Source: Solirubrobacter deserti
GTDB taxonomy: Bacteria > Actinomycetota > Thermoleophilia > Solirubrobacterales > Solirubrobacteraceae
Assembly: GCF_027587175.1 (NCBI RefSeq)
Contig: NZ_JAPCID010000008.1
Coordinates: forward strand, 62,001 to 126,000
Direction: 5' to 3'
DNA: 64,000 nt
The notes under the pieces were generated by a model. It saw only the letters and a list, made by a program, of their open reading frames with translations, had not been told where the DNA came from and ran no database searches. This document shows positions 1 through 64,000 of this stretch, in pieces. Position numbers and translations under genes: made by a program. Positions within the stretch are counted from its first letter, which is position 1. Each line of letters opens with the position of its first letter.

Positions 1-3000
1 CACGGCCGGCGACGGCCGTGACGACGAGCCGGTGGCGCTGCGCCCGCAGCCGTCGCTCTCCGAAGCGCCCGCGGAAGCGGACGACGCTCGTTCCCGGCGA
101 CCCCGCTCGCTCGATCCGCCCGACGCGTACCCAGCCGGTCCGCGTGCGCCGCTGGAAGGTGAGCCGGACCGTCGCGGCGCGGTTGAGCCGCCACGTGATC
201 CGCGTGCCGTCGAGGCGCGACCCGAGCCGTGCGCGGCGGTGTGCGACCGCGAAGCGCCGCGGGCTCATGCTCAGGCGAGTCAGGCGCAGCCGCGCGGGTG
301 CGGCGACCGGCCGGGACGTGCCGGAAGGGGGCGTCGAGCCGGAAGGCGGCGCAGAGCCGGGAGCGGGCGTCGAGCCGGAAGGCGGCGCCGGACGCGCGGG
401 GGGTTCGTTGTCACGTCCGGCGCGTTCCTCCCGCGCCGCTGGCGCCCGCGGCGCGATCGTCCGGGTCGGCGCGGAGAGCGCCTGGCTGACGGACGACACC
501 CAGTTGCCGGCGAGCACCGCCACGCGCACGGTGCGGCCCTCGTCGGCGTCTTCCAGCGTGTACGCGGCCTCGGTCGCGCCCGCCACGTTCACGCACGCGG
601 TGACACACCGCTGCCACTGGTATGAGAGCTCCGGAGCTCCCGTCCACGCGCCCGCTTCGGCTTCCAGCCGCTCACCCACCCGCGGCTCGCCGCGCACGGC
701 CGGGGCCCGTGTCGGCGCGGGTTCCGCGGGCGCGAAGCTGACCTGGGCGCCCGGGTCGACCGACACCCAGCGCGAGCGCTGGCCGCCGTAGCTCTCCCCG
801 CCCTCGACGCCCGTCAGCGGCACGGTCACCGCGGACGAGCCGGTGTTGCGTACGTATACGCGCCCGTCCTGCAGCCACGCGCGGATGGCGCCCTCGTCGC
901 GCGCCCACGCCTCCTGGCGCGCGAGCGTCGCCGCGATCTGCGTCGCCCCGAGCTGCACCAGGGGCGCCGCGGCGCGATCGAACGCCGCCTCGTAGCGGGC
1001 CACCAGCGCGTCGATGACCGGGTACAGGACGCCGCCCTGGTCGGGGTGGACGTCAGGCAGCGCCGGGTTGTGATCGGCGAGGTTGCTCTGGTGGAAGTAG
1101 TGCGGCCGCGCGTCGTTGCCGGTGACGTGCCGGAACATCACCTGCGTCTCGCTGCTCACGTACTCCGCCCAGGTGGCGGCCGCGGCGCGGCACGTCGTCA
1201 CGCCCGCCACCGGGACGCAGGCGCCGCCCGGCGGAGCCACGTAGATCCAGTTGTACTCGTCGAGCTGCTGACCCTGGCGCGAGGCGTTGTAGTAGACGTT
1301 GCTGGGATAGCGCGGGACGGCGCGCACGGCGCCCATGACGAAGGAAGCGCCGGCCGGGAGCAGCGGGCTCGTGATGACCGTCGGCGTCGTGGGATAGCCC
1401 TTCGACGCGTCGGACGCGATCGTCGACACGCCACCGGCCGTGACACCGGCGAGGAACGCGGGGTTCTGCCCGTAGGGCGCGAGCGCCGCGCCGTTGACCG
1501 CCGGCGGCGCCGCGGCCGTGCCCGCCGCGCCCGTGTCCGTGAGCGTGTGGGTGACCGGCACGACGCCGTCGTCGGTCGCCGCCGTCGCGCTGCGAGGCAT
1601 CGACGCCACGCGGGTCCAGTCGGTGGTGCCCGTCACGCGCCGGTAGAGGTCGAACCCGATCGCGTGGCAGACGGCGTCGAAGTGCACGGTCACCGACGAC
1701 GCCGCGGGCACCGTCAGCTCCTCCTCGTACGGAACCGTCTCACCGGCCGGTGAGCGCGCGGTCAACGCGTAGTCGTAGGTGCCGGCGGCGAGCGTGCCGG
1801 TGCCGACGGTCGTCTCGTCGATGGACGGCGGGTCGATCGTCCCGGGGTTGCCCGGGCGCGCGTTGGCGAGTCCGGAGTGCTCGCCCGTCACCAGCTCGGT
1901 GGGGTCGAGGGGGAGCCCGTTCGCCCGCGCGAAGGCCACGTTGTCGCGGATCTGGTCACGGATGAACGAGCTCGTCGAGCAGTCCAGGTTCGCGTGCGTG
2001 TCGGTGTGGTTGATGTAGCCGAACGCGGCGCGCACGCCGGCGTTGTCGCGGAAGTACGCCGCAAGCGGGTCACCGGGCTCGCTGCCGCCGCCGTTGAAGA
2101 CCATGTCCAGACGCAGGCCGCGCCCGCGCGACCACCCGATCGCCCGGTCGACGTCCGCGGGCGTCATGCGGCTGCTCTGGTCGTAGCGGGTCGTGTGCGT
2201 GACCGGGTCCCACACGTCGTCGCCGAGGAACAGGTCGTCGATCTGCAGCCCCAGGTAGTGCCGTTCGGCGCCGAGGAACACGCCGCGCGTGACCCAGTTG
2301 AGCATGCCGTGGCGCAGCAGCTGGTTGTGGTTCTGGAACTGGTTGCTCGCGACGGTCATGACCAGCTCCTCGCGCCCGTCCTCGGGATGCGTGTAGATCC
2401 CGAGCAGCGCCGTCTCCCCGGCGCCTTCGAGCAGCGTCAGCCACGGCGCACCCGCCACCGGCTTGGCCCCGTACCCGAAGGCCTCGTTGGGGCCGGGCGC
2501 GTCGTCGGCGATCGTGACCGGCCCGCGCAGGTACGGGAACGCGGCCCGCCCGGCGGCGGTGAGCCGCGCCGGGTTGCCGTCCTGCCACGCACCGGGCACG
2601 GCGGTGAGCCCGCGCGCGGCGGACGGTGCGGTGTAGTCGCTGAGCCGGCGGACGCCGAAGGTCCGCTCGAACCTGGCGAGCGCCGCCCACTCGGTGTCCG
2701 TCAGCGCGGAGAGGTGGCTGACGGTGCCGTCCGCGTTGCGGACGTCATGGCCCAGGTCGCCGGTGGCGAGGATGACCGCCTGGTAGCGCGCCAGCTGGGC
2801 GCCGTAGTCGGCCAGCCGCGCGTCCGTCAACGTCGCGATCCGGCGCCGCTGGTCGTAGGCGACGAACGTGTCGTAGGGGACGCCCTCGCGTTCGAGCTGC
2901 GCCTTCCACGCTCCGAAACCGGACTCCTGCCCGTCGGCGGAGAGCAGGAGGACCTTGAGCTCGACGCGCTGGCCCGGCGCGATGCGAGCGGGTGTCGCGG

Positions 3001-3064
3001 CGCTCGCGACGGCCAGTGACGTCGCGACGACGGCGAGTGCGGCGGCAAGGCCCTTGAGCAGCAT
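1..3064 (-). CDS. Secreted Agd3-like (CE18-type) polysaccharide deacetylase with Ig-like domain, C-terminus cut by window edge
   Basis: Open from an ATG at 3064 to the window edge with no stop (about 1020 codons), so the C-terminus is missing. It starts MLLKGLAAALAVVATSLAVASA, a clear Sec signal peptide. Around residue 274 is Y-L-G-L-Q-I-D-D-L-F, and around residue 351 H-T-D-T-H-A-N-L-D. An Asp-Asp followed by HxxxH is the metal-binding layout of polysaccharide deacetylases, and with the long N-terminal domain it resembles the Agd3/CE18 family that deacetylates exopolysaccharide. Near residue 800 is an Ig-like unit with Y-Q-W-Q-R-C, then a Pro/Ser/Gly linker (P-P-S-G-S-T repeats, about 300-400 in the window) and a basic beta-rich tail. 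Inference: an exported enzyme acting on cell-surface or biofilm glycan. The deacetylase assignment rests on motifs only. Confidence 0.6.
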   Translation of the reverse strand, partial: MLLKGLAAALAVVATSLAVASAATPARIAPGQRVELKVLLLSADGQESGFGAWKAQLEREGVPYDTFVAYDQRRRIATLTDARLADYGAQLARYQAVILATGDLGHDVRNADGTVSHLSALTDTEWAALARFERTFGVRRLSDYTAPSAARGLTAVPGAWQDGNPARLTAAGRAAFPYLRGPVTIADDAPGPNEAFGYGAKPVAGAPWLTLLEGAGETALLGIYTHPEDGREELVMTVASNQFQNHNQLLRHGMLNWVTRGVFLGAERHYLGLQIDDLFLGDDVWDPVTHTTRYDQSSRMTPADVDRAIGWSRGRGLRLDMVFNGGGSEPGDPLAAYFRDNAGVRAAFGYINHTDTHANLDCSTSSFIRDQIRDNVAFARANGLPLDPTELVTGEHSGLANARPGNPGTIDPPSIDETTVGTGTLAAGTYDYALTARSPAGETVPYEEELTVPAASSVTVHFDAVCHAIGFDLYRRVTGTTDWTRVASMPRSATAATDDGVVPVTHTLTDTGAAGTAAAPPAVNGAALAPYGQNPAFLAGVTAGGVSTIASDASKGYPTTPTVITSPLLPAGASFVMGAVRAVPRYPSNVYYNASRQGQQLDEYNWIYVAPPGGACVPVAGVTTCRAAAATWAEYVSSETQVMFRHVTGNDARPHYFHQSNLADHNPALPDVHPDQGGVLYPVIDALVARYEAAFDRAAAPLVQLGATQIAATLARQEAWARDEGAIRAWLQDGRVYVRNTGSSAVTVPLTGVEGGESYGGQRSRWVSVDPGAQVSFAPAEPAPTRAPAVRGEPRVGERLEAEAGAWTGAPELSYQWQRCVTACVNVAGATEAAYTLEDADEGRTVRVAVLAGNWVSSVSQALSAPTRTIAPRAPAAREERAGRDNEPPARPAPPSGSTPAPGSAPPSGSTPPSGTSRPVAAPARLRLTRLSMSPRRFAVAHRRARLGSRLDGTRITWRLNRAATVRLTFQRRTRTGWVRVGRIERAGSPGTSVVRFRGRFGERRLRAQRHRLVVTAVAGR

Positions 3065-3152
3065 GCCGCCGATTCTCAGAACCCGCGAAGGCCCGGCGCA
3101 AGGGGGCTTCGCCATCCACTTCCGACCCCTTGCGTTTAACGCGGGAAATGCG

Positions 3153-4061
3153 TCAGCGCTTGGGCAGCTCGATGCCGCGGCTGTTCGACGGCCGCCGGTA
3201 GCCTGTGGCCCGTTGCACGCTCGACGGGCGCCACATCGTCCCGCCCCGGAGCGTCGGCACGCCTTCGCTGTTCAAGACGTCGGCGATGGCCTGCAGCGTC
3301 ATCCCGTTCGCGCGCATCCCGGCGATCCGCTCCTGCAGCTCAGGCACGTCGGCGACGGAGGTGCGGCCGTTGCCGTTGCCGCGGGCGCGCGCGGCCTCGA
3401 GCCCGCGGCGCGTGCGCTCGGAGATCTTCTCGTGCTCCCAACCGCCGACGCCCGCGACCGCGGACGCCGCGAGCTGGCCGGCCTCGGTCGACGTGTCGAG
3501 CTCGAGGTCCACGGCGATCAGCCGCCGGTCCTCGTCGTTGAACCACGTCAGCAGCGGCGGGAGGTTCGCCACGTTCGCGGACAGGTCGCGCAGCCGCCCG
3601 ACGACGAGCGCCTCGGCCTTGCCGTCCGCGAGCTGCTCGAGGGCCCACGCCAGCGAGGGGCGCTGGTCGCGCCCGGCCGCGTCGATGTCGTGGACCACGG
3701 TCAGCAGCTGCAGGCCACGGGCCTCACAGCACGCCGTGACGGCGGCCGTGTGTGCTTCAAGCGCTCCGTTCGATACGTCCGCCAAGCAGACGTAGCCGAT
3801 GGCTCGTCGGCGGGCGGGCAGGGGTGCGACGGGCGCCGGCTCCGCCGCGGCCGCGGCCTCGGCGGGTGCGGAGGGCCGACGGGCGAAGCGTAAACGCAGC
3901 GTGGCGAGGGCCAGGCCGAGCGCGACGTACAGGAGCGCCAGCCACGCCGGGGCGCCGAGCAGCGAAGCGCCTACGCCGTCCGCGGAGAACAGGAGCGCGA
4001 TCGCCACCGCCTGCCGTCGCACTCGCCGCGAACCGCCTGTCCGGACTGCTCCGCGTTGCAT
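3153..4061 (-). CDS. Membrane-anchored serine-recombinase-like protein, catalytic residues altered
   Basis: 302 residues from an ATG at 4061 that has AAGGAG eight bases upstream; an upstream ATG at 4118 lacks such a site. Residues about 15-60 form two hydrophobic segments, then a Pro/Ala linker, then a resolvase-like domain (A-I-G-Y-V.., D-x-x-x-A-G-R-x-x-R-P-S-L, L-V-V-G-R-L). The tail has E-R-T-R-R-G-L-E-A-A-R-A-R-G and a helix-turn-helix-like Q-A-I-A-D-V-L-N-S-E-G-V, as in large serine recombinases. Where active enzymes have G-Y-x-R-x-S, this one has G-Y-V-C-L-A, so the nucleophilic Ser and its Arg partner look replaced. Probably not a recombinase; perhaps a membrane-tethered DNA-binding or sensory relative. 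It stands alone, with the GGDEF-EAL gene upstream on the same strand. Confidence 0.6.
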   Translation of the reverse strand: MQRGAVRTGGSRRVRRQAVAIALLFSADGVGASLLGAPAWLALLYVALGLALATLRLRFARRPSAPAEAAAAAEPAPVAPLPARRRAIGYVCLADVSNGALEAHTAAVTACCEARGLQLLTVVHDIDAAGRDQRPSLAWALEQLADGKAEALVVGRLRDLSANVANLPPLLTWFNDEDRRLIAVDLELDTSTEAGQLAASAVAGVGGWEHEKISERTRRGLEAARARGNGNGRTSVADVPELQERIAGMRANGMTLQAIADVLNSEGVPTLRGGTMWRPSSVQRATGYRRPSNSRGIELPKR

Positions 4062-4177
4062 ACACGGCTCCTTCCCACGACGACAACCGTCCCTCACTGC
4101 TGCGGGTACGCCTACCAACCTCGGGCGAGCGGATCAACCCGGGATACGCACGGCGCGCGGCGATGTTCGAAACAGAA

Positions 4178-6712
4178 CTACACGAGGGCCGCGGCGACCG
4201 GCGCGGACTCCCAGTCCGCGTCGACGTCCATCGGTGCGGCGAAGTAGTAGCCCTGCCCGAGGTCGCAGCCGATCTCGCGCAGCATGTCCAGCTGGGCGCG
4301 CGTCTCGATGCCCTCGGCGACCACCTTCAGGCCGACCGTCTTGGCCAGGCCGACGATCAGGCGCACGAACGCGGCGTCGTGATCGGAGAAGGCCAGGCCC
4401 TCGACGAACTCGCGCGCGATCTTCAGCGTGTCGAGCGGCAGGTTGCGCAAGTAGGACAGTGACGAGTAGCCCGTGCCGAAGTCGTCGAGCGCGAGCTGCA
4501 CGCCGAGGTCGCGCAGCTGCTGCAGCGTCGCCGCGCCGCGCTCGGCGTCCTTGACCAGCAGCGTCTCGGTCACCTCGAGCACGAGCCGGCCGGGCGCGAT
4601 CCCGGTGCGCTCGAGCACGTCGGTGATGGTCTGGATGAGGTCCGGGTGCTCGAGCTCGATCGCGCTCAAGTTCACCTGCACCTGCAGCGTGTGCGAGCGC
4701 TGGACGACCGACGCGCACGCCTCCTCGAGCACGTAGCGCCCGAGCGGCACGATCAGGCCCGTGTCCTCGGCGAGCGGGATGAACTCCATCGGCGGGATGC
4801 GGCCGCGGTCGGAGTGGTTCCAGCGCACGAGCGCCTCCACGGAGATGGCCTCGCCGGTCTGGATGTCCACGATCGGCTGGTACTGAACCATCAGGTCGCG
4901 GTTGGAGATCGCCTCGGCCAGCTCCTCCTTGAGGTCGTGGCGGCGGACGATCGAGTCGCGCATCGCGGGCGTGAAGACGGCGAAGCGGCGCTTGCCGCCC
5001 TCCTTGGCCTCGTACATGGCCACGTCGGCGTCGCGCAGCAGCTCGTCCACGAGCGTGCGCGGCTGCTGGGTGGCGGCGATGCCGATCGACAGCGACACGT
5101 TGAGCGGCTTGTCGCCGGCCTGCACGGGTCCCAGGAACGCGGTCAGCGTGCGCTCGGCGAGCTCCACCGCGCCCTGCTCGACGGCGCTGTCGCGCTGCAC
5201 GAGCACGGCGAACTCGTCGCCGCCGAGGCGTGCGACGACGTCCTGCTGGTGCACGGAGCGCACGAGCCGGGACGCGACGCCGCGCAGCAGCTCGTCGCCG
5301 ATGGCGTGGCCGAGCGTGTCGTTGACGCCCTTGAAGTCGTCGAGGTCGATGAACATCACCGCGACCTTGTCGGCGGCGTTGCCCTCGAGCGCCTCGCGCA
5401 CGCGCTGAGAGAACAGCGCGCGGTTGGCGAGCCCGGTCAGCGGATCGTGGTGAGCCTGGTGGGTGAGCTGGTCCTGCAGGTCGCGCAGCTCGGTGACGGC
5501 CTGCTCGAGGCGGTCGAACTGGAGCGCGGCGGACGCGTTGGCGGCCAGCGTCTCGAACAGCGCGCGGTCGCCGTCGGTGAAGCCACGGGCCAGGCCGAAG
5601 CGGTTGGCGAGCATCAGCGTGCCGATCACGCGGTCCTCGCCGCGCAGCACGCCGAGCATGCCGTGGCGGACCCCGCGCTCGGAGAGATAGACGGCGATCT
5701 CTTCCCCCGCCGACAGCGGGTCGGTGAGCGCAACGGCCGTCTCGGAGCGCTCGGCGAGGTCGCGCAGGGCGTTGGCGGCTTCGCGGTTCATCGGCGTCAT
5801 CGCCTCGCGGGCGCTGCCCGGGCCGAGCCCGGTCCGCAGCGGCGCACCGCCGTCGCCGGCGAACAGGATGACCTCCGCCTGCTCGGCCCGGAAGGCCTCG
5901 AGCGCGCGCTCGAGCAGGCCCTCGAGCGCGATCGCGACCTCCGGGGACTCCGACAGCGTGCGGTTGGCCTCATAGAGGAACTTGACCTTCTCGTGGCCCT
6001 GGCGCTCGTGGACGTAGGCGCGGTAGCCCATGAAGGCGACAAGGATCGGGATCGCCAGCAGCGGCGCGGCGCCCGGGCGCTCGATCCACAGGATGGAGCT
6101 CACCAGCGCCATCGCGGTGCCGGTCAGCGTCACCACGAAGTCCATGCCGAACATCTGGCGGACCTGGTCGCGGGAGACGTGGCCCTCGGTGAGCACGATC
6201 GCGGCGAGGATCTGGGCGATCGTGAGCACGCCGCCGAGCTGGGTGGCGAGCAGGACCGAGCCCCACGTCAGCCAGCCGAAGTCGTCGTCGAGCTGCGCGG
6301 CGAGGTGGACGACGACCAGCATCACCGTCGTCACCAGCGCGAGCTGGGCGACGTTGAAGCAGAACTTCACGAGCGGCATGCGGCGCAGCAGCAGCGCGAC
6401 CAGCGAGCCGCCGACGATCGCCCAGAAGGCGTGCGAGCCGGTGGTGAAGACGAGCGCGACCGAGAGCGGGATGTCGGTCAGCGAGAACGAGTGCGAGCTG
6501 CGGCGGAACTCGAGCTCGACCGGGAAGCGCTCGGTGAAGAGCACGAGCAGCGCGATCACGTACCAGGCGATCTCCGGCGTCTGGATCGCGCCGAAGTCGC
6601 GCACGAAGACGAAGTACAGGATCGCCGAGATCGCCGACGTCGCGACGATGAGACCCCAGATCGGCTCGATCTTGCGTATGACACCCACATCCTTTTGATC
6701 GGCCGTGGTCAC
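4178..6712 (-). CDS. Membrane-bound GGDEF-EAL cyclic-di-GMP synthase/phosphodiesterase with GAF domain
   Basis: About 844 residues from a GTG at 6712; a GTG at 6688 is the alternative, and neither has a strong Shine-Dalgarno. Roughly eight hydrophobic segments (residues 15-230) form an integral-membrane sensor. A GAF-like region follows (about 240-390), then GGDEF (A-R-L-G-G-D-E-F intact) and EAL (S-V-E-A-L-V-R-W, D-D-F-G-T-G-Y-S-S-L and V-V-A-E-G-I-E-T all intact). The RxxD inhibitory site normally upstream of GGDEF reads H-Q-Q-D, so product inhibition at the I-site is probably lost. Both domains look catalytic, so net activity cannot be read from sequence. It lies just downstream of S8 protease 1, and protease 2 of the same family carries a cyclic-di-GMP riboswitch. 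Confidence 0.93.
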   Translation of the reverse strand: MTTADQKDVGVIRKIEPIWGLIVATSAISAILYFVFVRDFGAIQTPEIAWYVIALLVLFTERFPVELEFRRSSHSFSLTDIPLSVALVFTTGSHAFWAIVGGSLVALLLRRMPLVKFCFNVAQLALVTTVMLVVVHLAAQLDDDFGWLTWGSVLLATQLGGVLTIAQILAAIVLTEGHVSRDQVRQMFGMDFVVTLTGTAMALVSSILWIERPGAAPLLAIPILVAFMGYRAYVHERQGHEKVKFLYEANRTLSESPEVAIALEGLLERALEAFRAEQAEVILFAGDGGAPLRTGLGPGSAREAMTPMNREAANALRDLAERSETAVALTDPLSAGEEIAVYLSERGVRHGMLGVLRGEDRVIGTLMLANRFGLARGFTDGDRALFETLAANASAALQFDRLEQAVTELRDLQDQLTHQAHHDPLTGLANRALFSQRVREALEGNAADKVAVMFIDLDDFKGVNDTLGHAIGDELLRGVASRLVRSVHQQDVVARLGGDEFAVLVQRDSAVEQGAVELAERTLTAFLGPVQAGDKPLNVSLSIGIAATQQPRTLVDELLRDADVAMYEAKEGGKRRFAVFTPAMRDSIVRRHDLKEELAEAISNRDLMVQYQPIVDIQTGEAISVEALVRWNHSDRGRIPPMEFIPLAEDTGLIVPLGRYVLEEACASVVQRSHTLQVQVNLSAIELEHPDLIQTITDVLERTGIAPGRLVLEVTETLLVKDAERGAATLQQLRDLGVQLALDDFGTGYSSLSYLRNLPLDTLKIAREFVEGLAFSDHDAAFVRLIVGLAKTVGLKVVAEGIETRAQLDMLREIGCDLGQGYYFAAPMDVDADWESAPVAAALV

Positions 6713-6735
6713 GCCGTTTTGAGGGGTTAAACGCC

Positions 6736-6760
6736 GCGAGCGGCCACTGGGGCCGCTCGC
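6736..6760 (-). terminator. Hairpin terminator-like element after S8 protease 1
   Basis: Perfect 10-bp stem (GCGAGCGGCC / GGCCGCTCGC) with a 5-base loop, about 20 bases beyond the protease micro-ORF. No long U-tract follows, which is usual in high-GC actinobacteria. It separates the protease from the GGDEF-EAL gene downstream. Confidence 0.65.
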
Positions 6761-6780
6761 ACGAGAGATGGTCTTGGTTG

Positions 6781-6822
6781 TTACTTGCCGCCCCAGGTGG
6801 CGCGCTCTTCGGAGGTCACCAT
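6781..6822 (-). CDS. Micro-ORF overlapping the stop of S8 protease 1 (12-13 aa, RATWGGK tail)
   Basis: In the -1 frame relative to the protease, ATG at 6822 or GTG at 6819 opens a short frame that ends with TAA at 6781 and reads MVTSEERATWGGK. The protease stop TGA (6816-6818) overlaps the GTG, a classic coupling arrangement. The peptide carries the same R-A-T-W unit as the protease C-terminal repeats. The second S8 protease has an equivalent micro-ORF in the same -1 offset (43887-43928, MRNRASWGRKARP), and the core codons match at about 19 of 21 positions. Two paralogues keeping this argues that it is translated, either as a separate peptide or as a frameshifted tail. Function unknown. Confidence 0.5.
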   Translation of the reverse strand: MVTSEERATWGGK

Positions 6823-8492
6823 TCGATGCTCGACCACGTGCTGCGGGACCAGGTCGAACGGCTCCAGGTCGAACGGCTCCAGGTGGAGCGGCTCCAGGTG
6901 GAGCGGGTGGGGTCGACGACCGCATCGGGGGAGCCGATGCAGGCCGTGCAGGTCCAGGTGGCGCGCGCCCACGGGGCGTTGGTGGGCGCGGCGCCCGCCG
7001 TCCACGTGGCGCGGGTCCAGACGGAGCCGGTCCAGGTGGCCCGGGTCCAGGTGGCGCGCGTCCAGGTGGCGCGCGTCCAGGTGGCGCGCGTCGGGTCGAT
7101 CCCGTTGACCACCAGGGCCTGTTTGACGATCGGGTTCGGCGTCAGGCCGGCGTTGGCCGCACCGGGCTGCGCGGCGAGCGCGGCCGGGACGTTGACCGAG
7201 CCGACGCCGGCCGCGGTCGGGCTGACGTTCTGCGTGAGCAGGGCCTTGACCTGGTCGGGGTTCAGCTCGGGGCGCGCCTGGAGGACCAGGGCGGCGGCGC
7301 CGGCGACGACCGGAGCGGCCATCGAGGTGCCACCGATGCGGACGTACTGGCCGCCCTCGAAGATGCTGGTGGCCGGGGCCAGCAGCGAGAACGCCGAGCC
7401 GGCGGCCAGCGGGGCGACGATCTTGGCGCCCGGCGCGAACACGTCCGGCTTGTCGAAGCCGTCCTGGCTCCGGCCACGGCTCGAGAAGGCCGCGACCGTG
7501 TCGTCGGCGGGGTTCGGCGTGTCGGCTTCATCGGTCGCGCCGACGGAGATCACGTACGGGTCGTTGCCCGGCGCGTACTGGGCGGCGTCGGCCGCGTTGC
7601 CGCGGTTGCCGACGGCGGACACGACGACGATGCCGGCGTGCCAGGCGAATTCGACGGCCGCGTTGAGCGGGTCGACCTGCGAGGAGCCCGGCGTGTCCGA
7701 GGACACCGACAGGTTCACGACGCGGATGTTGAGCTCGTCCTTGCGCTCGACGACGAACTGCAGCGCGTTGATGACGTCCAGGACGGTCGAGTTGCCGAGC
7801 TCGTCCGAGGTCTTGATGGCGACGATGTCCGCCTCCGGCGCGATGCCGGCGTACTTGCCGGCCAGGCCGTCGGTGCGGTAGGCCGAGTTGCCGGCCACGA
7901 TGCCCGCGACGTGCGTGCCGTGGCCGACCGGGTCGCCCGCGGTCAGCGCGCCCGGGTTGGAGATGACGTTGGTGATGCGCGACGAGCCGTCGGCGTTCTT
8001 GAAGTCCGCGATGTCGCCGTTGACGCCGGAGTCGATGACCGCGACGCCGATGCCCTTGCCGGTGATGCCCTGCGCCCACGCCTGGTCGGCGCCGGTGGTC
8101 TTCGGGAAGTTGGTGACCAGCTGCTCGGCCGACACGCCGGTGGTGTTGACCTTGGTGTTAAGCGTGACGTTCGCGACGCCCTTGACGGTCTTCAGCACGC
8201 CCGCCTGCTTGGCGGGCAGCTTGACCGCGAAGCCGTTGACGGCCGGGAGCTTGTCCGTGACCTTGCCCTTGTGGGCCTTCACGATCGCCTTGGCCTTGCC
8301 CTCGGACACCGAGGACTTGAACTGGACGATGGCGGTGACGCGCTTGTTCGGGTGCTGCTTCGCGGCGGACGCGAGCTTCTGCGCCGCGTTCGGTGCCGCG
8401 CTGGCGGACGTCGCCGCCGTCAGCGGTACCGCTACCGCGAGAAGGGCCGCTACTGCGCTCCTGCGCGCACGGCTAGAACTGGGAATCGACAC
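6816..8492 (-). CDS. Secreted S8 (subtilisin-family) serine protease with Trp-rich C-terminal repeats (protease 1)
   Basis: 558 residues from a GTG at 8492 preceded by GGAGGTGCCCTG. Signal peptide (A-A-T-S-A-S-A-A), an I9-like propeptide (about 30-130), then the catalytic domain: Asp in V-A-V-I-D-S-G, His in G-H-G-T-H-V-A-G, Ser in G-G-T-S-M-A-A-P. The last 90 residues are a low-complexity region of T-R-A-T-W and R-S-T-W-S units interrupted by a C-T-A-C pair. Cell-wall or extracellular location is inferred. Its 5' leader holds a structured module shared with protease 2 (43925-45652). It follows cofE on the same strand, and its stop overlaps the micro-ORF at 6781-6822. Confidence 0.93.
   Translation of the reverse strand: MSIPSSSRARRSAVAALLAVAVPLTAATSASAAPNAAQKLASAAKQHPNKRVTAIVQFKSSVSEGKAKAIVKAHKGKVTDKLPAVNGFAVKLPAKQAGVLKTVKGVANVTLNTKVNTTGVSAEQLVTNFPKTTGADQAWAQGITGKGIGVAVIDSGVNGDIADFKNADGSSRITNVISNPGALTAGDPVGHGTHVAGIVAGNSAYRTDGLAGKYAGIAPEADIVAIKTSDELGNSTVLDVINALQFVVERKDELNIRVVNLSVSSDTPGSSQVDPLNAAVEFAWHAGIVVVSAVGNRGNAADAAQYAPGNDPYVISVGATDEADTPNPADDTVAAFSSRGRSQDGFDKPDVFAPGAKIVAPLAAGSAFSLLAPATSIFEGGQYVRIGGTSMAAPVVAGAAALVLQARPELNPDQVKALLTQNVSPTAAGVGSVNVPAALAAQPGAANAGLTPNPIVKQALVVNGIDPTRATWTRATWTRATWTRATWTGSVWTRATWTAGAAPTNAPWARATWTCTACIGSPDAVVDPTRSTWSRSTWSRSTWSRSTWSRSTWSSIEW
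6834..7095 (-). repeat. 15-bp tandem coding repeats (RSTWS / TRATW pentapeptides)
   Basis: Two blocks of 15-bp units encode the C-terminal pentapeptides of S8 protease 1. The unit seen on the plus strand is close to CCAGGTGGCGCGGGT or CCAGGTGGAGCGGCT. About five R-S-T-W-S copies lie at 6834-6910 and about five to six T-R-A-T-W copies at 7015-7095. The regular Trp spacing suggests a repeat fold or wall-binding segment, and copy number is likely variable. Confidence 0.8.
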
Positions 8493-8516
8493 GTTTCAGG
8501 GCACCTCCGTGTGCCT

Positions 8517-8592
8517 GCTGATCGGGCTAACTTGCCCATTCATCGGCGGGAAAGTGGGGCGTCGACCCCATTTGGACGCTTGTCCGATCAGC
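8517..8592 (-). promoter_or_regulatory. Candidate structured 5' leader of S8 protease 1
   Basis: Inverted repeats GCTGATCGG (8517-8525) and CCGATCAGC (8584-8592) can pair perfectly over 9 bp and would enclose about 58 nt that contain a TGGGG/CCCCA hairpin. The outer strand overlaps the cofE stop codon, and the inner end is 25 nt from the protease start. The leader of protease 2 has the same opening block (TGATCGRACRAGCGTCCA, 16 of 18 identical) and its own closing repeat, with a C-G to U-A exchange at one pair. A new structured RNA is possible; an attenuator after cofE or a DNA operator is the alternative. Confidence 0.4.
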
Positions 8593-9319
8593 GGAAGAGG
8601 TCGTCCTCCAGGCGGCGGATGAGCGGCGCGACGCCCGCACCGTCTTCCGGGGTGATGTGCCGGTGCAGGCCGCGCACGCGGATCGCCGGCTCGCGTGAGT
8701 CCTTGGCACGCGCGAGGTCGGCGGCCGCGGCGGCTTCGTCCGCGACGGCGATCATCGTCGCGTGCAGCTCGCGGCCCTGCGTGTCCGGCTGGCCGCGCCA
8801 GTCCTCGAGCGCGATGATCCCGGCGGCGCCGATCGCCACCTCGCACTGGCCCGTGCGCCACGCGCGCCCGAACGAGTCGGTGATGATCACCGCCGGCCGG
8901 TTGGGGAGCGCGGCGCGCAGCCGGCGCGCCGAGGCGTCGGGGTCGAGCGGCAGCAGGATCAGCTGATCCGGGTGGGAAGCGTTGGACTGATCGACTCCTG
9001 CGTTCGCGCACACGAACCCGTGCCGGGTGCGGCAGATCAGGCGCCCGCCGTCGGCCCGGACGAGCTGCGCGGCCTCCGACAGCACGACCTCGACGTGGCG
9101 TGGGTCCTTGCCGTGGTCGGCGGCGAGCCGGCGGGCGCGTTCGCCGGGCGTGACGTCGCCGAGGTCGACCACGCGGCCTTCGGCCTTGGACACGACCTTG
9201 TGGGCGACGACGAGGACGTCATCGGCGGTGAGCTCGGTGCCGGTGTCCAGGATCAGGCGCGCGAGGTCGTCACCCGGGCGCACCTCCGGGAGGCCGGGCA
9301 GGGCGAGCAGCTCGATCAC
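8588..9319 (-). CDS. cofE: Coenzyme F420-0:L-glutamate ligase
   Basis: 243 residues. Adds gamma-linked glutamates to F420-0 with GTP, the last step of F420 maturation. Seen: V-V-A-H-K-V-V-S-K-A-E-G-R near residue 42, and I-I-T-D-S-F-G-R-A-W-R-T-G-Q near residue 150, both typical of CofE/FbiB N-terminal domains. It is the short form without the C-terminal nitroreductase domain of mycobacterial FbiB. It is the last gene of cofD-cofC-cofE and starts directly after the cofC stop codon. S8 protease 1 follows about 95 nt downstream on the same strand. Confident by motif and neighbourhood. Confidence 0.93.
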   Translation of the reverse strand: MIELLALPGLPEVRPGDDLARLILDTGTELTADDVLVVAHKVVSKAEGRVVDLGDVTPGERARRLAADHGKDPRHVEVVLSEAAQLVRADGGRLICRTRHGFVCANAGVDQSNASHPDQLILLPLDPDASARRLRAALPNRPAVIITDSFGRAWRTGQCEVAIGAAGIIALEDWRGQPDTQGRELHATMIAVADEAAAAADLARAKDSREPAIRVRGLHRHITPEDGAGVAPLIRRLEDDLFR

Positions 9320-9952
9320 TTAGGCGGCGAGCGCTTCGTCGAGGAGCGCGCGCGTGCGGACGGCGCCGCCCGCGAAGCTCGAGAGCGCGCGCCGCAGCGC
9401 GTCCAGGTCGTCCGGCGTGTCCACGTCGAGACCGAGCGTCCGCACGGGCGCGACCTCCGGGTCGATCCCGGCTTCGCGCGCGAGCCGCGAGTGGCGCTCG
9501 AACGAGCCCTCGCCGAACGCCGGCGTCATCACGCGCGGCGGGGAGAGCAGCAGCGCGTTCGTGCCCGTCCCGTGGCGGTCGGGGACGATCACGACCGGCG
9601 CGGCGTGCGCGAGCAGCGCCTCGACCTCGGCGGGATCGAGCGCGGGGCAGTCGCCGGGGACGAGCAGGACCCGCTCCGCGTCCGTCGCGTCGACGCCGCG
9701 CAACACCGCGTCCGACTGGCCGGTCTCGGCCGGGTCGTGGACCACCTCGGCCCCCATCTCCGCGGCCACCCGGGAGGCGACCGGCTCGGCGGTCACCACG
9801 ACCACGCCGTCCAGCGAGGGCGCGGCGAACAGCGCGTCGAGCACGTCCGCGACCATCGCGGCGGCAAGCGCCGGGCGGTCGGGGAACGCCTGGCCGAGCC
9901 GCGACTTGGCGCGGCTGAACGACTTCACGGGGAGGATCGCGACGGTCCGCAT
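9320..9952 (-). CDS. cofC: 2-phospho-L-lactate / phosphoenolpyruvate guanylyltransferase
   Basis: 210 residues. Makes the GMP-activated phospho-lactate or phosphoenolpyruvate donor used by CofD. Seen: I-L-P-V-K-S-F-S-R-A-K-S-R-L-G at the N-terminus (nucleotidyltransferase binding loop), V-P-G-D-C-P-A-L near residue 100 and P-D-R-H-G-T-G-T-N-A-L-L further on. Middle gene of the F420 operon, nine bases from cofD upstream and adjacent to cofE. Whether it uses phospholactate or phosphoenolpyruvate cannot be told; actinobacteria generally use phosphoenolpyruvate (FbiD). Confidence 0.93.
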   Translation of the reverse strand: MRTVAILPVKSFSRAKSRLGQAFPDRPALAAAMVADVLDALFAAPSLDGVVVVTAEPVASRVAAEMGAEVVHDPAETGQSDAVLRGVDATDAERVLLVPGDCPALDPAEVEALLAHAAPVVIVPDRHGTGTNALLLSPPRVMTPAFGEGSFERHSRLAREAGIDPEVAPVRTLGLDVDTPDDLDALRRALSSFAGGAVRTRALLDEALAA

Positions 9953-9961
9953 GGCGGTGGC

Positions 9962-10852
9962 TCAAGCTAGCGCAGCGGCGAACTCGAGCACCGACGCCGC
10001 CACCCGGCGGCGGGACTCGGGATCGCCGAGCTCGACGTCGGTCTCCAGCGTGGGCACCAGGTCCGTGCGCTGATCGGCCACCAGCCCGTCGAGCAGGCTG
10101 CCGTAGTGGTCGGCGATGCCGTCGGAGTCGAGCGTCTGGCCCGCCCACGTCAGGCAGTCGGCGGTCGGGCCCTTGAGCACGGCGCCGCGCACGAGCGGGG
10201 ACACGGCCACCACGGGTGCGTCGGCGGCGCGGATCGCCTCGCCGAGCACGGCCAGGATCGGGTCGATCGACAGCACCGGGTTGCTCGGGCCGACGACGAT
10301 CGCGCGCGCCTCGGCGATCGCCTCCAGCGCCTCCGGGGTCGGTTCGGGCGCGGCCGCGGCGCGGTACTCGACGTCCTCCAGCGGACCCTTGACGCGGATC
10401 ATGAACTCCTGGAACGCGTTCCAGTTCCCGCCGCTGCGGATGAACGTGCGCAGCGGCGCGTCCGTCGGGACCAGCACGCGCGCCGGGACGGCGAACGCGC
10501 GCCGCAGCTCGTCGATCGTGTGCGTGAGCCGCGCGCCGGCGGCGAGCCGTTGTGCGCGGTGCAGGCCGATCGCGAGGTCGCGGTCGCCGAGGTTGAACCA
10601 GATCTGCTCGCCGAGCGCGCGCAGCTGGTCCATGGCGTGGAAGGTGTCACCGGCCAGGCCCCAGCCGCGGTCGTCGATGGCGTCGGCGAGCCAGAAGGTG
10701 ATCAGGTCGGGGTCGGGGGAGACGTGGGCGCCGTAGATCTCGACGTCGTCGCCGGTGTTGGCGATGACGACCAGTTCGGGCCCGAGCTCGTCCAGCAGGC
10801 CACGGGCCAGCTTCGCGCCTCCGGTACCCCCGGCAAGGAGGACGACAGACAC
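9962..10852 (-). CDS. cofD: 2-phospho-L-lactate transferase
   Basis: 296 residues. Transfers the activated phospho-lactate or phosphoenolpyruvate moiety to the deazaflavin FO, giving (dehydro-)F420-0. Seen: L-L-A-G-G-T-G-G-A-K-L-A-R-G-L at the N-terminus, I-A-N-T-G-D-D near residue 30 and V-G-P-S-N-P-V-L-S-I-D-P-I-L near residue 190, all diagnostic for CofD/FbiA. First gene of the F420 operon and divergent from murB, with only about 30 bp between the starts, so the two promoters must overlap. FO synthase (cofG/cofH) is not in the window. Confidence 0.95.
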   Translation of the reverse strand: MSVVLLAGGTGGAKLARGLLDELGPELVVIANTGDDVEIYGAHVSPDPDLITFWLADAIDDRGWGLAGDTFHAMDQLRALGEQIWFNLGDRDLAIGLHRAQRLAAGARLTHTIDELRRAFAVPARVLVPTDAPLRTFIRSGGNWNAFQEFMIRVKGPLEDVEYRAAAAPEPTPEALEAIAEARAIVVGPSNPVLSIDPILAVLGEAIRAADAPVVAVSPLVRGAVLKGPTADCLTWAGQTLDSDGIADHYGSLLDGLVADQRTDLVPTLETDVELGDPESRRRVAASVLEFAAALA

Positions 10853-10883
10853 TGGGCAGGGACCTTATAGCCTGAGGCGGCGC

Positions 10884-11870
10884 ATGCGGCTCGCCGCCCT
10901 CACCACGCTGCGCCTGGGCGGCTCCGCCGAGCGCGTGATCACCGCCGAGACGGACGCGGAGCTGCTCGCGGCCGTGCGCGACCGCCCGACGCTCGTGCTG
11001 GCCGGCGGCTCCAACGTCGTCCTGCCCGACGAGGACCTGCCCGGGACGGTCGTGCTCGTGCGCACGCGCGGGATCGCGCTCGAGGGTGACGTGCTCGCGG
11101 TGGCCGCCGGGGAGTCGTGGGACGCGGTCGTCGCCTACGCGGTCGAGCACGAGCTGGCGGGGATGGAGTGCCTGTCCGGCATCCCGGGCTCGACCGGCGC
11201 GACGCCCATCCAGAACGTCGGCGCCTACGGGCAGGACGTCTCGCAGACGATCGCCTGGGTGCGCGCGTATGACCGTGAGACCGGCGAGGTGCGCACCATG
11301 AGCTCAGCGGAGTGCGGCTTCGCCTACCGCCACAGCGTGTTCAAGTACCACGACCGCTGGACCGTGCTGGCGGTCGGATTCCGGCTGCGGCCGTCCGCCG
11401 TCTCGGGCCCGCTCACCTACGCCGAGCTGTGCCGGACGCTGGACGTACCGGTGGGCGGGGTCGCTCCGCTCGCGCAGGTGCGTGAGGCGGTGCTGGGGCT
11501 GCGGCGCGGCAAGGGCATGGTGATCGACCCGGGTGACCCGGACTCCGTCAGCGCCGGCTCGTTCTTCACCAACCCGATCCTCGAGCACGCGCAGTGGGCC
11601 GCGATCCCGGGCGATCCGCCGGGCTGGCCCGAGCCGGACGGGCGGATCAAGACGTCCGCGGCGTGGCTGATCGAGCGCGCGGGCTTCCACAAGGGGTACG
11701 GAGACGGACGCGCCGGGATCTCCACCAAGCACACGCTGGCGCTCGTCAACCGCGGCGAGGCGACCACCGCCGAGCTGATGGCGCTCGCGCGCGAGATCGC
11801 CGCGGGCGTGCGGGCCAGGTTCGGCGTCGACCTGCACCCGGAGCCCGTGCTCGTCGGGCACTCCTGGTAG
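10884..11870 (+). CDS. murB: UDP-N-acetylenolpyruvoylglucosamine reductase
   Basis: 328 residues from an ATG at 10884; the open frame extends upstream but would run into cofD, and the protein body begins M-R-L-A-A-L-T-T-L-R-L-G-G. NADPH- and FAD-dependent second step of UDP-MurNAc synthesis in the cytoplasm. Seen: A-G-G-S-N-V-V-L (FAD-binding PCMH fold), G-I-P-G-S-T-G-A-T-P-I-Q-N-V-G-A-Y-G-Q, active-site Ser in S-A-G-S-F-F-T-N-P, and Glu in L-H-P-E-P-V near the C-terminus. A TATAGC box at 10866 is close to the start, so the mRNA may have almost no leader. It stands alone, not in the usual division cluster. Confidence 0.95.
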   Translation: MRLAALTTLRLGGSAERVITAETDAELLAAVRDRPTLVLAGGSNVVLPDEDLPGTVVLVRTRGIALEGDVLAVAAGESWDAVVAYAVEHELAGMECLSGIPGSTGATPIQNVGAYGQDVSQTIAWVRAYDRETGEVRTMSSAECGFAYRHSVFKYHDRWTVLAVGFRLRPSAVSGPLTYAELCRTLDVPVGGVAPLAQVREAVLGLRRGKGMVIDPGDPDSVSAGSFFTNPILEHAQWAAIPGDPPGWPEPDGRIKTSAAWLIERAGFHKGYGDGRAGISTKHTLALVNRGEATTAELMALAREIAAGVRARFGVDLHPEPVLVGHSW

Positions 11871-11941
11871 CCCGGACCGCTACTCACGGACAGAAAGCGG
11901 GTTGACGAGTCCGCCCCCAGTGTGTTCGAGTGGAGAACAGC

Positions 11942-12901
11942 ATGCGAATCGTCCCCAGCCTGATCGCCGCCGCGGCCACCCTCGCGGTGGCTGCTCCTTC
12001 CGCGCTCGCCGCGCCTCCGGTGAACGACAACTACCTCGCGTCGTTGCCGGTCGACCGCGTCGAGTTCACCAACACCGTGGACCTGACCGAGGCCACGACC
12101 CAGCCCGACCTGTTCAACCCGTCGCGTGACGGGCAGACGCTCGGGGGCGGGACGACGGAGAACACGAACTGCAAGGGGACGCCGTTCGGCAAGACCGTCT
12201 GGTACGACCTCACGCCGCAGGCCGGCGGCGGCGTGGAGGTCTCCGCGGCCGCGGTCGGGTTCACCCCCGTGGTGGTGGTCTACGAGTGGAGCCAGGCCAA
12301 CTCCCAGATCACGCGCATGGTCGACTGCACGGCGGCCCCCGGCGGCGAGCTGCGGCTGGACGTGGAGAAGGGCAAGAGCTACACGATCCAGGTCGGCGGC
12401 GCCGCGGCGACGGGCGGCGTGGCGACGCTGAGCGTCGACTACTTCCCCGACACGGACGGCGACGGCGAGCTCGACGGGCTCGACAAGTGCCAGGACGTGC
12501 CCGGCATCGCGCGCTTCGGCGGGTGCCCGCCCGAGCTGCGGGTCGTGCCCGGCGTCGGCTTCAACCGCACCGGCGGCAACGGGGTGCAGCTCTCGCGGCT
12601 GGTCGTCGACCGCGTGCCCAAGGGCGCCAAGGTCGTCGCCCGCTGCTCCGGCTGCGGGTCCCAGACGGTGCGCGCAAAGAAGACCGGCACGGTCTCGCTC
12701 GACAAGCTCGTCGGCAAGACCGTGCGCGCGGGCGGAAGCATCGAGATCCGCGTGACGCTCGGCCGGACCGGCAACGGCACCTACAAGTTCGGGGCCACCG
12801 GCAGCTACTTCAAGTGGGGCGTGCGCGCGAACGGGCTGAGCAAGCGCACGACCCGTTGCATCGAGGCCGGGACGAGCTCGAAGATCGAGACCTGCAAGTG
12901 A
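11942..12901 (+). CDS. Secreted beta-rich protein, first of a coupled three-gene set
   Basis: 319 residues from the ATG at 11942 (GTGGAGAACAGC just upstream). Cleavable signal peptide ending L-A-A-P-P. Residues about 25-165 resemble a lectin/pre-peptidase-C-like beta sandwich (F-G-K-T-V-W-Y-D-L-T, Y-T-I-Q-V-G-G). A single calcium-type D-T-D-G-D-G-E-L-D-G-L-D-K-C follows, then a region with C-S-G-C-G and a Lys-rich C-terminus. No catalytic motif. The stop overlaps the GTG start of the next gene (GTGA), so the three genes 11942-16007 are probably translated from one message. Function unknown; extracellular calcium-binding structural role inferred. Confidence 0.75.
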   Translation: MRIVPSLIAAAATLAVAAPSALAAPPVNDNYLASLPVDRVEFTNTVDLTEATTQPDLFNPSRDGQTLGGGTTENTNCKGTPFGKTVWYDLTPQAGGGVEVSAAAVGFTPVVVVYEWSQANSQITRMVDCTAAPGGELRLDVEKGKSYTIQVGGAAATGGVATLSVDYFPDTDGDGELDGLDKCQDVPGIARFGGCPPELRVVPGVGFNRTGGNGVQLSRLVVDRVPKGAKVVARCSGCGSQTVRAKKTGTVSLDKLVGKTVRAGGSIEIRVTLGRTGNGTYKFGATGSYFKWGVRANGLSKRTTRCIEAGTSSKIETCK

Positions 12902-14475
12902 GGACTTTCCTGGGAGCCGTGCTCGCCGCGCTGGCGCTCGCCGCGCCGGCGCAGGCGCAGCTCGCCCCGCCGCCGACGGTGCTCGATTTCGAGGCCTACA
13001 AGAACTCGGGCACGACCGGGCTCGACGGCTCGATCTACCCGGGGGTGACGCTCACCGCCCCGGGCAACTGCACCGGCGCGGAGTTCGCCTCGGCCGCCTT
13101 CGCCGCGCCCGAGCCGCTGGAGTGCGCCTACGCCGTGATCGGTCGCTACGGGAGCACGGGCCTCCGCGTCTACGGCGGTCTGCTCGACATCGCGTTCGCG
13201 GCGCCGCAGGCCACTGTGTCCTTCTGGCTCTCGAGCACCATCACCGGCGACGGCGACGCGGTGCAGGTCGAGGCGCTCGCGGGGGAGACCGTCGTCGCCC
13301 AGGACGCGATCGAGTACACCGGCCCGTTCGGCGTTCCGGTGACGCTCAAGGGCGCCGGCATCACCTCGGTGCGCATCAGGACCTGCCCGGAGTACTTCTG
13401 CGCCACCTTCCTGGTCGACGACGTGTCCTACAGCCCCGTGGCGCAGCCGGACACCGAGATCCACGCGCTCGCGGACGGCCGCCTCACGTTCGTGGGCAAC
13501 CAGGCCGTCACGCGTTTCGACTGCCGGATCGACGGCGGCCGCTGGGAGCCGTGCCGCGCGCCGTACACGCTTCCGCAGATGCCCGACGGGACGCACACGC
13601 TCGAGGTCGCGATGGTCGACGGGTACGACGAGGACGACACGACCCCCGCGACGCACACCTGGACGGTCGCGCCGCCCGCCGCGCCCACGCCGCAGCCCCA
13701 GCCCGTCGCGCCCGCCGACGCGGACGGCGACGGCGTCCCCGACGCGCGCGACAACTGCTCCGCCGTGGTGAACGCCGGGCAGGCGGACGGCGACGGCGAT
13801 GCGGTGGGCGACGCCTGCGAGGTCGGCGAGCCCGGCACGATCGACCCGATCGCCGGCGAGCGTGTGAACGTCGCCGTCATCGCGGGCGAGGTGTTCGTCA
13901 AGTTCCCGGCGGCCGCCTCGCGCTCGCGGTCGCTCAAGCAGGCCGAGTCGGGGTTCGTGCCGCTCAAGGGCCAGGCGACGATCCCGGTCGGCTCCACCGT
14001 CGACACGCGCAAGGGCACCGTGGCCATGGCCTCCGCCCAGACCGCCGCAGGCACCGAGCGCAGCGCCCGCCTGTCCTCGGGCATCTTCCTCATCCGCCAG
14101 CAGCGGGCCAGGCGCGGCTCGGCCGCCGTGGTCGGCGTCGACCTCGTGCTCCAGGCCGCGCCGGGCGCCGAAGCGGCGTGCGCGCGGACGTCGCGCACCG
14201 GGCCGATCAAGGGCCGCTCGCGCAACACGATCCGCAGCCTCACCGCGGCCACCACGAAGGGCCTGTACCGGGTGGTCGGCGGCGCCGCGATCACCACGGC
14301 CCCGGACGCCACGTGGGTGACGCGCGACCGCTGCGACGGCACGCGGACCGAGGTCGGCCGCGGCCGCGTCTCCGTCTACGACCGTGAGACGAAGGAGACC
14401 GTGCGCGTGCCCGCGGGGCGCTCCTACCTGGTGAAGGCGAAGCTGTTCGCCGCCCGGCAGGCGGGCGGCCGGTGA
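12898..14475 (+). CDS. Secreted TSP3-repeat / FecR-like protein (paralogue A)
   Basis: 525 residues from the GTG at 12898, which overlaps the previous stop. Signal peptide (L-A-L-A-A-P-A-Q-A-Q). N-terminal beta-sandwich (about 30-180), an Ig-like segment with F-D-C-R-I-D-G-G-x-W-x-P-C, then a thrombospondin type-3 calcium loop (A-D-G-D-G-V-P-D-A-R-D-N-C...D-G-D-A-V-G-D-A-C) around residue 275. The C-terminal part (V-A-V-I-A-G-E-V-F-V-K, F-V-P-L-K-G-Q-A-T-I-P-V-G-S) resembles a FecR-type domain and ends Y-L-V-K-A-K-L-F-A-A-R. It shares this whole layout with the next gene. Predicted exported; role unknown. Confidence 0.8.
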   Translation: MRTFLGAVLAALALAAPAQAQLAPPPTVLDFEAYKNSGTTGLDGSIYPGVTLTAPGNCTGAEFASAAFAAPEPLECAYAVIGRYGSTGLRVYGGLLDIAFAAPQATVSFWLSSTITGDGDAVQVEALAGETVVAQDAIEYTGPFGVPVTLKGAGITSVRIRTCPEYFCATFLVDDVSYSPVAQPDTEIHALADGRLTFVGNQAVTRFDCRIDGGRWEPCRAPYTLPQMPDGTHTLEVAMVDGYDEDDTTPATHTWTVAPPAAPTPQPQPVAPADADGDGVPDARDNCSAVVNAGQADGDGDAVGDACEVGEPGTIDPIAGERVNVAVIAGEVFVKFPAAASRSRSLKQAESGFVPLKGQATIPVGSTVDTRKGTVAMASAQTAAGTERSARLSSGIFLIRQQRARRGSAAVVGVDLVLQAAPGAEAACARTSRTGPIKGRSRNTIRSLTAATTKGLYRVVGGAAITTAPDATWVTRDRCDGTRTEVGRGRVSVYDRETKETVRVPAGRSYLVKAKLFAARQAGGR

Positions 14476-16007
14476 GGGTCGCGGTCCTCGCCCTGCTGCT
14501 GGCGGTGGCGTGGACCGCACCGGCCGCGGCACAGTCCCCGACGGTCATCCGGTTCGCGCCGGATCAGAAGACGCCGGTCACCGTCGGCGACGGCACGATC
14601 GAGAACGGGGAATGCACGCTCGGAACCGTGGCGAGCGGAGGTTGGGACAACGGGCCGTTTCTTCGGCTTTCCGACTCCGAGTGTCCGAATCTGCTCCGGT
14701 TCGCCCGCGAACAGGCGGTCGTCTCGCTGTTTGTGCGCGCCGAGCGTGGCGTCGCCATCTCGATGAGCCTGTGCGGCGCGTACCACTGCAACGGCGAAGG
14801 CGACGTCGTCGCATACGCCAGCATCCAGGCGACTGGCGACTGGCAGCCGTTCGTGCTTGCGGCGCCCGAGCACGCGCTGCGGGTCCTCACGGCGTATCTG
14901 TCCTCCGAGACAGGCTCGTTCGACGTCGACGACATCTCGTTCGCCCGCGAACGGCATCCCGACACGTCGATTCCGGTCGCGAGCGGCGCCGTCACTTCGC
15001 CGACGCCGGCGACGTTCACGTTCGCGTCCACGTCGACGCCGTCGACGTTCATGTGCTCGGTCGACGGGGCGCCCTACGAGCGGTGCCGCAATCCCGCGTC
15101 GATCGCCGGCCTCGCACCCGGCCGGCACACGCTGGCCGTCTACGCCGTCGACGCGTACGGCACCACCGACGTCGAGTCGCCCGCGCAGGTGAACTTCGTG
15201 GTCGACCCGCCCGCGCCGCCTCCGCCTGCGGCGGCCGACCGCGACGGGGACGGCGTGCCCGACGCGACCGACAATTGCCCGGACGTCGCGAACTCCGACC
15301 AGGCGGACGGGGACAGTGACCGGGTCGGCAACGCGTGCGATGTGCTCCCGCCCGGCAACGTCCCGCCCCAACCGGGGGAGACGAGCGTCGTGCAGGTGCT
15401 CTCGGGCGAGGTCTTCGTCAAGCTCCCGACGCGCACACCGCTCGGCTTCGACCGGCTCGGCCGGCCGTTCCAGGTCGGCGGCTTCATCCCGCTGAAGGGC
15501 CAGGCCTCGATCCCGCTCGGCGCGACCGTGGACACCACCCGCGGCGAGGTCGCGATCGACTCCGCGGCCAACAGCTACGCGGCCGCTGACCGCCGCGCCA
15601 AGCGCCAGCGGGCCCACATCCGCGCGGCGATGTTCCAGCTCAAGCAGAAGCGCCGCGCGCAGGCCCGCAGCGCGACGATCGCGACCGACGTCAGCCTGCT
15701 CAGCCCACCCGGCGCCGAGGCACGCTGCGTGGGCGCGCCGCCCAAGGGCACGATCGTCCGCTCGGTCTCGATGGTCGTCAAGGGCCTGTACCGCACGGTC
15801 GGCGGAGCGAGCACGGGCACCGCCCGCAGCGCGACCTTCTCCACGACCGACCGCTGCGACGGCACGCTCACCCAGGTCGGCCGCGGCAAGGTGACCCTGG
15901 CGGTCAAGTCCCAGAAGAAGCCGATCGTCGTCAAGGCGGGCCAGGCCTACCTGGTCAAGGCGAAGCTGTTCGCCGCGCGCAAGGGCCGCAAGCCCACCCG
16001 CGGTTGA
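14472..16007 (+). CDS. Secreted TSP3-repeat / FecR-like protein (paralogue B)
   Basis: 511 residues from the GTG at 14472, again overlapping the previous TGA. Signal peptide (A-W-T-A-P-A-A-A-Q-S). Same order as its neighbour: beta-sandwich, Ig-like segment with F-M-C-S-V-D-G-A-P-Y-E-R-C, TSP3 loop (D-R-D-G-D-G-V-P-D-A-T-D-N-C-P...N-A-C-D) near residue 265, then V-V-Q-V-L-S-G-E-V-F-V-K and F-I-P-L-K-G-Q-A-S-I-P-L-G-A and the same Y-L-V-K-A-K-L-F-A-A-R end. A tandem duplication is evident. The stretch about 14580-15060 has visibly lower GC than its paralogue, so the N-terminal domain may have a different origin. Function unknown. Confidence 0.8.
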   Translation: MRVAVLALLLAVAWTAPAAAQSPTVIRFAPDQKTPVTVGDGTIENGECTLGTVASGGWDNGPFLRLSDSECPNLLRFAREQAVVSLFVRAERGVAISMSLCGAYHCNGEGDVVAYASIQATGDWQPFVLAAPEHALRVLTAYLSSETGSFDVDDISFARERHPDTSIPVASGAVTSPTPATFTFASTSTPSTFMCSVDGAPYERCRNPASIAGLAPGRHTLAVYAVDAYGTTDVESPAQVNFVVDPPAPPPPAAADRDGDGVPDATDNCPDVANSDQADGDSDRVGNACDVLPPGNVPPQPGETSVVQVLSGEVFVKLPTRTPLGFDRLGRPFQVGGFIPLKGQASIPLGATVDTTRGEVAIDSAANSYAAADRRAKRQRAHIRAAMFQLKQKRRAQARSATIATDVSLLSPPGAEARCVGAPPKGTIVRSVSMVVKGLYRTVGGASTGTARSATFSTTDRCDGTLTQVGRGKVTLAVKSQKKPIVVKAGQAYLVKAKLFAARKGRKPTRG

Positions 16008-16014
16008 AACGTCC

Positions 16015-16055
16015 AGTGGTCGCTTGGTCAACCAGGAGTTGACCAAGCGACCACT
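16015..16055. terminator. Bidirectional hairpin terminator between convergent genes
   Basis: A perfect 18-bp stem (AGTGGTCGCTTGGTCAAC and its complement) with a 5-base loop CAGGA. It sits eight bases after the paralogue B stop and eight bases from the end of the convergent enoyl-CoA hydratase gene, so it can serve both strands. Confidence 0.85.
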
Positions 16056-16063
16056 CGCGCGGG

Positions 16064-16834
16064 CTAGCGGCCCGTCCAGACCGGCGCGCGCCGCTCGGCC
16101 GCCGCGGCGACGCCCTCGCGCACGTCCTGCGAGCGCATGCACTGCTCCTGCGCGGACACTTCCAGCTCCAGCGTCGTCGACAGCGCGGGGCGCGCCGACG
16201 CGTCGATCAGCCGCTTCGCCAGCCCGACCGCGAGCGGCGCGCAGCCGAGCAGCTCGTCGACCAGCGCCGAGGCGACGTCCATCCCGCCGATCCGGTTGAC
16301 CAGCCCGTAGCGCTCCGCGTCGACGGCGCCGATCACGCGCGACGTGAGGATCAGCTCCTTCGCGCGCCCGACTCCGACCACCTGCGGGAGCCGCGACGCG
16401 CCGCCGACGTCGGGCACGAGCCCGAGCCGCGTCTCGGGCAGCCCGACCACCGCGTCCTCGGCCATCACGCGCAGGTCGCACGCCAACGCCAGCTCCAGGG
16501 CGCCGCCCAGGCACGCGCCGTGGATGACGCAGACGGTCGGCTTGAGCATCTCCTCGCACAGGTTCCAGGCGTCCAGGCAGTCGCGGCGGAACGCCCGCAG
16601 CCGCTCGGGCGCCGACGCCGCGCCCGCCAACGCGCCGACATCCATCCCGGCCGAGAACACCGGCCCGTTCCCGCGCAGCACCACCACCCGCACCGCTGGG
16701 TCGTCGGCGGCGGTCCGCAGCGCCGCGCCGAGCGCCAGGATCAGCTCCTCGTTGAACGCGTTGCGCTTCTCGGGACGGTTCAAAATCACGTGACGGACCG
16801 CGTCACGGTCCTCGGTCAGCACAAGCTCGGACAT
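16064..16834 (-). CDS. Enoyl-CoA hydratase/isomerase family protein
   Basis: 256 residues from the ATG at 16834; GGAG lies about 12 bases upstream, and a second ATG at 16849 would add five residues. Crotonase fold: oxyanion-hole segments around R-N-A-F-N-E-E-L and H-G-A-C-L-G-G-A-L-E-L-A-L-A-C-D, then L-P-E-T-R-L-G-L-V-P-D-V-G-G-A-S-R-L-P. The first acidic residue is Glu; the second catalytic position appears as Asp in P-D-V-G-G. Likely a hydration or isomerisation step in fatty or aromatic acyl-CoA breakdown; the substrate cannot be stated. Divergent from the next membrane protein with only 13 bp between starts. Confidence 0.88.
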   Translation of the reverse strand: MSELVLTEDRDAVRHVILNRPEKRNAFNEELILALGAALRTAADDPAVRVVVLRGNGPVFSAGMDVGALAGAASAPERLRAFRRDCLDAWNLCEEMLKPTVCVIHGACLGGALELALACDLRVMAEDAVVGLPETRLGLVPDVGGASRLPQVVGVGRAKELILTSRVIGAVDAERYGLVNRIGGMDVASALVDELLGCAPLAVGLAKRLIDASARPALSTTLELEVSAQEQCMRSQDVREGVAAAAERRAPVWTGR

Positions 16835-16847
16835 ATCCTGATTCTCC

Positions 16848-17765
16848 ATGAGCCTGCGCGACCTGCTGCGGCCCCCGCCGCACCGCGGGCCATTGATCGC
16901 GGCCGGCGGGGTCGCGCTGGCGATCGGCGTCAGCCTCACCGTCCTGCGCCTGCAGGCCACGCTGCCGATCGGCGTGGACGCCGCGCTGCTGCTGGCGCCC
17001 GGCGCGCTGCTGTTCTGGCTCGGCGCGCAGGCGCCGAACGAGCAGGGCGAGCCGCCCGCCTACCAGTCCGTGCTGCTCGCGACCGGCCTGCCGCTGGTCT
17101 ACGGCGGGCTGCTGGTCGCGCTCGGCGGGGAGCTCGACGCGATCCCGCCGAACTGGGTGCTGATCACCGCGAGCCTGGCCGTCGCGGCCCTGGCCATCTG
17201 GCCCGCGCTCGAGCGCAACAGCGCCATCTCGCTGCTGTTGTCGGCCCTGCTGGTCGGCTTCACGCTGGCCGTCCTCGCGCCCGACGCGGCTCGGCGCCCA
17301 TTGCTCCTCGCATACGCGATCGCGCTCACGCTGGCCAGCCTCGCGCTGCGCGAACCCGCGCGCCGCCACGCCGAGGTGCTCATCGACGCCGCCGGCCTCG
17401 CCACCGCCGCGCTCGCGATCCAGGAGTACTCGAGCGGCGTGCCGACGCCGGACCTGTCCGCGTTCTGGGAGCTCGTCCTGCTCGCCGCGGGCCTCGGCCT
17501 GGTCGCGTTCGGCGCGCTCGACCGCTCACCCGGCCCGGCGTACGTCGGCGTCCTCAACCTGCTGCTGTTCATCGCCAGCGCGAGCCACGGCACGGCGCTC
17601 TACGTGTGGCCGCTGTTCCTGCTCACGGGCGGCGTGATCATGCTCGCCGCCGGCCTGCGCCCGCGCCGTCCGCTCCCACCCGAGCCCGACCCGTACCGGG
17701 CGGGTGAGGCGCCGCTGGCCGCCCGCGCAGAGCGGTCAGCCGAAGCGCGCCCGAAGCCGCGGTAG
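16848..17765 (+). CDS. Integral membrane protein of unknown function
   Basis: 305 residues with about eight to ten hydrophobic helices from residue 15 to 275 and a charged cytoplasmic-type tail rich in Pro and Arg. It starts at the ATG at 16848, back to back with the enoyl-CoA hydratase gene. No transporter or enzyme motif is recognisable, although the even spread of helices without large loops suggests a polytopic membrane protein rather than a secreted one. Its last 30 bases overlap the convergent Fgd-like gene, so the two messages would be complementary there. Confidence 0.75.
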   Translation: MSLRDLLRPPPHRGPLIAAGGVALAIGVSLTVLRLQATLPIGVDAALLLAPGALLFWLGAQAPNEQGEPPAYQSVLLATGLPLVYGGLLVALGGELDAIPPNWVLITASLAVAALAIWPALERNSAISLLLSALLVGFTLAVLAPDAARRPLLLAYAIALTLASLALREPARRHAEVLIDAAGLATAALAIQEYSSGVPTPDLSAFWELVLLAAGLGLVAFGALDRSPGPAYVGVLNLLLFIASASHGTALYVWPLFLLTGGVIMLAAGLRPRRPLPPEPDPYRAGEAPLAARAERSAEARPKPR

Positions 17766-18731
17766 GACGTCACGCGAGAACAGCTCGAGGAAGCGCCGCT
17801 GGTCGGCACCGGGCGCGTGGAAGACCAGCTCGTCGAACCCGAGCTCCACGTAGGGCGCGATCCGGTCGACCACCTCGTCGGGGTCGGTGGAGACGATGAA
17901 GCGCGAGGCCGCCCGCTCGGGATGCGCGTCGGCCAGCCGCTCGAGCTCCAGCGGGTCCTCGGTGCTCTGCTTCTCCTCGGAGGTCAACGCCAACGCGCCC
18001 CACCAGTGGCACGCCCGCTCCGCGGCCTCCAGGTCCGTGTCGTAGGACACCTTGATCTCGATCAGCTTGCGGATGGCCCCGGCGTCGCGGCCCGCCTTGG
18101 CCGCCCCCTCGGCGACGTTCTCCAGCAGCGACGTGTACAGCTCCGGCGCCTTCCCGCTCGTGCAGATGAACCCGTCCGCCGCGCGCCCCACCAGCTTCGC
18201 GGCCAGCGGTCCGGCGGCGGCGACGTAGATCGCCGGCGGCTCCTCCGGCCGCTCGTACAGCGTCGCCCGCTCGGTCCGGTAGTACTCGCCCTCGAAGTCG
18301 ACACGTTCCTCGGTCCACAGCCGCCGGATCAGCTTGATCGCCTCGGCCATCCGCAGCCGCCGCTCCTTCGCGCCCGGCCACGGCGCGCCCGTCGCGGGCG
18401 TCTCGTTCATCGCCTCGCCCGTCCCGATCCCGAGGAACACCGGCCCGGAGCTCAATCGCGCCAGCGTCGCGAACGACTGCGCGACGATCGACGGGTGGTA
18501 GCGCATGGTCGGCGTCAGCACGCTCGTGCCGAGCCGCGCGCCCTCCATCCGCGCTGCGGCCGCGCCCAGCCAGGTCATCGCCGCCGGCGCGTGCCCGCCG
18601 TTGTGACGCCACGGCTGGAAGTGGTCGGAGACCGCGATCGTGTCGAGCCCGGAACGCTCCGCCGCCAAAGAGAACTCGAGCAGCTCCCGTGTCTCGAACT
18701 GCTCGGCGGAGGCCTTGTACCCGTAACGCAT
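17736..18731 (-). CDS. F420-dependent glucose-6-phosphate dehydrogenase-like LLM oxidoreductase
   Basis: 331 residues, the usual length of Fgd. Oxidises glucose-6-phosphate with F420 to supply F420H2, if the assignment holds. Seen: S-D-H-F-Q-P-W (F420-contacting Asp-His and Trp), G-T-G-E-A-M-N-E (active-site Glu), I-C-T-S-G-K, E-E-K-Q-S-T and S-R-F-I-V-S-T-D-P-D-E. The Lys, Lys and Arg that bind the sugar phosphate in Mycobacterium Fgd appear conserved, which favours Fgd over other LLM enzymes. GAGAGG precedes the ATG. It is divergent from the alpha/beta hydrolase gene and shares its regulatory region, including a TATCC-type operator. F420 biosynthesis genes lie 7 kb away. Confidence 0.82.
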   Translation of the reverse strand: MRYGYKASAEQFETRELLEFSLAAERSGLDTIAVSDHFQPWRHNGGHAPAAMTWLGAAAARMEGARLGTSVLTPTMRYHPSIVAQSFATLARLSSGPVFLGIGTGEAMNETPATGAPWPGAKERRLRMAEAIKLIRRLWTEERVDFEGEYYRTERATLYERPEEPPAIYVAAAGPLAAKLVGRAADGFICTSGKAPELYTSLLENVAEGAAKAGRDAGAIRKLIEIKVSYDTDLEAAERACHWWGALALTSEEKQSTEDPLELERLADAHPERAASRFIVSTDPDEVVDRIAPYVELGFDELVFHAPGADQRRFLELFSRDVLPRLRARFG

Positions 18732-18749
18732 GCGCGTCCTCTCGATCGC

Positions 18750-18779
18750 TTGACGTGCAAATCGTATCCGATATCCTGG
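18750..18779 (+). promoter_or_regulatory. Promoter and TATCC-type operator, site 1
   Basis: TTGACG (18750-18755), a 16-base spacer and TATCCT (18772-18777) form a fair sigma-70-like promoter for the alpha/beta hydrolase operon. AATCGTATCCGATATCCTGG (18760-18779) covers spacer and -10 and contains TATCC-GA-TATCC, the same pattern as at 23871, 32671 and 38061. It also reads as an inverted repeat ATCG-TATC-CGAT. Placement over the -10 region suggests repression. Confidence 0.6.
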
Positions 18780-18817
18780 CTACCAATTGGAGGGCAGGTC
18801 GAGGGGGAAGGAGCCGG

Positions 18818-19759
18818 GTGCAGACCACGGCGGTGGAGTTCTTCAGCGAGGGAGAGCGGATCGCGGCGCTCTGGCGTACACCGGACGCCGCGACCGGGCC
18901 GCTCAAGGTGCTCGTGCAGGGCCCGGGGTGGCTGGGGCTCAAGGACGCGAAGCTCTACGTCCGCTACCACGAGGCGTTGACTGAGGCCGGCTACGGCATC
19001 CTCGTCATCGACTACCGCGGCTTCGGCGACTCGGGCGGCGCGCGCGAGCTCTCACCGGCCAAGCAGCTCCAGGACCTGGTCAACGCCGTCACCTACCTCA
19101 CGACGCGCGAGGACGTGGACGCCGACGCGATCGGCACGTTCGGCACGGGCGGCACCGGCGGCGGCAACTCGATCCTGCTGGCGCACGTCGATCCGCGCGT
19201 CCGCGCCGTCGTCAGCCAGGTCCCGGTCGCCGACGGCCGCGACTGGCTGCACCGCATGCGCAGCGAGTCGGACTGGCTGGCCTTCCTGAACGCGCTCGAA
19301 GAGGACCGCAGGCAGCGCGTCGCGACGGGCGAGGGCCGCCGCGTGCACCCGCGCGAGGAGATCATGGTCCCCACGGCCGAGCGCCGCACGACCACGGTCA
19401 AGGCCGATGTCGACGATCGCATCCCGAGCAGCGTCTCCCTCGCCGCCGCCGACGAGATCCTGCAGTACAAGCCGCTCGACGCGGCACGGCGGCTCACGAC
19501 GCCGCTGCTCGTGATCGGCGTGGAGGGTGACGCCACGACGCCGACCGACCACGCGACCGCGCTCTACGAGGCGGCGCAGGGCCCGCGCCGGCTCGTGATG
19601 CAGCGCCATACGACGCACTACGCGGCCTACGACCGCTACTGGACGACGGTCACGCCGCTGATCGTCGACTGGTTCGACACCCACTTGCGCAACGGCGGCG
19701 TCGTGGTCCGCAGCGGCGACGGCCTGCCCGACACCATCGAGCTCAGAGAGGACAGCTGA
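18818..19759 (+). CDS. Alpha/beta-hydrolase fold protein with atypical nucleophile elbow
   Basis: 313 residues from the GTG at 18818, placed by AAGGAG about six bases upstream. The fold is clear (I-L-V-I-D-Y-R-G-F-G-D-S-G-G, a central I-G-T-F-G-T-G-G-T-G-G-G-N, a late D-A-T-T-P-T-D-H and H-T-T-H-Y-A-A-Y). In normal members the elbow is G-x-S-x-G; here Gly or Thr takes the Ser position, so ordinary esterase chemistry is doubtful. First gene of a plus-strand run in the catabolic cluster, two bases from the hydantoinase-type gene. It may act on a cluster intermediate by a non-Ser mechanism (C-C hydrolase or decarboxylase relatives exist). Confidence 0.78.
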   Translation: MQTTAVEFFSEGERIAALWRTPDAATGPLKVLVQGPGWLGLKDAKLYVRYHEALTEAGYGILVIDYRGFGDSGGARELSPAKQLQDLVNAVTYLTTREDVDADAIGTFGTGGTGGGNSILLAHVDPRVRAVVSQVPVADGRDWLHRMRSESDWLAFLNALEEDRRQRVATGEGRRVHPREEIMVPTAERRTTTVKADVDDRIPSSVSLAAADEILQYKPLDAARRLTTPLLVIGVEGDATTPTDHATALYEAAQGPRRLVMQRHTTHYAAYDRYWTTVTPLIVDWFDTHLRNGGVVVRSGDGLPDTIELREDS

Positions 19760-19761
19760 TC

Positions 19762-21159
19762 ATGGGGATCGATCTGCGGATCGCAGGCGGCGAGGTCGTC
19801 CTGCCCGGCGGGCGCCGGCAGGCCGACGTGCTCGTCGAGGACGGCAAGATCGCGGGGATCGTGAGCCCGGGGCTCGAGCTCTCCGACGTGGGCCGTACGG
19901 TCGACGCGTCGGGCAAGCTCGTGCTGCCCGGCATGGTGGACCCGCACGTGCACACGCGCGAGCCGGGCTTCACGCACAAGGAGGACATCACCACCACCGG
20001 CCTCGCGGCCGCGGCCGGCGGCGTGACGACGATCTTCGGCATGCCCAACCTCAAGCCACCGACGTCGAGCGCCAAGCTCCTCGACGAGGTCTTCGAGCTG
20101 TACGCGGCCAAGTCGGTCGTGGACTACAACCACAACCCGGCGGCCACCGATCCGGACGAGATCGCGCCGATGGTCGAGCGCGGCATCCGCGCGTTCAAGA
20201 TCTTCATGGTCGTCGACACCGGCCGCACGTACCCGCACCCCGCGGGCACGGGCATGCACAACCACGGCGACCTGCTGCGGACGATGGACCTGATCGCGCC
20301 CACTGGGCTGCCGTTCATGATCCACCCGCACGACCAGGCCCTGATGGACTACATCGAGGGCGAGATCCTCGCGCGCGGGGACAACACGCCGCAGGGCTAC
20401 GCGCAGGCCTACGCCGCCCGCCAGGGCGTGATCTGGGACACCGCGTGCGACGTCCTGATCCGCCTCTCCGAGGCCAGTGACTGCCATGTGCACCTGATGC
20501 ACATGCAGACGCCGCGCTCGATCGAGGCGGTGCGCCGCGCCAAGGCGCGCGGGATCAAGATCACGTGCGAGGTCAACCACTGGGCGCTGTTCCTGGGCAC
20601 CTGGGACCTGGTCGAGCGGCTCGGCCCGTACGTGCTCAGCTACTGGGTGCCCGACGAGAACCGCGAGGCGATCTGGAAAGGCCTCAACGACGGCACGATC
20701 GACATGCTGTCCTCCGACCACGCGCCGCACACGCGCGAGGAGAAGGAGGTCGGCTGGGAGAAGATGTGGAGCGCGCACACGGGCACGCCCGGCATCCAGT
20801 ACCAGCTGCCGCTGATCGTCGAGGCCGCCGTCCACGAGGGCAAGCTCTCGCTCGAGCGCGCCGTCGAGCTGTGCGCGAGCGTTCCCGCCCACACGTTCGG
20901 GCTCGGCGAGGTCAAGGGTGCGCTCGAGGTCGGCCTCGACGCCGACGTCGCGATCCTCGACGCCGACCGCGCGTGGACGATCAGCAACGACGCCGACCTG
21001 TCGCGCTGCGGCTGGACGCCGTACGACGGCCGTGACATCCGGGTCGCGGTCGACCGCACGTTCCTGCGCGGCACCGAGATCTATGCCGACGGCGTCGTGA
21101 CCGGGGTTCCCGGTGGCGGCCGGATGGCCACCGCCCCCGCCGTCGCCACGGCGGCTTAA
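19762..21159 (+). CDS. Dihydroorotase/hydantoinase/allantoinase-type cyclic amidohydrolase
   Basis: 465 residues. Metal-dependent amidohydrolase that opens cyclic amides or imides. Seen: D-P-H-V-H-T-R-E-P-G near residue 55 (first metal-binding H-x-H), the presumed carboxylated Lys in A-F-K-I-F-M, His in M-I-H-P-H-D and H-L-M-H-M-Q, and the catalytic Asp in S-S-D-H-A-P-H. All metal ligands are present. A hydantoinase, allantoinase or dihydropyrimidinase cannot be distinguished by eye; the absence of pyrimidine genes argues against a biosynthetic dihydroorotase. Second gene of the run that begins at 18818. Confidence 0.88.
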   Translation: MGIDLRIAGGEVVLPGGRRQADVLVEDGKIAGIVSPGLELSDVGRTVDASGKLVLPGMVDPHVHTREPGFTHKEDITTTGLAAAAGGVTTIFGMPNLKPPTSSAKLLDEVFELYAAKSVVDYNHNPAATDPDEIAPMVERGIRAFKIFMVVDTGRTYPHPAGTGMHNHGDLLRTMDLIAPTGLPFMIHPHDQALMDYIEGEILARGDNTPQGYAQAYAARQGVIWDTACDVLIRLSEASDCHVHLMHMQTPRSIEAVRRAKARGIKITCEVNHWALFLGTWDLVERLGPYVLSYWVPDENREAIWKGLNDGTIDMLSSDHAPHTREEKEVGWEKMWSAHTGTPGIQYQLPLIVEAAVHEGKLSLERAVELCASVPAHTFGLGEVKGALEVGLDADVAILDADRAWTISNDADLSRCGWTPYDGRDIRVAVDRTFLRGTEIYADGVVTGVPGGGRMATAPAVATAA

Positions 21160-21175
21160 CGAGGAGACAAGACCA

Positions 21176-22171
21176 GTGAAGTTCGGCCTGCTGCTACCCC
21201 ACTTCGGCGTCTACGCCGACAAGGACCGCCTGCTCGACGGGACCCGTCTCGCCGAGGACCTGGGGTTCGACTCGGTGTGGGTGCGCGACCACCTCATCTT
21301 CGAGCCGCACGGCGAGATGGAGGATCCCAACCGGTCCTTCTACGACGCGCTCATCACGCTGACCGCGATCGGCGCCGTGACGGAGAAGATCGAGCTCGGG
21401 ACGGGCTCGCTGATCCCGTTCCGCCACCCGCTCGAGGTCGCGCTGTCGGTGGCGACGATGACGCAGATGGTCGGGCCGCGCGTGATCCTCGGCTACGGCG
21501 CCGGCACGTTCGACCACGAGTTCGAGGCGATCGGCATCGACCCGGAGATCAAGCGCTGGCACCTGGTCAAGTCGACGGCGCTGATCCTCCGCAAGGTCTG
21601 GGAGGAGAACGGGGTCGACTACAAGGACGACTTCTACGAGTTCCAGGACGTGACCATCGAGCCCAAGCCGGTCGGTGGCCGCGTGCCGTTCTGGTACTGC
21701 GGGAACACGCCGGCGTCGGCGCGCCGCGCCGTCGAGTACTGCGAGGGCTGGATGCCGGGGCGCATCTCGCTCGCGACGTTCAAGGCGCGCGTGAACAAGA
21801 TGGCGGAGCTGTCCGCCGAGGCCGGGCGCACGCCCCCGACGGCCGCGGTGATCCCGCCGACGTCGGTCGAGGCCACGCGCGAGGAGGCCCTGCGCGACGT
21901 CAACGTCGAAGGCCTGCTGACGTGGGCCAACAAGGCCAAGTACTGGGTCAAGCCGCCGTCGGGCAAGTTCGAGACCTGGGAGGACCTGGAGGGCACGCTG
22001 ATCGCCGGCACGCCCGACGACGTCGTCGAGGAGGTCCGCAAGTTCGAGGCCGCGGGCTGCGAGCACCTGGTGTTCGACTTCCGCTTCAAGTTCGACCGCT
22101 TCTTCGAGCAGATCGAGCTGTTGGGCAAGGAAGTGCTGCCCAAGCTCCGGCCCGCTGAAGTGCCCGCCTGA
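21176..22171 (+). CDS. LLM-class flavin- or F420-dependent oxidoreductase
   Basis: 331 residues from the GTG at 21176 with GAGGAGACAAG just upstream, clear of the preceding stop. Luciferase-like TIM barrel: F-G-L-L-L-P-H-F-G-V-Y at the N-terminus, V-W-V-R-D-H-L-I, L-G-T-G-S-L-I-P-F-R-H-P and L-G-Y-G-A-G-T-F-D-H-E-F. LLM enzymes use FMN or F420; the protein does not decide, though F420 genes are nearby. Its place between a ring-opening amidohydrolase and a ThDP enzyme suggests an oxygenation or hydride-transfer step on the pathway substrate. Its TGA overlaps the next ATG (TGATG). Confidence 0.88.
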   Translation: MKFGLLLPHFGVYADKDRLLDGTRLAEDLGFDSVWVRDHLIFEPHGEMEDPNRSFYDALITLTAIGAVTEKIELGTGSLIPFRHPLEVALSVATMTQMVGPRVILGYGAGTFDHEFEAIGIDPEIKRWHLVKSTALILRKVWEENGVDYKDDFYEFQDVTIEPKPVGGRVPFWYCGNTPASARRAVEYCEGWMPGRISLATFKARVNKMAELSAEAGRTPPTAAVIPPTSVEATREEALRDVNVEGLLTWANKAKYWVKPPSGKFETWEDLEGTLIAGTPDDVVEEVRKFEAAGCEHLVFDFRFKFDRFFEQIELLGKEVLPKLRPAEVPA

Positions 22172-23850
22172 TGCGCTACGGGTCCGACGTCGTCGTCGAG
22201 TTCCTCGCCGCCGCGGGGATCGAGTACGTCGCCCTCAACCCGGGCGCCTCGTTCCGCGGCCTGCACGACTCGCTCGACGAGGCCGGGACCCCGCAGCCCG
22301 TCGTCGCGCTCCACGAGGAAGTCGCCATCGGCATCGCCCACGGCTACGCGAAGTCAGCGGGCAAGCCGATGGCGGTCTTCGTGCATGACCAGGTCGGGCT
22401 GCACCACGCCGCGATGGCGCTGTTCAACGCGTGGGTCGACGCCGTGCCGATGCTCGTCATCGGCGGCAGCGGCCCGCGCGACGTCACGCGCCGCCGGCCC
22501 TGGATCGACTGGATCCACTCGGGCCACCCGGAGTCGGCGGTGATCCGCGACATCGTCAAGTGGGACGCCGAGCCGGCCGCCCTGGAGGCGATCCCGGAGA
22601 CGCTCGCCCGCGCGCTGCGGATCGCGACCACGCCGCCGTACGGCCCGGTGTACGTCGCGATCGACGCGCTGCTGCAGGAGGCCGAGGCCGGGGATCTGCC
22701 GAGCGGCGGCCCCGTCGCGCCCGCGCCGCCGATCACCGCGCCGCGTGCGGTCGTCGACGAGCTGGCGCAGGCGTTGACGGCGGCCGAGCGGCCCGCCTTC
22801 GTCGTCGACCGCGGCGCGCCCGGCGCGTCCGTGCCGCTGCTGTCGCTGGCGGCGAAGCTGAGCGCGGCGGTCGTGGATCTCGGCGGGCGCTCGTTCCCGG
22901 CCGAGCACTGGGCCGACCAGACGACCGCGGCGCTGGCCGACGCCGACCTCGTGGTGGCGCTCGAGTTGCGCGACGTCACCTGGGGCTTGACGACCGTCAA
23001 CCTCGAGGACCGCTCGACGACCCCGGTCACCGCGCCGGGCGCGCGCGTGGTCGCGGTCGGCCTCGCCGAGCAGCGCGGCCGCGGCTTCCTCGAGCCGGAG
23101 GCGTTCGCCCCGGGCTTCGAGCGCATCACCGCCGAACTCACCGTTTTCTTGGGTGAGTTGGACGAGGCTGTGGCGATGCAGGACCGCCCTGACCGCCGGG
23201 CCGCACTCACCGCCGCCCACGACGCCACCCGTGCCGCGGCGGCCCGGGCGGCCGCCGACGCGGCCGGCGAGCATCCGATCGCGCCGGCGCACCTCGCCGC
23301 CTCGCTCGCGCGCGCACTCGCGGACACGGACTTCCAGCTCGCCAATGGGCTGCTGGGCGGCTGGCCGCGCAAGCTGCTCCCGCTGCGGGACGAGTCGACC
23401 TACTTGGGCCGTTCGGGTGGGGAGGGCCTGGGCTACGGCCTGCCGGCCTCGCTCGGCGCCGCGCTGGCCCAGAAGGACGGCGAGAAGCTCGTCGTGGACA
23501 TCCAGGCCGACGGCGACCTCATGTACGTGCCCGAGGCGCTGTGGACGGCCGCGCACCACGAGCTGCCGTTGCTGATCGTCGTCCACAACAACCGCACCTA
23601 CGGCAAGGACGAGCTGCACCAGGCCGAGATCGCGAAGCTGCGCGGTCGCCCCGGCGCGCCGCCGCCGCGGGGCATCCGGCTCCAACGGCCGGAGATCGAC
23701 TTCGCCGGCCTGGCGCGAGCCCAGGGCGTCGATGCCGTCGGCCCGATCGAGGACCCGCAAGACCTCGAGAAAGCGCTTCAGGACGCGGTCCACCGACTGA
23801 CGGTCCAACAACGGCCGCTCCTGATCGACGTTGTGTGCAGAGGCAGCTGA
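22171..23850 (+). CDS. Thiamine-diphosphate enzyme, benzoylformate-decarboxylase-like
   Basis: 559 residues, full length for the ThDP decarboxylase/acetolactate-synthase superfamily. Seen: N-P-G-A-S near residue 28, the conserved Glu in A-L-H-E-E-V-A-I-G-I-A-H-G-Y-A, a His in F-V-H-D-Q-V-G at the place of the active-site His of benzoylformate decarboxylase, and the C-terminal ThDP/Mg site Q-A-D-G-D-L-M...V-H-N-N-R-T-Y-G. The His favours a 2-keto-acid decarboxylase over acetolactate synthase. With the FMN alpha-hydroxy-acid dehydrogenase and aldehyde dehydrogenase of the cluster it would complete a hydroxy-acid to keto-acid to aldehyde to acid route. Substrate unknown. Confidence 0.85.
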   Translation: MRYGSDVVVEFLAAAGIEYVALNPGASFRGLHDSLDEAGTPQPVVALHEEVAIGIAHGYAKSAGKPMAVFVHDQVGLHHAAMALFNAWVDAVPMLVIGGSGPRDVTRRRPWIDWIHSGHPESAVIRDIVKWDAEPAALEAIPETLARALRIATTPPYGPVYVAIDALLQEAEAGDLPSGGPVAPAPPITAPRAVVDELAQALTAAERPAFVVDRGAPGASVPLLSLAAKLSAAVVDLGGRSFPAEHWADQTTAALADADLVVALELRDVTWGLTTVNLEDRSTTPVTAPGARVVAVGLAEQRGRGFLEPEAFAPGFERITAELTVFLGELDEAVAMQDRPDRRAALTAAHDATRAAAARAAADAAGEHPIAPAHLAASLARALADTDFQLANGLLGGWPRKLLPLRDESTYLGRSGGEGLGYGLPASLGAALAQKDGEKLVVDIQADGDLMYVPEALWTAAHHELPLLIVVHNNRTYGKDELHQAEIAKLRGRPGAPPPRGIRLQRPEIDFAGLARAQGVDAVGPIEDPQDLEKALQDAVHRLTVQQRPLLIDVVCRGS

Positions 23851-23870
23851 TCCCCCTATACGAGCAAGTG

Positions 23871-23890
23871 AATATTGGATACGGTATTTC
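23871..23890 (+). promoter_or_regulatory. TATCC-type operator, site 2
   Basis: AATATTGGATACGGTATTTC; on the other strand it reads CCGTATCCAATATTC, i.e. TATCC-AA-TATTC. It lies in the 82-bp gap before the ABC substrate-binding protein and matches sites 1, 3 and 4. A likely binding site for the GntR protein at 36188. Confidence 0.6.
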
Positions 23891-23932
23891 GGAGTCGGTC
23901 ACTGTGACCGGCCGGGGAGAAGGGGAAAACGC

Positions 23933-25024
23933 ATGGCTGAGGTGAGTCGGCGAGAGTTCCTGCACCGCAGCGGCATCGGCGCTGGCGGGCTACTGACGCT
24001 CAGTGGGCTGTCGGCATTGCTCGCCGCCTGTGGCGGCGAGGAGGAGACCGCGAGCAACTCCGGGAACGGCGCCGCGAAGGTGAACCCGAAGCCGAAGATC
24101 GGCCTCTCGAGCTCACCGCAGGCGTCATATCTGCCGGTGATCGCGGGCCCGATCATGGCCGGGTCCAAGTTCGGGCTCAACATCACGAAGTCCGACATCA
24201 CGACGTTCGACTCGTCCACGACGCTGACGCAGTCGACGCTGTCGGGGCAGGTGCAGATCGCAGGGCAGTCGACCGTCGCCCAGCTGCTGCTGATCGACCG
24301 CGGCCAGCCGTTCAAGATCTTCGCGACCTACAGCATGAACGACGACTTCGTGATCGCGGGCCGCGGCGACGTCAAGACGATCGCGCAGCTCAAGGACCCG
24401 AAGGTCACGGTCGCGTCGGACTCGCCGGGCGGCGCCGGCCAGGCCGTCTTCGACGCGATGCTCAAGGCCAACAACGCCGGCTTCCTCGTCGACGGGATCC
24501 CGAAGAAGGTCATCATCGAGTCCTCGGGCGAACGCACCAGCGCGCTGGCCAGCGGTGACGCCGACGCGACGGTCATCCACATCGTCCAGGCCAACGCGGT
24601 CAACAAGGAGACGGGCGACGTCAACATCATCGCCAAGCTCTACGGCCCCGACGGCGAGCCGAACTTCATGAAGGAGGCGTACGCCGCGCGCACGGACTGG
24701 CTCGACGAGAACATCGAGACGGCCGCCGCCGTGACCGCCAGCGTCATCCAGGCCAGCCGCGACCTGACGAAGGACTACGCGAGCTTCGAGGCCGCCTGCA
24801 AGCAGCTGATCGAGGAGCCGCCGCCCGCCGAGGAGCTGCAGGAGCTGTTCGAGATCATCAAGTCCAACGAGGTCTATCCGGTCGACGGCGGGCTCACCGA
24901 CGAGCGCGTCCAGTACATGATCGACCTCGGCAAGGAGGAAGGGATCATCGAGACCGACCTCACGCCCGACAAGGTGGTCGACCGGCGCGTGATGGAGCGC
25001 GCGCTGGAGATGGTGGGCTCCTAG
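23933..25024 (+). CDS. ABC transporter substrate-binding lipoprotein (NMT1/TauA type), Tat-exported
   Basis: 363 residues from the ATG at 23933 (GGAGAAGGGGAAAACGC upstream). The N-terminus has the twin-arginine motif S-R-R-E-F-L and, after a hydrophobic stretch, the lipobox L-L-A-A-C, so it is a Tat-exported lipoprotein anchored outside the membrane. The rest is an NMT1-like binding protein (A-S-Y-L-P-V-I-A-G-P, Q-S-T-V-A-Q-L-L, S-D-S-P-G-G-A-G-Q). The family binds sulfonates, nitrate, pyrimidines or aromatic acids; the ligand here is probably the cluster substrate. First gene of the ABC operon, five bases before the ATPase. Confidence 0.9.
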   Translation: MAEVSRREFLHRSGIGAGGLLTLSGLSALLAACGGEEETASNSGNGAAKVNPKPKIGLSSSPQASYLPVIAGPIMAGSKFGLNITKSDITTFDSSTTLTQSTLSGQVQIAGQSTVAQLLLIDRGQPFKIFATYSMNDDFVIAGRGDVKTIAQLKDPKVTVASDSPGGAGQAVFDAMLKANNAGFLVDGIPKKVIIESSGERTSALASGDADATVIHIVQANAVNKETGDVNIIAKLYGPDGEPNFMKEAYAARTDWLDENIETAAAVTASVIQASRDLTKDYASFEAACKQLIEEPPPAEELQELFEIIKSNEVYPVDGGLTDERVQYMIDLGKEEGIIETDLTPDKVVDRRVMERALEMVGS

Positions 25025-25028
25025 GGCC

Positions 25029-25826
25029 ATGTTCCTCGAGCTGGACTCCGTTGGACGCACGTTCGTCCTCGAGCGCCGCAAGCACACCGAGGAGCTGTGC
25101 GTCCTGGAAGGCATCTCGTTCGGCGTCGCCGAGGGGAGCTTCGTCGCGATCTGCGGCCCGAGCGGGTGCGGCAAGTCGACGCTGCTGCGCCTGATCCACG
25201 GACTCCAGCAGCCGGACGCGGGTGAGATCCGCGTGCGGGGCGAGCGCGTCACCGCCCCGAGCCTGGACCGCGGGATGGTCTTCCAGCATCACAACCTGAT
25301 GCCGTGGCGGACCGTCATCCGCAACGTCGAGCTCGGCCTGGAGGCGCAGAAGCTGTCCAAGGCCGAGGCCCGCTCGCGCGCGGAGCGGTGGCTGGACAAG
25401 GTCGGCCTGTCCGACTTCGCCAGCTACTACCCCGCGCAGCTGTCGGGCGGCATGCAGCAGCGCGTCGGCCTCGCGCGGGCGCTCGCCATCGACCCGGCGA
25501 TCCTTCTCATGGACGAGCCGTTCGGCGCGCTCGACGCGCAGACGCGCGTGCTGCTCCAGGAGGAGCTCGAGCGCATCTGGGAGGCCAACGCCAAGACGGT
25601 CGTGTTCATCACGCACGACATCGAGGAGGCGCTGTTCCTCGCCGACCGCGTGATCGTCATGTCGGCGCGGCCCGGCCGGATCATCGCCGACATCGCGGTG
25701 GACGCCGCCCGGCCGCGGCGCGAGCAGTGGCGCGCGGCGCCCGAGTTCGCCCAGCTCAAGGGCGAGATCTGGAAGCTGCTGCGTTCCGGCCAGCAGGAGG
25801 CGCTGCTGGAGGAGGTCTCGCCGTGA
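25029..25826 (+). CDS. ABC transporter ATP-binding protein (NitT/TauT family)
   Basis: 265 residues. Walker A G-P-S-G-C-G-K-S-T, Q-loop F-Q-H-H-N-L-M-P-W, signature L-S-G-G-M-Q-Q-R, Walker B I-L-L-M-D-E-P-F-G-A-L-D and H-loop I-T-H-D-I-E-E-A are all intact. The H-N-L-M-P-W-R-T-V stretch is typical of the SsuB/TauB/NrtD group, matching the NMT1-type binding protein upstream. It powers uptake with the two permeases that follow; its stop overlaps the first permease start (GTGA). Confidence 0.93.
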   Translation: MFLELDSVGRTFVLERRKHTEELCVLEGISFGVAEGSFVAICGPSGCGKSTLLRLIHGLQQPDAGEIRVRGERVTAPSLDRGMVFQHHNLMPWRTVIRNVELGLEAQKLSKAEARSRAERWLDKVGLSDFASYYPAQLSGGMQQRVGLARALAIDPAILLMDEPFGALDAQTRVLLQEELERIWEANAKTVVFITHDIEEALFLADRVIVMSARPGRIIADIAVDAARPRREQWRAAPEFAQLKGEIWKLLRSGQQEALLEEVSP

Positions 25827-26626
25827 CCGCGGTCGCCGAGGCGGCCTCCACGCAGGCCAAGCCACGCGAGCGCTGGACCGACAACAAGTGGGTGCAGCGC
25901 GCGATCGTGTGGGGCGCGCTGCTCGCGCTCTACGAGCTGCTGGCGATCATCCTGGGCGACTTCTACCTGGCGTCGCTGGAGGACATCGTCTCCGGCTTCG
26001 GCCAGATCGTCGAAGAGGGCCGGATCCCGACCGTGCTGACCTCGCTCGAGCACCTCCTCGTCGGGTTCGCGCTGGCCGCCGCGGTCGGCATCCCGATCGG
26101 CGTCGCGATGGGTCGCTCGTTCGTCGTCGACCAGGTCATCGGCATGTACGTTCGCGGCCTGTTCGTGACCTCGCTGGCGGCGCTGCTGCCGCTGCTGATC
26201 ATCCTGTTCGGCGTCGGCTTCCGCTTCCAGGTCGCCGTCGTGTTCCTGTTCTCGGTCTTCTTCGTGATCGTCAACACCGCGGCCGGCGCGCGCGCCGTCC
26301 CGCGCCAGCTGATGCGCACGGCCGAGGCGTTCTGCGTCTCGCCCACGCGGCGCTTCACGGCGGTGGTGCTGCCCTCGTCGCTGCCGTACATCGTCATCGG
26401 CCTGCGGCTCGCCGTGGCCAACGCCTACACGGGCATGGTGCTCGCCGAGCTGTGGGTCGGCGTGGGCACGGGCGGGATCCTCAAGAACATGGGCCAGAAC
26501 CGCGACCTGCCCAAGTTCTTCGCCATGGTGCTGCTGATCACGGCGCTCGCGGCGTTCTCCTCCTACCTGATCCGGGTGCTGGAGAAGCGCCTGATGCCGT
26601 GGGCGAAGGAGGTGCGCGCGGCATGA
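25823..26626 (+). CDS. ABC transporter permease (NitT/TauT type), subunit 1
   Basis: 267 residues from the GTG at 25823. Six or so membrane helices with the permease EAA-type loop (A-E-A-F-C-V-S-P-T-R-R-F-T-A-V-V-L-P-S-S-L-P-Y-I), which contacts the ATPase. It differs clearly from the second permease, so the channel is a heterodimer, whereas most NitT/TauT systems use one permease gene. Coupled on both sides by 4-base overlaps. Confidence 0.9.
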   Translation: MTAVAEAASTQAKPRERWTDNKWVQRAIVWGALLALYELLAIILGDFYLASLEDIVSGFGQIVEEGRIPTVLTSLEHLLVGFALAAAVGIPIGVAMGRSFVVDQVIGMYVRGLFVTSLAALLPLLIILFGVGFRFQVAVVFLFSVFFVIVNTAAGARAVPRQLMRTAEAFCVSPTRRFTAVVLPSSLPYIVIGLRLAVANAYTGMVLAELWVGVGTGGILKNMGQNRDLPKFFAMVLLITALAAFSSYLIRVLEKRLMPWAKEVRAA

Positions 26627-27396
26627 CCATGTCCGCGCAACGCCGCAACGCGCTGCTGCTGCGCATCGCGTCGCTGGTCGCCTTCCTCGCCCTCTGGCAG
26701 TGGTACGGCAGCGACCCGATCCACTTCGCCACGCCGCCGCCGACCGAGGTCTTCCCGGCACTGTGGGAAGGCATCACCGAGGGGGAGATCCTGGGCGCGA
26801 CGGCCGGCACGCTGGCCACGCTCTCGGTCGGCCTCGTGATCTCGATCGTCTTCGGCCTGATCCTCGGGTTCGCGGTCGCCCTGTTCCCGTGGGCGCGCAA
26901 CACGCTGGACCCGCTGATCGACGCCGCCTACGCGATGCCCGTCACGATGCTCATCCCCGTCATCGGCGTCTACACCGGCCTCGATTTCCGCGGGCGCGTG
27001 TTCATCGTCATCACCTACGTGCTGCTGGTGATCGTGATCACCACCTCCACCGGCGTGCGCGACGTGCCGCGCGACCTGCTGGAGACCGGGCGCGCGTTCG
27101 GGCTCAAAGGCCGCGAGCTGTGGCGCGCCGTCATCCTTCCCTCGGCCATGGCGCACATCGCGTCGGGCATCTCCACGGGCGTCGCGCGCGGCATCCGCGG
27201 CGCGATCACCGCCGAGCTGCTGCTGATCGCGGCCGACCTCGGCGCGTACATCCTGGACGCCCAGGCGCGCCTGCTCACCGACCAGCTGCTGGCCGGCATC
27301 CTGTGGACGCTGCTGCTCGGCTACGTGCTGTACGCCGCCGCGCTCTGGCTGGAGCGCCGCCTCGTGCGCTGGCGCACGCTCGGGGACCTCGCATGA
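26623..27396 (+). CDS. ABC transporter permease (NitT/TauT type), subunit 2
   Basis: 257 residues from the ATG at 26623. About six membrane helices and an EAA-type loop (T-G-R-A-F-G-L-K-G-R-E-L-W-R-A-V-I-L-P-S). Forms the transport channel with the preceding permease. The stop overlaps the start of the amidohydrolase gene (ATGA), so import and first metabolism are on one message. Confidence 0.9.
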   Translation: MTMSAQRRNALLLRIASLVAFLALWQWYGSDPIHFATPPPTEVFPALWEGITEGEILGATAGTLATLSVGLVISIVFGLILGFAVALFPWARNTLDPLIDAAYAMPVTMLIPVIGVYTGLDFRGRVFIVITYVLLVIVITTSTGVRDVPRDLLETGRAFGLKGRELWRAVILPSAMAHIASGISTGVARGIRGAITAELLLIAADLGAYILDAQARLLTDQLLAGILWTLLLGYVLYAAALWLERRLVRWRTLGDLA

Positions 27397-28442
27397 TCGT
27401 CGACGTCGACGCGCACTACCTCGAGGACCACAAGGTCCTCGCCTCCTACCTGCCCGAGCCGCTGAAGACGCGGATCTCGCGCACGGCGTCCGGGCGGCTG
27501 CTGCCCGGCTCCACCGGTGACCGCGGGGTCGCCGGCCGCATCGTCCGCCCGGACATCCACTACCCGCAGGAGCCGACCCCGCCCGAGGAGATCCCCGAGA
27601 TCATGAAGTTCCTCGGGGTGGACATCTCGGTCCAGCTGCCGAACCGCATGCTCGCGCTCTCGACCACCTCCCAGAAGGACGTGGCGGTCGGCCTGGCCGA
27701 GGGCTATGCGCGCTACATGGAAGACCGCGTGATGGACCCCAAGGCGGGGATCTACTCGATGATCATCGCGCCCGTGCAGGACCCGCGGCGGGCGGCGGAG
27801 ATCATCCACGCCCACGCCGCCCACCCGGGCTTCTCGGCCGTATGCCTGGTCACGGCGGGCGCCGAGCCGCCGCTGGGGGACACGTTCTACGACCCGATCT
27901 ACCGGGCCGCGCAGGACGTCGAGCTGCCGATCGTCTACCACTCCGCCGGCAGCGGCATCGACGACTTCGTCATCAAGGGCTTCCAGCGGTTCATCGAGAC
28001 CCACACGCTGGGGTTCGTGCTGTTCAACATGGCCACGATCGTCTCGATGATCGTCCAGGGGATTCCCGAGCGCTTCCCGCGGGTCCGCTTCGCCTTCCAG
28101 GAGGCCGGGATCTTCTACATCCCGATGCTGATGTTCCGGCTCGACGCGGAGTTTCGCAAGCGCCGGGCGGAGGCGCCGCTGCTCAAGCGCCTGCCGAGCG
28201 AGTACATGCTCGACTTCTTCTACGGCACGCAGCCGATCGAGGAGCCGCCGCGCGTGGACTACCTGGCCGACATCTTCAAGATGATCGACGGGCCGAACAC
28301 GCTGACGTTCTCGACCGACTATCCGCACTGGGACTTCGACATGCCCAGCGTGATCACGGACCTGCCGTTCCTCTCCGACGAGGAGAAGGCCAAGGTGCTG
28401 GGCGGCAACGCGCTGCGGTTCTTCCGGTTCGAGGGCCGCTGA
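27393..28442 (+). CDS. Amidohydrolase-2 (ACMSD-type) metal-dependent hydrolase or decarboxylase
   Basis: 349 residues. Begins M-I-V-D-V-D-A-H-Y-L-E, the D-x-D-x-H-x-x-E form of the amidohydrolase-2 metal site. His in I-V-Y-H-S-A-G and F-Q-E-A-G follow, and the catalytic Asp in S-T-D-Y-P-H-W-D is near the C-terminus. Members include aminocarboxymuconate-semialdehyde decarboxylase and aromatic decarboxylases such as LigW; others hydrolyse lactones. The D-A-H variant with full Asp/His ligands looks active. Encoded immediately after the permeases and before the Rieske protein, each start overlapping the previous stop. Confidence 0.85.
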   Translation: MIVDVDAHYLEDHKVLASYLPEPLKTRISRTASGRLLPGSTGDRGVAGRIVRPDIHYPQEPTPPEEIPEIMKFLGVDISVQLPNRMLALSTTSQKDVAVGLAEGYARYMEDRVMDPKAGIYSMIIAPVQDPRRAAEIIHAHAAHPGFSAVCLVTAGAEPPLGDTFYDPIYRAAQDVELPIVYHSAGSGIDDFVIKGFQRFIETHTLGFVLFNMATIVSMIVQGIPERFPRVRFAFQEAGIFYIPMLMFRLDAEFRKRRAEAPLLKRLPSEYMLDFFYGTQPIEEPPRVDYLADIFKMIDGPNTLTFSTDYPHWDFDMPSVITDLPFLSDEEKAKVLGGNALRFFRFEGR

Positions 28443-28792
28443 TGGTCACGATCCGCGCCATCGGTGAGGGGGAGCGGGTGACCGTCGACCTCGACGGCAC
28501 GCCGGTGACCGTCTTCAACCTGGGCGAGCGCTACGTCGCCTACGTGGACCGCTGCCTGCATCAGAGCGGGCCGGTGTGCTCGCGCGGCACGCTGCACCCG
28601 CACCTGGACGCCGTGCTCGACGAGCGTGGCGAGGCACGTGAGTTCTTCGTCGAGGGCTCGCAGGTGATCGCGTGCCCGTGGCACGGCTGGGAGTACGACC
28701 TCGAGACCGGGGAGGCGCTGTGGAACCGCTCCCGCCGGCTGCGGCCGGCCAGGGTCGAGGTCGACGGTGACGCGGTCACGGTCAGCCTGTGA
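28442..28792 (+). CDS. Small Rieske [2Fe-2S] protein
   Basis: 116 residues starting at the ATG that overlaps the previous stop. The Rieske ligands are present as C-L-H near residue 39 and C-P-W-H-G-W-E-Y-D near residue 79, with the P-W-H-G-W typical of oxygenase-type ferredoxins. No membrane helix and no catalytic domain, so it is an electron carrier or a regulatory subunit. It is followed, with a 26-base overlap, by a flavoprotein; both may form one redox unit. The partner oxygenase is not obvious in the cluster. Confidence 0.88.
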   Translation: MVTIRAIGEGERVTVDLDGTPVTVFNLGERYVAYVDRCLHQSGPVCSRGTLHPHLDAVLDERGEAREFFVEGSQVIACPWHGWEYDLETGEALWNRSRRLRPARVEVDGDAVTVSL

Positions 28793-30116
28793 GGTGATCG
28801 TGGTCGGCGCGGGCAGCGCCGGCTTCGCCGCCGCGGTGGCCGCGGCGCGCGCCGGCGCGCACGTCTGCGTGCTGGAGAAGAGCGGCGCGGTGGGCGGTAA
28901 CGCGGCGTTCTCGCACACCGGCTTCCGCGCGGCCTACGACGGGCCGGACGCGATCGCGCCGTTCGTGGCGGACCTCGCGGGCTACGAGCTGCCGGGCTAC
29001 TCGGTCGCCGACTACGCGGCGGACCTGGACCGCTTCGGCGTGCCGCCCGCGCTGCGCGACGCGCTCGCGGGCGACTCGTACGCCGCGCTGGAGTGGCTGC
29101 GCGAGCTGGGCGTGAGGTTCACGTTCAACCGCTCGCTGCACGGGCGCTTCGAGCCGGGGCTGGTGCTGGCCGCGGACGGGCTGGTGGCGGCGTGGGAGCG
29201 GATCGCGGCGGCGCACGACGTGGACGTGTGGGTGGACGCGCCGGTCGAGCGCGTCGTGGTCGACGAAGGCGTGCTCGTGGGGGGCGTGTTCATGCGCGCG
29301 GACGCCGTGATCGTGTGCAGCGGCGGCTTCCAGGCCGACGCCGCGCGGCGCCGGCGCCACCTGGGGACCGCGGGCGGGGTCGTCCGCGGCTCGCGGCACG
29401 ACACGGGCGAGCTGCTCGAGGCGCTGATCGAGGACGGCGCCGCGCGCGCGGGGGGCTGGGGCGAGGCGGTGATCACGCCCGTCGACGCCGCCTCACCGCC
29501 CGCCGAGGGCGGCAACCGCATGAACCGGTACTCGTACCCGTACGGGATCACGGTCGACGCGGCCGGCCGGCGCTTCTTCGACGAGGGCTCGGGCCTCCTC
29601 GCGGACACCTACGCCGTGGTCGGCCGGCTCGTGCTCGAGCGCGGGGGCGCGTGGCAGGTGTTCGACGCGGCGGGCACGCGGCTGCTCAAGCGCTACGCGT
29701 ACGACTTCGCCACGCCGCGGCGCGCGGATACGGTCGCCGGGCTCGGGATCGACGGGTTGGAGGAGACGGTGCGCGCGTTCAACGCCGCGTGCCCGGACGG
29801 CCCGTTCGATCCCACGCGGCCCGACGGCCGCGCGACGATCGGGCTCGACCCGCCCAAGAGCCACTGGGCCGTCCCGCTGCGTGAGCCGCCGTTCCGCGCG
29901 TACGCGGTCACCGGCGGCGTGACGTTCACGCTCGGCGGCCTCGCGGTGGACGACGGTGCCCGCGTGCTCGGGGAGGACGGCGCGCCGCTGCCGGGCGTGT
30001 TCGCGTCCGGCGACGTGATCGGCCTCTTCCACGGCGGCTATCCGTCCGGCGCGGGCCAGACGCGCAACGTGGTCTTCAGCCGGCGTGCGGCGGCGTCGGC
30101 CACGGGGCGGGCCTGA
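28767..30116 (+). CDS. FAD-dependent oxidoreductase, fumarate reductase/TcuA-like
   Basis: 449 residues from the GTG at 28767; a GTG at 28794 would give a start just before V-V-G-A-G, leaving too little for the first strand, so the earlier one is preferred. Rossmann V-I-V-V-G-A-G-S-A-G-F-A-A-A, V-L-E-K-S-G-A-V-G-G-N, and C-terminal V-F-A-S-G-D-V-I-G-L-F-H-G-G-Y-P-S-G-A-G-Q fit the fumarate-reductase/3-ketosteroid-dehydrogenase/tricarballylate-dehydrogenase family, which inserts or removes a C=C bond next to a carbonyl. The last 41 bases overlap the convergent hydroxy-acid dehydrogenase gene. Confidence 0.85.
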   Translation: MTRSRSACEVIVVGAGSAGFAAAVAAARAGAHVCVLEKSGAVGGNAAFSHTGFRAAYDGPDAIAPFVADLAGYELPGYSVADYAADLDRFGVPPALRDALAGDSYAALEWLRELGVRFTFNRSLHGRFEPGLVLAADGLVAAWERIAAAHDVDVWVDAPVERVVVDEGVLVGGVFMRADAVIVCSGGFQADAARRRRHLGTAGGVVRGSRHDTGELLEALIEDGAARAGGWGEAVITPVDAASPPAEGGNRMNRYSYPYGITVDAAGRRFFDEGSGLLADTYAVVGRLVLERGGAWQVFDAAGTRLLKRYAYDFATPRRADTVAGLGIDGLEETVRAFNAACPDGPFDPTRPDGRATIGLDPPKSHWAVPLREPPFRAYAVTGGVTFTLGGLAVDDGARVLGEDGAPLPGVFASGDVIGLFHGGYPSGAGQTRNVVFSRRAAASATGRA

Positions 30117-31137
30117 CGTGCTCGGGCCTGACGTCGTCCGGGGCGGTGACGCCGAGCAGCGCGAACGTGCGCTCGACCTCCGTGCGCAGGCGCGTCAGCG
30201 TCTCGACCAGCGCCGCCTCACCGCCCGCGGCCAACGAGAAGCACATCGCCTTGCCGATCAGCACGGCGCGCGCGCCGAGCGCCAGCGCCTTCACGACGTC
30301 GCCGCCGCGCTCGAAGCCGCCGTCCACCGCGACCTCGAGGCGCCCGCCGGCGGCCGCGACCACGTCGGGCAGCACCTCCAGCGCGCCGGGCTGCGGGTCC
30401 AGCTGGCGCCCGCCGTGGTTGGAGACGACCACGGCCGCGGCGCCGGACTCGATCGCGAGCTTGGCGTCGTCGGGGTGCGTGACGCCCTTGATCATCAACG
30501 GCAGCTCGGTCTGCTCGGCCAGCCACGCGATCTCACTCCAGGTCAGCGTGGCCTGCAGCTCGCGGCGGGCGTAGGCGGTGCCGAGGTTCGGCCGGTCCTG
30601 CGCCTTCGAGCGGTCGAAGCGGTTGCGCAGGTCGCGCTCGCGGATGCCGTCCACGGCGCTGTCGACCGTGATGCAGAGCGCGCGATAGCCGGCGGCCTCG
30701 GCGCGCTTGAACAGCTCCAACGTCCACTCGCGGTCGCCCCGGACGTAGTGCTGGAAGATCAGCGGCGCGTCCGGCGCGGCCGCGGCCACCTCCTCCAGCG
30801 ACGGGACCGACAGGATGCCGACGAACGCCCCCGTGCCCGCGCGGGCCGCGGCGCGCGCGCACGTCGCGGCGCCGCCGGCGTCGAAGAGCCCGATCGTCCC
30901 GATCGGCGCCAGGAGCACGGGCAAGGCGATCGGGAGGCCGAGGAACGTCGTGTCCGTCCGGCGCGCGGACACGTCCCGCAACACCCGCGGGCGGAACAGC
31001 AGCGCGTCCAGCGCCGCGCGGTTGCGGCGCAGGGTGACCTCGGTCCCGCCGCCGCCCGACACGTAGTCCCAGACTTCCGGCGGCAAGGCGGCGCGGGCCG
31101 CCTCGGCGACCTCCCCGGCGGTGGCGAATGAGCTCAT
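30076..31137 (-). CDS. FMN-dependent alpha-hydroxy-acid dehydrogenase/oxidase
   Basis: 353 residues from the ATG at 31137, which overlaps the aldehyde dehydrogenase stop (ATGA). Family of lactate, glycolate and (S)-mandelate dehydrogenases. Seen: W-D-Y-V-S-G-G-G-G-T-E near residue 23, F-Q-H-Y-V-R-G-D-R-E, the FMN-stabilising Lys in M-I-K-G-V, and the catalytic His/Arg in V-S-N-H-G-G-R-Q-L-D. All expected active-site residues are present. No long membrane-insertion segment is obvious, so it is probably soluble. It would turn a 2-hydroxy acid into the 2-keto acid used by the ThDP enzyme at 22171. Confidence 0.9.
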   Translation of the reverse strand: MSSFATAGEVAEAARAALPPEVWDYVSGGGGTEVTLRRNRAALDALLFRPRVLRDVSARRTDTTFLGLPIALPVLLAPIGTIGLFDAGGAATCARAAARAGTGAFVGILSVPSLEEVAAAAPDAPLIFQHYVRGDREWTLELFKRAEAAGYRALCITVDSAVDGIRERDLRNRFDRSKAQDRPNLGTAYARRELQATLTWSEIAWLAEQTELPLMIKGVTHPDDAKLAIESGAAAVVVSNHGGRQLDPQPGALEVLPDVVAAAGGRLEVAVDGGFERGGDVVKALALGARAVLIGKAMCFSLAAGGEAALVETLTRLRTEVERTFALLGVTAPDDVRPEHVRPAPWPTPPHAG

Positions 31138-32633
31138 CGCACGGCGATGTTCACAGCTTTCGTGCGCGTGCACTGCTCGAGGTCGTCGAGCAGGCTCTGC
31201 TCGCTGCCGATCCCGGACTGCTTGAAGCCGCCGAACGGCACGCCCGTGTAACGCGTCTCGACGTCGTTGACCCACACGTAGCCGGCCTCGATCGCGTCCG
31301 CGGCGCGCAGGGCGCGGTCGATGTCACGCGTCCAGACGCTGGCGGTGAGCCCGTACTCGGTGGCGTTGGCGAGCTCGATCGCGTCGGCGTCCTCGGTGAA
31401 GGTCATGATCGACAGCACCGGGCCGAAGACCTCCTCCTGCGCGAGCGTGTGGCCGAGCTGGACGCCGGCGAACACGGTGGGGGAGACGAACGCGCCGCCG
31501 GCCAGGGCGGGATCGGCCGGGGCGCCGCCGCCCGCGAGCAGCTCCCCGCCGTCGGCCTTGCCCGCCTCCACGAAGCCGAGCACGCGGTCACGGTGCACGG
31601 GCGAGATGAGCGAGCCCATCTGCGTGCCCTCGGCCTCGGGCAGGCCGATCCGGATCTTGTCCACGCGCGTGAGGATCTCCTCCGTCACCGCGTCGCGCAG
31701 CTCGCGGTGCACGATCAAGCGGGAGGTGGAGCCGCAGCTCTGGCCCTGGACGCGCATGAAGTTCATGCCGCGCACGGTCGCGTCGGCGGCCTCGGCCGGG
31801 TCGGCGTCGGCGAACACGACGATCGGGTTCTTGCCGCCGAGCTCGAGCTGCAGGCTCTTGATCCGGCCGCTGTCGGCGATCGTGCGCTGGATCTGCAGGC
31901 CGGTGGCGACCGAGCCCGTGAAGGACACGCGCGTGACGTCGCGGTGCGCGACCAGTGCGGCGCCCGCCTCGGCGTGTCCGGGCACTACGTTGAGCACGCC
32001 CGGCGGCAGCAGGTCCTCGGTGAGCGACGCGAACAGCAGCGTGGACAGCGGCGCCTGCTCGGACGGCTTGATCACGATCGTGTTGCCCGCGATCAGCGCC
32101 GGGCCGCTCTTCTGGCACGAGTACAACGTCGGGTGGTTGTAGGCCGTGATCGCGCCGATCACGCCCCACGGCTCGCGCCGGGTCACGTGCCAGCCGCGGG
32201 CGCTCGCGGGGATGGTGCGGCCCTGCAGCTCGAGCGCGGCGCCCGCGATCTGCTTGAGGTAGAGCGCGCCCTTGCGCGCGCCGTTGGTCATCGGCGTGAG
32301 CGGGCTGCCGGTGTCGCGGCTGTCGAGCCGGCCGATGCGGTCCACGGTGGCGAGGATGCGGTCGGCGAGCGCCTCCATGCGCTCGGCGCGCTCGCGGATC
32401 GAGAGCGCCGCCCAGGCCGGCTGCGCGGCGCGTGCGGCCGCGACCGCCGCGTCCACGTCCTCGGCCGCGGCGAGCTGCACGCGCGCGAGCCGCTCGCCGG
32501 TGGCGGGGGCGTGGTCATCCACAGTGGGTCCGGCGGCTTCGGTGAAGCGTCCACCGATCCACGGGCGGCCCGTGTCGTCCCACGGGAGAAGGCTGTCCGT
32601 CGTGATCTCAGCTGCTGCTGTAGGTGCCGACAC
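31134..32633 (-). CDS. NAD(P)-dependent aldehyde dehydrogenase
   Basis: 499 residues from the GTG at 32633, with AAGGAGG ten bases before it. Catalytic Cys in G-Q-S-C-G-S-T, Glu in L-E-L-G-G-K-N-P, and the cofactor segments I-T-A-Y-N-H-P and G-S-V-A-T-G. Full-length ALDH superfamily; substrate likely an aldehyde from the ThDP decarboxylase. First gene of a two-gene minus-strand operon, divergent from the molybdenum hydroxylase operon across a 60-bp region holding operator site 3. Confidence 0.93.
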   Translation of the reverse strand: MSAPTAAAEITTDSLLPWDDTGRPWIGGRFTEAAGPTVDDHAPATGERLARVQLAAAEDVDAAVAAARAAQPAWAALSIRERAERMEALADRILATVDRIGRLDSRDTGSPLTPMTNGARKGALYLKQIAGAALELQGRTIPASARGWHVTRREPWGVIGAITAYNHPTLYSCQKSGPALIAGNTIVIKPSEQAPLSTLLFASLTEDLLPPGVLNVVPGHAEAGAALVAHRDVTRVSFTGSVATGLQIQRTIADSGRIKSLQLELGGKNPIVVFADADPAEAADATVRGMNFMRVQGQSCGSTSRLIVHRELRDAVTEEILTRVDKIRIGLPEAEGTQMGSLISPVHRDRVLGFVEAGKADGGELLAGGGAPADPALAGGAFVSPTVFAGVQLGHTLAQEEVFGPVLSIMTFTEDADAIELANATEYGLTASVWTRDIDRALRAADAIEAGYVWVNDVETRYTGVPFGGFKQSGIGSEQSLLDDLEQCTRTKAVNIAVR

Positions 32634-32670
32634 GGTTCCGTGCCCTCCTTGCTCTACCGCCAGTCGGGCC

Positions 32671-32690
32671 GATAGTATCCAAAATCCAAT
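32671..32690 (+). promoter_or_regulatory. TATCC-type operator, site 3
   Basis: GATAGTATCCAAAATCCAAT: TATCC-AA-AATCC. It lies in the 60-bp gap between the divergent aldehyde dehydrogenase and molybdenum hydroxylase operons and ends four bases before the ATG of the latter, so it can control both. The ATG has no Shine-Dalgarno, so that message may be leaderless. Confidence 0.6.
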
Positions 32691-32693
32691 CCG

Positions 32694-33542
32694 ATGATGT
32701 TGCCGTCTGACTTTGAGCTCCACCGCCCCGCCACCGTGGGGGAGGCGGTCGCCCTGCGCGCCGAGCTGGGGGAAGCCGCCGCCCTATACGCCGGCGGCAC
32801 CGAGCTGCTGCTGGCCATGAAGCTGGGCGTGCTCGACTACGAGCACCTGATCGACCTCAAGCGCATCGCGGGGCTGCGCGGCGTGACGTGCGCCGGCGGG
32901 GAGCTGCGCATCGGCGCGGCGGTCACCCATCGCGAGCTGGAGACGCACCCGGACGTGGTGCGCGAGTTGCCCGGGCTCGCCGCGCTCGAGCGCGCCGTGG
33001 CCAACGTCCGCGTGCGCGCCGCGGGCACGCTGGCCGGCAACCTCGCCTTCGCCGAGCCGCACGCCGACCCGCCGGCGCTGCTGGTGGCGCTCGGCGCGCG
33101 GGTCGTGCTCGTCGGCGGCGAGGGCTCGCGCGAGCTCGCGCTCGAGGACTTCCTGGTCGGTGCCTACGAGACCGAGCTGGGCGAGGACGAGCTGATCGAG
33201 GCGATCGTCGTCCCGGTGGGCGCGCCCGGCGCCGTGTACCGCAAGTTCCAGGTGCTCGAGCGTCCGGCGGTGGGCGTGGCGGCGGTCGGGAACCTGGTCG
33301 GCGGCGTGTTCGACGGCGCGCCGACCGTGGTCGTGGGCGCCGTCGACGAGCGCCCGGTGCGCGTGGGTGCCGAGATGCTCGACGGCGCGGCACTGGACGA
33401 CGAGGGCGCGTTCGCGGCGCTGGCGGAAGCGGCCGCGGAAGCCGTCGAGCCCGTGGACGACCTCTCGGGCAGCGAGGACTACAAGCGGCACCTGACCGGC
33501 GTGCTGGCCAAGCGCGCGGTCCAAGCGTTGGGAGACGTATGA
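32694..33542 (+). CDS. Molybdenum hydroxylase (xanthine/CO dehydrogenase family), FAD subunit
   Basis: 282 residues, CoxM/CutM-type. F-E-L-H-R-P-A-T-V-G-E-A near the start, the FAD loop Y-A-G-G-T-E-L-L-L, and R-A-A-G-T-L-A-G-N-L-A-F-A-E-P-H match the medium subunit. ATG at 32694 or at 32697 could be used; both follow the operator closely. Passes electrons from the Fe-S subunit to its acceptor. First gene of a three-gene operon (FAD, Fe-S, Mo) with 4-base overlaps. Confidence 0.92.
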   Translation: MMLPSDFELHRPATVGEAVALRAELGEAAALYAGGTELLLAMKLGVLDYEHLIDLKRIAGLRGVTCAGGELRIGAAVTHRELETHPDVVRELPGLAALERAVANVRVRAAGTLAGNLAFAEPHADPPALLVALGARVVLVGGEGSRELALEDFLVGAYETELGEDELIEAIVVPVGAPGAVYRKFQVLERPAVGVAAVGNLVGGVFDGAPTVVVGAVDERPVRVGAEMLDGAALDDEGAFAALAEAAAEAVEPVDDLSGSEDYKRHLTGVLAKRAVQALGDV

Positions 33543-34009
33543 GCGCGACGACCATCACGACCCGGATCAACGGCCGCGAGCAGACACTGCGCGTGGACAA
33601 TGCGGAGCTGCTGCTGGACCTGCTGCGCGACCGCGGGCTCACGGGCGCCAAGCCGAGCTGCGAGATGGAGGTGTGCGGCGCGTGCACCGTCCAGCTCGAC
33701 GGGCTGCCGGTGAGCGCGTGCACGACGCTCGCCGTCGAGCTCGACGGCCGCTCGGTCGAGACGGTCGAGCACCTCGACGCGGGCGGTGAGCTGCACCCGG
33801 TGCAACAGGCCTTCCTGGAGCGCTCGGCGCTGCAGTGCGGCTTCTGCACGCCTGGCATGGTGATGACGGCCAAGGCGCTGCTGGAGAGCAACCCCCAGCC
33901 CACGCGGGACGAGGTCACGCACTGGCTGGAGGGCTCGATCTGCCGCTGCACGGGCTACGAGCCGATCGTCGACGCCGTGCTGACCGCGGCTCAGAAGATG
34001 GCGGCATGA
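33539..34009 (+). CDS. Molybdenum hydroxylase, [2Fe-2S] subunit
   Basis: 156 residues, CoxS/CutS-type. Plant-type cluster ligands C-E-M-E-V-C-G-A-C near residue 43 and the second cluster C-G-F-C...C-R-C-T-G-Y near residues 103-140 are complete. Carries electrons between the molybdopterin and FAD subunits. Starts on the ATG overlapping the previous stop and ends overlapping the next start. Confidence 0.95.
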   Translation: MSATTITTRINGREQTLRVDNAELLLDLLRDRGLTGAKPSCEMEVCGACTVQLDGLPVSACTTLAVELDGRSVETVEHLDAGGELHPVQQAFLERSALQCGFCTPGMVMTAKALLESNPQPTRDEVTHWLEGSICRCTGYEPIVDAVLTAAQKMAA

Positions 34010-36195
34010 AGGTCGCCGGTCAGAGCGTCCCGCGCGTCGACGGCCCGGCCAAGGTCACCGGTCGCGCGCGCTACGCGCTCGATCTCACGGTCCCCGGGAT
34101 GACGCACGGCGCGGTCGCGCGGTCCGATCGCGCGCACGCACGCATCCTCTCCGTCGACACGGGAGAGGCGGAAGCGGTGAACGGCGTTCTGGAGGTCATC
34201 ACCGGCGCGTCGCTGGCGCCGCTGGACCTCCGCTTCGGGCACGTCGTGCGCGACCATCCCGCGCTGGCCGTGGACCGTGTGCTCTACCACGGCGAGCCGG
34301 TCGCGCTGGTCGTGGCCGAGACGCGCCGCGCGGCCGAGCGGGCGGCGCGCCTGGTGTCAGTCGACTACGAGGACCTGCCGGCCGTGATGGACGCCGACGA
34401 GGCGCTCGGCGAAGGGGCGCCGGTGCTGCATCCCGAGCGCATCGAGCGCACCAAGGACGAAGGCCTCGACCAGGGCGGCGAGGCGCTCGTCGGCAACCTG
34501 TGCGCGGCGGCCGACTTCGGCTGGGGCGACGTGGACGCGGCGTTGGCGGCCGCCGACCTCGTGCTCGAGGGCGAGTATCGCTACCCGATGCTCTACGGCT
34601 ACGCGATGGAGCCCTACAACGCCATCGCGAGCTTCGAGGAGGGCTCGCTGGTCGTGTACTCGACGGCGCAGCACCCGTACATGGTTCGCGAGGACCTGGC
34701 GCGGATCTTCGCGCTGCCGCTGGCGCGGGTGCGCGTCGTCGTGCCGTACGTCGGCGGCGGCTACGGCAGCAAGTCGTACACGAAGGTCGAGCCGCTGGCC
34801 GCGCTCGGCGCCTACGTCACCGGTCGCCCGGTGCGGGTCGCGCTCAGCGTCGAGGAGTCGATCCTCACGACGCGCTCCGACGGCGCGCGCGTGCGCGCCC
34901 GCTCCGCGTTCGCCGCGGACGGGACGCTGCTCGCGCGCGACTTCGACGTGGTGATGGACTCCGGCGCCTACACCGACAACAGCCCGGTCGTGTGCGCCAA
35001 GCTCGCCAACCGCTGCTTCGGCCCGTACCGCATCGGCGCCGTCCGCGTGCGCGTGCGCTCGGCCTTCACCAACACCGTGCCCGCGTCCTCGCTGCGCGGG
35101 TTCGGCGCGCCCCAGGGCAACCTCGCGGGCGAGTTGCAGATGGACGACGCCGCCGACCGGCTCGGGATCGACGCGCTCGCGCTGCGGCTCAAGAACGTCG
35201 TCCGGCCCGGGGAGGAGATCCTGCCGGGCAAGCGCGGGATCGACGCCGACCTCCCGGCCGACCTGGACCTGCTGACGACCTCGCTCGGCTGGCCGAACGC
35301 GCCTGAGGGCCGCGGGATCGGCTTCGGCATCTCCGCCTCGGACGCCGGCGCGCATCCGACCTCGGTCGCGATGGTGCGCCTGCACGCCGACGGGTCGGCT
35401 TCCGCCGCCGTCGGCGCGACCGAACTGGGTCAGGGCAGCCGCACCGTGCTGTCCCAGATCCTCGCTGAGCAGCTCGGCCTGCCGATGGAGAAGGTCGCGA
35501 TCGTCGCCGCCGACACGGGCGTCACGCCCTACGAGCGCACCACCGGCGCCAGCCGCACGACCGCGCTGGTGGGCCGCTCGCTGATGGCGGCGTGCGCGGA
35601 CGCCAAGCGGCGGGTGGCCGAGCTGGCGGGCGAAGGCGCCGAGTTCGCCGACGCCATCAAGGCGTTCTTCGGCGCGGGCGGCGAGATCATCGGCGTCGGC
35701 GCGGTGCGCCGGCACGGCGAGTTCCGAAAGATGCCGCCGTTCTGGGAGATCGGCTGCAGCGGCGTGGTCGCGGCGGTGGACGCCGAGACCGGCCGGGTAC
35801 GGGTGGAGCAGCTCTCGACGGTGGGCGACGTCGGCTTCGCGATCAATCCGGCGCTGGTCCACGGGCAGGACCTGGGCGCCGCCACGATGGGTCTCGGGGC
35901 CGCGTTGTCCGAGCAGCTTGTCTACGATGGCCAAACTCTGGCCAACCCGAACGTGGTTGATTACAGAGTGCCTCGTTGTAGTGACATCCCTGAACGGTTG
36001 GACCAGATTCTCGCCCAGCGACAAGACGGCATCGGCCCCTACGGCGCCAAGGGCGCCGGGGAGGGCACGCTGAACCCGGTCGGCGCCGCCGTCGCGGCCG
36101 CGGTGGGGCGCATCGTCGGCCGCTACCCGCGCGAGCTGCCGCTGACGCCCGAGCGGGTCTGGCGGCTGGCGCAGACCGAGGACGCTCGTGTCTGA
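34006..36195 (+). CDS. Molybdenum hydroxylase, molybdopterin-binding catalytic subunit
   Basis: 729 residues, aldehyde oxidase/xanthine dehydrogenase large-subunit family. Seen: Y-V-G-G-G-Y-G-S-K, A-S-S-L-R-G-F-G-A-P-Q, E-L-G-Q-G-S-R-T-V, and G-A-K-G-A-G-E-G-T-L-N-P with the catalytic Glu near residue 684. The A-Y-x-C-S-F-R selenyl-Cys loop of true CO dehydrogenase is absent, so this is not carbon-monoxide oxidation. It hydroxylates an aromatic or N-heterocyclic ring or an aldehyde; in context, probably the pathway substrate. Its end overlaps the GntR start by 8 bases. Confidence 0.92.
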   Translation: MKVAGQSVPRVDGPAKVTGRARYALDLTVPGMTHGAVARSDRAHARILSVDTGEAEAVNGVLEVITGASLAPLDLRFGHVVRDHPALAVDRVLYHGEPVALVVAETRRAAERAARLVSVDYEDLPAVMDADEALGEGAPVLHPERIERTKDEGLDQGGEALVGNLCAAADFGWGDVDAALAAADLVLEGEYRYPMLYGYAMEPYNAIASFEEGSLVVYSTAQHPYMVREDLARIFALPLARVRVVVPYVGGGYGSKSYTKVEPLAALGAYVTGRPVRVALSVEESILTTRSDGARVRARSAFAADGTLLARDFDVVMDSGAYTDNSPVVCAKLANRCFGPYRIGAVRVRVRSAFTNTVPASSLRGFGAPQGNLAGELQMDDAADRLGIDALALRLKNVVRPGEEILPGKRGIDADLPADLDLLTTSLGWPNAPEGRGIGFGISASDAGAHPTSVAMVRLHADGSASAAVGATELGQGSRTVLSQILAEQLGLPMEKVAIVAADTGVTPYERTTGASRTTALVGRSLMAACADAKRRVAELAGEGAEFADAIKAFFGAGGEIIGVGAVRRHGEFRKMPPFWEIGCSGVVAAVDAETGRVRVEQLSTVGDVGFAINPALVHGQDLGAATMGLGAALSEQLVYDGQTLANPNVVDYRVPRCSDIPERLDQILAQRQDGIGPYGAKGAGEGTLNPVGAAVAAAVGRIVGRYPRELPLTPERVWRLAQTEDARV

Positions 36196-36898
36196 GTCCG
36201 GGCTCGCCGCCGACAGCGAGCGCTTCCGCAACATCGTCAGCCGCAACAGCCGCCAGTTCCGCACGGTCGGCGACATGGTCTACGAGACCCTGCGCGAAGG
36301 GATCCTGAACGGTGTCTTCCAGCCGGGCGAGCGCCTGCGCCAGGACCAGCTCGCCGAGGCCATCGGCGTCTCGCGGATCCCCGTGCGCTCGGCGTTGCTC
36401 CAGCTCGAGTCGGACGGGCTGATCACGTTCAACCCGTACCGCGGCGCCGTCGTCAACAAGCTCTCGTCGAACGAGATGCGCGAGATCTACGAGCTGCGCG
36501 CCGTGCTCGAGGCGCACGCGCTGCGCAAGGCCGTGGACGCGATGACGCCGGAGAAGCTCGCGCACCTGGAGCAGCTGGCGGTCGAGCTCAACGCGATCCA
36601 GGACGGCGAGGAGTTCCTCGTCCGCCGCAACGAGTTCTACCGGGAGCTCTACGACAACGAGCACCAGGCCCGCACGGTCGGGCTGATCGAGCGCCTGCGC
36701 GCCGAGGCCGGCCGGTACTGGCTCGAGCGCAAGGTCGACTACGTCAGCCGCCCCGGTGAGCGCGACCACCTGCACTTGATCGAGTTCATCAAGGCCGGTG
36801 ACATCGAGTCGGCCGTGGCGTGGCTCGAGGACCACCTGCAGAAGGTCTGCGATGACCTGGTCGGCTTGATGGAGAAGGACGCCAAGACCCCGGCCTAG
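36188..36898 (+). CDS. GntR-family regulator, FadR/FCD subfamily
   Basis: 236 residues from a GTG at 36188. N-terminal winged helix (M-V-Y-E-T-L-R-E-G-I-L-N-G-V-F-Q-P-G-E-R-L, then Q-L-A-E-A-I-G-V-S-R-I-P-V-R-S-A-L) and an all-helical FCD ligand domain (E-L-R-A-V-L-E-A-H-A-L, F-Y-R-E-L-Y-D, D-H-L-H-L-I-E). It is the only DNA-binding regulator in the 18.7-42.9 kb cluster, so it is the natural candidate for the four TATCC-type sites. It has no own promoter visible and is read through from the hydroxylase operon, giving feedback control if site 3 is its operator. Confidence 0.9.
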   Translation: MSESGLAADSERFRNIVSRNSRQFRTVGDMVYETLREGILNGVFQPGERLRQDQLAEAIGVSRIPVRSALLQLESDGLITFNPYRGAVVNKLSSNEMREIYELRAVLEAHALRKAVDAMTPEKLAHLEQLAVELNAIQDGEEFLVRRNEFYRELYDNEHQARTVGLIERLRAEAGRYWLERKVDYVSRPGERDHLHLIEFIKAGDIESAVAWLEDHLQKVCDDLVGLMEKDAKTPA

Positions 36899-36902
36899 CG
36901 CC

Positions 36903-38135
36903 GTGGCGACGCACCCGCGCGCGTCCGTGTGGCTGGCGATCGTCGCCGCCGTCGGGACGCTGTACGGAGCCCAGGGCATCGCGCCCGCGCTGCCCGCGAT
37001 GGGCCACGAGCTGGGTGTGAGCGACGCCCAGCTGGGGCTCTTCACGGCGGCCTACATGCTCCCCGCGGTGCTGTTCGCCGTGCCGCTCGGGTACGCGGCG
37101 GACCGCTGGGGGCGGCGACGCGTGTTCGTCGCCATGGCGTTGCTGTACTCGCTCGCCGGGGCGGCGCAGGCGGGGCTGGACGACTACTGGGCGTTGCTGG
37201 CGCTGCGCTTTGCGCAGGGGATCGGCTTCGGCGGGTTGATGCCGCTGAGCATGACCCTGATCGGCGACGTCCTGCGCGGGCCGGCTCAGCTGCGCGCGCA
37301 GTCGCACCGGCAGGTCGGGATGGCGCTCGGGGAGTTCGCGCTGCCGCTGGTGGGCGCCGCGCTCGCGGCCGTCAGCTGGCACGCGGCGCTGGCCGCGCAG
37401 GGCGCGCTGCTCCCGCTGGCGCTCGGCGGCCTGCTGTGGCTGGCCGGCACGCGCTCGGACCGCATGGGCCAGGGCTACGCGCGCGAGCTGCGCGGCGCGG
37501 TCGGGCAGCCCGGCCTCGTCGGCGTGCTCACGGCGGGCTTCATGCGGATGGTCTGCAAGTTCGCGCTCGTCGCCTACCTGCCACTGCTGCTGGTGAACGG
37601 CCGTGGGCTGTCGGTCGGGCAGACGGCGCTCGTGCTGAGCCTCGCCTCCGGCGTCGCGGCGGCGGTCAACCTCGTGATCGTGCGGCTGCTCGCGCGCGTG
37701 CCCGCGTCGCGGCTCCTGCGGGTGGCGGTGGTCTTCGTCGGCGCGGCGCTGCTGGGCTTCGCGGTGGTGCCGAACTGGCCGCTCGCGCTCGCCGTCGCCG
37801 TGCTGTTCGGTCTCGCCGACGGCACGCTCATGGTGGTCCAGAACGCGCTGGTCACCGAAGCCGCGCCGGCGAACGTGCGCGCCGGTGTGGTCGCGGTGAG
37901 CGGCATGACGCGCAACGCCGGGAAGCTGGTCGCGCCGCTGGCGATGGGGGCCATGATCCTGGCCGTCCCGGTGTCGGCGGCGTTCGCGCTCGTCGGGGTG
38001 GCCACGCTGGCGACGCTGCCGGCGCTGCGTCCGGTCCGCCGCCTCGACCCGCTGCTGGTACAATCGTATCCAATATCCGAGCCGCCCGGAGGTCGAGTTG
38101 CGTCAGGAGTTCCAGGAGACCGTTCGCTTCCCTGA
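36903..38135 (+). CDS. Major facilitator superfamily transporter
   Basis: 410 residues with about twelve membrane helices; the loop 2-3 signature G-Y-A-A-D-R-W-G-R-R-R-V is intact. Starts at a GTG four bases after the GntR stop. Probably moves a substrate or product of the cluster. Oddity: the last 25 or so residues (after A-L-R-P-V-R-R-L-D-P) are encoded by DNA that holds operator site 4 and the first codons of the CoxG-like gene, so the true C-terminal tail is a by-product of regulatory sequence. Confidence 0.88.
   Translation: MATHPRASVWLAIVAAVGTLYGAQGIAPALPAMGHELGVSDAQLGLFTAAYMLPAVLFAVPLGYAADRWGRRRVFVAMALLYSLAGAAQAGLDDYWALLALRFAQGIGFGGLMPLSMTLIGDVLRGPAQLRAQSHRQVGMALGEFALPLVGAALAAVSWHAALAAQGALLPLALGGLLWLAGTRSDRMGQGYARELRGAVGQPGLVGVLTAGFMRMVCKFALVAYLPLLLVNGRGLSVGQTALVLSLASGVAAAVNLVIVRLLARVPASRLLRVAVVFVGAALLGFAVVPNWPLALAVAVLFGLADGTLMVVQNALVTEAAPANVRAGVVAVSGMTRNAGKLVAPLAMGAMILAVPVSAAFALVGVATLATLPALRPVRRLDPLLVQSYPISEPPGGRVASGVPGDRSLP
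38061..38080 (+). promoter_or_regulatory. TATCC-type operator, site 4, inside the 3' end of the MFS gene
   Basis: CAATCGTATCCAATATCCGA: TATCC-AA-TATCC, the cleanest copy. It is 17 bases before the TTG start of the CoxG-like gene and so defines an internal transcription unit running from 38098 towards 42861, although it sits within the reading frame of the MFS gene. Confidence 0.6.
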
Positions 38136-38547
38136 CGGCCGCGGCGCCGTCTGGGCCGCGGTCAGCGACATCCCGACCGTGCTGTCGTGGATCTCGATCG
38201 TCGGCGAGGCGGAGGTCGTGGCACCCGACGCCCGCTACCGAGTGTTGCTGCAGGACCGGATGGGGCCGTTCAAGCTCAAGGCGGACCTCGACGTGGAGGT
38301 CGCCGAGCGGGCGGTGAACGAGCGCATCCGTGCGCGCGGCGACGGCGAGGACCGGCAGATCGGCTCGCGGCTGATCATCGACGTCGAGCTGGTCCTGCGC
38401 GACGAGGAAGGCGGCACGGCCGTCGACGTGCACGGCTCCTACGAGGTCACCGGTCGGCCGGCGTCGCTGGGCGCGGCCTCGATCCGCAAGAAGGCGTCGA
38501 AGGTCCTGGGTGAGTTCTTCGACAGCGCCCGGCGGGCCCTGGCGTGA
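38098..38547 (+). CDS. CoxG-like SRPBCC-domain protein
   Basis: 149 residues from a TTG at 38098, placed by GGAGG five bases upstream and by the typical start Q-E-F-Q-E-T-V-R-F. START/SRPBCC fold as in CoxG (W-A-A-V-S-D-I-P-T-V-L-S-W, G-P-F-K-L-K-A-D-L-D-V). CoxG-type proteins travel with molybdenum hydroxylase genes and are thought to help membrane recruitment or maturation. Its position near the three hydroxylase subunits fits. Overlaps the next gene by a GTGA. Confidence 0.85.
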   Translation: MRQEFQETVRFPDGRGAVWAAVSDIPTVLSWISIVGEAEVVAPDARYRVLLQDRMGPFKLKADLDVEVAERAVNERIRARGDGEDRQIGSRLIIDVELVLRDEEGGTAVDVHGSYEVTGRPASLGAASIRKKASKVLGEFFDSARRALA

Positions 38548-39455
38548 AGGGGGTCGCGTTCGTCGCGGCGGGCGCGGCGCTGTGGGGCACGGACGCGCTG
38601 TTCCGACGCGGGCTCGCGCTCGAGCTGCCGACGGTCGAGGTCGTGTTCTGGGAGCACCTGCTGCTGGCGGTGATCGCGCTCGCGCTGGTGCTCCCGCGGC
38701 GCGCGAACCTGCGCGCGCTCGCACGCCGTGACTGGCTGGCGCTGGGGCTGATCGGCGGCGGATCCTCGGTCGCGGCCACCGTGCTGTTCACCGAGGCGTT
38801 CAAGCACGGAGACCCGACGACGCCGCTGCTGCTCCAGAAGCTGCAGCCCGTGTTTGCCGCCGGCGCGGCGTACCTGCTGCTGCGCGAGCGGCTGCGGCCG
38901 CGCTACTTCCTGTTCCTGGCCGCCGCGCTCGGCGCGAGCTACCTGGTCGCGTTCTCGGACCCGGGCGACGTGACCGTCGAGCGCCTGCTGCCCGCCGCGC
39001 TCGGCGCCGGCGCCGCGCTGCTCTGGGCGCTGGGGACGGTGCTCGGCCGCCACGCCGGCGTGAAGGTCCCGCCGGCCCAGCTGGCGGGCCTGCGGTTCCT
39101 GCTCGGGCTGCCGGTGGCGTTCGTGCTGTTCGCCGCCCTCGGCGAGGGCGTGCGGGCCGGGGCGGGCGACGTCCCCGCGATCGTCGCGCTGTCGCTGATC
39201 CCGGGGCTGTTCGCGCTGCTGCTCTACTACCGCGGGCTCAAGGACACGCCCGCGGCCACGGCGACGCTCGCGGAGCTGTCGTTCCCGGCCACGGCGCTGA
39301 TCGTCAACGCCCTCGCATTCGACACGGTGCCGAGCGGGACGCAACTGCTCGGGACGGCGCTGCTCGCTTCCACGGTGGTCGCCCTCACGCTGGGCGAGCA
39401 CCGCGGCTGGACCGGAGTCTGGATCGATCGACCCAGGAGGGCACGATGGGCATGA
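38544..39455 (+). CDS. EamA/DMT-superfamily transporter
   Basis: 303 residues, about ten helices arranged as two EamA repeats (residues 5-135 and 150-285); G-A-A-L-W-G-T-D-A-L-F and the later A-T-A-T-L-A-E-L-S-F-P are typical of the drug/metabolite group. It lies between the CoxG-like and M20 genes and overlaps both. Likely exports a cluster metabolite or an amine; direction cannot be told. Confidence 0.87.
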   Translation: MKGVAFVAAGAALWGTDALFRRGLALELPTVEVVFWEHLLLAVIALALVLPRRANLRALARRDWLALGLIGGGSSVAATVLFTEAFKHGDPTTPLLLQKLQPVFAAGAAYLLLRERLRPRYFLFLAAALGASYLVAFSDPGDVTVERLLPAALGAGAALLWALGTVLGRHAGVKVPPAQLAGLRFLLGLPVAFVLFAALGEGVRAGAGDVPAIVALSLIPGLFALLLYYRGLKDTPAATATLAELSFPATALIVNALAFDTVPSGTQLLGTALLASTVVALTLGEHRGWTGVWIDRPRRARWA

Positions 39456-40714
39456 CGGAGGAGGTCCTCGCACGCGTCGAGGACAGCCGCGAGGACCTGG
39501 CCGAGCTCGCGCTGCGGCTCGGCAACACGTACTCGCCGTGGGGCTCGGAGCGGATCCTCGCCCAGGAGGTCGTCGACTGGTACCGCGAGCAGGCCCTGGA
39601 CGCGGACCTGATGGGCATCACGCCCGCGCGGGCGAACGTCGTCGCGCGGCTGCGCGGCAGCGGCGGCGGCCGTACGCTCGTGTTCAACGCCCACCTGGAC
39701 ACCGAGGCCTCGGGCGAGGAGTACGACCGCCTGATGGCCGTGCCCGACCCCAACCGCGTCGGCGGCCGGCGGGAGGGCGACCGGCTGTTCGGCCACACCA
39801 TCCTCAACGACCGCGGGCCGATGAGCCTGTTCATGATCGCGGCGCGCGCGCTGCGGGACGCGGGCGCGCCGCTGCGCGGCGACGTGGTGCTGACGTCGGT
39901 GGCGGGGGAGACCGGCGCCGCGCCCGTGGACGAGTACCAGGGCGTCGAGTACGAGGGCAAGGGCTTCGGCTCGGACTACCTGGTGCGCCACGGCGTGCGC
40001 GGGGACTTCGCGCTCGTGGCCGAGACGACCGACTTCGGCCTGTGCTGGTTCAACTGCGGCGCCGCCTACTACAAGATCACGCTGTCGGGCCGCAACATGT
40101 ACACGCCGCGCCTGCAGCGCCCCGGGACGCTCGGCGAGCACCCGAACGCGATCGTCAAGGCCGCGCGCGTGGTGGAGGCGATCGAGGCGTGGGCGATCGA
40201 GGCCGAGGCGCGTCGCGCGCGGGACACGCCGTGCGGGGAGGTGCGCCCGAAGTCGCAGGTCGGCGCCATCCGCGGCGGGCTGCCGTGGCGGCCCAACCGC
40301 TCGTCCCCGTACTGCGCGCTCTACGTGGACGTGCGCACGCTGCCGGACGAGGACGTGGCGGAGCTGACCGCGTCGCTGCAGGCGGCCGTGGACGCGACGG
40401 GCACGGGCGGGCGCGTGGAGCTGATCATGTTCAAGCCGGGGTTCGAGGCCGGTGACGAGGTGTCCCCGCTGGCAGACGCCGTGCGCTCGGCCCACGCGGC
40501 CGTGCGCGGCAGCGCGCCGCCGCCGCGGGTGGAGACCGCGGTCGTCTCGATGTGGCGCGACACCAACATCTTCAACGGCCACGGCATCCCGTCGCTGACG
40601 TTCGGGCCGAGCCGCGGCCAGGCCGACGTCCAGGGCCACGGGTTCTTCGAGCTCGACGACCTCGTCGACGCGGCGAAGATGTACGCCCTGACCGCGTTGC
40701 AAGTGGCCGGATAA
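39446..40714 (+). CDS. M20-family metallohydrolase (ArgE/DapE/carbamoylase type)
   Basis: 422 residues from the ATG at 39446 with CAGGAGGG just before it. Zinc-peptidase motifs: N-A-H-L-D-T-E near residue 76 (His/Asp), N-D-R-G-P-M near residue 129, and A-G-E-T-G near residue 152. The family removes acyl or carbamoyl groups from amino acids (deacylases, N-carbamoyl hydrolases, allantoate hydrolase). Paired with a hydantoinase-type enzyme in the same cluster, an N-carbamoyl-amino-acid or ureido-acid hydrolase is an attractive reading, but it is inference. Confidence 0.85.
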   Translation: MGMTEEVLARVEDSREDLAELALRLGNTYSPWGSERILAQEVVDWYREQALDADLMGITPARANVVARLRGSGGGRTLVFNAHLDTEASGEEYDRLMAVPDPNRVGGRREGDRLFGHTILNDRGPMSLFMIAARALRDAGAPLRGDVVLTSVAGETGAAPVDEYQGVEYEGKGFGSDYLVRHGVRGDFALVAETTDFGLCWFNCGAAYYKITLSGRNMYTPRLQRPGTLGEHPNAIVKAARVVEAIEAWAIEAEARRARDTPCGEVRPKSQVGAIRGGLPWRPNRSSPYCALYVDVRTLPDEDVAELTASLQAAVDATGTGGRVELIMFKPGFEAGDEVSPLADAVRSAHAAVRGSAPPPRVETAVVSMWRDTNIFNGHGIPSLTFGPSRGQADVQGHGFFELDDLVDAAKMYALTALQVAG

Positions 40715-40726
40715 GGTGCGGTCGGC

Positions 40727-42094
40727 ATGGACGATGCCGACCTCGCCTTCGCCGGAGCGACCCGCCACGCGGAGCTGATCGCCGCCGGCGAGCTCACCTC
40801 GCGGCAGCTCACGGAGTTGTTCCTCGACCGGATCGCGCGGCTGGACCCGCTGCTCAACGCGTACCGGGTCGTGTTCCGCGAGCAGGCGCTCGCCCAGGCC
40901 GACGCCGCCGACGCGGGCGGCGAGGGCCCGCTCAACGGCGTCCCGATCGCGATCAAGGACGACCTCCATGTCGCCGGCGAGGTCACGGCCTACGGCTGCG
41001 ACGCCGACCCGCAGCCGCAGCCGGTCCACTCCGAGGTCGTCGCGCGCCTGCGCGCCGCCGGCGCCGTCATCCTCGGCAAGACGCACGTGCCGGAGCTGAT
41101 GGCGACGCCGTTCACCGAGTCCCCGACGTTCGGCGTCACTCGCAACCCGTGGGACCCGCACCGCACGAGCGGCGGCTCCAGCGGCGGCTCGGCGACCGCC
41201 GTCGCGGCCGGCCTGGCGAGCGCGGCGCTCGGCTCGGACGGCGCCGGCTCGATCCGCATCCCCGCCGCGTGCACGCACCTGTTCGGCCTCAAGCCGCAGC
41301 GGGGCCGCGTTCCGTCCGCGCCGGACACCGACGCCCATCAGGGCATGGCCGTCTTCGGCCCGCTCACCCGCACCGTCGCGGACGCGGGCCGGATCATGGA
41401 CGTGATCGCCGACGGCGGCCCGTCGCTGGCGGAAGCCGCCGCCGCCGAGCCGGGCCGGCTGCGCGTTGCGATCTCGACCGGGCTGCCGCCGATCGGCGTC
41501 TCGCCCGACGCCGAGCAGCTCGAAGCGGTCGCCTACGCCGCCGCCGTCCTGCGTGAGCTCGGCCACGACGTGCACGAGCGCGAATTCGACTGGGGACTGA
41601 CGATGGGGAACCGGATACTGACGCGCTTCGTGCGCGGGATCGGCGACATGGCGGTCGAGATCGGCCACCGCGACCGGCTCTCGCGCCGCGCGCGCGGGCT
41701 GGCGCGGCTCGGCGTCGCGATCCCGCCGCAGGCCGCGCGCGCCGCCGCCGCACAGGCGGCCGCGGACGCCGAGCGCATGAACCGCATCTTCGACCACGCC
41801 GACGTCGTGCTCACGCCGATGTTCACCCGCCGGCCACCGCGCGTGCGCGAGTACGACGGCCGCGGCGGCGCGCGCACGCTGCTGTCGATGACACGCCTGG
41901 CGCCCTACAACGCCGCGTTCAACCACACCGGCCAGCCCGCCGTGAGCGTGCCCGCGGGCTTCACGCGCGACCGCTTCCCGCGCGCCGTCCAGCTCGTCGC
42001 ACCGCCGGATGGCGAAGCACGGCTCGTCTCACTGGCGGCCCAGATCGAGAAGGTCACGGAATGGCCCGCCGAGCGCCCCATGGTGGCCGCATGA
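40727..42094 (+). CDS. Amidase-signature enzyme
   Basis: 455 residues. Ser-cisSer-Lys triad: Lys in A-I-K-D-D-L-H-V near residue 77, and the two Ser in T-S-G-G-S-S-G-G-S with the nucleophile in the following S-D-G-A-G-S-I-R-I-P. Hydrolyses a carboxamide to acid and ammonia. Not GatA, since gatB/gatC are absent. Together with the M20 enzyme and hydantoinase it gives the cluster three different C-N hydrolases. Stop overlaps the next start (ATGA). Confidence 0.88.
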   Translation: MDDADLAFAGATRHAELIAAGELTSRQLTELFLDRIARLDPLLNAYRVVFREQALAQADAADAGGEGPLNGVPIAIKDDLHVAGEVTAYGCDADPQPQPVHSEVVARLRAAGAVILGKTHVPELMATPFTESPTFGVTRNPWDPHRTSGGSSGGSATAVAAGLASAALGSDGAGSIRIPAACTHLFGLKPQRGRVPSAPDTDAHQGMAVFGPLTRTVADAGRIMDVIADGGPSLAEAAAAEPGRLRVAISTGLPPIGVSPDAEQLEAVAYAAAVLRELGHDVHEREFDWGLTMGNRILTRFVRGIGDMAVEIGHRDRLSRRARGLARLGVAIPPQAARAAAAQAAADAERMNRIFDHADVVLTPMFTRRPPRVREYDGRGGARTLLSMTRLAPYNAAFNHTGQPAVSVPAGFTRDRFPRAVQLVAPPDGEARLVSLAAQIEKVTEWPAERPMVAA

Positions 42095-42861
42095 GCAACG
42101 TCGCCGAGCTGCTGCTGCTGGCCGAGTCGATCGCCCGCGAGACGGGTGCGCTCCTGCGCGACGCGTCCAGCCGCGAGCTGCGCATCTCCGCCAAGTCAAC
42201 GCCGACTGACCTGGTGTCGGAAGCCGACCACGCCGCCGAGCACCTGATCCGCGAGCGGCTCGCCGCGGCGCGGCCCGAGGACGGCGTGCTGGGAGAGGAG
42301 GGCGGCGACGTCGAGGGCTCCAGCGGCATCCGCTGGGTCGTCGACCCGCTCGACGGCACGATCAACTTCCTCTTCGGCATCCCGCAGTGGTGCGTCTCGA
42401 TCGCGGCCGAGGACGCGTCCGGCACGCTCGTCGGCGTCGTCTACGACCCGTCGCGCGACGAGCTGTTCTCCGCCGCGCGTGGCGGCCCGGCCACGCTGGA
42501 CGGGCGCGAGATCACCGGCTCGACCAAGGCGGACATGGCCACGGCGCTGGTCGGCACCGGCTTCGGCTACGACGCCGAGGTCCGCCGCGCGCAGGCTGCG
42601 GTGGTCGCGCGGCTGCTGCCCGACGTGCGTGACATCCGGCGCTTCGGCGCCGCCGCCATCGATCTCGCGTGGACCGCCTGCGGGCGCCTGGACGCCTACT
42701 ACGAGCACGGCCTGAACCCGTGGGACTTGGCGGCCGGCGGCTTGATCTGCGAGTGCGCCGGACTGGAAGTCAGGCCATTGGAACCGGTCGGTCCGTCCGC
42801 TCCGGGTGTCGTTGTGGGCCCGTCCACGCTCGTTGACGCGCTCGCTCCCCGGCTGGCCTGA
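42091..42861 (+). CDS. Inositol-monophosphatase-family phosphatase
   Basis: 256 residues from the ATG at 42091. Metal-dependent phosphatase motifs: G-E-E-G-G near residue 69 (Glu), W-V-V-D-P-L-D-G-T-I-N-F near residue 86, and the late W-D-L-A-A-G-G-L-I. Family members dephosphorylate inositol-1-phosphate, histidinol phosphate, fructose-1,6-bisphosphate or PAP. Its coupling to the amidase gene places it last in the catabolic run; whether it belongs to the pathway is unclear. Confidence 0.88.
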   Translation: MSNVAELLLLAESIARETGALLRDASSRELRISAKSTPTDLVSEADHAAEHLIRERLAAARPEDGVLGEEGGDVEGSSGIRWVVDPLDGTINFLFGIPQWCVSIAAEDASGTLVGVVYDPSRDELFSAARGGPATLDGREITGSTKADMATALVGTGFGYDAEVRRAQAAVVARLLPDVRDIRRFGAAAIDLAWTACGRLDAYYEHGLNPWDLAAGGLICECAGLEVRPLEPVGPSAPGVVVGPSTLVDALAPRLA

Positions 42862-42890
42862 ATCGCCGAGGTCCGGGGTATGGCAACGGC

Positions 42891-43133
42891 ATGCTCATCG
42901 CCGGTGTCATCGCACTCTGTGTCGTCATCCTGATCCTGGCCTTCCTGTTCCCGAAGCTGTCGCACCACCCACAGCGCGGGTCCCAGAAGGCGTTCGGGAT
43001 GGGCGGCCGCGGCGCCAGCAAGGCCCCAGGCAAGCTCGGGACTTGGCTCGCGAAGCCGTTCCACTCGTCCAGCAAGGCAGTCGGCAAGTCCGGCTCCGCG
43101 GGCCGCAAGGGCCGCGGCAAGCTGCCCCTTTGA
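42891..43133 (+). CDS. Small single-span membrane protein with basic tail
   Basis: 80 residues. Residues 2-22 are a strongly hydrophobic helix (I-A-G-V-I-A-L-C-V-V-I-L-I-L-A-F-L-F-P). The rest is polar, with Gly/Ser/Lys-rich repeats and G-K-L-G-T-W-L-A-K-P-F, ending in a basic K-G-R-G-K-L-P-L. Short genes of this look recur in soil actinobacteria as an uncharacterised family. Positive tail implies a cytoplasmic C-terminus. Followed at once by a hairpin terminator. Function unknown. Confidence 0.7.
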   Translation: MLIAGVIALCVVILILAFLFPKLSHHPQRGSQKAFGMGGRGASKAPGKLGTWLAKPFHSSSKAVGKSGSAGRKGRGKLPL

Positions 43134-43162
43134 GTGTCTGCGGACTTCGTCCACGGACACTC
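43132..43162 (+). terminator. Hairpin terminator after small membrane protein
   Basis: GAGTGTCTGCGGAC and GTCCACGGACACTC pair over 14 bp with one wobble and one mismatch around a 3-base loop. It begins within the stop codon of the 42891 gene and ends the long plus-strand run. Confidence 0.75.
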
Positions 43163-43225
43163 AACACCGAACCGCTGACGCGGTTCTCGACTGCTGAGCG
43201 CGCGGCCAGCGCCGCGCGCCTGTAG

Positions 43226-43308
43226 TGCCCAGGGCGGGACTCGAACCCGCACCCCCTTTCGGAGAGAGGTTTTTGAGACCTCCGCGTCTGCCATTCCGCC
43301 ACCTGGGC
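43226..43308 (-). tRNA. tRNA-Leu (CAA)
   Basis: 83 nt. Acceptor GCCCAGG/CCTGGGC, anticodon stem GAGGT/ACCTC with loop CTCAAAA (anticodon CAA), a long variable arm typical of Leu, T-arm CGGGTTCGAGTCCCG. Discriminator A; CCA not encoded. Reads UUG codons. Confidence 0.95.
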
Positions 43309-43351
43309 CGGGCGCGCTTATCTTAGGCGGCGCGCGACGCGCGGATCGGCG

Positions 43352-43819
43352 TCAAGCCGCCGCGGCCTCGCGCCGGCGCTCGACCTCGACGTTCCACTTC
43401 TGGCGGAACCCGATCATCGCGGTCAGGATCAATGCGACCTGCAGGACGGCGAGCAGGGCGCAGAACAGGCCGAGCACGCCGGAGGAGATGGCGGGGTCGG
43501 TGAACCCGACTTTGTCGCGGTCGAACCAGGCCGGCGCGGCGACGGCGGCGAAGATCCCGAGGATGATCGCGAGCGCCGCGGTCATCGGCAGCACGCCGCG
43601 GCTCCAGCGCGCGACGAACAGCGCGAGCACGACGTAGAGGGGGATGAACGCGACCTGGATGAGCTTCGCGCCCTCGAACGTGTCCCACCCGCCGAGCGAG
43701 ACGATGAGCACGACGCCCGCGCTCGCGAGCAGGAGCACGATCACCACGAGGCGGGCGAGCTGCGACGACGCCTTGCGGCGGTTGGGGTGCTCGATGACCA
43801 CGCGGTCGTCGTCGGCCAT
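43352..43819 (-). CDS. Four-helix membrane protein of unknown function
   Basis: 155 residues: a polar start (M-A-D-D-D-R-V-V-I-E-H-P), then four membrane helices between residues 22 and 140, and a short charged tail. No recognisable motif. It lies on the same strand between the S8 protease 2 terminator and the tRNA-Leu gene. Probably its own transcription unit. Confidence 0.65.
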   Translation of the reverse strand: MADDDRVVIEHPNRRKASSQLARLVVIVLLLASAGVVLIVSLGGWDTFEGAKLIQVAFIPLYVVLALFVARWSRGVLPMTAALAIILGIFAAVAAPAWFDRDKVGFTDPAISSGVLGLFCALLAVLQVALILTAMIGFRQKWNVEVERRREAAAA

Positions 43820-43840
43820 GGTCGGCGCGACGATAGCGCG

Positions 43841-43870
43841 AGGGCCGGGCGGCTTGCGCCACCCGGCCCT
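43841..43870 (-). terminator. Hairpin terminator after S8 protease 2
   Basis: AGGGCCGGG and CCCGGCCCT pair over 9 bp, with a further short inner pairing GGC/GCC. It follows the protease 2 micro-ORF by less than 20 bases, mirroring the arrangement after protease 1. Confidence 0.65.
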
Positions 43871-43886
43871 CGTCGTCGATGGATGT

Positions 43887-43928
43887 CTAGGGTCGGGCCT
43901 TGCGGCCCCAGCTGGCGCGGTTTCTCAC
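43887..43928 (-). CDS. Micro-ORF overlapping the stop of S8 protease 2 (13 aa, RASWGRK core)
   Basis: GTG at 43926-43928 overlaps the protease stop TGA (43925-43927) and opens the -1 frame, reading MRNRASWGRKARP and ending with TAG at 43887. The R-A-S-W-G-R-K core matches R-A-T-W-G-G-K of the micro-ORF after protease 1, in the same offset. See that entry for the interpretation. Confidence 0.5.
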   Translation of the reverse strand: MRNRASWGRKARP

Positions 43929-45652
43929 TGGACCGCCTCCGGCGCCGAGGTCTCGGCGGGCGTCTCGGGCTGGTCCGCCGGGACTTCGGCGTCGGCCGGG
44001 ATCGGCGCCTCGAGCGAGCCGGTCTGCTCGGCCTCCTCCAGCAGCTGCGCGTACTGCGCGGCCTCGGCGCTGGCGTCCTCACCCGCGCTGGACCAGGTGC
44101 TGCGGCTCCAGGTGGACCGCTGCGGGTCGATCGCGCCGCCCATCGCGGCGCAGGTGCCGCAGGACCAGGTGGAGCGGGCCCACGAGGCGCTGAGCGCGCT
44201 CGGCGCCGCGCTCCAGGTGGAGCGGGTCCACTTGCTGATGTCGACGCCCGCACGATTGGCGTAGTCGATCAGCGTGTTCGGCTGCAGGCGGACGTTGACC
44301 GCCGGGACGGCCTGCGTGGGCGTGTAGAGCGCGCGCTCGACGTCGATCGCGCCCGTGCCCGTCTTGTTGCCGGCGACGGGCTTGTCGGTGCCCATCAACA
44401 GCGCCTTGACCTGGTCCGGCGTCAGGTTCGGGCGGGCCTGCAGAAGCAGGGCGACCGCGCCGGAGACCACCGGAGCGGCCATCGAGGTGCCGCCGGCCTT
44501 GAAGTACTGGCCGCCGATCGCGCAGTTCGGGCACAGGGCCGCGAACGCGCTGCTGGGGGAGAGCACGGAGACCATGTGCGCGCCCGGGGCGACGACCTCC
44601 GGCTTGGTGATGCCGTCCTGCGTGACGCCGGTGGAGGACCAGTCGGCGCGGGCGCCGCGGCCGTGGTTGGCGCTCTCGTCGATGCCGCCGACCGAGATCA
44701 CGAACGGGTCATTGGCCGGGGCGTACTGGACGGCGTCGGCGGAGGCGCCGCGGTTGCCCGAGGCGACGACCACGACGATGCCCTTCTGCCACGCGTACTC
44801 GACGGCCGCGTCGAGCGGGTCGGTCTTGTAGGACTGCGGCGTGTCGCTCGCGAGCGAGAGGTTGAGCACGCGCAGGTTGAACTGCGCCTTGTGGTCGACG
44901 GCGAACGCGATGCCGTTGATCACGTCGAGCACGGTCGAGTTGCCGGCGTCGTCGGACGCCTTGATCGCGATCAGGTTGGCGCCCGGCGCCATGCCGACGT
45001 ACTTGCCCTTGAACGGGTCGTTCGCGGGGCGGTGTGACGAGTCGCCGGCGATGATGCCGGCGACGTGCGTGCCGTGGCCGAGGCCGTCGCCCGGCGTCGC
45101 GGCGCCCGGCGAGGTGATCACGTTGGCGACGATGCGGGTGTTGCCCGCGGCGTCCTTGAAGTCGGGCTGATCACCCGCGATGCCGGTGTCGATCACGCCG
45201 ACGCCGATGCCAGCGCCGGTGATGCCGCGCGCCCACAGCTTGTCCGCGCGCGTGGTCTTGGGGTAGCTCGTGGCGAGCTGGTTCGCGTTCAGGCCCGTGC
45301 TGCGCACACGCGTGTTGAGCGTGAGGCCGACGACCTTGGCGTCCTTCGCCAGCACCTTCGCCTGCTTGGCGGGCAGCTTGACGACGAGGCCGTGGATGAA
45401 CGGGACCTTGCCGGTGACCTTGCCGCCATGGGCCTTGACGAGCTTCGTCGCGGCCTTCTCGGCGAAGGTCGGGTTGAACTGGACGATCGCCTCGACCGTC
45501 TTGTTCGGCGTCTTGGACGCGGCCGTGGCGAGGCGCGCCTGCGCGCTGGGGGCGGCGTTCGCCACCGTGATGCCGACGGCGAACGGCGCGACCGCGGCCA
45601 CGACGGCGACGGTCAGCCGGCTACGCCAGCGATGCTTCGTGTATTGGGACAT
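43925..45652 (-). CDS. Secreted S8 (subtilisin-family) serine protease with Trp-rich repeats (protease 2), riboswitch-controlled
   Basis: 575 residues from the ATG at 45652, preceded by AAGGAGGTGCCCTGC. Signal peptide (V-A-N-A-A-P), I9-like propeptide (to about 125), catalytic Asp in G-V-I-D-T-G, His in G-H-G-T-H-V-A-G, Ser in G-G-T-S-M-A-A-P. A C-terminal repeat zone has T-R-S-T-W, W-A-R-S-T-W-S-C-G-T-C and R-S-T-W-S-R-S-T-W. Unlike protease 1 it ends in an acidic, Pro/Glu-rich tail of about 55 residues. Overall similarity marks the two as paralogues. The leader contains a GEMM-I cyclic-di-GMP aptamer, so expression should follow cyclic-di-GMP. Confidence 0.93.
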   Translation of the reverse strand: MSQYTKHRWRSRLTVAVVAAVAPFAVGITVANAAPSAQARLATAASKTPNKTVEAIVQFNPTFAEKAATKLVKAHGGKVTGKVPFIHGLVVKLPAKQAKVLAKDAKVVGLTLNTRVRSTGLNANQLATSYPKTTRADKLWARGITGAGIGVGVIDTGIAGDQPDFKDAAGNTRIVANVITSPGAATPGDGLGHGTHVAGIIAGDSSHRPANDPFKGKYVGMAPGANLIAIKASDDAGNSTVLDVINGIAFAVDHKAQFNLRVLNLSLASDTPQSYKTDPLDAAVEYAWQKGIVVVVASGNRGASADAVQYAPANDPFVISVGGIDESANHGRGARADWSSTGVTQDGITKPEVVAPGAHMVSVLSPSSAFAALCPNCAIGGQYFKAGGTSMAAPVVSGAVALLLQARPNLTPDQVKALLMGTDKPVAGNKTGTGAIDVERALYTPTQAVPAVNVRLQPNTLIDYANRAGVDISKWTRSTWSAAPSALSASWARSTWSCGTCAAMGGAIDPQRSTWSRSTWSSAGEDASAEAAQYAQLLEEAEQTGSLEAPIPADAEVPADQPETPAETSAPEAVQ

Positions 45653-45672
45653 GCAGGGCACCTCCTTGTGCC

Positions 45673-45698
45673 ACTTTCAAAAGCGAGTTCTTGAAAGT
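45673..45698 (-). promoter_or_regulatory. Expression-platform hairpin of the riboswitch
   Basis: ACTTTCAA and TTGAAAGT (minus strand 45698-45691 and 45680-45673) form an 8-bp stem between the cyclic-di-GMP aptamer and the Shine-Dalgarno AAGGAGG. There is no U-tract, so control of translation start or of an alternative fold is more likely than termination. Confidence 0.5.
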
Positions 45699-45699
45699 C

Positions 45700-45775
45700 G
45701 GCGGCCGAGCTGTCTCCGTTCGTGGAGACCTCTAGCTTTGCGTCCCCGCCTCGCGACGGGTTTGCCTTTTTCAAC
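45700..45775 (-). promoter_or_regulatory. GEMM-I cyclic-di-GMP riboswitch aptamer
   Basis: On the minus strand it contains GGCAAACC, a CCCGUC/GGCGGG stem closed by the GNRA loop GCGA, then GGGACGCAAAGC, a second stem GUCUCC/GGAGAC and a CAGCUCGGCCGCC 3' part. These are the invariant blocks of the GEMM-I class. In Vc2 numbering the ligand-contacting G20 is kept (A20 would mark the cGAMP variant), as is the intercalating A47. G19 is A here. Position 48-123 bases upstream of the S8 protease 2 start. The outermost P1 helix is weak in this copy. Confidence 0.87.
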
Positions 45776-45779
45776 CCTG

Positions 45780-45842
45780 TTGATCGGGGTGTCGACCGCA
45801 ACCGGGTCGGGGTTTAGACCACCTGGACGCTCGTTCGATCAA
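45780..45842 (-). promoter_or_regulatory. Candidate structured leader module upstream of the riboswitch
   Basis: TTGATCG (45780-45786) and CGATCAA (45836-45842) can pair and enclose a block that begins like the protease 1 leader (TGATCGAACGAGCGTCCA versus TGATCGGACAAGCGTCCA) and shares GGTCGACRCCCC near its end. It sits directly before the cyclic-di-GMP aptamer, a possible tandem arrangement. A conserved promoter/operator is the simpler alternative. Confidence 0.4.
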
Positions 45843-45973
45843 TTCAATCGGGGGGATGACCGATGCCTCGTCACCCGGCAGGGCGGGAAAACGCCGCACT
45901 CCCCCGTGGGGGTGGGCCTCTCCGCGTCGGTCGTTTCAATCCGGCCGCACCGGTACGGCGTCCCCGACGGTGA

Positions 45974-45991
45974 CGATTCGTTAACGAATCG
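45974..45991. promoter_or_regulatory. Perfect 18-bp palindrome, possible operator
   Basis: CGATTCGTTAACGAATCG lies 30 bases before the GTG at 46021 (and just before an upstream GTG at 45994). It is AT-rich against a very GC-rich background, lies in the 370-bp divergent region, and has the form of a dimeric-repressor site. No regulator for it is evident nearby. Confidence 0.5.
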
Positions 45992-46020
45992 GCGTGAGCG
46001 CAGGTCTAGCTTCGCCCGGC

Positions 46021-48312
46021 GTGAGAAGAACATCACGCGCGCTGCTCGCGGCGCTGGCCGTCGCCACGACCCTGCCGAGCGCTGCGCTCGCCGCGGATCC
46101 GGTCGTCGACGAGTCGTTCGACGCCGGCACGCTGCCCGCCGGCTGGACCGCCCGTGAAGGGACGTGGGACGTCACCGGCGGCCGGCTCGTCGGCCGCTCG
46201 ACCTCGTCGTCGCAGATCTCGCGATTGACGTTCGGCCCGCGCCTGGAGAACTACCGCTTCGAGGCGACCGTGCGCTTCGACTCGCTGGTCAACGGGGACG
46301 GAACCCGCTGGACCGCGCTGGCGCTGGACATGCCCGCGACGGGCGCGCCGCCGTGGTGGCAGGCGGCGATGCGCTCCAACACCACGGCCGCGAACGGCAC
46401 CGAAGTCGCTCAGCGGACCGCCGCCAACGCCTGGAACGTGCCGGCGACGGCGCCCGCGCCGCGCGCCGCCGGCGTGGGCCGTGACGTGCGCGTGGCGATC
46501 GAGGTGTACGGCCGCAAGGCGCGCTGGTTCTTCGACGGAACGCTGGTGCAGGAGGCGAACGTGCTGACCCGCTCCGCTGACGGCCGCCTCGGCTTCGTGG
46601 CCAACGGCTCCACCGTGTCCTTCGACGACGTGGTCGTCACCGCGCTCGAGCCGGAGTCCCTGGTCCGGCCGAACGACCGCGCCACGGTCCCGGCCGTGGT
46701 CGCCCATCGCGGCTACTCGGCCGTCGCGCCCGAGAACACGCTGGCCGCCATGGAAGCCGGTTCGCGCGCCGGCGCCGACTGGGTGGAGATCGACGTCGCC
46801 ACCAGCGCCGACGGCGTTCCCTACGTCCTGCACGACAACACCGTCGACCGCACCACGGCGGGCACCGGCGCGCTGAACACGCTGCAGTCGGGCGTGCTGG
46901 ACACGCTGGAGGCCGGCGAGTGGTTCTCGCCCGTGTTCGCGGGCGAGAAGCTCCCGCGCTTCTCCGACGCGCTGGACCAGCTGCAGCGCCAGTCGGCCGA
47001 CCTGCTGCTCGAGATCAAAGGCCCCGAGACGCGCGCCGAGATGGAGCGCATCATCGGCATGGTCCGCGACCGCGGGCTGATCGGCCGCGTGCTGCTGCAG
47101 AGCTTCGACGAGCAGGTGCTGCGGGACTCCTACGCGATCGAGCCGTCGCTGCGGCTCGGCCTGCTGCGCTCCTCACTGGACGCCGACCCGGTCGCGAAGG
47201 CGAAGGAGCTGCACGCGATCGCCTACAACCCGGCCGGCGACGCCCTCGCCACACGCCCGTCGATCATCGCCGACCTGAACGCTGCCGGCATCGCCGTGAT
47301 GCCCTACACGCTCGACCACCCCGACCAGTGGCTGCGGGCCCGCGACTTCGGCGTCGACGGCATCATCACCAACAAGCCTGGCGAGCTCTGGGGCTGGAAC
47401 GCCCGCTACAAGCAGGGCGGCGTCCCGAACCCGCCCAAGGCCGTCATCAAGTCGCCCGTCGCCGGCGCGGTGTTCTCGCGCGAGGACGAGCTCCTGTTGG
47501 CGTTCGACACCGCCGACTCGGCCGTCGCCGCGACGCTCGACGGCGAACCGGTCGTCGAGGGCGCGACCATCCCGGTCGCTTCGCTGTCGCTGGGCGAGCA
47601 CGTCGTCCGGCTCGTCTCGACATCCGCGAGCGGCGAGCAGGCCGAGGCCGAGGCACGGTTCACCGTCGCCCCCTCCGTCGCCGGCGTGGCCTCGCTGATC
47701 GCCACCCACCGCGGCATCCCGAACGCCCAGCGCGTCCTCCTGCTCGAGATGGCGCTGTCTGCGTCCTGGAAGCGCCTGCTCGACTTCGTCGACGCGCACG
47801 ACTCCGAGCTCGGCGAGCAAGTGGCCAAGCTGCTGACCGCCGACGCGACCGCCCTGCGCGCCATGCACGGCGACGGCCCGAGCCAGCCCGGCGAGCCGAT
47901 CCAGGGCCCGCCCGGCCCCGCCGGCCCTGCCGGTGCTGACGGCGCGCCCGGTCCCGCGGGCCCGATCGGCGCTGCCGGCCCGGCGGGTCCCGCCGGGCCG
48001 GCGGGTCCCGCCGGCCCGGCCCGCCCCCAGGGCCCGAAGGGGGACAAGGGCGACACCCTCGACGTCCCCGTGACGTGCGGCCTGTCCTCCCACCGCAAGG
48101 CGATCTCCTGCACGATCAAGACCATCGTCCCGACCTCGACCTTCAAGGGCACGGCCCGCCTCCAGGGCACCAAGGCCGCCAAGAAGATCGCCGGCACCGG
48201 CAAGACCAAGTTCCGCCTGAAGTCGACCAAGCGCCTCAAGAAGGCGCCCAAGGTCGTCCTGACGCTCCGGAGCGGCACCCGCTCGAAGGCCGTCACCGTC
48301 CGCGCCCGCTGA
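46021..48312 (+). CDS. Secreted glycerophosphodiester phosphodiesterase with N-terminal jelly-roll and collagen-like repeats
   Basis: About 763 residues from the GTG at 46021 (signal peptide [19 protein letters not shown]); a GTG at 45994 would add nine residues. Order: concanavalin/LamG-like beta domain (about 30-210), GDPD TIM barrel with V-A-H-R-G-Y-S...P-E-N-T-L, E-I-D-V and L-H-D catalytic motifs (about 225-460), Ig-like domain, helical linker, some fifteen G-P-A/G-P-P triplets (about 622-670), and a Lys-rich beta tail. Hydrolyses glycerophosphodiesters, perhaps from teichoic acids or lipids; the collagen-like part suggests an extracellular stalk. Confidence 0.9.
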
Positions 48313-48322
48313 CCGCAGCGCA

Positions 48323-48351
48323 CCGGCCCGCCGCCACGCGCGGCGGGCCGG
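48323..48351 (+). terminator. Hairpin terminator after GDPD gene
   Basis: CCGGCCCGCCG and CGGCGGGCCGG pair perfectly over 11 bp around CCACGCG, ten bases after the stop codon. It also faces the end of the convergent tRNA-Leu gene. Confidence 0.8.
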
Positions 48352-48364
48352 CCGTGCGCGTGAG

Positions 48365-48446
48365 TGCGGGCGGAGGGACTCGAACCCCCACGCCTTGCGG
48401 CACCGGCACCTAAAGCCGGCGTGTCTACCAATTCCACCACGCCCGC
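48365..48446 (-). tRNA. tRNA-Leu (TAG)
   Basis: 82 nt. Acceptor GCGGGCG/CGCCCGC, anticodon stem CCGGC/GCCGG around CTTTAGG (anticodon TAG), long variable arm, T-arm GGGGGTTCGAGTCCCTC. Reads CUA/CUG. The LAGLIDADG gene begins upstream of it on the same strand. Confidence 0.94.
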
Positions 48447-48468
48447 GGGGGCCGCCCATGGTACGCCG

Positions 48469-49068
48469 TCACGCCTTGGGGCCGACGTGCTCGTCGAGCA
48501 GCGCGACGCTTCTGCGGTGCGAGATCGAGATGTTGCGGGCGTTCGACTTGGTCCAGCGGAGGCCGAGCTGCTCGCACGTCGCGCAGAACAGCCCGCGGAT
48601 GTCGGCTGAGATGTTGGAGAAGAAGTAGCGGGTGTAGGAGTACTCCGCGACTCGTCCGCTCGGCAGCTTGGTCTTGAACGTGTTCGTCGTGCGGCAGCCG
48701 TCCGAATGGATCAGACCGCGAAGAAATGCCCACGAATGCTCGTCGACGATGGCCTGCTGCCAGTCCTCGAGCACGATTGGGCGCTCGTGCTTGCGACCAA
48801 CGCCGTGCTGTGGAAACGCGTCCGGCCACCGCGTCCAACAGCTCGCGATGCGGACGCTGTTCTGCGTCGGGTGAGGGTTCACGTTGGCCACACGCCCCGG
48901 CACGGCCGCGACGATCGCCTCGCAGCATCGGGCGATGAGCAGCGGATACGCGCTGTCCGCGGTGATCACGAGTTGGTATGTGCGGGGCGGCTTGCCGATG
49001 TAGCCGTCGCCGAGATACCAACCCAAGAGGTAGGCGTAGGCCTCCCGATCAGCCGGCTCCCATGGCAC
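48469..49068 (-). CDS. LAGLIDADG-type homing-endonuclease-like protein
   Basis: 199 residues from the GTG at 49068. Two LAGLIDADG-like helices, Y-L-L-G-W-Y-L-G-D-G-Y-I near residue 13 and F-L-R-G-L-I-H-S-D-G near residue 115, each followed by a beta-rich stretch, give the pseudo-dimer layout of a single-chain enzyme. The acidic residues at the ends of the motifs (D-G in both) are present, so DNA cleavage is possible. It is free-standing, not in an intein or intron, and lies between tRNA-Leu and tRNA-Trp genes. Such short proteins recur in actinobacteria; some may act as regulators rather than nucleases. Confidence 0.8.
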   Translation of the reverse strand: MPWEPADREAYAYLLGWYLGDGYIGKPPRTYQLVITADSAYPLLIARCCEAIVAAVPGRVANVNPHPTQNSVRIASCWTRWPDAFPQHGVGRKHERPIVLEDWQQAIVDEHSWAFLRGLIHSDGCRTTNTFKTKLPSGRVAEYSYTRYFFSNISADIRGLFCATCEQLGLRWTKSNARNISISHRRSVALLDEHVGPKA

Positions 49069-49141
49069 GAACGTATGTTCGCTCGAGCCTCGGACGGATC
49101 GACGGCGCGGCGGTCACTACAATGATCGCCCGGCCGGCCCT

Positions 49142-49212
49142 GGGGGACTGGTGTAACGGGAACATAGGGGTCTCCAAAACCCTTGCTCGAGGTTCGATTC
49201 CTCGGTCCCCCG
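49142..49212 (+). tRNA. tRNA-Trp (CCA), unusual body
   Basis: 71 nt. Acceptor GGGGGAC/GTCCCCC, anticodon stem GGGGT/ACCCT with loop CTCCAAA (anticodon CCA), T-arm CGAGG/CCTCG, discriminator G as expected for Trp. The D-arm (GTGTAACGGGAACAT) resembles tRNA-Gln/Glu more than normal tRNA-Trp. Folds well and looks functional; it may be a second, non-standard Trp tRNA. Confidence 0.85.
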
Positions 49213-49267
49213 CTCTTCCGGCGCACCTGCGCCACCTTCGCGCACCCTGGCCGTTACGACAGGGTGC

Positions 49268-51301
49268 ATGCTGTTCCAGGACCCGCGGTCGATATACCTC
49301 TCGCCGATGGGTGAACTGGAGCCCGGCAGCGTCTTCGCCGGCCACAGGATCGAGATGGTGGCGGGGCGGGGCGGGATGGGCGTCGTCTATCGCGCCACCC
49401 AGCTGGCGCTCGATCGCACGGTCGCGCTGAAGGTCATCGCCGCCGGGCTGCTCGAGGACCAGACGGTCCGCGCCCGCTTCGTGCGCGAGTCGAAGATCGC
49501 GGCGAGCATCGATCACCCGAACGTGATCCCGATCTACTACGCGGGCGAGGAGCAGGGCATCGCCTACATCGCGATGCGCTACGTCGCCGGGGACGACGTC
49601 CGCAGCCTCGTCCGGCGCGAAGGCCCGCTCGCCTCGCAGCGCGCCGCCCACATGGTGGCCCAGACGGCCAGCGCGCTCGACGCCGCGCACGCCGCCGGCC
49701 TCGTGCACCGCGACGTCAAGCCCGCGAACGTCCTGCTCGGCCCCGAGGACCACGTCTACCTCACGGACTTCGGCCTCACCAAGCACGCGCTCAGCATCGC
49801 CGGCACGACGAAGCCCGGCCACTGGGTCGGGACGCTGGACTACGTCGCGCCCGAGCAGATCCGCGGGGAGCGCGTCGACGCCCGCGCAGACGTCTACGCC
49901 CTCGGCTGCCTGCTGCACTACACGCTGACCGGCGAGGTCCCGTACAAGCGCGAGGGGGACGAGGCCCGCCTGTGGGCCCACCTCAACGATCCGCCGCCCA
50001 AGCCGTCGGCGCACGGGGCGCCCGCCGCCTTCGACGAGGTCATCGCCAGAGCCCTCGCCAAGGACCCCGAAGCCCGCTACCCGTCCGCCGGGGATCTCGG
50101 CCGGGCAGCGAGAGCCGCGGCGGTCAACGACAGACCGCAGGAGAAGGAGCGGCTGGTCGCCAAGGGCGCCGCCGCGCCGGTCGAGTCGCCCACGGTGAGC
50201 GCCGCGCGGCCTGCCCCTCAGGCTCAAGACGAGGCTGAGACTCACGTCCAGGACCGCTCCAACCCCGGCGTCAAGCGCCGCCGCGCGCTGCTCGTCACCG
50301 CGCTGTTCGCCGCGGCGGGGGCGGGCATCGCGGCCGCGGTCGCGCTCGGCCTCGGCGACGGGGACGGCCCGGTTGCGCGGGCCACGCCGACCCCCACGCC
50401 GACCGCGACCCCCACGCCCGCCGGCGACGAGCCGCGCGTCGCGAAGGAGATCACGATCGGCCGTCGCCCGAACGTCGTCCGCGCCTACGGCGACAACGTC
50501 TACGTCGGCTCGTTCCGACAGGACCGCATCCGCATCGTCTCGGCCAAGACGGGCCAGGTGCGTTCCTATGCGCCGAAGGTCGGCATCGGCGTCAACGACG
50601 GTGCGTTCGGCTTCGGCTCGCTATGGCTGGCGATCGGCCGCGACAACCGGGTGGTGCGGCTCGACCAGCGCACCGGCCGCCCGGACGGCGCCCCCATCAG
50701 CGTCCCCGGCCCGCCCGGCGCGGTGGCGACCTCCAAGAACGCCGTCTGGGTCGCGCTCGTCCCGGGCGAGGGCGCGCCGGACCGGCTGCTCAAGCTCAAC
50801 CCGCGGACCGGCGCGACCGAGGCGAGCGTCGAGTACCCGTACGGGATCGGGTCGCTCGCGGCGAGCCCGAGCGCGCTGTGGGTCGCCGCCCGCCGGCGCG
50901 CGCGGGTCCAGCGCGTGAGCCTGGACACCGGCCGGGTCGTCAAGACGATCCGCGTCGGCAACAACCGCAGCGAGGACCTTGCCTACCGCGACGGCGCGCT
51001 ATGGGCCGCCGTGCCCAAGGACAACGCCGTCTACAAGATGACGACCGCGACCGGCGACCGGATCCCGATCAGCGTCGGCCAGCAGCCGCGCCAGCTCGCG
51101 CTCGGCGACGGCGTCGTCTACGTCACCAACTACAGCTCCAGCGACCTCTACACGATCGACGAGCGGAGCTCGCGCGTGGTCGGCGACCCGCTGCGGCTGT
51201 CCGTGAACCCGTTTTCGCTGGCGGTCGACGAAGACACGCTGTGGGTCTCCAGCCAGCCCGAGAACAAGCTCAGCCGCGTGGTCACAGGTCGCGGCGGGTG
51301 A
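49268..51301 (+). CDS. Transmembrane Ser/Thr protein kinase with extracellular beta-propeller
   Basis: 677 residues from the ATG at 49268; M14 (49307) is an alternative start. Kinase domain (about 25-280) with G-R-G-G-M-G-V-V-Y, A-L-K-V-I, catalytic H-R-D-V-K-P-A-N and D-F-G intact, and a G-T-L-D-Y-V-A-P-E-Q activation-loop end. One membrane helix follows (about residues 341-363), then a T-P-T-P linker and six or so beta-propeller/NHL-like repeats (W-V-A-L, Y-V-G-S, W-V-A-A) to the end. Typical actinobacterial sensor kinase with ligand-binding exterior. It converges with an FHA/winged-helix gene, a possible phospho-target. Confidence 0.93.
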   Translation: MLFQDPRSIYLSPMGELEPGSVFAGHRIEMVAGRGGMGVVYRATQLALDRTVALKVIAAGLLEDQTVRARFVRESKIAASIDHPNVIPIYYAGEEQGIAYIAMRYVAGDDVRSLVRREGPLASQRAAHMVAQTASALDAAHAAGLVHRDVKPANVLLGPEDHVYLTDFGLTKHALSIAGTTKPGHWVGTLDYVAPEQIRGERVDARADVYALGCLLHYTLTGEVPYKREGDEARLWAHLNDPPPKPSAHGAPAAFDEVIARALAKDPEARYPSAGDLGRAARAAAVNDRPQEKERLVAKGAAAPVESPTVSAARPAPQAQDEAETHVQDRSNPGVKRRRALLVTALFAAAGAGIAAAVALGLGDGDGPVARATPTPTPTATPTPAGDEPRVAKEITIGRRPNVVRAYGDNVYVGSFRQDRIRIVSAKTGQVRSYAPKVGIGVNDGAFGFGSLWLAIGRDNRVVRLDQRTGRPDGAPISVPGPPGAVATSKNAVWVALVPGEGAPDRLLKLNPRTGATEASVEYPYGIGSLAASPSALWVAARRRARVQRVSLDTGRVVKTIRVGNNRSEDLAYRDGALWAAVPKDNAVYKMTTATGDRIPISVGQQPRQLALGDGVVYVTNYSSSDLYTIDERSSRVVGDPLRLSVNPFSLAVDEDTLWVSSQPENKLSRVVTGRGG

Positions 51302-51965
51302 TCACGCCGGTCCGCATCGCCTGAAGCGCGAGCGAGGCGCGCTTCTGGTTCTGCGGCAGCGCGTCCACGCCGAAGACCTCGAACAGCGCCCGCAGCGTCG
51401 ACTTGACGGCGTCGACCGAGACGACCAGTTCGTCCGCGATCTGCTGGTTGGTCGCGGGCGTGGCGTACGTCGAGTCCTTGAACGGCCGGCACAGCGCGAT
51501 CAGCACCCGTCGCTGCGCGGGGGTGAGCAGCTCGCCGACGTGCGGACCCATCGCCGTGACGGTGGGCCGTGACACCGACTCGCCCGCGGGCGTGCGGAAG
51601 GCGAGCGTCACGCCGCCCACCGCGAGCACGTCTCCGTCCTTGAGCCGCTGCCGCGACGTCACCCGCGTCCCGTTGAGATAGGTGCCGTTGTGCGAGAGGC
51701 CGTCGTCGACCACGGTCCAGTCCGCGCCGATCCGCTCCAGCGCCGCGTGCACGCGCGAGATCTCGCTGTCCCAGTCGAGCACGACGTCGTTCGACGGGCG
51801 GCGGCCGATCGTCACCTGCTCGGTCCCGGGCGCGAGCTCGACGATCACCTGCAGGTCGTCCGCGTCCCGGTAGACCAGGAACGGCGTGCCGCGCCGCTCG
51901 GCGGCGATCCGCTCCTTGAGGTCCTGCGGGGTGGCGACGTGGGCGTCCAGCGGGGAGTCGGGCAC
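51282..51965 (-). CDS. FHA-domain protein with C-terminal winged-helix DNA-binding domain
   Basis: 227 residues from the GTG at 51965 (V-P-D-S-P-L-D). FHA domain at about 55-150: I-G-R-R-P-S-N-D-V-V-L, then S-R-V-H-A and N-G-T-Y-L-N-G, all needed for phospho-Thr binding. The C-terminal 80 residues (L-L-T-P-A-Q-R-R-V-L-I-A-L, N-Q-Q-I-A-D-E-L-V-V-S-V-D-A-V-K-S-T-L) form a helix-turn-helix region. FHA plus HTH suggests a transcription factor gated by kinase signalling. Ends 20 bases inside the 3' end of the convergent kinase gene. Confidence 0.85.
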   Translation of the reverse strand: MPDSPLDAHVATPQDLKERIAAERRGTPFLVYRDADDLQVIVELAPGTEQVTIGRRPSNDVVLDWDSEISRVHAALERIGADWTVVDDGLSHNGTYLNGTRVTSRQRLKDGDVLAVGGVTLAFRTPAGESVSRPTVTAMGPHVGELLTPAQRRVLIALCRPFKDSTYATPATNQQIADELVVSVDAVKSTLRALFEVFGVDALPQNQKRASLALQAMRTGVITRRDL

Positions 51966-52118
51966 GCGTGCAGCGTAAACGGGACGGCGGCGCGCGTGGG
52001 GGCCACCAAGGGGTGAATCCGAGCTCCACCTCGGGGGTGGGCGCTTCCACCCTTGGCGAATAGGCACGCCCCCGGGCTTCCGGGATCGTCTGGGTCACTC
52101 CCCAGGAAAGGCCCCAAC

Positions 52119-54173
52119 TTGATTCGCTCCCTCTTGGCCGCCCTCGTGGCGGTCCTGCTCCTCGCTGCGCCCGCGTCGGCCATGGACGACGCCGGCTACT
52201 TCCGCGTCGCCGACGAACTCCAGCAGACCTTGAACTCCCGCTGGGATGGCGACGCCGGCTACTACAAGCTCGGTGGTGGTGGTGTCGAGCCGATGGCGAA
52301 CTCGATGCTGCTGCTCACCCACTCGGTCGCGGCGATGAAGGGCTGGACCGGGCCCTCGAGGAACGACGCGCGAGCGCGCGCCCTCGCCGCCCGGCTCGTC
52401 AGACCCGGCGGCCCGTACGTGACCAAGCCCGCGGCCGGCCAGGCCCACGCGCCCGGGTGGGTGAACTCGATGAGCGGCCGCGGCGGGCAGCACCTGGTGT
52501 TCGACGCGGAGGTCGTCGACGGCCTCGTGTACGCCTATCGCGCGCGGCAGGAGCTCGACCTGCCCGCTTCGACCGTGCAGGGCATCCGCGAGGCGATCCA
52601 CCGCACCGTGCGCGGGCCGTTCTGGCGCTGGCCGACCATTCGCTTGAATCAGGTCAACTGGTACTCGCTGATGTACGCGGCGGACGCGACCGTGACCGGC
52701 GACCGCACCCTGCTGCGGAGGGACATGTCGCTGCAGCTGCGGCGCTTCTTCGCCCAGGCCCGTGCGGGCGGCGCCGGCTCGAGGATCGGCAACTTCGGCC
52801 CCGGCATGCGCTTCCACTACCTGCCGCACATGCCGCTCAACGTCGACAAGAACGTCGACAGCGCCGAGTACGCGAACATCGTCCTCACCTTCACGCGCTT
52901 CTACGACCAGGCCCGGCGCGCCGGCATGCCGCAGCTGCCCGCCTCCTCGCGCGCGCTCGCGCAGCAGTGGATCAAGCGCGTGATCAGCGGCTACTGGACC
53001 CACAGCGGGTACATGAACTGGGACTCCGGCCTCGGCTTCGACCGCTGGCACCAGGGCAAGAAGTTCGGGCTCACGCAGGAGGCGCTGATCGGCGTCGCGA
53101 CCGGCGCGCAGTCCCTGCTCCCCGGTGCCGAATGGGCGCGCTACGCCAAGTACATGCTCGACCGCGGGCTGGAGTTCTACGTGCGCGAGTCCGAGCGCGC
53201 CGGCGGCGTCCCCGACCCGCTGTTCTTCGATGTCAACACGGTGCCGCAGGGCGAGGGCTCCGCCCGGCTCGCCGTCGCTCGCGTGATGGCCAACGCCGCG
53301 CGGGCCGTGGACGCCGGCATGGGCGCGATGCGCGCGCAGGAGCCGCCGTCGCTCTACGCGTTCGACCCGGACATCGGCCGCCTCGCCGTGACGACGCCCA
53401 AGTACAACACCGCGATCGTCGCCGTCAACCAGAAGGCCTTCCCGTACGGCGGACTGGACCTCGCGCGGCTGTTCGACGGTGAGCAGGACGTGGTGTCCAA
53501 CATCGGTGGCCGTCCGCCGGCCTCCTTCGGCCTGATGGTCCGCGACGTCGCCGGCCGTCGCGTGACCGCCTCGCAGGTCGGACGGTCGCGCGTGTCGGCC
53601 GGCGTGCGACCCCTGACGCTGTTGCGCGCGCCGTCCGGTGCCGGTGCCGTGTCCTCGGCGTCGGTGGGCCGCGCCTACGCCGGTGCGTTCCGCGACCTGC
53701 GCGTGACCGGCGCCGTGAGCGCACGCGGTCTGCTGACGCGGGTCACCCACCGCTTCACCCGGGACTGGATCCAGACGTCCTGGACCGCGACCCGCCGCAG
53801 CGGCACCGCCCGCTACACCGCCGACGTGCTGTTCCCCTCGTGGGGAGGACGGGACGCCCGAGTGACCGCCGTGCTGCGCGACGGCTCGAAGGTCACGGTG
53901 GGCTCACGCCTGGTCCGGCTCACGTCCGTGAAGTACCTGTGGGTGCAGAGCGAGCGGTCAGGCTACGTCGTCGTGCCCGTCGGCACGCGGCCCGCCGGCG
54001 CCGGCGTGCACACGTTGCGCGTGAGCGCCCAGAGCTCCGACCCCCGCCCCGGCCCCACCGCCGCGATCCAGATCGCCCGCGCCAAGCGCTTCAGCCGCGC
54101 CGCCCTGACCGTCCGCCTCGCCCCCGTCCAGGACGAGGCTGAGGCGGCCGCCACGGCAGCGCAGCTCGGATGA
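52119..54173 (+). CDS. Large secreted protein, probable alpha/alpha-toroid domain plus beta-sandwich tail
   Basis: 684 residues from a TTG at 52119, chosen because AGGAAAGG lies seven bases upstream and the signal peptide begins there (I-R-S-L-L-A-A-L-V-A-V-L-L-L-A-A-P-A-S-A). Residues about 25-440 are helix-rich with many aromatic/His positions (N-Q-V-N-W-Y-S-L-M-Y, G-Y-M-N-W-D-S-G-L-G-F-D-R-W-H-Q-G), suggestive of an (alpha/alpha)6 barrel as in polysaccharide lyases. The rest is beta-rich (about 440-684), like lyase C-terminal domains. No family signature that I can name; a polysaccharide-degrading role is a guess. Confidence 0.75.
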   Translation: MIRSLLAALVAVLLLAAPASAMDDAGYFRVADELQQTLNSRWDGDAGYYKLGGGGVEPMANSMLLLTHSVAAMKGWTGPSRNDARARALAARLVRPGGPYVTKPAAGQAHAPGWVNSMSGRGGQHLVFDAEVVDGLVYAYRARQELDLPASTVQGIREAIHRTVRGPFWRWPTIRLNQVNWYSLMYAADATVTGDRTLLRRDMSLQLRRFFAQARAGGAGSRIGNFGPGMRFHYLPHMPLNVDKNVDSAEYANIVLTFTRFYDQARRAGMPQLPASSRALAQQWIKRVISGYWTHSGYMNWDSGLGFDRWHQGKKFGLTQEALIGVATGAQSLLPGAEWARYAKYMLDRGLEFYVRESERAGGVPDPLFFDVNTVPQGEGSARLAVARVMANAARAVDAGMGAMRAQEPPSLYAFDPDIGRLAVTTPKYNTAIVAVNQKAFPYGGLDLARLFDGEQDVVSNIGGRPPASFGLMVRDVAGRRVTASQVGRSRVSAGVRPLTLLRAPSGAGAVSSASVGRAYAGAFRDLRVTGAVSARGLLTRVTHRFTRDWIQTSWTATRRSGTARYTADVLFPSWGGRDARVTAVLRDGSKVTVGSRLVRLTSVKYLWVQSERSGYVVVPVGTRPAGAGVHTLRVSAQSSDPRPGPTAAIQIARAKRFSRAALTVRLAPVQDEAEAAATAAQLG

Positions 54174-54265
54174 CCCGAATGATGGTGCGAAAGCTCCCGT
54201 AGACCCTGCCCGGACGTGCCGGTCGTCGTCCCCCTCCTCCCACGGAGGGCGGCGACGGCGTCCGC

Positions 54266-54403
54266 TCAGCGCTGCGGTGGCTCGACGAGAACCAGCTTCC
54301 CCCGGTTCAGCATCTGCGCGATTGCACAGGCCTTCTCGATCTGCGAGTAGGTGTACCGAACGGGGTTATGCAGGGTCTCGATGTGGACGCCAGGGATCTG
54401 CAT
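54266..54403 (-). CDS. Small conserved-looking protein, 45 aa
   Basis: ATG at 54403 preceded by GGGGAATC. It reads M-Q-I-P-G-V-H-I-E-T-L-H-N-P-V-R-Y-T-Y-S then a helical Q-I-E-K-A-C-A-I-A-Q-M-L-N-R-G-K-L-V-L-V and stops at 54266. Amino-acid composition is normal, unlike antisense shadow frames in this GC-rich DNA. It fills the otherwise empty 300 bp between the 52119 gene and tRNA-Gly. Function unknown. Confidence 0.45.
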   Translation of the reverse strand: MQIPGVHIETLHNPVRYTYSQIEKACAIAQMLNRGKLVLVEPPQR

Positions 54404-54472
54404 GGACCCATGATTCCCCGAAAGCCCTCCTTCCCAACACGCGCGGCGATATCATGGCGCCCGAGTCGGCCC

Positions 54473-54543
54473 GCGGGCGAAGTGTTGTGGTTGCACAGGA
54501 GCCTTCCAAGCTCTTAGGGCGGGTTCGATTCCCGTCGCCCGCT
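54473..54543 (+). tRNA. tRNA-Gly (TCC)
   Basis: 71 nt. Acceptor GCGGGCG/CGCCCGC, anticodon stem GAGC/GCTC around CTTCCAA (anticodon TCC), T-arm GCGGGTTCGATTCCCGT, discriminator T. 24 bases before tRNA-Pro. Confidence 0.93.
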
Positions 54544-54567
54544 TCGCTAGGGTCGGCGAACACACAT

Positions 54568-54641
54568 CGGGGAGTGGCGCAGTCTGGTAGCGCACCCGGC
54601 TGGGGGCCGGGCGGTCGCAGGTTCAAATCCTGTCTCCCCGA
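54568..54641 (+). tRNA. tRNA-Pro (GGG)
   Basis: 74 nt. Acceptor CGGGGAG/CTCCCCG (C1-G72 is the usual Pro identity pair), anticodon stem CCCGG/CCGGG around CTGGGGG (anticodon GGG), T-arm CAGGTTCAAATCCTG, discriminator A. Confidence 0.95.
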
Positions 54642-54647
54642 CTTGAC

Positions 54648-54671
54648 GAAGGCCGCGCAACCGCGGCCTTT
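54648..54671 (+). terminator. Terminator after tRNA-Pro
   Basis: AAGGCCGCG and CGCGGCCTT form a perfect 9-bp stem with a CAAC loop, followed by a short T run. It ends the Gly-Pro tRNA unit. Confidence 0.85.
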
Positions 54672-54779
54672 CGGCGTGTCAGAGCCGGTCGCCGACACGG
54701 CCGCTGCAAACTGGGTGCAATTGCTGCTCCTCGCCCCTATAAGGGCCATGCCACAACAACACGGCGCCGTCCGTATCGC

Positions 54780-55210
54780 TTCAAAGAGACCTCGCGTAGC
54801 ACGCGCGCGCATCGAGGCGTCGAAGAGCTCGTGCTGGTTGCCGCCGGACTCCTTGGCCCGGTGCATGGCAGTGTCCGCATCGCGAATGACATCCTCGGCC
54901 GCCGCCGCGCCGTCGGCTGTCAGCGCGATGCCGATGCTGGCGCTGATCGTGAAGGTTCCGGACTCGAGCAGAATCGGCGCCTCGCGCGCGCGGAGCAGCC
55001 GGCGTGCGAGATGGACTGCCTCGAGCTCTTGGCCGAGGTCCTCGCACAACACGACGAACGCGTCGCCGCCGAGTCGCGCCAGCGTGTCGCTGCCGCGGGG
55101 CGCGGGACTGCAGCCTTTGGGACGACCGCCTCGAGGAGGTCGTCGCCGGCGGCATGGCCGAAGCCGTCGTTGACCGCTTTGAAGCGATAGAGATCCAGCA
55201 CGAATACACG
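54780..55210 (-). pseudogene. GGDEF-domain remnant (frameshifted, truncated)
   Basis: Read from 55210 the frame gives R-V-F-V-L-D-L-Y-R-F-K-A-V-N-D-G-F-G-H-A-A-G-D-D-L-L-E-A-V-V; a frame change near 55110-55130 leads into S-D-T-L-A-R-L-G-G-D-A-F-V-V-L and S-I-G-I-A-L...R-D-A-D-T-A-M-H-R-A-K-E-S-G-G-N. This is the core of a GGDEF cyclase, but the start of the domain is missing and the signature is G-G-D-A-F. It follows the tRNA-Pro terminator on the opposite strand. A decayed diguanylate cyclase; not functional. Confidence 0.8.
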
Positions 55211-55538
55211 TGTCGCTCAAGGCGACGCCGGACCGAGGTGCGTCAAGGCGGGCTGACGTCTGTTTACACATGGCGGCGGGCGGGGTAGGTCGTGAGGGTC
55301 GAGGGCAGTGAGGTCGACACTCGAACCAAGCGAGTGTCGAACCGTTGACTTCGTCGGACCGATGGCGCCGCACGCTCCGTCCCGCGTCCGCGACTTGCGC
55401 TCTCGCCATCCGGCCGGACCGAGTCGCCGGCCCGTAATTGCTGCGACCGCGCGGTCCGCCCCTCGCGACTTTCTTCTCCGTGCCGCATCAGCGACGCGTG
55501 TCCGATGTCGCGACGACAACGAAACCCAGGAGGCCGAC
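55211..55538 (+). other. Intergenic region before the stress-type gene group, possible SigB-like promoter
   Basis: No convincing gene on either strand. GTTTAC (55262-55267), 15 bases, GGGTAG (55283-55288) resembles a SigB/SigF-type stress promoter, about 250 bases upstream of the gene at 55539. This fits PRC-barrel genes, which are often general-stress genes, but the match is loose and the leader would be long. Confidence 0.3.
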
Positions 55539-55829
55539 ATGGCCGCAGCACCCGCATCCGAGCGAACCCACACGCGCTCAGACTCCACTTCGGTCCGGCG
55601 CAGCACCGAGACCAAGGCCGCGTTCAAGACCACCGAGCTGATCGCGTACGTCGCGGCCGTCGTCGCCGTGCTGATCGCCGCGATGGTGGTCGATGAGAGC
55701 AACGCCGGCGGCTTCGGCGCTCAGCAGGCGTGGCTGTACGTGACGCTGCTGACCGTGGGCTACATGATCAGCCGCGGGCTGGCGAAGTCCGGCAGCCGTG
55801 ACCCGTACACCGCCGACCGCGACCACTAA
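55539..55829 (+). CDS. Small two-helix membrane protein
   Basis: 96 residues from the ATG at 55539 with CAGGAGG seven bases upstream. A polar N-terminus (about 30 residues), two membrane helices (I-A-Y-V-A-A-V-V-A-V-L-I-A-A-M-V and A-W-L-Y-V-T-L-L-T-V-G-Y-M-I) joined by a short acidic loop, and a charged tail ending D-P-Y-T-A-D-R-D-H. First of three closely spaced genes with the PRC-barrel gene last. Function unknown. Confidence 0.75.
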   Translation: MAAAPASERTHTRSDSTSVRRSTETKAAFKTTELIAYVAAVVAVLIAAMVVDESNAGGFGAQQAWLYVTLLTVGYMISRGLAKSGSRDPYTADRDH

Positions 55830-55832
55830 GCC

Positions 55833-56489
55833 ATGACGGTCACCGACTCGCTGGCCAACGGCACGCGCGCTGCGCACGACGTCGGTCTCGCGGCCTGGCT
55901 GGGCGGCGCGATGTTCGGCAAGTTCGCGCACAACCCGTCGCTCGTGAACATCGCGAGCCACACGGAGCGCGGGAGCGTGTCCAACGCGGCGTGGAACGGC
56001 TACAACGCGATCAACTCCGCTGGGCTCGGGGCCGCAGCCATCGGTTGGACGGCCGCGCGCCTCACTGAGACCCGGCCGACGAACCTGTCCGCGACCGAAC
56101 GGACGCTCTCGTCGGCCAAGGACGGCCTGATGGCCGCCGCCGTGCTGACCGGCGTGGCCAGCGGCGTGCAGGGCGCGCGCCTGGCGCGCCAGGCGCCCGA
56201 CGGTGCGGTGCCGGTCGAGACGGGCACCAAGCCGGCGGCCGAGACGCCGGAGAAGGCCGCGCGCATTCAGCGCAGCCTGGGCGTCCTGGGCTCGGCCAAC
56301 ATCGTCACGGGCGTGGCACTCGTCGCCGTCAACGCGGTCCTAGCGCAGATCAACCACAGCCACCCGGCGAAGAAGCGGGCGTTCTCGCGATCGTCCTCGC
56401 CCCGGGGCTCGAACAGCCCCCTATGGGTCGGCGCGGCCGTAAGCTCGGCGGCCGCGGCGCTCGACCAGGCCCGCCGCCGGCGCGCCTGA
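55833..56489 (+). CDS. Membrane-associated protein of unknown function
   Basis: 218 residues, four bases after the previous stop. It begins M-T-V-T-D-S-L-A-N-G-T-R-A-A-H-D-V-G-L-A-A-W-L-G-G-A-M-F-G and has three or four moderately hydrophobic helices (around 15-30, 60-75, 105-120 and 155-175) and a basic tail ending D-Q-A-R-R-R-R-A. Similar genes often accompany PRC-barrel stress proteins in actinobacteria; role unknown. Confidence 0.75.
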   Translation: MTVTDSLANGTRAAHDVGLAAWLGGAMFGKFAHNPSLVNIASHTERGSVSNAAWNGYNAINSAGLGAAAIGWTAARLTETRPTNLSATERTLSSAKDGLMAAAVLTGVASGVQGARLARQAPDGAVPVETGTKPAAETPEKAARIQRSLGVLGSANIVTGVALVAVNAVLAQINHSHPAKKRAFSRSSSPRGSNSPLWVGAAVSSAAAALDQARRRRA

Positions 56490-56556
56490 GCCGGCGCGCA
56501 TTACCCGGCCCGACGACCGTCGGCCCGTCGCGAATTTCAAGCACAAGGAGGCCACC

Positions 56557-57321
56557 ATGGCCACCACCCAGAACGACGTCCTCAGCTGGCGCGGACAGAC
56601 CCTGATCGACGCCCATGACGACAAGATCGGCACGATCGAGGACATCTACCTCGACGCCGACAGCAACGAGCCCGAGTGGGCGCTGGTCACCACCGGGCTG
56701 TTCGGCACCAAGCAGTCGTTCGTTCCGATCCAGGACGCGAGCGAACGCGACGGCGGCATCCGCGTCCCGTTCGAGAAGGCGACCGTCAAGGACGCCCCGA
56801 AGATCGAGCCCGACGGCGCCCTCTCCCCGCAGGAGGAGAGCAACCTGTTCCGCCACTACGGCCGCGAGCAGGACGACGCGTCCACGCGTGCCGGGCGCCC
56901 CCTCGACACGGGTGAGCGCGGCGGTCCGGGCCGGGACACGAGCGGCCCGAACACCGACGACGCCATGACGCTGTCCGAGGAAGAGCTCCGCGTCGGCACG
57001 ACCGAGCGCGAAGCGGGCCGCGTGCGGCTCAAGAAGTACATCGTCGAGGACCAGGTGACCCAAACGGTCCCGGTGCGGCGCGAGGAAGTGCGGATCGAGC
57101 GCGAGCCGATCACGGACGCCAATCGCGGCGACGCGCTCGACGGTCCTGACCTCTCCGAGGAGGAGCACGAGGTCGTCCTGCACGCCGAGGAGGCCGTCGT
57201 CGACAAGAAGACGGTCCCCAAGGAGCGCGTGCGCCTCGACAAGGACGTCACGACCACGGACGAGACCCTCTCCGACACGGTGCGCTCTGAGCGCGTCGAC
57301 GTCGACGACTCGCGCCGCTGA
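56557..57321 (+). CDS. PRC-barrel plus DUF2382 (YsnF/AvaK-type) stress protein
   Basis: 254 residues; AAGGAGG is seven bases upstream of the ATG. N-terminal PRC-barrel (about 8-85: T-L-I-D-A-H-D-D-K-I-G-T-I-E-D-I-Y, W-A-L-V-T-T-G). After an acidic linker comes a DUF2382 domain (about 140-245) with E-E-L-R-V-G and K-K-Y-I-V-E-D-Q-V-T-Q-T-V-P-V-R-R-E-E-V repeats. Such proteins are linked to general stress in cyanobacteria, Bacillus and Deinococcus/actinobacteria. Last gene of the group; a strong terminator follows. Confidence 0.9.
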   Translation: MATTQNDVLSWRGQTLIDAHDDKIGTIEDIYLDADSNEPEWALVTTGLFGTKQSFVPIQDASERDGGIRVPFEKATVKDAPKIEPDGALSPQEESNLFRHYGREQDDASTRAGRPLDTGERGGPGRDTSGPNTDDAMTLSEEELRVGTTEREAGRVRLKKYIVEDQVTQTVPVRREEVRIEREPITDANRGDALDGPDLSEEEHEVVLHAEEAVVDKKTVPKERVRLDKDVTTTDETLSDTVRSERVDVDDSRR

Positions 57322-57331
57322 GTGAGCATCC

Positions 57332-57359
57332 GCTCTGACTGGCTGAAGCCAGTCAGAGC
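57332..57359 (+). terminator. Hairpin terminator after PRC-barrel gene
   Basis: GCTCTGACTGGCT and AGCCAGTCAGAGC are perfectly complementary (13 bp, minimal loop), ten bases after the stop codon. Confidence 0.85.
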
Positions 57360-57455
57360 TCGCTCGCCCAGGCGATCCGACGAGGGAGCTCGCACCGATG
57401 AGGCGATCAGCGTCGCGTCAGCGCGCCGTGCGCCGGCGCTTGACGTCGGTCTCGA

Positions 57456-58009
57456 ATCGGTCGGCCGCCTATGGCACGTGGACGAGCACGCCGGGATCGA
57501 GGTCCGACGGACCCAGAACTCGCCTTCCCAGCTGCCGGCGTGGCGCACGCAGCTCATGATCCGCTCGGCGACGTCCGCGTCCTCTGGGCCGACGGTCAGC
57601 TCGGCGATCGAGCGGCCCAGGACCTCGGGCCGTATCCAACCGTACAGCCGCTCCGCCGCGAGGTTCCAGCCCGGACGATTCCCTCGAGGTCGGTTCCGAT
57701 CATGGCGACCGCAACCTCGGGTGGCGCCGACCTCTCCGCCTCCGGAGCGGAACCGGTGTCCGCCGCCAGATACGCGCCCCAGTCGCGCGGCACGTCGAGC
57801 AGTTGCGCGGCCTGGTGGCGCACATGTAGGAGAGGCGCGGCGGAGCGACCCTTCGCGGCAGCCCGGCGAGTGCGAATGGCGCGGGCGCGGGCGGCCTGCG
57901 CCCCGGCCGCATCGCCCCGACGTTCGGCGCGCTCGGCCAGGCCGGCCACGCCGGCGGCGATGGTCACGGCGCGGTGATACAGCGCGACCAACCCATCCAC
58001 GGGCAGCAC
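57456..58009 (-). pseudogene. PAS-domain regulator, frameshifted and truncated
   Basis: From an ATG at 58009 the frame gives a helical, Arg/Ala-rich N-terminus (about 85 residues) and V-A-M-I-G-T-D-L-E-G-I-V-R, the start of a PAS domain. Near 57670 one base appears to be missing: the rest (W-N-L-A-A-E-R-L-Y-G-W...V-L-G-R-S-I-A-E-L-T-V-G-P-E-D...G-S-W-E-G-E-F-W-V-R-R) continues in another frame and then stops making sense near 57490. The output domain (GGDEF, kinase or PP2C in relatives) is gone. Real mutation or sequencing error cannot be told apart by reading. Confidence 0.7.
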
Positions 58010-58318
58010 CGCCCGGTCTGACTCGTGGCTCAGGGTTGCTTGCGCTGTTCCGTGCGACGATTCTCACAGGCTTCCCTTTGGGTGACTCGATGGCCGCAGG
58101 CATCGTCGGTGCCCTGAGCGCGATCCGCCGTCCTGCGATGCGCTCCACTTCGACGGTTCCGGTCCGTTTGGGGCGAGAGTACTCCGCACAGGTCCTTCTC
58201 CACGCGCCCGAGAGCCGTCCCGTGGACTCTTCGCCTCACGTCCTCCACCAGCGCTTGGGCGTCGGCGAGCCTCCCGTGCTGGCGCGCGGCGCCACGCGTG
58301 TGCGATAGAACTCGTGCC

Positions 58319-58450
58319 ATGGCTGGTTCGGTTCGCCGCCATGAAGACGCGGCCGCTCGTCACGAGCAGGCGGCCGACAGGCATTGGCGGACGAATCGCG
58401 ATGAACATGCGCGAATCCGAGCCGCATGCGCCGAACACGTTGCAGGTTGA
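58319..58450 (+). CDS. Small His/Ala-rich helical protein, 43 aa
   Basis: ATG at 58319 to TGA at 58450: M-A-G-S-V-R-R-H-E-D-A-A-A-R-H-E-Q-A-A-D-R-H-W then R-T-N-R-D-E-H-A-R-I-R-A-A-C-A-E-H-V-A-G. The R-H-E-x-A-A-x-R-H pattern is a recurring amphipathic helix in small actinobacterial proteins of unknown role. It lies in an otherwise gene-poor 460 bp (58010-58473). Confidence 0.45.
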   Translation: MAGSVRRHEDAAARHEQAADRHWRTNRDEHARIRAACAEHVAG

Positions 58451-58473
58451 GTGCGACGCCGCATCGCGTGCTC

Positions 58474-58833
58474 ATGTCTGCCCAGTTGCCAAGCAAATCG
58501 CCGCCGGAGCCGTCCGGCCCCAAGTACAACGCGCGGGTTGCGCTGAGTTGCCTGTCCGGCCACGCTCCCGGGCCCGTGCTGCACGCGCTTCAGCAATTGC
58601 GTTCGGTAATCGACGACCGACTACGCGAGGAGCTCGGCTCGCGCTATGACCGCCATAGCGCCCAGTCGGTGGGTACCGACAAGCTGACGGTCATCTTCAC
58701 GCTTCGTGCGGCGTCGTCTGCGGCGGCCATCCGCGCGGCGGGAGTCGCCGCGGCCGCGCTCGTCGAGTTGCTCACCGACAGCGGAGCCGCCATCGACCTC
58801 TCAGGCATCGCCCTCGTGGTCCGCGCGCAGTAG
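58474..58833 (+). CDS. Hypothetical protein, 119 aa
   Basis: Start at the ATG at 58474 (M-S-A-Q-L-P-S-K-S-P); an ATG at 58426 would add 16 atypical residues. Residues 20-60 look helical (H-A-P-G-P-V-L-H-A-L-Q-Q-L-R-S-V-I-D-D-R-L-R-E-E-L-G), followed by a T-D-K-L-T-V-I-F-T-L strand and an Ala-rich helix. No family recognised. It precedes the broken phosphatase and may once have belonged with it. Confidence 0.5.
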   Translation: MSAQLPSKSPPEPSGPKYNARVALSCLSGHAPGPVLHALQQLRSVIDDRLREELGSRYDRHSAQSVGTDKLTVIFTLRAASSAAAIRAAGVAAAALVELLTDSGAAIDLSGIALVVRAQ

Positions 58834-58907
58834 CGCACAGGCAACGGTCGAAGCCTCCGAGGCCATGACGTCGGCTGACGGCTGGTGGGCGAGGCTCTGC
58901 ACCGTAC

Positions 58908-60105
58908 GCTGTTGGCGATGGCGAGCCCAGGCTCAGCACGACTGGATTTCCGCAGCTGATCGCGGCCATCGAGGATGCACCGCCGGTCGCTGCCGTCGAC
59001 GTCCTCGCGGCGCAGCTGAGAGAAGCGATAGGGGCAGGCGCGGTGTCATTCCTGATCGCTGACTTCAGCGGCCAAGCGTTGGTTCGGCTCGGTCACGCCT
59101 CCAGTGAGGCGGCGGACCGGACACAAGGTCGCGAGACCGCTGAACGTTTGCCTCTGACGGGCAGTCGGCAGGGGCGAGCCATGGCCACTCAGGCGACCGA
59201 GGTGGTGAGCGGTGGGCGCGAGACCCGCGTGTTCGCTCCCGTGACCATCGAGGCGAAGCGATGGGGGTACTGGAAGTAGCCCTCGCCGAGACCCCTGACG
59301 CGGGGACCGTGGCGTTGATCGCCTCCGCCGCGCACGCGCTGGCGTACGTGGTGATCGCCAACCGTCGGTTCACCGACTTGTTCGCCTGGGCCAGCGCTCG
59401 GTGCCGTTGTCGTTGGCGGCCGAGATCCAGCATCGTCTGTTGCCCGGGTCCTATACGTGCGAGGCGGGGCAGTTCACCCTTGCGGCGTGGCTCGAACCAA
59501 CCGGCAACGCGGGCGGCGACACATTCGACTTCGCGCTCGAGCGCGACACGCTGCATCTGTCCATGACCGACGCCATGGGGCACGAGGTCGAGGCCGCCGT
59601 GCTCGCGACCGTGCTGGTCGGAGGGCTTCGCAACGCGCGCCGCGCCGGAGCCGGGCTGGCCGCGCAGGCAGCCGCCGCCAATTCGGGGCTTGCGGACTTC
59701 GCGCGCAGTGGCGGCTTTGTCACCGGCCAGCTCGCGCGAGTGGATCTGCCTTCCCAGACGGCCACCGTCGTCAACGCCGGCCATCCCCCTCCGCTACGAC
59801 TGCGTGACGGGCGTGTCGATCGCCTGCAGCTCGCGGCCGACCCGCCGTTCGGGATCGTCGTCGGCCACGAGTACCGCGTGCAAACGCTGCCACTCCAGCC
59901 CGGCGACCGGCTCCTGTTGCTCACCGACGGCATGCTCGAGCGCAACGCCGCAGCGTCGACGTCGCCGCGATCCTCGTCGCCGATCGCGACATGCATCCGC
60001 GGGAAGCCGTGCAGCATCGGTCCCAGGTGGTCCTCCAAGCCACCGACGGCGAGCTCAGCGACGATGCCACAGCGCTGTGCCTTGACTGGCACGGCGGGCC
60101 TTGCC
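58908..60105 (+). pseudogene. GAF + SpoIIE/RsbU-type PP2C phosphatase with three frameshifts
   Basis: Four pieces in successive frames make one protein: a GAF-like part (F-P-Q-L-I-A-A-I-E-D-A...G-A-V-S-F-L-I-A-D-F-S-G, 58930-59258), M-G-V-L-E-V-A-L-A-E...F-T-D-L-F-A-W (59261-59390), the phosphatase core L-S-L-A-A-E-I-Q-H-R-L-L-P with G-G-D-T-F-D-F, N-A-G-H-P-P-P and L-L-L-L-T-D-G-M-L-E (59401-59950), and V-D-V-A-A-I-L-V-A-D...D-D-A-T-A-L-C-L-D-W (59953-60105). Shifts lie near 59258, 59395 and 59953. Intact relatives regulate stress sigma factors. Three lesions in 0.7 kb suggest either decay or locally poor sequence. Confidence 0.8.
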
Positions 60106-60386
60106 AGCAGAGAACAAGCAACTCCGGCGCCGACGGCTGACCGTTTCGGGTCACCTGCATCCAACCGCACCTCCGACGGAGGCCTCAAGCGGTACGGCAC
60201 CGTGGCCGGCGCCCCGATGGCCGGACGGGTTCGTGGCGTGACCGCCGCCAGCGCGTTGCGATTCGCTGGACGGGGCAGTACGTCCGTCGATGAGCTGTTC
60301 CGATGGTCACGGCCACACGGATCTTGCGGGCGGCGGCGCCGGTCTTGGACAGGAGCTGTTCGAGATGAGCGGGAGCGAAGGCGGCT

Positions 60387-61484
60387 GTGGCTGAGCGCGG
60401 CGCTCGTCCGCGGGTGCCCGCGGTGCGTCGCCGGCTGTTGCGGGCGGCGCGTGTGTTCTTCACGCCGTTGCTGCCCGACGACTACCTGGAGTTGATCGAT
60501 CCGCTGTGGTCGAGCCGGGAGCTCCGCGGGCGCATCGAGGCGATCACGCGCGAGACGGCCGACTCTGTGACGGTGACGATCCGGCCCGGGTGGGTGTGGG
60601 AGGGGCATGAGCCGGGGCAGTACCTGCGCGTCGGGGTGATCGTCGACGGCGTTCATCACTGGCGCGCCTATTCGATCACCTCGGATCCCGGTCGCGCGGA
60701 TGGCTTCATCTCGATCACCCCGAAGCTCGTTGAGACGGGCAAGGTGACGCCGTATCTGGTCCGGAAGGCGCGCCCGGGCACGATCGTGCGATTGGGTGGG
60801 GTGGAGGGCACGTTCACGCTGCCCGACCCGCTGCCCGAGCGGCTGTTGTTCATCAGCGCCGGCAGCGGCGTCACGCCGATCATGAGCATGTTGCGCGACC
60901 TCGCCAGGCGCGGGGCGCTCCGGGACGTCGCGCACCTTCACTCGGCGCGGACGCCGGAGGCGGTGATCTTCGGTGATCAGCTTCGAGGGCTGGCCGACCG
61001 GCATGACGGCTACCGGCTGCACGTGCAGCACACCGGCGAGTACGGGCGGCTCGCGCCGGCGGATCTGGACCGCTTGTGCGCGGACTGGCGCGAGCGCGAG
61101 GCGTTCCTGAGCGGCCCGGGTCAGATGCTCGACGCGATGCACGCGCACTGGGACGAGCACGCGGACGTCGCGCGCCTGCACATGGAGCGCTTCCAGCCGG
61201 TCATCGGGGGTGACGCCGCGGGCGGGGGGGGCGGCGTGATCACGTTCCGGGCGAGCGGCGAGACGGCGCACGCGGACGGGGGCACGCCGATTCTCGTCGC
61301 CGGAGAGGAGGCCGGCGCCGCCCTGCCGTTCGGTTGCCGCATGGGCATCTGCCACACCTGCGTGGGTCGCCTGTGCTCGGGACGGGTACGCGACCTGCGG
61401 ACGGGGAAGGTCTCAGGCACGGACGGCGAGATGATCCGCACCTGCATCAACGCGCCCGAAGGCCCGGTCGAGATCGACCTCTGA
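60387..61484 (+). CDS. Ferredoxin-NAD(P)H reductase with C-terminal [2Fe-2S] domain, desaturase partner
   Basis: 365 residues from the GTG at 60387. FAD-binding domain (about 45-150, R-A-Y-S-I-T-S), NAD(P) domain (about 150-260, I-S-A-G-S-G-V-T-P-I-M-S-M-L), and a plant-type ferredoxin domain with C-R-M-G-I-C-H-T-C and a last Cys in R-T-C-I-N. Layout as in mycobacterial Rv3230c, which feeds electrons to the acyl-CoA desaturase DesA3. The desaturase gene follows after 18 bases, so the pair forms a complete desaturation system. Confidence 0.92.
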   Translation: MAERGARPRVPAVRRRLLRAARVFFTPLLPDDYLELIDPLWSSRELRGRIEAITRETADSVTVTIRPGWVWEGHEPGQYLRVGVIVDGVHHWRAYSITSDPGRADGFISITPKLVETGKVTPYLVRKARPGTIVRLGGVEGTFTLPDPLPERLLFISAGSGVTPIMSMLRDLARRGALRDVAHLHSARTPEAVIFGDQLRGLADRHDGYRLHVQHTGEYGRLAPADLDRLCADWREREAFLSGPGQMLDAMHAHWDEHADVARLHMERFQPVIGGDAAGGGGGVITFRASGETAHADGGTPILVAGEEAGAALPFGCRMGICHTCVGRLCSGRVRDLRTGKVSGTDGEMIRTCINAPEGPVEIDL

Positions 61485-61502
61485 ACCTGAAGCGAGGACG
61501 CT

Positions 61503-62735
61503 GTGGACACCATGATCGAGAGCCCGCTGGCTCGTCTGAGTGACGACCAGCTCGAAGACCTCGCACGCGAGCTCGACGCCATCCACGACGAGGTGTTCGC
61601 CGAGCTCGGCGACCGCGACCGGCGGTACATCACAAGCATGATCGAGATGCATCGCCGCCTGGCGGTGCTGGGCCGGGTGCTGCTGTTTGCCGGGCGTTAC
61701 AAGCCCGCGTGGTTGGCGGGGACGGCGACGCTGTCGCTGGCCAAGATCCTCGAGAACATGGAAATCGGCCACAACGTCATGCACGGCCAGTGGGACTGGA
61801 TGCAGGACCCCTACATCCACTCCTCCTCGTGGGACTGGGACTCCGCGTCGACGCCCGAAGCCTGGAAGCACTCGCACAACTACATCCACCACACCTACAC
61901 CAACATCCGCGGCAAGGACAAAGATCTGGGTTACAAGATCATGCGGATCGACCCGCACCAGAAGTGGGTCCCGATCTACCTGTTCCAGCCCGTCTACAAC
62001 GTGCTGCTGATGGCGTTCTTCGAGTGGGGCGTGGCCTTCCACGACCTTGATCTGGACGCGATCAAGAAACGCGAGAAGTCCGTCAAGGCGCTCAAGCGCG
62101 AGCTCAAGGGCATGGCCCGCAAAGCCGGGCGACAGATCGCCAAGGACTACATCGCCTACCCCCTGCTGTCGGGCCGCAAGGGCTTCAAGAGCACGCTCGC
62201 GGCCAACGTCACCGCGAACATCATCCGCAACACGTGGGCGCACGCGATCATCTTCTGCGGCCACTTCCCCGACCAGACCTACACGTTCAGTGAGGAAGAA
62301 GTCGCCGGCGAGACGCGCGGAGGGTTCTATGTCCGCCAACTGCTGGGCGCGGCGAACATCGAGGGCAGCCCGCTCTTTCACGTCATCAGCGGCAACCTCG
62401 GCTACCAGGTCGAGCACCACCTCTATCCCGACATGCCCAGCACGCGGTACGCCGAGATCGCGCCGCAGATCAAGGAGATCTGCGAACGCTACGAACTGCC
62501 CTACAACACCGGGCCGTTCCTCAAGCAGTGGGCCACCGTCCAGCGCACGATCCTGCGCCTCGCGCTGCCCGGCGGCCGCCCGCGACCAAAGCCCGGGCCG
62601 TTCCGCCGCGGATCCGAGAACGGCGGCGCGGCGTGGCATCCCGACGACGCCGAACGCCGGCGGCGGGGCGCAACCGCGAGGGGGCCCGAACTCCCCCTCG
62701 ACGGCGTCCGCGTGACCATGCCCGAGCAGCCGTAG
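61503..62735 (+). CDS. Membrane fatty-acid/acyl-CoA desaturase (DesA3-like)
   Basis: 410 residues from the GTG at 61503 (ATG at 61512 possible). Three His boxes: G-H-N-V-M-H-G near residue 89, H-S-H-N-Y-I-H-H near residue 123, and Q-V-E-H-H-L-Y-P near residue 303, the diiron ligands of acyl desaturases. Two pairs of membrane helices surround them. Introduces a double bond into acyl chains using the adjacent reductase, O2 and NADPH. The C-terminal 55 residues are polar, Arg/Pro-rich and probably unstructured. Confidence 0.93.
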   Translation: MDTMIESPLARLSDDQLEDLARELDAIHDEVFAELGDRDRRYITSMIEMHRRLAVLGRVLLFAGRYKPAWLAGTATLSLAKILENMEIGHNVMHGQWDWMQDPYIHSSSWDWDSASTPEAWKHSHNYIHHTYTNIRGKDKDLGYKIMRIDPHQKWVPIYLFQPVYNVLLMAFFEWGVAFHDLDLDAIKKREKSVKALKRELKGMARKAGRQIAKDYIAYPLLSGRKGFKSTLAANVTANIIRNTWAHAIIFCGHFPDQTYTFSEEEVAGETRGGFYVRQLLGAANIEGSPLFHVISGNLGYQVEHHLYPDMPSTRYAEIAPQIKEICERYELPYNTGPFLKQWATVQRTILRLALPGGRPRPKPGPFRRGSENGGAAWHPDDAERRRRGATARGPELPLDGVRVTMPEQP

Positions 62736-62817
62736 GGCGCCGCCGCAGAGGCGGCCAGACATTTGCGTCACTCACCGCGCCGAGTCAATCGTTGTGCGGC
62801 CAGCACGGGCGGACCCA

Positions 62818-63240
62818 TCAGCTCGGGCCAGTGAGCCGCTCTAGCCAGTCGCGCATGAGCGCGACCTCGGTCTTCGACAGTGGGCCGGGGTCAAGCGCCA
62901 GCGCGGCCGGCAACGTGATCGCGGCTGTCGCCGGGCTCGCGGGAGCGGTATCGGCTGGAGCGCCGGTGACACTGGCGAGGATCACGTCGCGCGCGGTGGG
63001 CGAGAGGTCGGCGTCGCGGTGCTCGGGCGCGCGCGTGAGCAGTGTGAGGATCACGCCGCTGCTGGCGGCGACGATGCGGTCGCCGCGGTGGAGGGTGGCA
63101 CGACGAGGTGGCCGGCGGTCTGGCGCTGCTCGAGGTAGTCGCGGAATCCGTGGCCGACGACGCGCTCGAGCAGGGCCTGCTTGCTTCCGAAGTGGTGGTA
63201 CAGCGTGGGTGCCTGGGCGCCCGCCAGCTTGTGGAGTTAG
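62818..63240 (-). pseudogene. TetR-family regulator remnant, 5' end lost next to IS110 fragment
   Basis: From 63240 the frame reads K-L-A-G-A-Q-A-P-T-L-Y-H-H-F-G-S-K-Q-A-L-L-E-R-V-V, the recognition-helix part of a TetR DNA-binding domain, with the first helix missing. A frame change near 63100 leads to R-G-D-R-I-V-A-A-S-S-G-V-I-L-T-L-L-T-R-A-P-E-H and on to L-E-R-L-T-G-P-S, stop at 62818. The break point coincides with the start of IS110-like sequence, so insertion of that element probably killed the gene. It faces the desaturase operon and may have been its repressor. Confidence 0.75.
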
Positions 63241-63264
63241 CGCGTCACCGAGTCCGGAGGTCTT

Positions 63265-63715
63265 CGTGTCTTACCGCACTTCTCGTCTGACGTTCACGCG
63301 CTCGTTCGGCAAGTCGGACCCGATCGACGCGCTCGGTCGCGCGGGCGGCGCTGCGCGAGCCGGACCTGCCGGAGGCGTGGCTGGCCGGTCCGGAGCGCGA
63401 GTTGCGGTTGTCAGCGATCACCGCCGGCTGGGGGATCACCGCAGCTCGCATCCTGGCCGAGGTCGATGGCATCGGGCGCTTCGCCAACGAGGCCAAACTC
63501 GCCAGTTACCCGGCGTCGCGCCCCTCGATGCATCCTCCGGTCGACAGCAACGCCATCGCCTGAACCGCGCCGGCAACCGCCGGCTCAACCGCGCGCTCTA
63601 CACGATCGCGCTCACGCAGATCGGGATCTTCCCGCCCGCTCGCGAGTACATGGCCCGCCGCGCCGCCGAAGGCGACACGCCCCGCGAAGCCATGCGCACC
63701 AAGCCCACGCCGATC
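63265..63715 (+). mobile_element. IS110-family transposase remnant with internal deletion
   Basis: S-F-G-K-S-D-P-I-D-A-L and A-A-L-R-E-P-D-L-P-E-A-W-L-A-G-P-E-R-E-L-R come from the N-terminal DEDD domain. They are joined in DNA directly to I-T-A-G-W-G-I-T-A-A-R-I-L-A-E-V-D-G-I-G-R-F and G-V-A-P-L-D-A-S-S-G-R-Q-Q-R-H-R-L-N-R-A-G-N-R-R-L-N from the C-terminal Ser domain. About 150 residues between them are missing, and the frame changes at least twice. Dead element; no terminal repeats visible, as usual for IS110. Confidence 0.8.
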
Positions 63716-64000
63716 AGAGCCGGTCTCTCTATCTCAAGATTGACGATCAACGACATAGGAGCCACCGAGGTGCCCGATCGTCCAACCGCGTACTCCGCGC
63801 CGAAGCGCGTGAGCGTGCCGTTCGGCATCGGCGACGAGTCGCCATCCACATCCCGCGCCGGCAATCCCCACCTACATACGAGGCCCGGCTGACCGAGCGG
63901 TTGCGCGTCGAGTGGACGCCCGTGCGCAATGGCATCGCCGACATCGAAGGCATGCCGAAGGAAGTGCATTGAAGCGGATGACTCTGCGCTCGCCGAGCGC
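63716..64000. other. Region after IS110 remnant, no gene supported
   Basis: A GTG at 63770 with GGAG upstream opens 40 codons of atypical composition. Nothing else recognisable; probably flank or tail of the broken element. Confidence 0.4.

What the first reader, a model, noticed from the sequence alone, without database searches (positions are those of the whole stretch)
48469..49212. Free-standing LAGLIDADG protein between tRNA genes, one tRNA-Trp with a Gln/Glu-like body
The two-motif protein lies 22 bases from tRNA-Leu and about 70 from tRNA-Trp(CCA). The Trp tRNA has a D-arm unlike the standard actinobacterial one. tRNA genes are typical homing sites, so the pair may be a mobile unit that brought its own tRNA, or a second tRNA-Trp with a special role.
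Basis: partly seen in the sequence, partly recalled or inferred. Interest (0 to 1): 0.5.

Follow-up and report, generated by a model that had tools for sequence, protein, structure and literature searches.

The report
Selfish DNA-cutting gene lodged beside tRNA genes
A small gene of the homing-endonuclease type sits between two essential tRNA genes, appears to be switched on by DNA damage, and belongs to a family found mostly next to leucine and tryptophan tRNA genes.

Summary
The LAGLIDADG gene (48469-49068, minus) between tRNA-Leu(UAG) and tRNA-Trp(CCA) is real, intact and under purifying selection. The tRNA-Trp is the only one found in this genome, and congeners without the endonuclease carry nearly the same odd-D-arm tRNA.

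What is there is more interesting. The gene is a roughly 650-bp insertion between two divergent tRNA genes; within the genus it is intact, fossil or absent. It belongs to a free-standing family lodged beside tRNA-Leu and tRNA-Trp genes in Actinomycetota: 26 of 26 loci examined outside its order lie beside tRNA-Leu, and 70 of 70 Streptomyces genomes with the gene have it beside one tRNA(CAA). Endonuclease clades follow the tRNA type; the window's clade goes with tRNA-Trp. A perfect LexA (SOS) box overlaps its start codon, as in dinB of the same genome; 21 of 27 loci of the order have a box with at most one mismatch, 0 of 60 in Streptomyces. In Streptomyces the neighbouring tRNA-Leu(CAA) has two body forms at one locus, and the form follows the endonuclease lineage, not the flanking chromosome. 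Cleavage and LexA binding are inferred.

The parts
48469..49068 (-). Free-standing two-motif LAGLIDADG homing endonuclease, 199 aa, GTG start, without the N-terminal HTH that many homologues have
   Evidence: dN 0.183 / dS 0.895 against the Solirubrobacter phytolaccae homologue L082
49068..49081 (.). Perfect actinobacterial LexA (SOS) box CGAACGTATGTTCG; its last base on the minus strand is the first base of the GTG start
   Evidence: the same 14 letters with the same geometry precede dinB in this genome (L139)
49142..49213 (+). tRNA-Trp(CCA), the only one found in the genome; likely target neighbourhood of this clade's endonuclease
48364..48446 (-). tRNA-Leu(UAG), divergent partner of tRNA-Trp in the empty congeners too
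48467..49113 (.). Approximate extent of the inserted unit (about 650 bp: LexA box + endonuclease gene), judged from empty sites of G004 and G005
   Evidence: boundaries approximate: the empty spacers are themselves divergent
49118..49123 (+). Presumed -10 element TACAAT of tRNA-Trp, inside a block kept in filled, fossil and empty sites
   Evidence: role inferred; the consensus scan found no promoter
48458..48463 (-). Presumed -10 element TACCAT of tRNA-Leu, inside a block largely kept in filled, fossil and empty sites (TACGAT in G005)
   Evidence: role inferred

Best explanation
A free-standing (intronless) LAGLIDADG homing endonuclease gene that has invaded the spacer between two divergent tRNA genes. 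Shown: confident LAGLIDADG fold and both catalytic Asp residues; intact, fossil and empty states in one genus; family-wide lodging beside tRNA-Leu or tRNA-Trp genes, on either side and either strand, with endonuclease clades matching tRNA identity; a LexA box over the start codon of this copy and near the start in most order members examined. Inferred: the enzyme cuts DNA in or beside the tRNA gene (tRNA-Trp for this clade) of alleles that lack the insertion, and repair from the occupied allele copies the gene in. LexA keeps it silent until DNA damage or incoming single-stranded DNA (conjugation, transformation) induces SOS, when recombination proteins are also at hand. Essential, conserved tRNA genes offer a target that cannot easily be lost, and insertion between promoters leaves both tRNAs functional.
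For: Fold and active site: AlphaFold pLDDT 93.6; VIA-align Z 16.0 to an intein endonuclease, 15.8 I-Tsp061I, 15.7 WhiA, 15.5 I-DmoI; D21 and D123 invariant in 27 of 27 aligned members.

Mobility: in the genus G000, G165 and G003 have it; G001 keeps box, first codons and last 18 codons in a 278-bp spacer; G004, G005 and G002 have 73-, 54- and 67-bp Trp-Leu spacers without box or gene.

tRNA association: 49 of 50 loci have a tRNA, nearest one within 306 bp (several loci repeat one place; the exception is a fragment with no tRNA in its locus); 30 of the 30 loci that gave a hit (of 32 given; the other two are the weak viral candidates), 26 of 26 outside the order beside tRNA-Leu; 70 of 70 Streptomyces genomes with the gene, 87-399 bp after the matched tRNA(CAA) string.

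Target by clade: 8 label changes on a 50-row tree; 9 of 9 rows of the window's clade (SH-aLRT 80; 90 without L029) have tRNA-Trp within 290 bp, 2 of 9 tRNA-Leu(UAG) within 450 bp.

SOS box: 13 exact and 21 with at most one mismatch of 27 order loci, 0.04 and 0.70 expected; 23 exact places in the genome vs 3 for the reversed pattern, among them lexA and dinB.

Homing cycle: 60 intact by rule, 17 decayed, 22 without, of 99 Streptomyces sites (two of the 60 doubtful).
Against: No cleavage assay and no mapped target site. Empty congeners G004 and G005 have nearly the same tRNA-Trp, so how the host's own tRNA escapes cutting is not explained (the insertion itself may split the site). 0 of 60 Streptomyces loci have a LexA box with at most one mismatch (1.2 expected by chance), so SOS control is not a family trait, and 6 of 27 order loci also lack it. 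The consensus scan found no promoter between gene and tRNA. The window protein found nothing in phage or plasmid records at E 1e-3, so no vehicle is known. Many of the genome's 23 boxes were not tied to a clear gene.
Confidence: 0.78

Rival explanations
1. A domesticated LAGLIDADG regulator, like WhiA, that controls the tRNA genes or an SOS function, with no nuclease activity.
For: WhiA is among the closest folds (Z 15.7); homologues have an N-terminal HTH_23-like domain (under cut-off in 2 of 4 homologues scanned; seen by eye in others); the gene is under purifying selection and has a LexA box.
Against: Both catalytic Asp are invariant in 27 of 27; sporadic presence with decayed and empty sites; sits on any side and strand of the tRNA, which suits insertion better than regulation. 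That WhiA lacks catalytic residues is recalled.
Confidence: 0.1
2. A tRNA-directed RNA enzyme (cleaves or matures tRNA-Trp/tRNA-Leu), encoded beside its substrate and induced by DNA damage.
For: Close neighbourhood with Leu and Trp tRNAs; some LAGLIDADG proteins are RNA maturases (bI3 maturase among the matches).
Against: The window's tRNAs are read whole, without intron; a trans-acting RNase need not sit beside its substrate gene, nor be gained and lost as a block.
Confidence: 0.06
3. A passenger inherited with a conserved tRNA neighbourhood; the tRNA link is only shared ancestry of the locus.
For: 14 of the 30 loci hold both tRNA-Trp and tRNA-Leu(UAG), so that neighbourhood is partly conserved in the order.
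Against: Several different tRNA loci, both sides and both strands, in different families of the phylum; Streptomyces tRNA-to-next-gene spacers of 56-152 bp in 16 of 20 measurable gene-free sites vs 860-1008 bp in 40 of 48 measurable intact sites.
Confidence: 0.04

Closest known systems
T4 SegB and other free-standing seg/mob endonucleases (intronless homing)
   Same: Endonuclease gene in an intergenic spacer; SegB lies between tRNA genes and its target is given as the tRNA intergenic region (table in PMC2988022, passages seen)
   Different: SegB is GIY-YIG and phage-borne; this family is LAGLIDADG and chromosomal, the window protein found nothing in phage or plasmid records, it keeps to tRNA-Leu/Trp surroundings, and is LexA-boxed in one order
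I-DmoI / I-Tsp061I (archaeal intron-encoded monomeric LAGLIDADG endonucleases)
   Same: Fold and two-motif monomer, Z 15.5 and 15.8
   Different: Those lie inside introns (entry titles); here no intron family is matched, aligned identity is 16-22 percent, and the family has its own signature FPQHGPGRKHxR...WQ
WhiA (DUF199)
   Same: LAGLIDADG fold in Actinobacteria (Z 15.7); a DNA-binding HTH (recalled)
   Different: WhiA is a regulator (recalled); here catalytic Asp invariant, gene sporadic, HTH N-terminal where present and absent from the window's copy
LexA regulon genes (lexA, dinB) of the same genome
   Same: Same box; same letters and same start-codon overlap as dinB
   Different: Those are host repair genes; no paper holding LAGLIDADG with LexA and SOS response was found, and the two holding homing endonuclease, LexA and SOS box looked unrelated from their listing

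Membership tests
LAGLIDADG homing endonuclease | Two LAGLIDADG motifs with acidic catalytic residues | tested here: met
   LGDG and HSDG; D21 and D123 invariant in 27 of 27
LAGLIDADG homing endonuclease | LAGLIDADG fold | tested here: met
   Pfam LAGLIDADG_3 19.4 bits, under its 22.5 cut-off
LAGLIDADG homing endonuclease | Site-specific DNA cleavage | not testable with these tools
   needs purified protein
Free-standing (intronless) homing endonuclease | Not inside an intron or intein; intergenic, with empty sites in relatives | tested here: met
   22 gene-free of 99 Streptomyces sites
Free-standing (intronless) homing endonuclease | Biased inheritance in crosses | not testable with these tools
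   needs a conjugation or recombination experiment
LexA regulon | LexA box at the promoter/start | tested here: met
LexA regulon | LexA binding and induction by DNA damage | not testable with these tools
   needs footprint or expression data
WhiA | Membership of the WhiA/DUF199 family by sequence | tested here: inconclusive
   Pfam scan of the window protein lists no WhiA family up to E 10; similar fold only
Second or special tRNA-Trp | Another tRNA-Trp in the genome | tested here: not met
   one pattern hit; one Trp among 46 tRNAs; assembly 97.3 percent complete

The most novel reading that the evidence does not exclude
A homing endonuclease that drives replacement of essential tRNA genes: lineages of the enzyme specialise on, or carry along, particular tRNA bodies, so that attack and escape swap the whole body of tRNA-Leu(CAA) in Streptomyces (class II versus an arm-less class I form at one and the same locus) and may underlie the several tRNA-Trp bodies of Solirubrobacterales. 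In the window's order the same element is wired to the SOS response.
Probability: 0.35. Interest if true: 0.85.

Novelty: new variant of a known kind. Interest (0 to 1): 0.66.

Why it matters
Free-standing homing endonucleases are known best from phages. A chromosomal LAGLIDADG family devoted to the surroundings of tRNA-Leu and tRNA-Trp, found in 70 of 101 sampled Streptomyces genomes with empty, decayed and intact sites, would be a natural laboratory for the homing cycle in bacteria. SOS control would show how such an element times its cut to the host's repair state. The link with two different bodies of tRNA-Leu(CAA) makes a testable case for selfish DNA reshaping an essential part of the translation machinery.

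Tried and rejected
Special or extra tRNA-Trp: rejected for this genome.

Unusually variable tRNA-Trp as a mark of endonuclease attack in the order: not supported. Mean pairwise identity in loci L002-L031 is 0.824 for Trp (29), 0.771 for Gly(TCC) (6), 0.872 for Leu(UAG) (14), 0.912 for Pro(GGG) (4), 0.758 for Leu(CAA) (4).

Self-resistance by a diagnostic tRNA base: not seen by eye in the genus.

Class I tRNA(CAA) only with the endonuclease: rejected. Genomes with the gene 43 class I / 27 class II, without 23 / 6, Fisher p = 0.10. The partial Mantel link (0.223, p 0.001) comes from class alone; inside class I it is 0.07, inside class II -0.05.

SOS box as a family trait: rejected for Streptomyces. 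The first count cut off boxes overlapping the start in L002, L008 and L095 and was repeated.

Before the count I picked, by eye, the tRNA-like match per genome from the list; G582 and G627 had none and were dropped (99 of 101 kept). ARAGORN later read tRNA-Leu(CAA) in 99 of 99. The pattern asks for A after the anticodon and fixed spacings, so other CAA tRNAs could be missed. The 'intact' rule (one tblastn match over 90 percent of a family row, no stop) lets in G588 (internal gap) and G636 (a stop), so 60 is an upper figure.

PF14528 over the own genome gave no match, since the protein scores under the cut-off. Phage and plasmid records: no match at E 1e-3. IMG/VR: two weak candidates, no hit to family rows at E 1e-6, not followed further. 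PHROGs: one of 27 members with one weak hit. NCBIfam: none for the window protein. L092 (Dojkabacteria, 37 percent over residues 13-70) was not followed.

Full report
What is in the window. A 199-codon frame (48469-49068, minus) lies between tRNA-Leu(UAG) (48364-48446, minus) and tRNA-Trp(CCA) (49142-49213, plus), 22 and 73 bases away. The window comes from a Solirubrobacter, judging by its protein: identical in Solirubrobacter sp. CPCC 204708 and 77 percent identical in S. phytolaccae (order Solirubrobacterales, phylum Actinomycetota). The protein scores under Pfam's LAGLIDADG_3 cut-off, but its model is sure (pLDDT 93.6) and matches an intein endonuclease, I-Tsp061I, WhiA and I-DmoI at Z 15.5-16.0. 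Both catalytic Asp residues are invariant in 27 of 27 aligned members. dN/dS against the S. phytolaccae homologue is 0.183/0.895, a sign of selection for function, with dS high. No intron family is matched.

The tRNA-Trp. It is the only tRNA-Trp found in the genome: one pattern hit, and one Trp among the 46 tRNAs over the Rfam cut-off, all read by ARAGORN (assembly 97.3 percent complete). Its D-arm resembles that of own tRNA-Gln(CUG) and Glu(UUC), the rest does not. A BLAST search with it matched 39 of 61 genomes, its own included. ARAGORN reads tRNA-Trp in 29 of the 30 loci L002-L031 of that search. The Trp pattern is found in 120 of 146 genomes of the family, 66 of 71 good ones. G004 and G005, which lack the endonuclease, have a tRNA-Trp one base different at the same place; that of G002 differs more. 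G002 has a second Trp-like match, and G004 and G005 a second pattern match that I did not check. So it is this lineage's ordinary tRNA-Trp; by letters, tRNA-Trp bodies of several kinds occur in the family, also within single tool-coded genera.

The insertion. In the genus, G000, G165 (same species) and G003 have the gene. G001 has a 278-bp spacer that keeps the box, the first codons and the last 18 codons (94 percent). G004, G005 and G002 have spacers of 73, 54 and 67 bp. Blocks on both sides that look like the -10 elements of the two divergent tRNA promoters are kept in filled and empty sites (TACAAT; TACCAT, TACGAT in G005), so the unit, about 650 bp, sits between them. Exact ends cannot be fixed because the empty spacers differ. 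The consensus promoter scan found nothing here.

The family sits beside tRNA genes. In its taxonomic family 31 of 146 genomes have a homologue. 49 of 50 loci (several are repeats of one place) have a tRNA, the nearest within 306 bp; the exception is a fragment. In a phylum sample 29 of 396 genomes have the family at E 1e-10. The 30 loci that gave a hit all have a tRNA within 300 bp, and the 26 outside the order all have tRNA-Leu: mostly CAA, also UAG, CAG, UAA. The gene is upstream or downstream and on either strand. A rough chance rate, by my arithmetic from 46 tRNAs in 7.09 Mb, is under 1 percent. On a 50-row tree, picked from the loci at hand, the tRNA label changes 8 times; clades go with Trp (two), Leu(UAG), Leu(CAG) and Leu(CAA) (quick tree, 18 of 47 inner branches open). 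The window's clade of 9 (SH-aLRT 80) has tRNA-Trp in 9 of 9 and Leu(UAG) in 2 of 9, on either side of tRNA-Trp, so tRNA-Trp is the likelier target here.

Domains. Many longer homologues add an N-terminal HTH (HTH_23, under cut-off, in 2 of the 4 homologues scanned) and often a CPRC motif before the two LAGLIDADG motifs. The copies of the window, S. phytolaccae and G008 lack the HTH and start directly at the core.

SOS box. The 14 bases at 49068-49081 are CGAACGTATGTTCG, the actinobacterial LexA box (consensus recalled). The genome has 23 exact places against 3 for the reversed pattern. One lies 24 bases before lexA itself and one overlaps the GTG of dinB exactly as here. One precedes a frame that I read as uvrA from its sequence (recalled; Pfam gave only ATPase hits under cut-off to the 149 residues tried). 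Many of the others were not tied to a clear gene. In 27 order loci, one per place, short fragments left out, 13 have an exact box and 21 at most one mismatch, against 0.04 and 0.70 in first-order Markov shuffles. In 10 of the 21 the start codon GTG overlaps the box's last base. In 60 Streptomyces loci there is none with at most one mismatch, 1.2 being expected by chance. The fossil in G001 keeps the box; the empty spacers of G002, G004 and G005 lack it. So the box most likely came with the element and is a trait of this order.

Streptomyces as the clear case. 70 of 101 genomes have the gene. In 70 of 70 it lies 87-399 bp after the matched tRNA(CAA) string on the same strand. Of the 99 genomes in which I found such a tRNA, 60 have an intact gene by the rule (two of them, G588 and G636, doubtful), 17 a decayed one and 22 none. 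The distance from tRNA to the next gene (which I read as pyruvate kinase, recalled) is 56-152 bp in 16 of 20 measurable empty sites and 860-1008 bp in 40 of 48 measurable intact ones. This is the picture of the homing cycle: invasion, decay, loss.

Two bodies of one tRNA. In 66 of these 99 genomes the tRNA(CAA) is a short class I form without the long variable arm, in 33 the usual class II; ARAGORN reads 99 of 99 as Leu(CAA). Of 67 loci compared, some from the same genome, 65 (48 class I, 17 class II) share the same upstream flank; the other two are pattern hits elsewhere. The tRNA has 73 distinct sequences in 99 genomes (also without the last four letters), mean identity 0.67, 0.80 within class I and 0.79 within class II. 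As a small control, in the 15 genomes listed two other tRNA-like strings are the same in 14 of 15, by my count. Body class changes 7 times on the endonuclease tree (300 shuffles: mean 19.0, least 12) but 18 times on the tree of the upstream flank (shuffles: mean 19.1, least 14) (60 rows, quick trees). So tRNA class goes with the endonuclease lineage, not with the flanking chromosome. Either the two move together or each lineage attacks one class. The link holds for class only, not inside a class, and class I also occurs without the gene.

How it most likely works. Under SOS, LexA lets go, the enzyme is made, cuts in or near the tRNA gene of an unoccupied allele on incoming or resident DNA, and repair from the occupied copy installs the gene. 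Cleavage, site and induction are inferred. Self-protection is open: the insertion may split the recognition site.

What is known. Free-standing endonucleases and intronless homing are known from T4; SegB sits between tRNA genes and its target is the tRNA intergenic region (PMC2988022, passages seen; the SegB paper itself was not held). A 2026 paper on SegB was seen in the search listing only (PMC13096335). Searches for LAGLIDADG, homing endonuclease, tRNA genes, Streptomyces, LexA/SOS and odd tRNA-Leu showed in their listings no paper on this family, on a LexA-controlled LAGLIDADG gene or on the two Streptomyces tRNA-Leu(CAA) bodies. Only titles and starts of abstracts were seen, one search listed 12 of 54 papers, and the library holds open-licence papers only.

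Noticed in passing
L083, L084, L086, L147, L148, L150, L176 and many of L206-L231 (Streptomyces tRNA(CAA) locus): The tRNA with anticodon CAA is a 74-77-nt class I form without long variable arm in 66 of 99 Streptomyces genomes, at the same locus as the usual class II form in others; no other CAA tRNA was picked up by the pattern used.
   Followed up: partly
L109 (own taxonomic family, G015): A similar arm-less class I tRNA(CAA) outside Streptomyces, next to a homologue of the endonuclease, while same-genus genomes G035 and G166 have class II.
   Followed up: no
L131 1501-2304 (own genome C59, about 49.3-50.1 kb): An exact LexA box 7 nt before a 230-aa frame with HTH domains whose Cys/His-rich C-terminus looks like HNH by eye (Pfam finds no family in it). 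The frame ends about 17 bp before tRNA-Asn: perhaps a second, unrelated SOS-controlled tRNA-linked endonuclease.
   Followed up: partly
L122 (own genome C22, about 153.1 kb): An exact LexA box overlapping the start of a radical-SAM-like protein whose cysteine motif seems interrupted by an intein-like sequence (read by eye).
   Followed up: no
L127 (C42) and L142 (C129), own genome: Two similar small proteins (MTSDGS...) start at or beside an exact LexA box; unknown SOS genes.
   Followed up: no
G586 C1 2578970-2580346 and G598 C50 6967-8344: Two tandem copies of the endonuclease gene downstream of the same tRNA(CAA) in two Streptomyces genomes.
   Followed up: no
window 45994-48312: A GDPD phosphodiesterase domain protein with a collagen-like GPAGPAG stretch (Pfam GDPD and Collagen).
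   Followed up: no
window 49268-51301: A Ser/Thr protein kinase gene directly downstream of tRNA-Trp (Pfam Pkinase).
   Followed up: no
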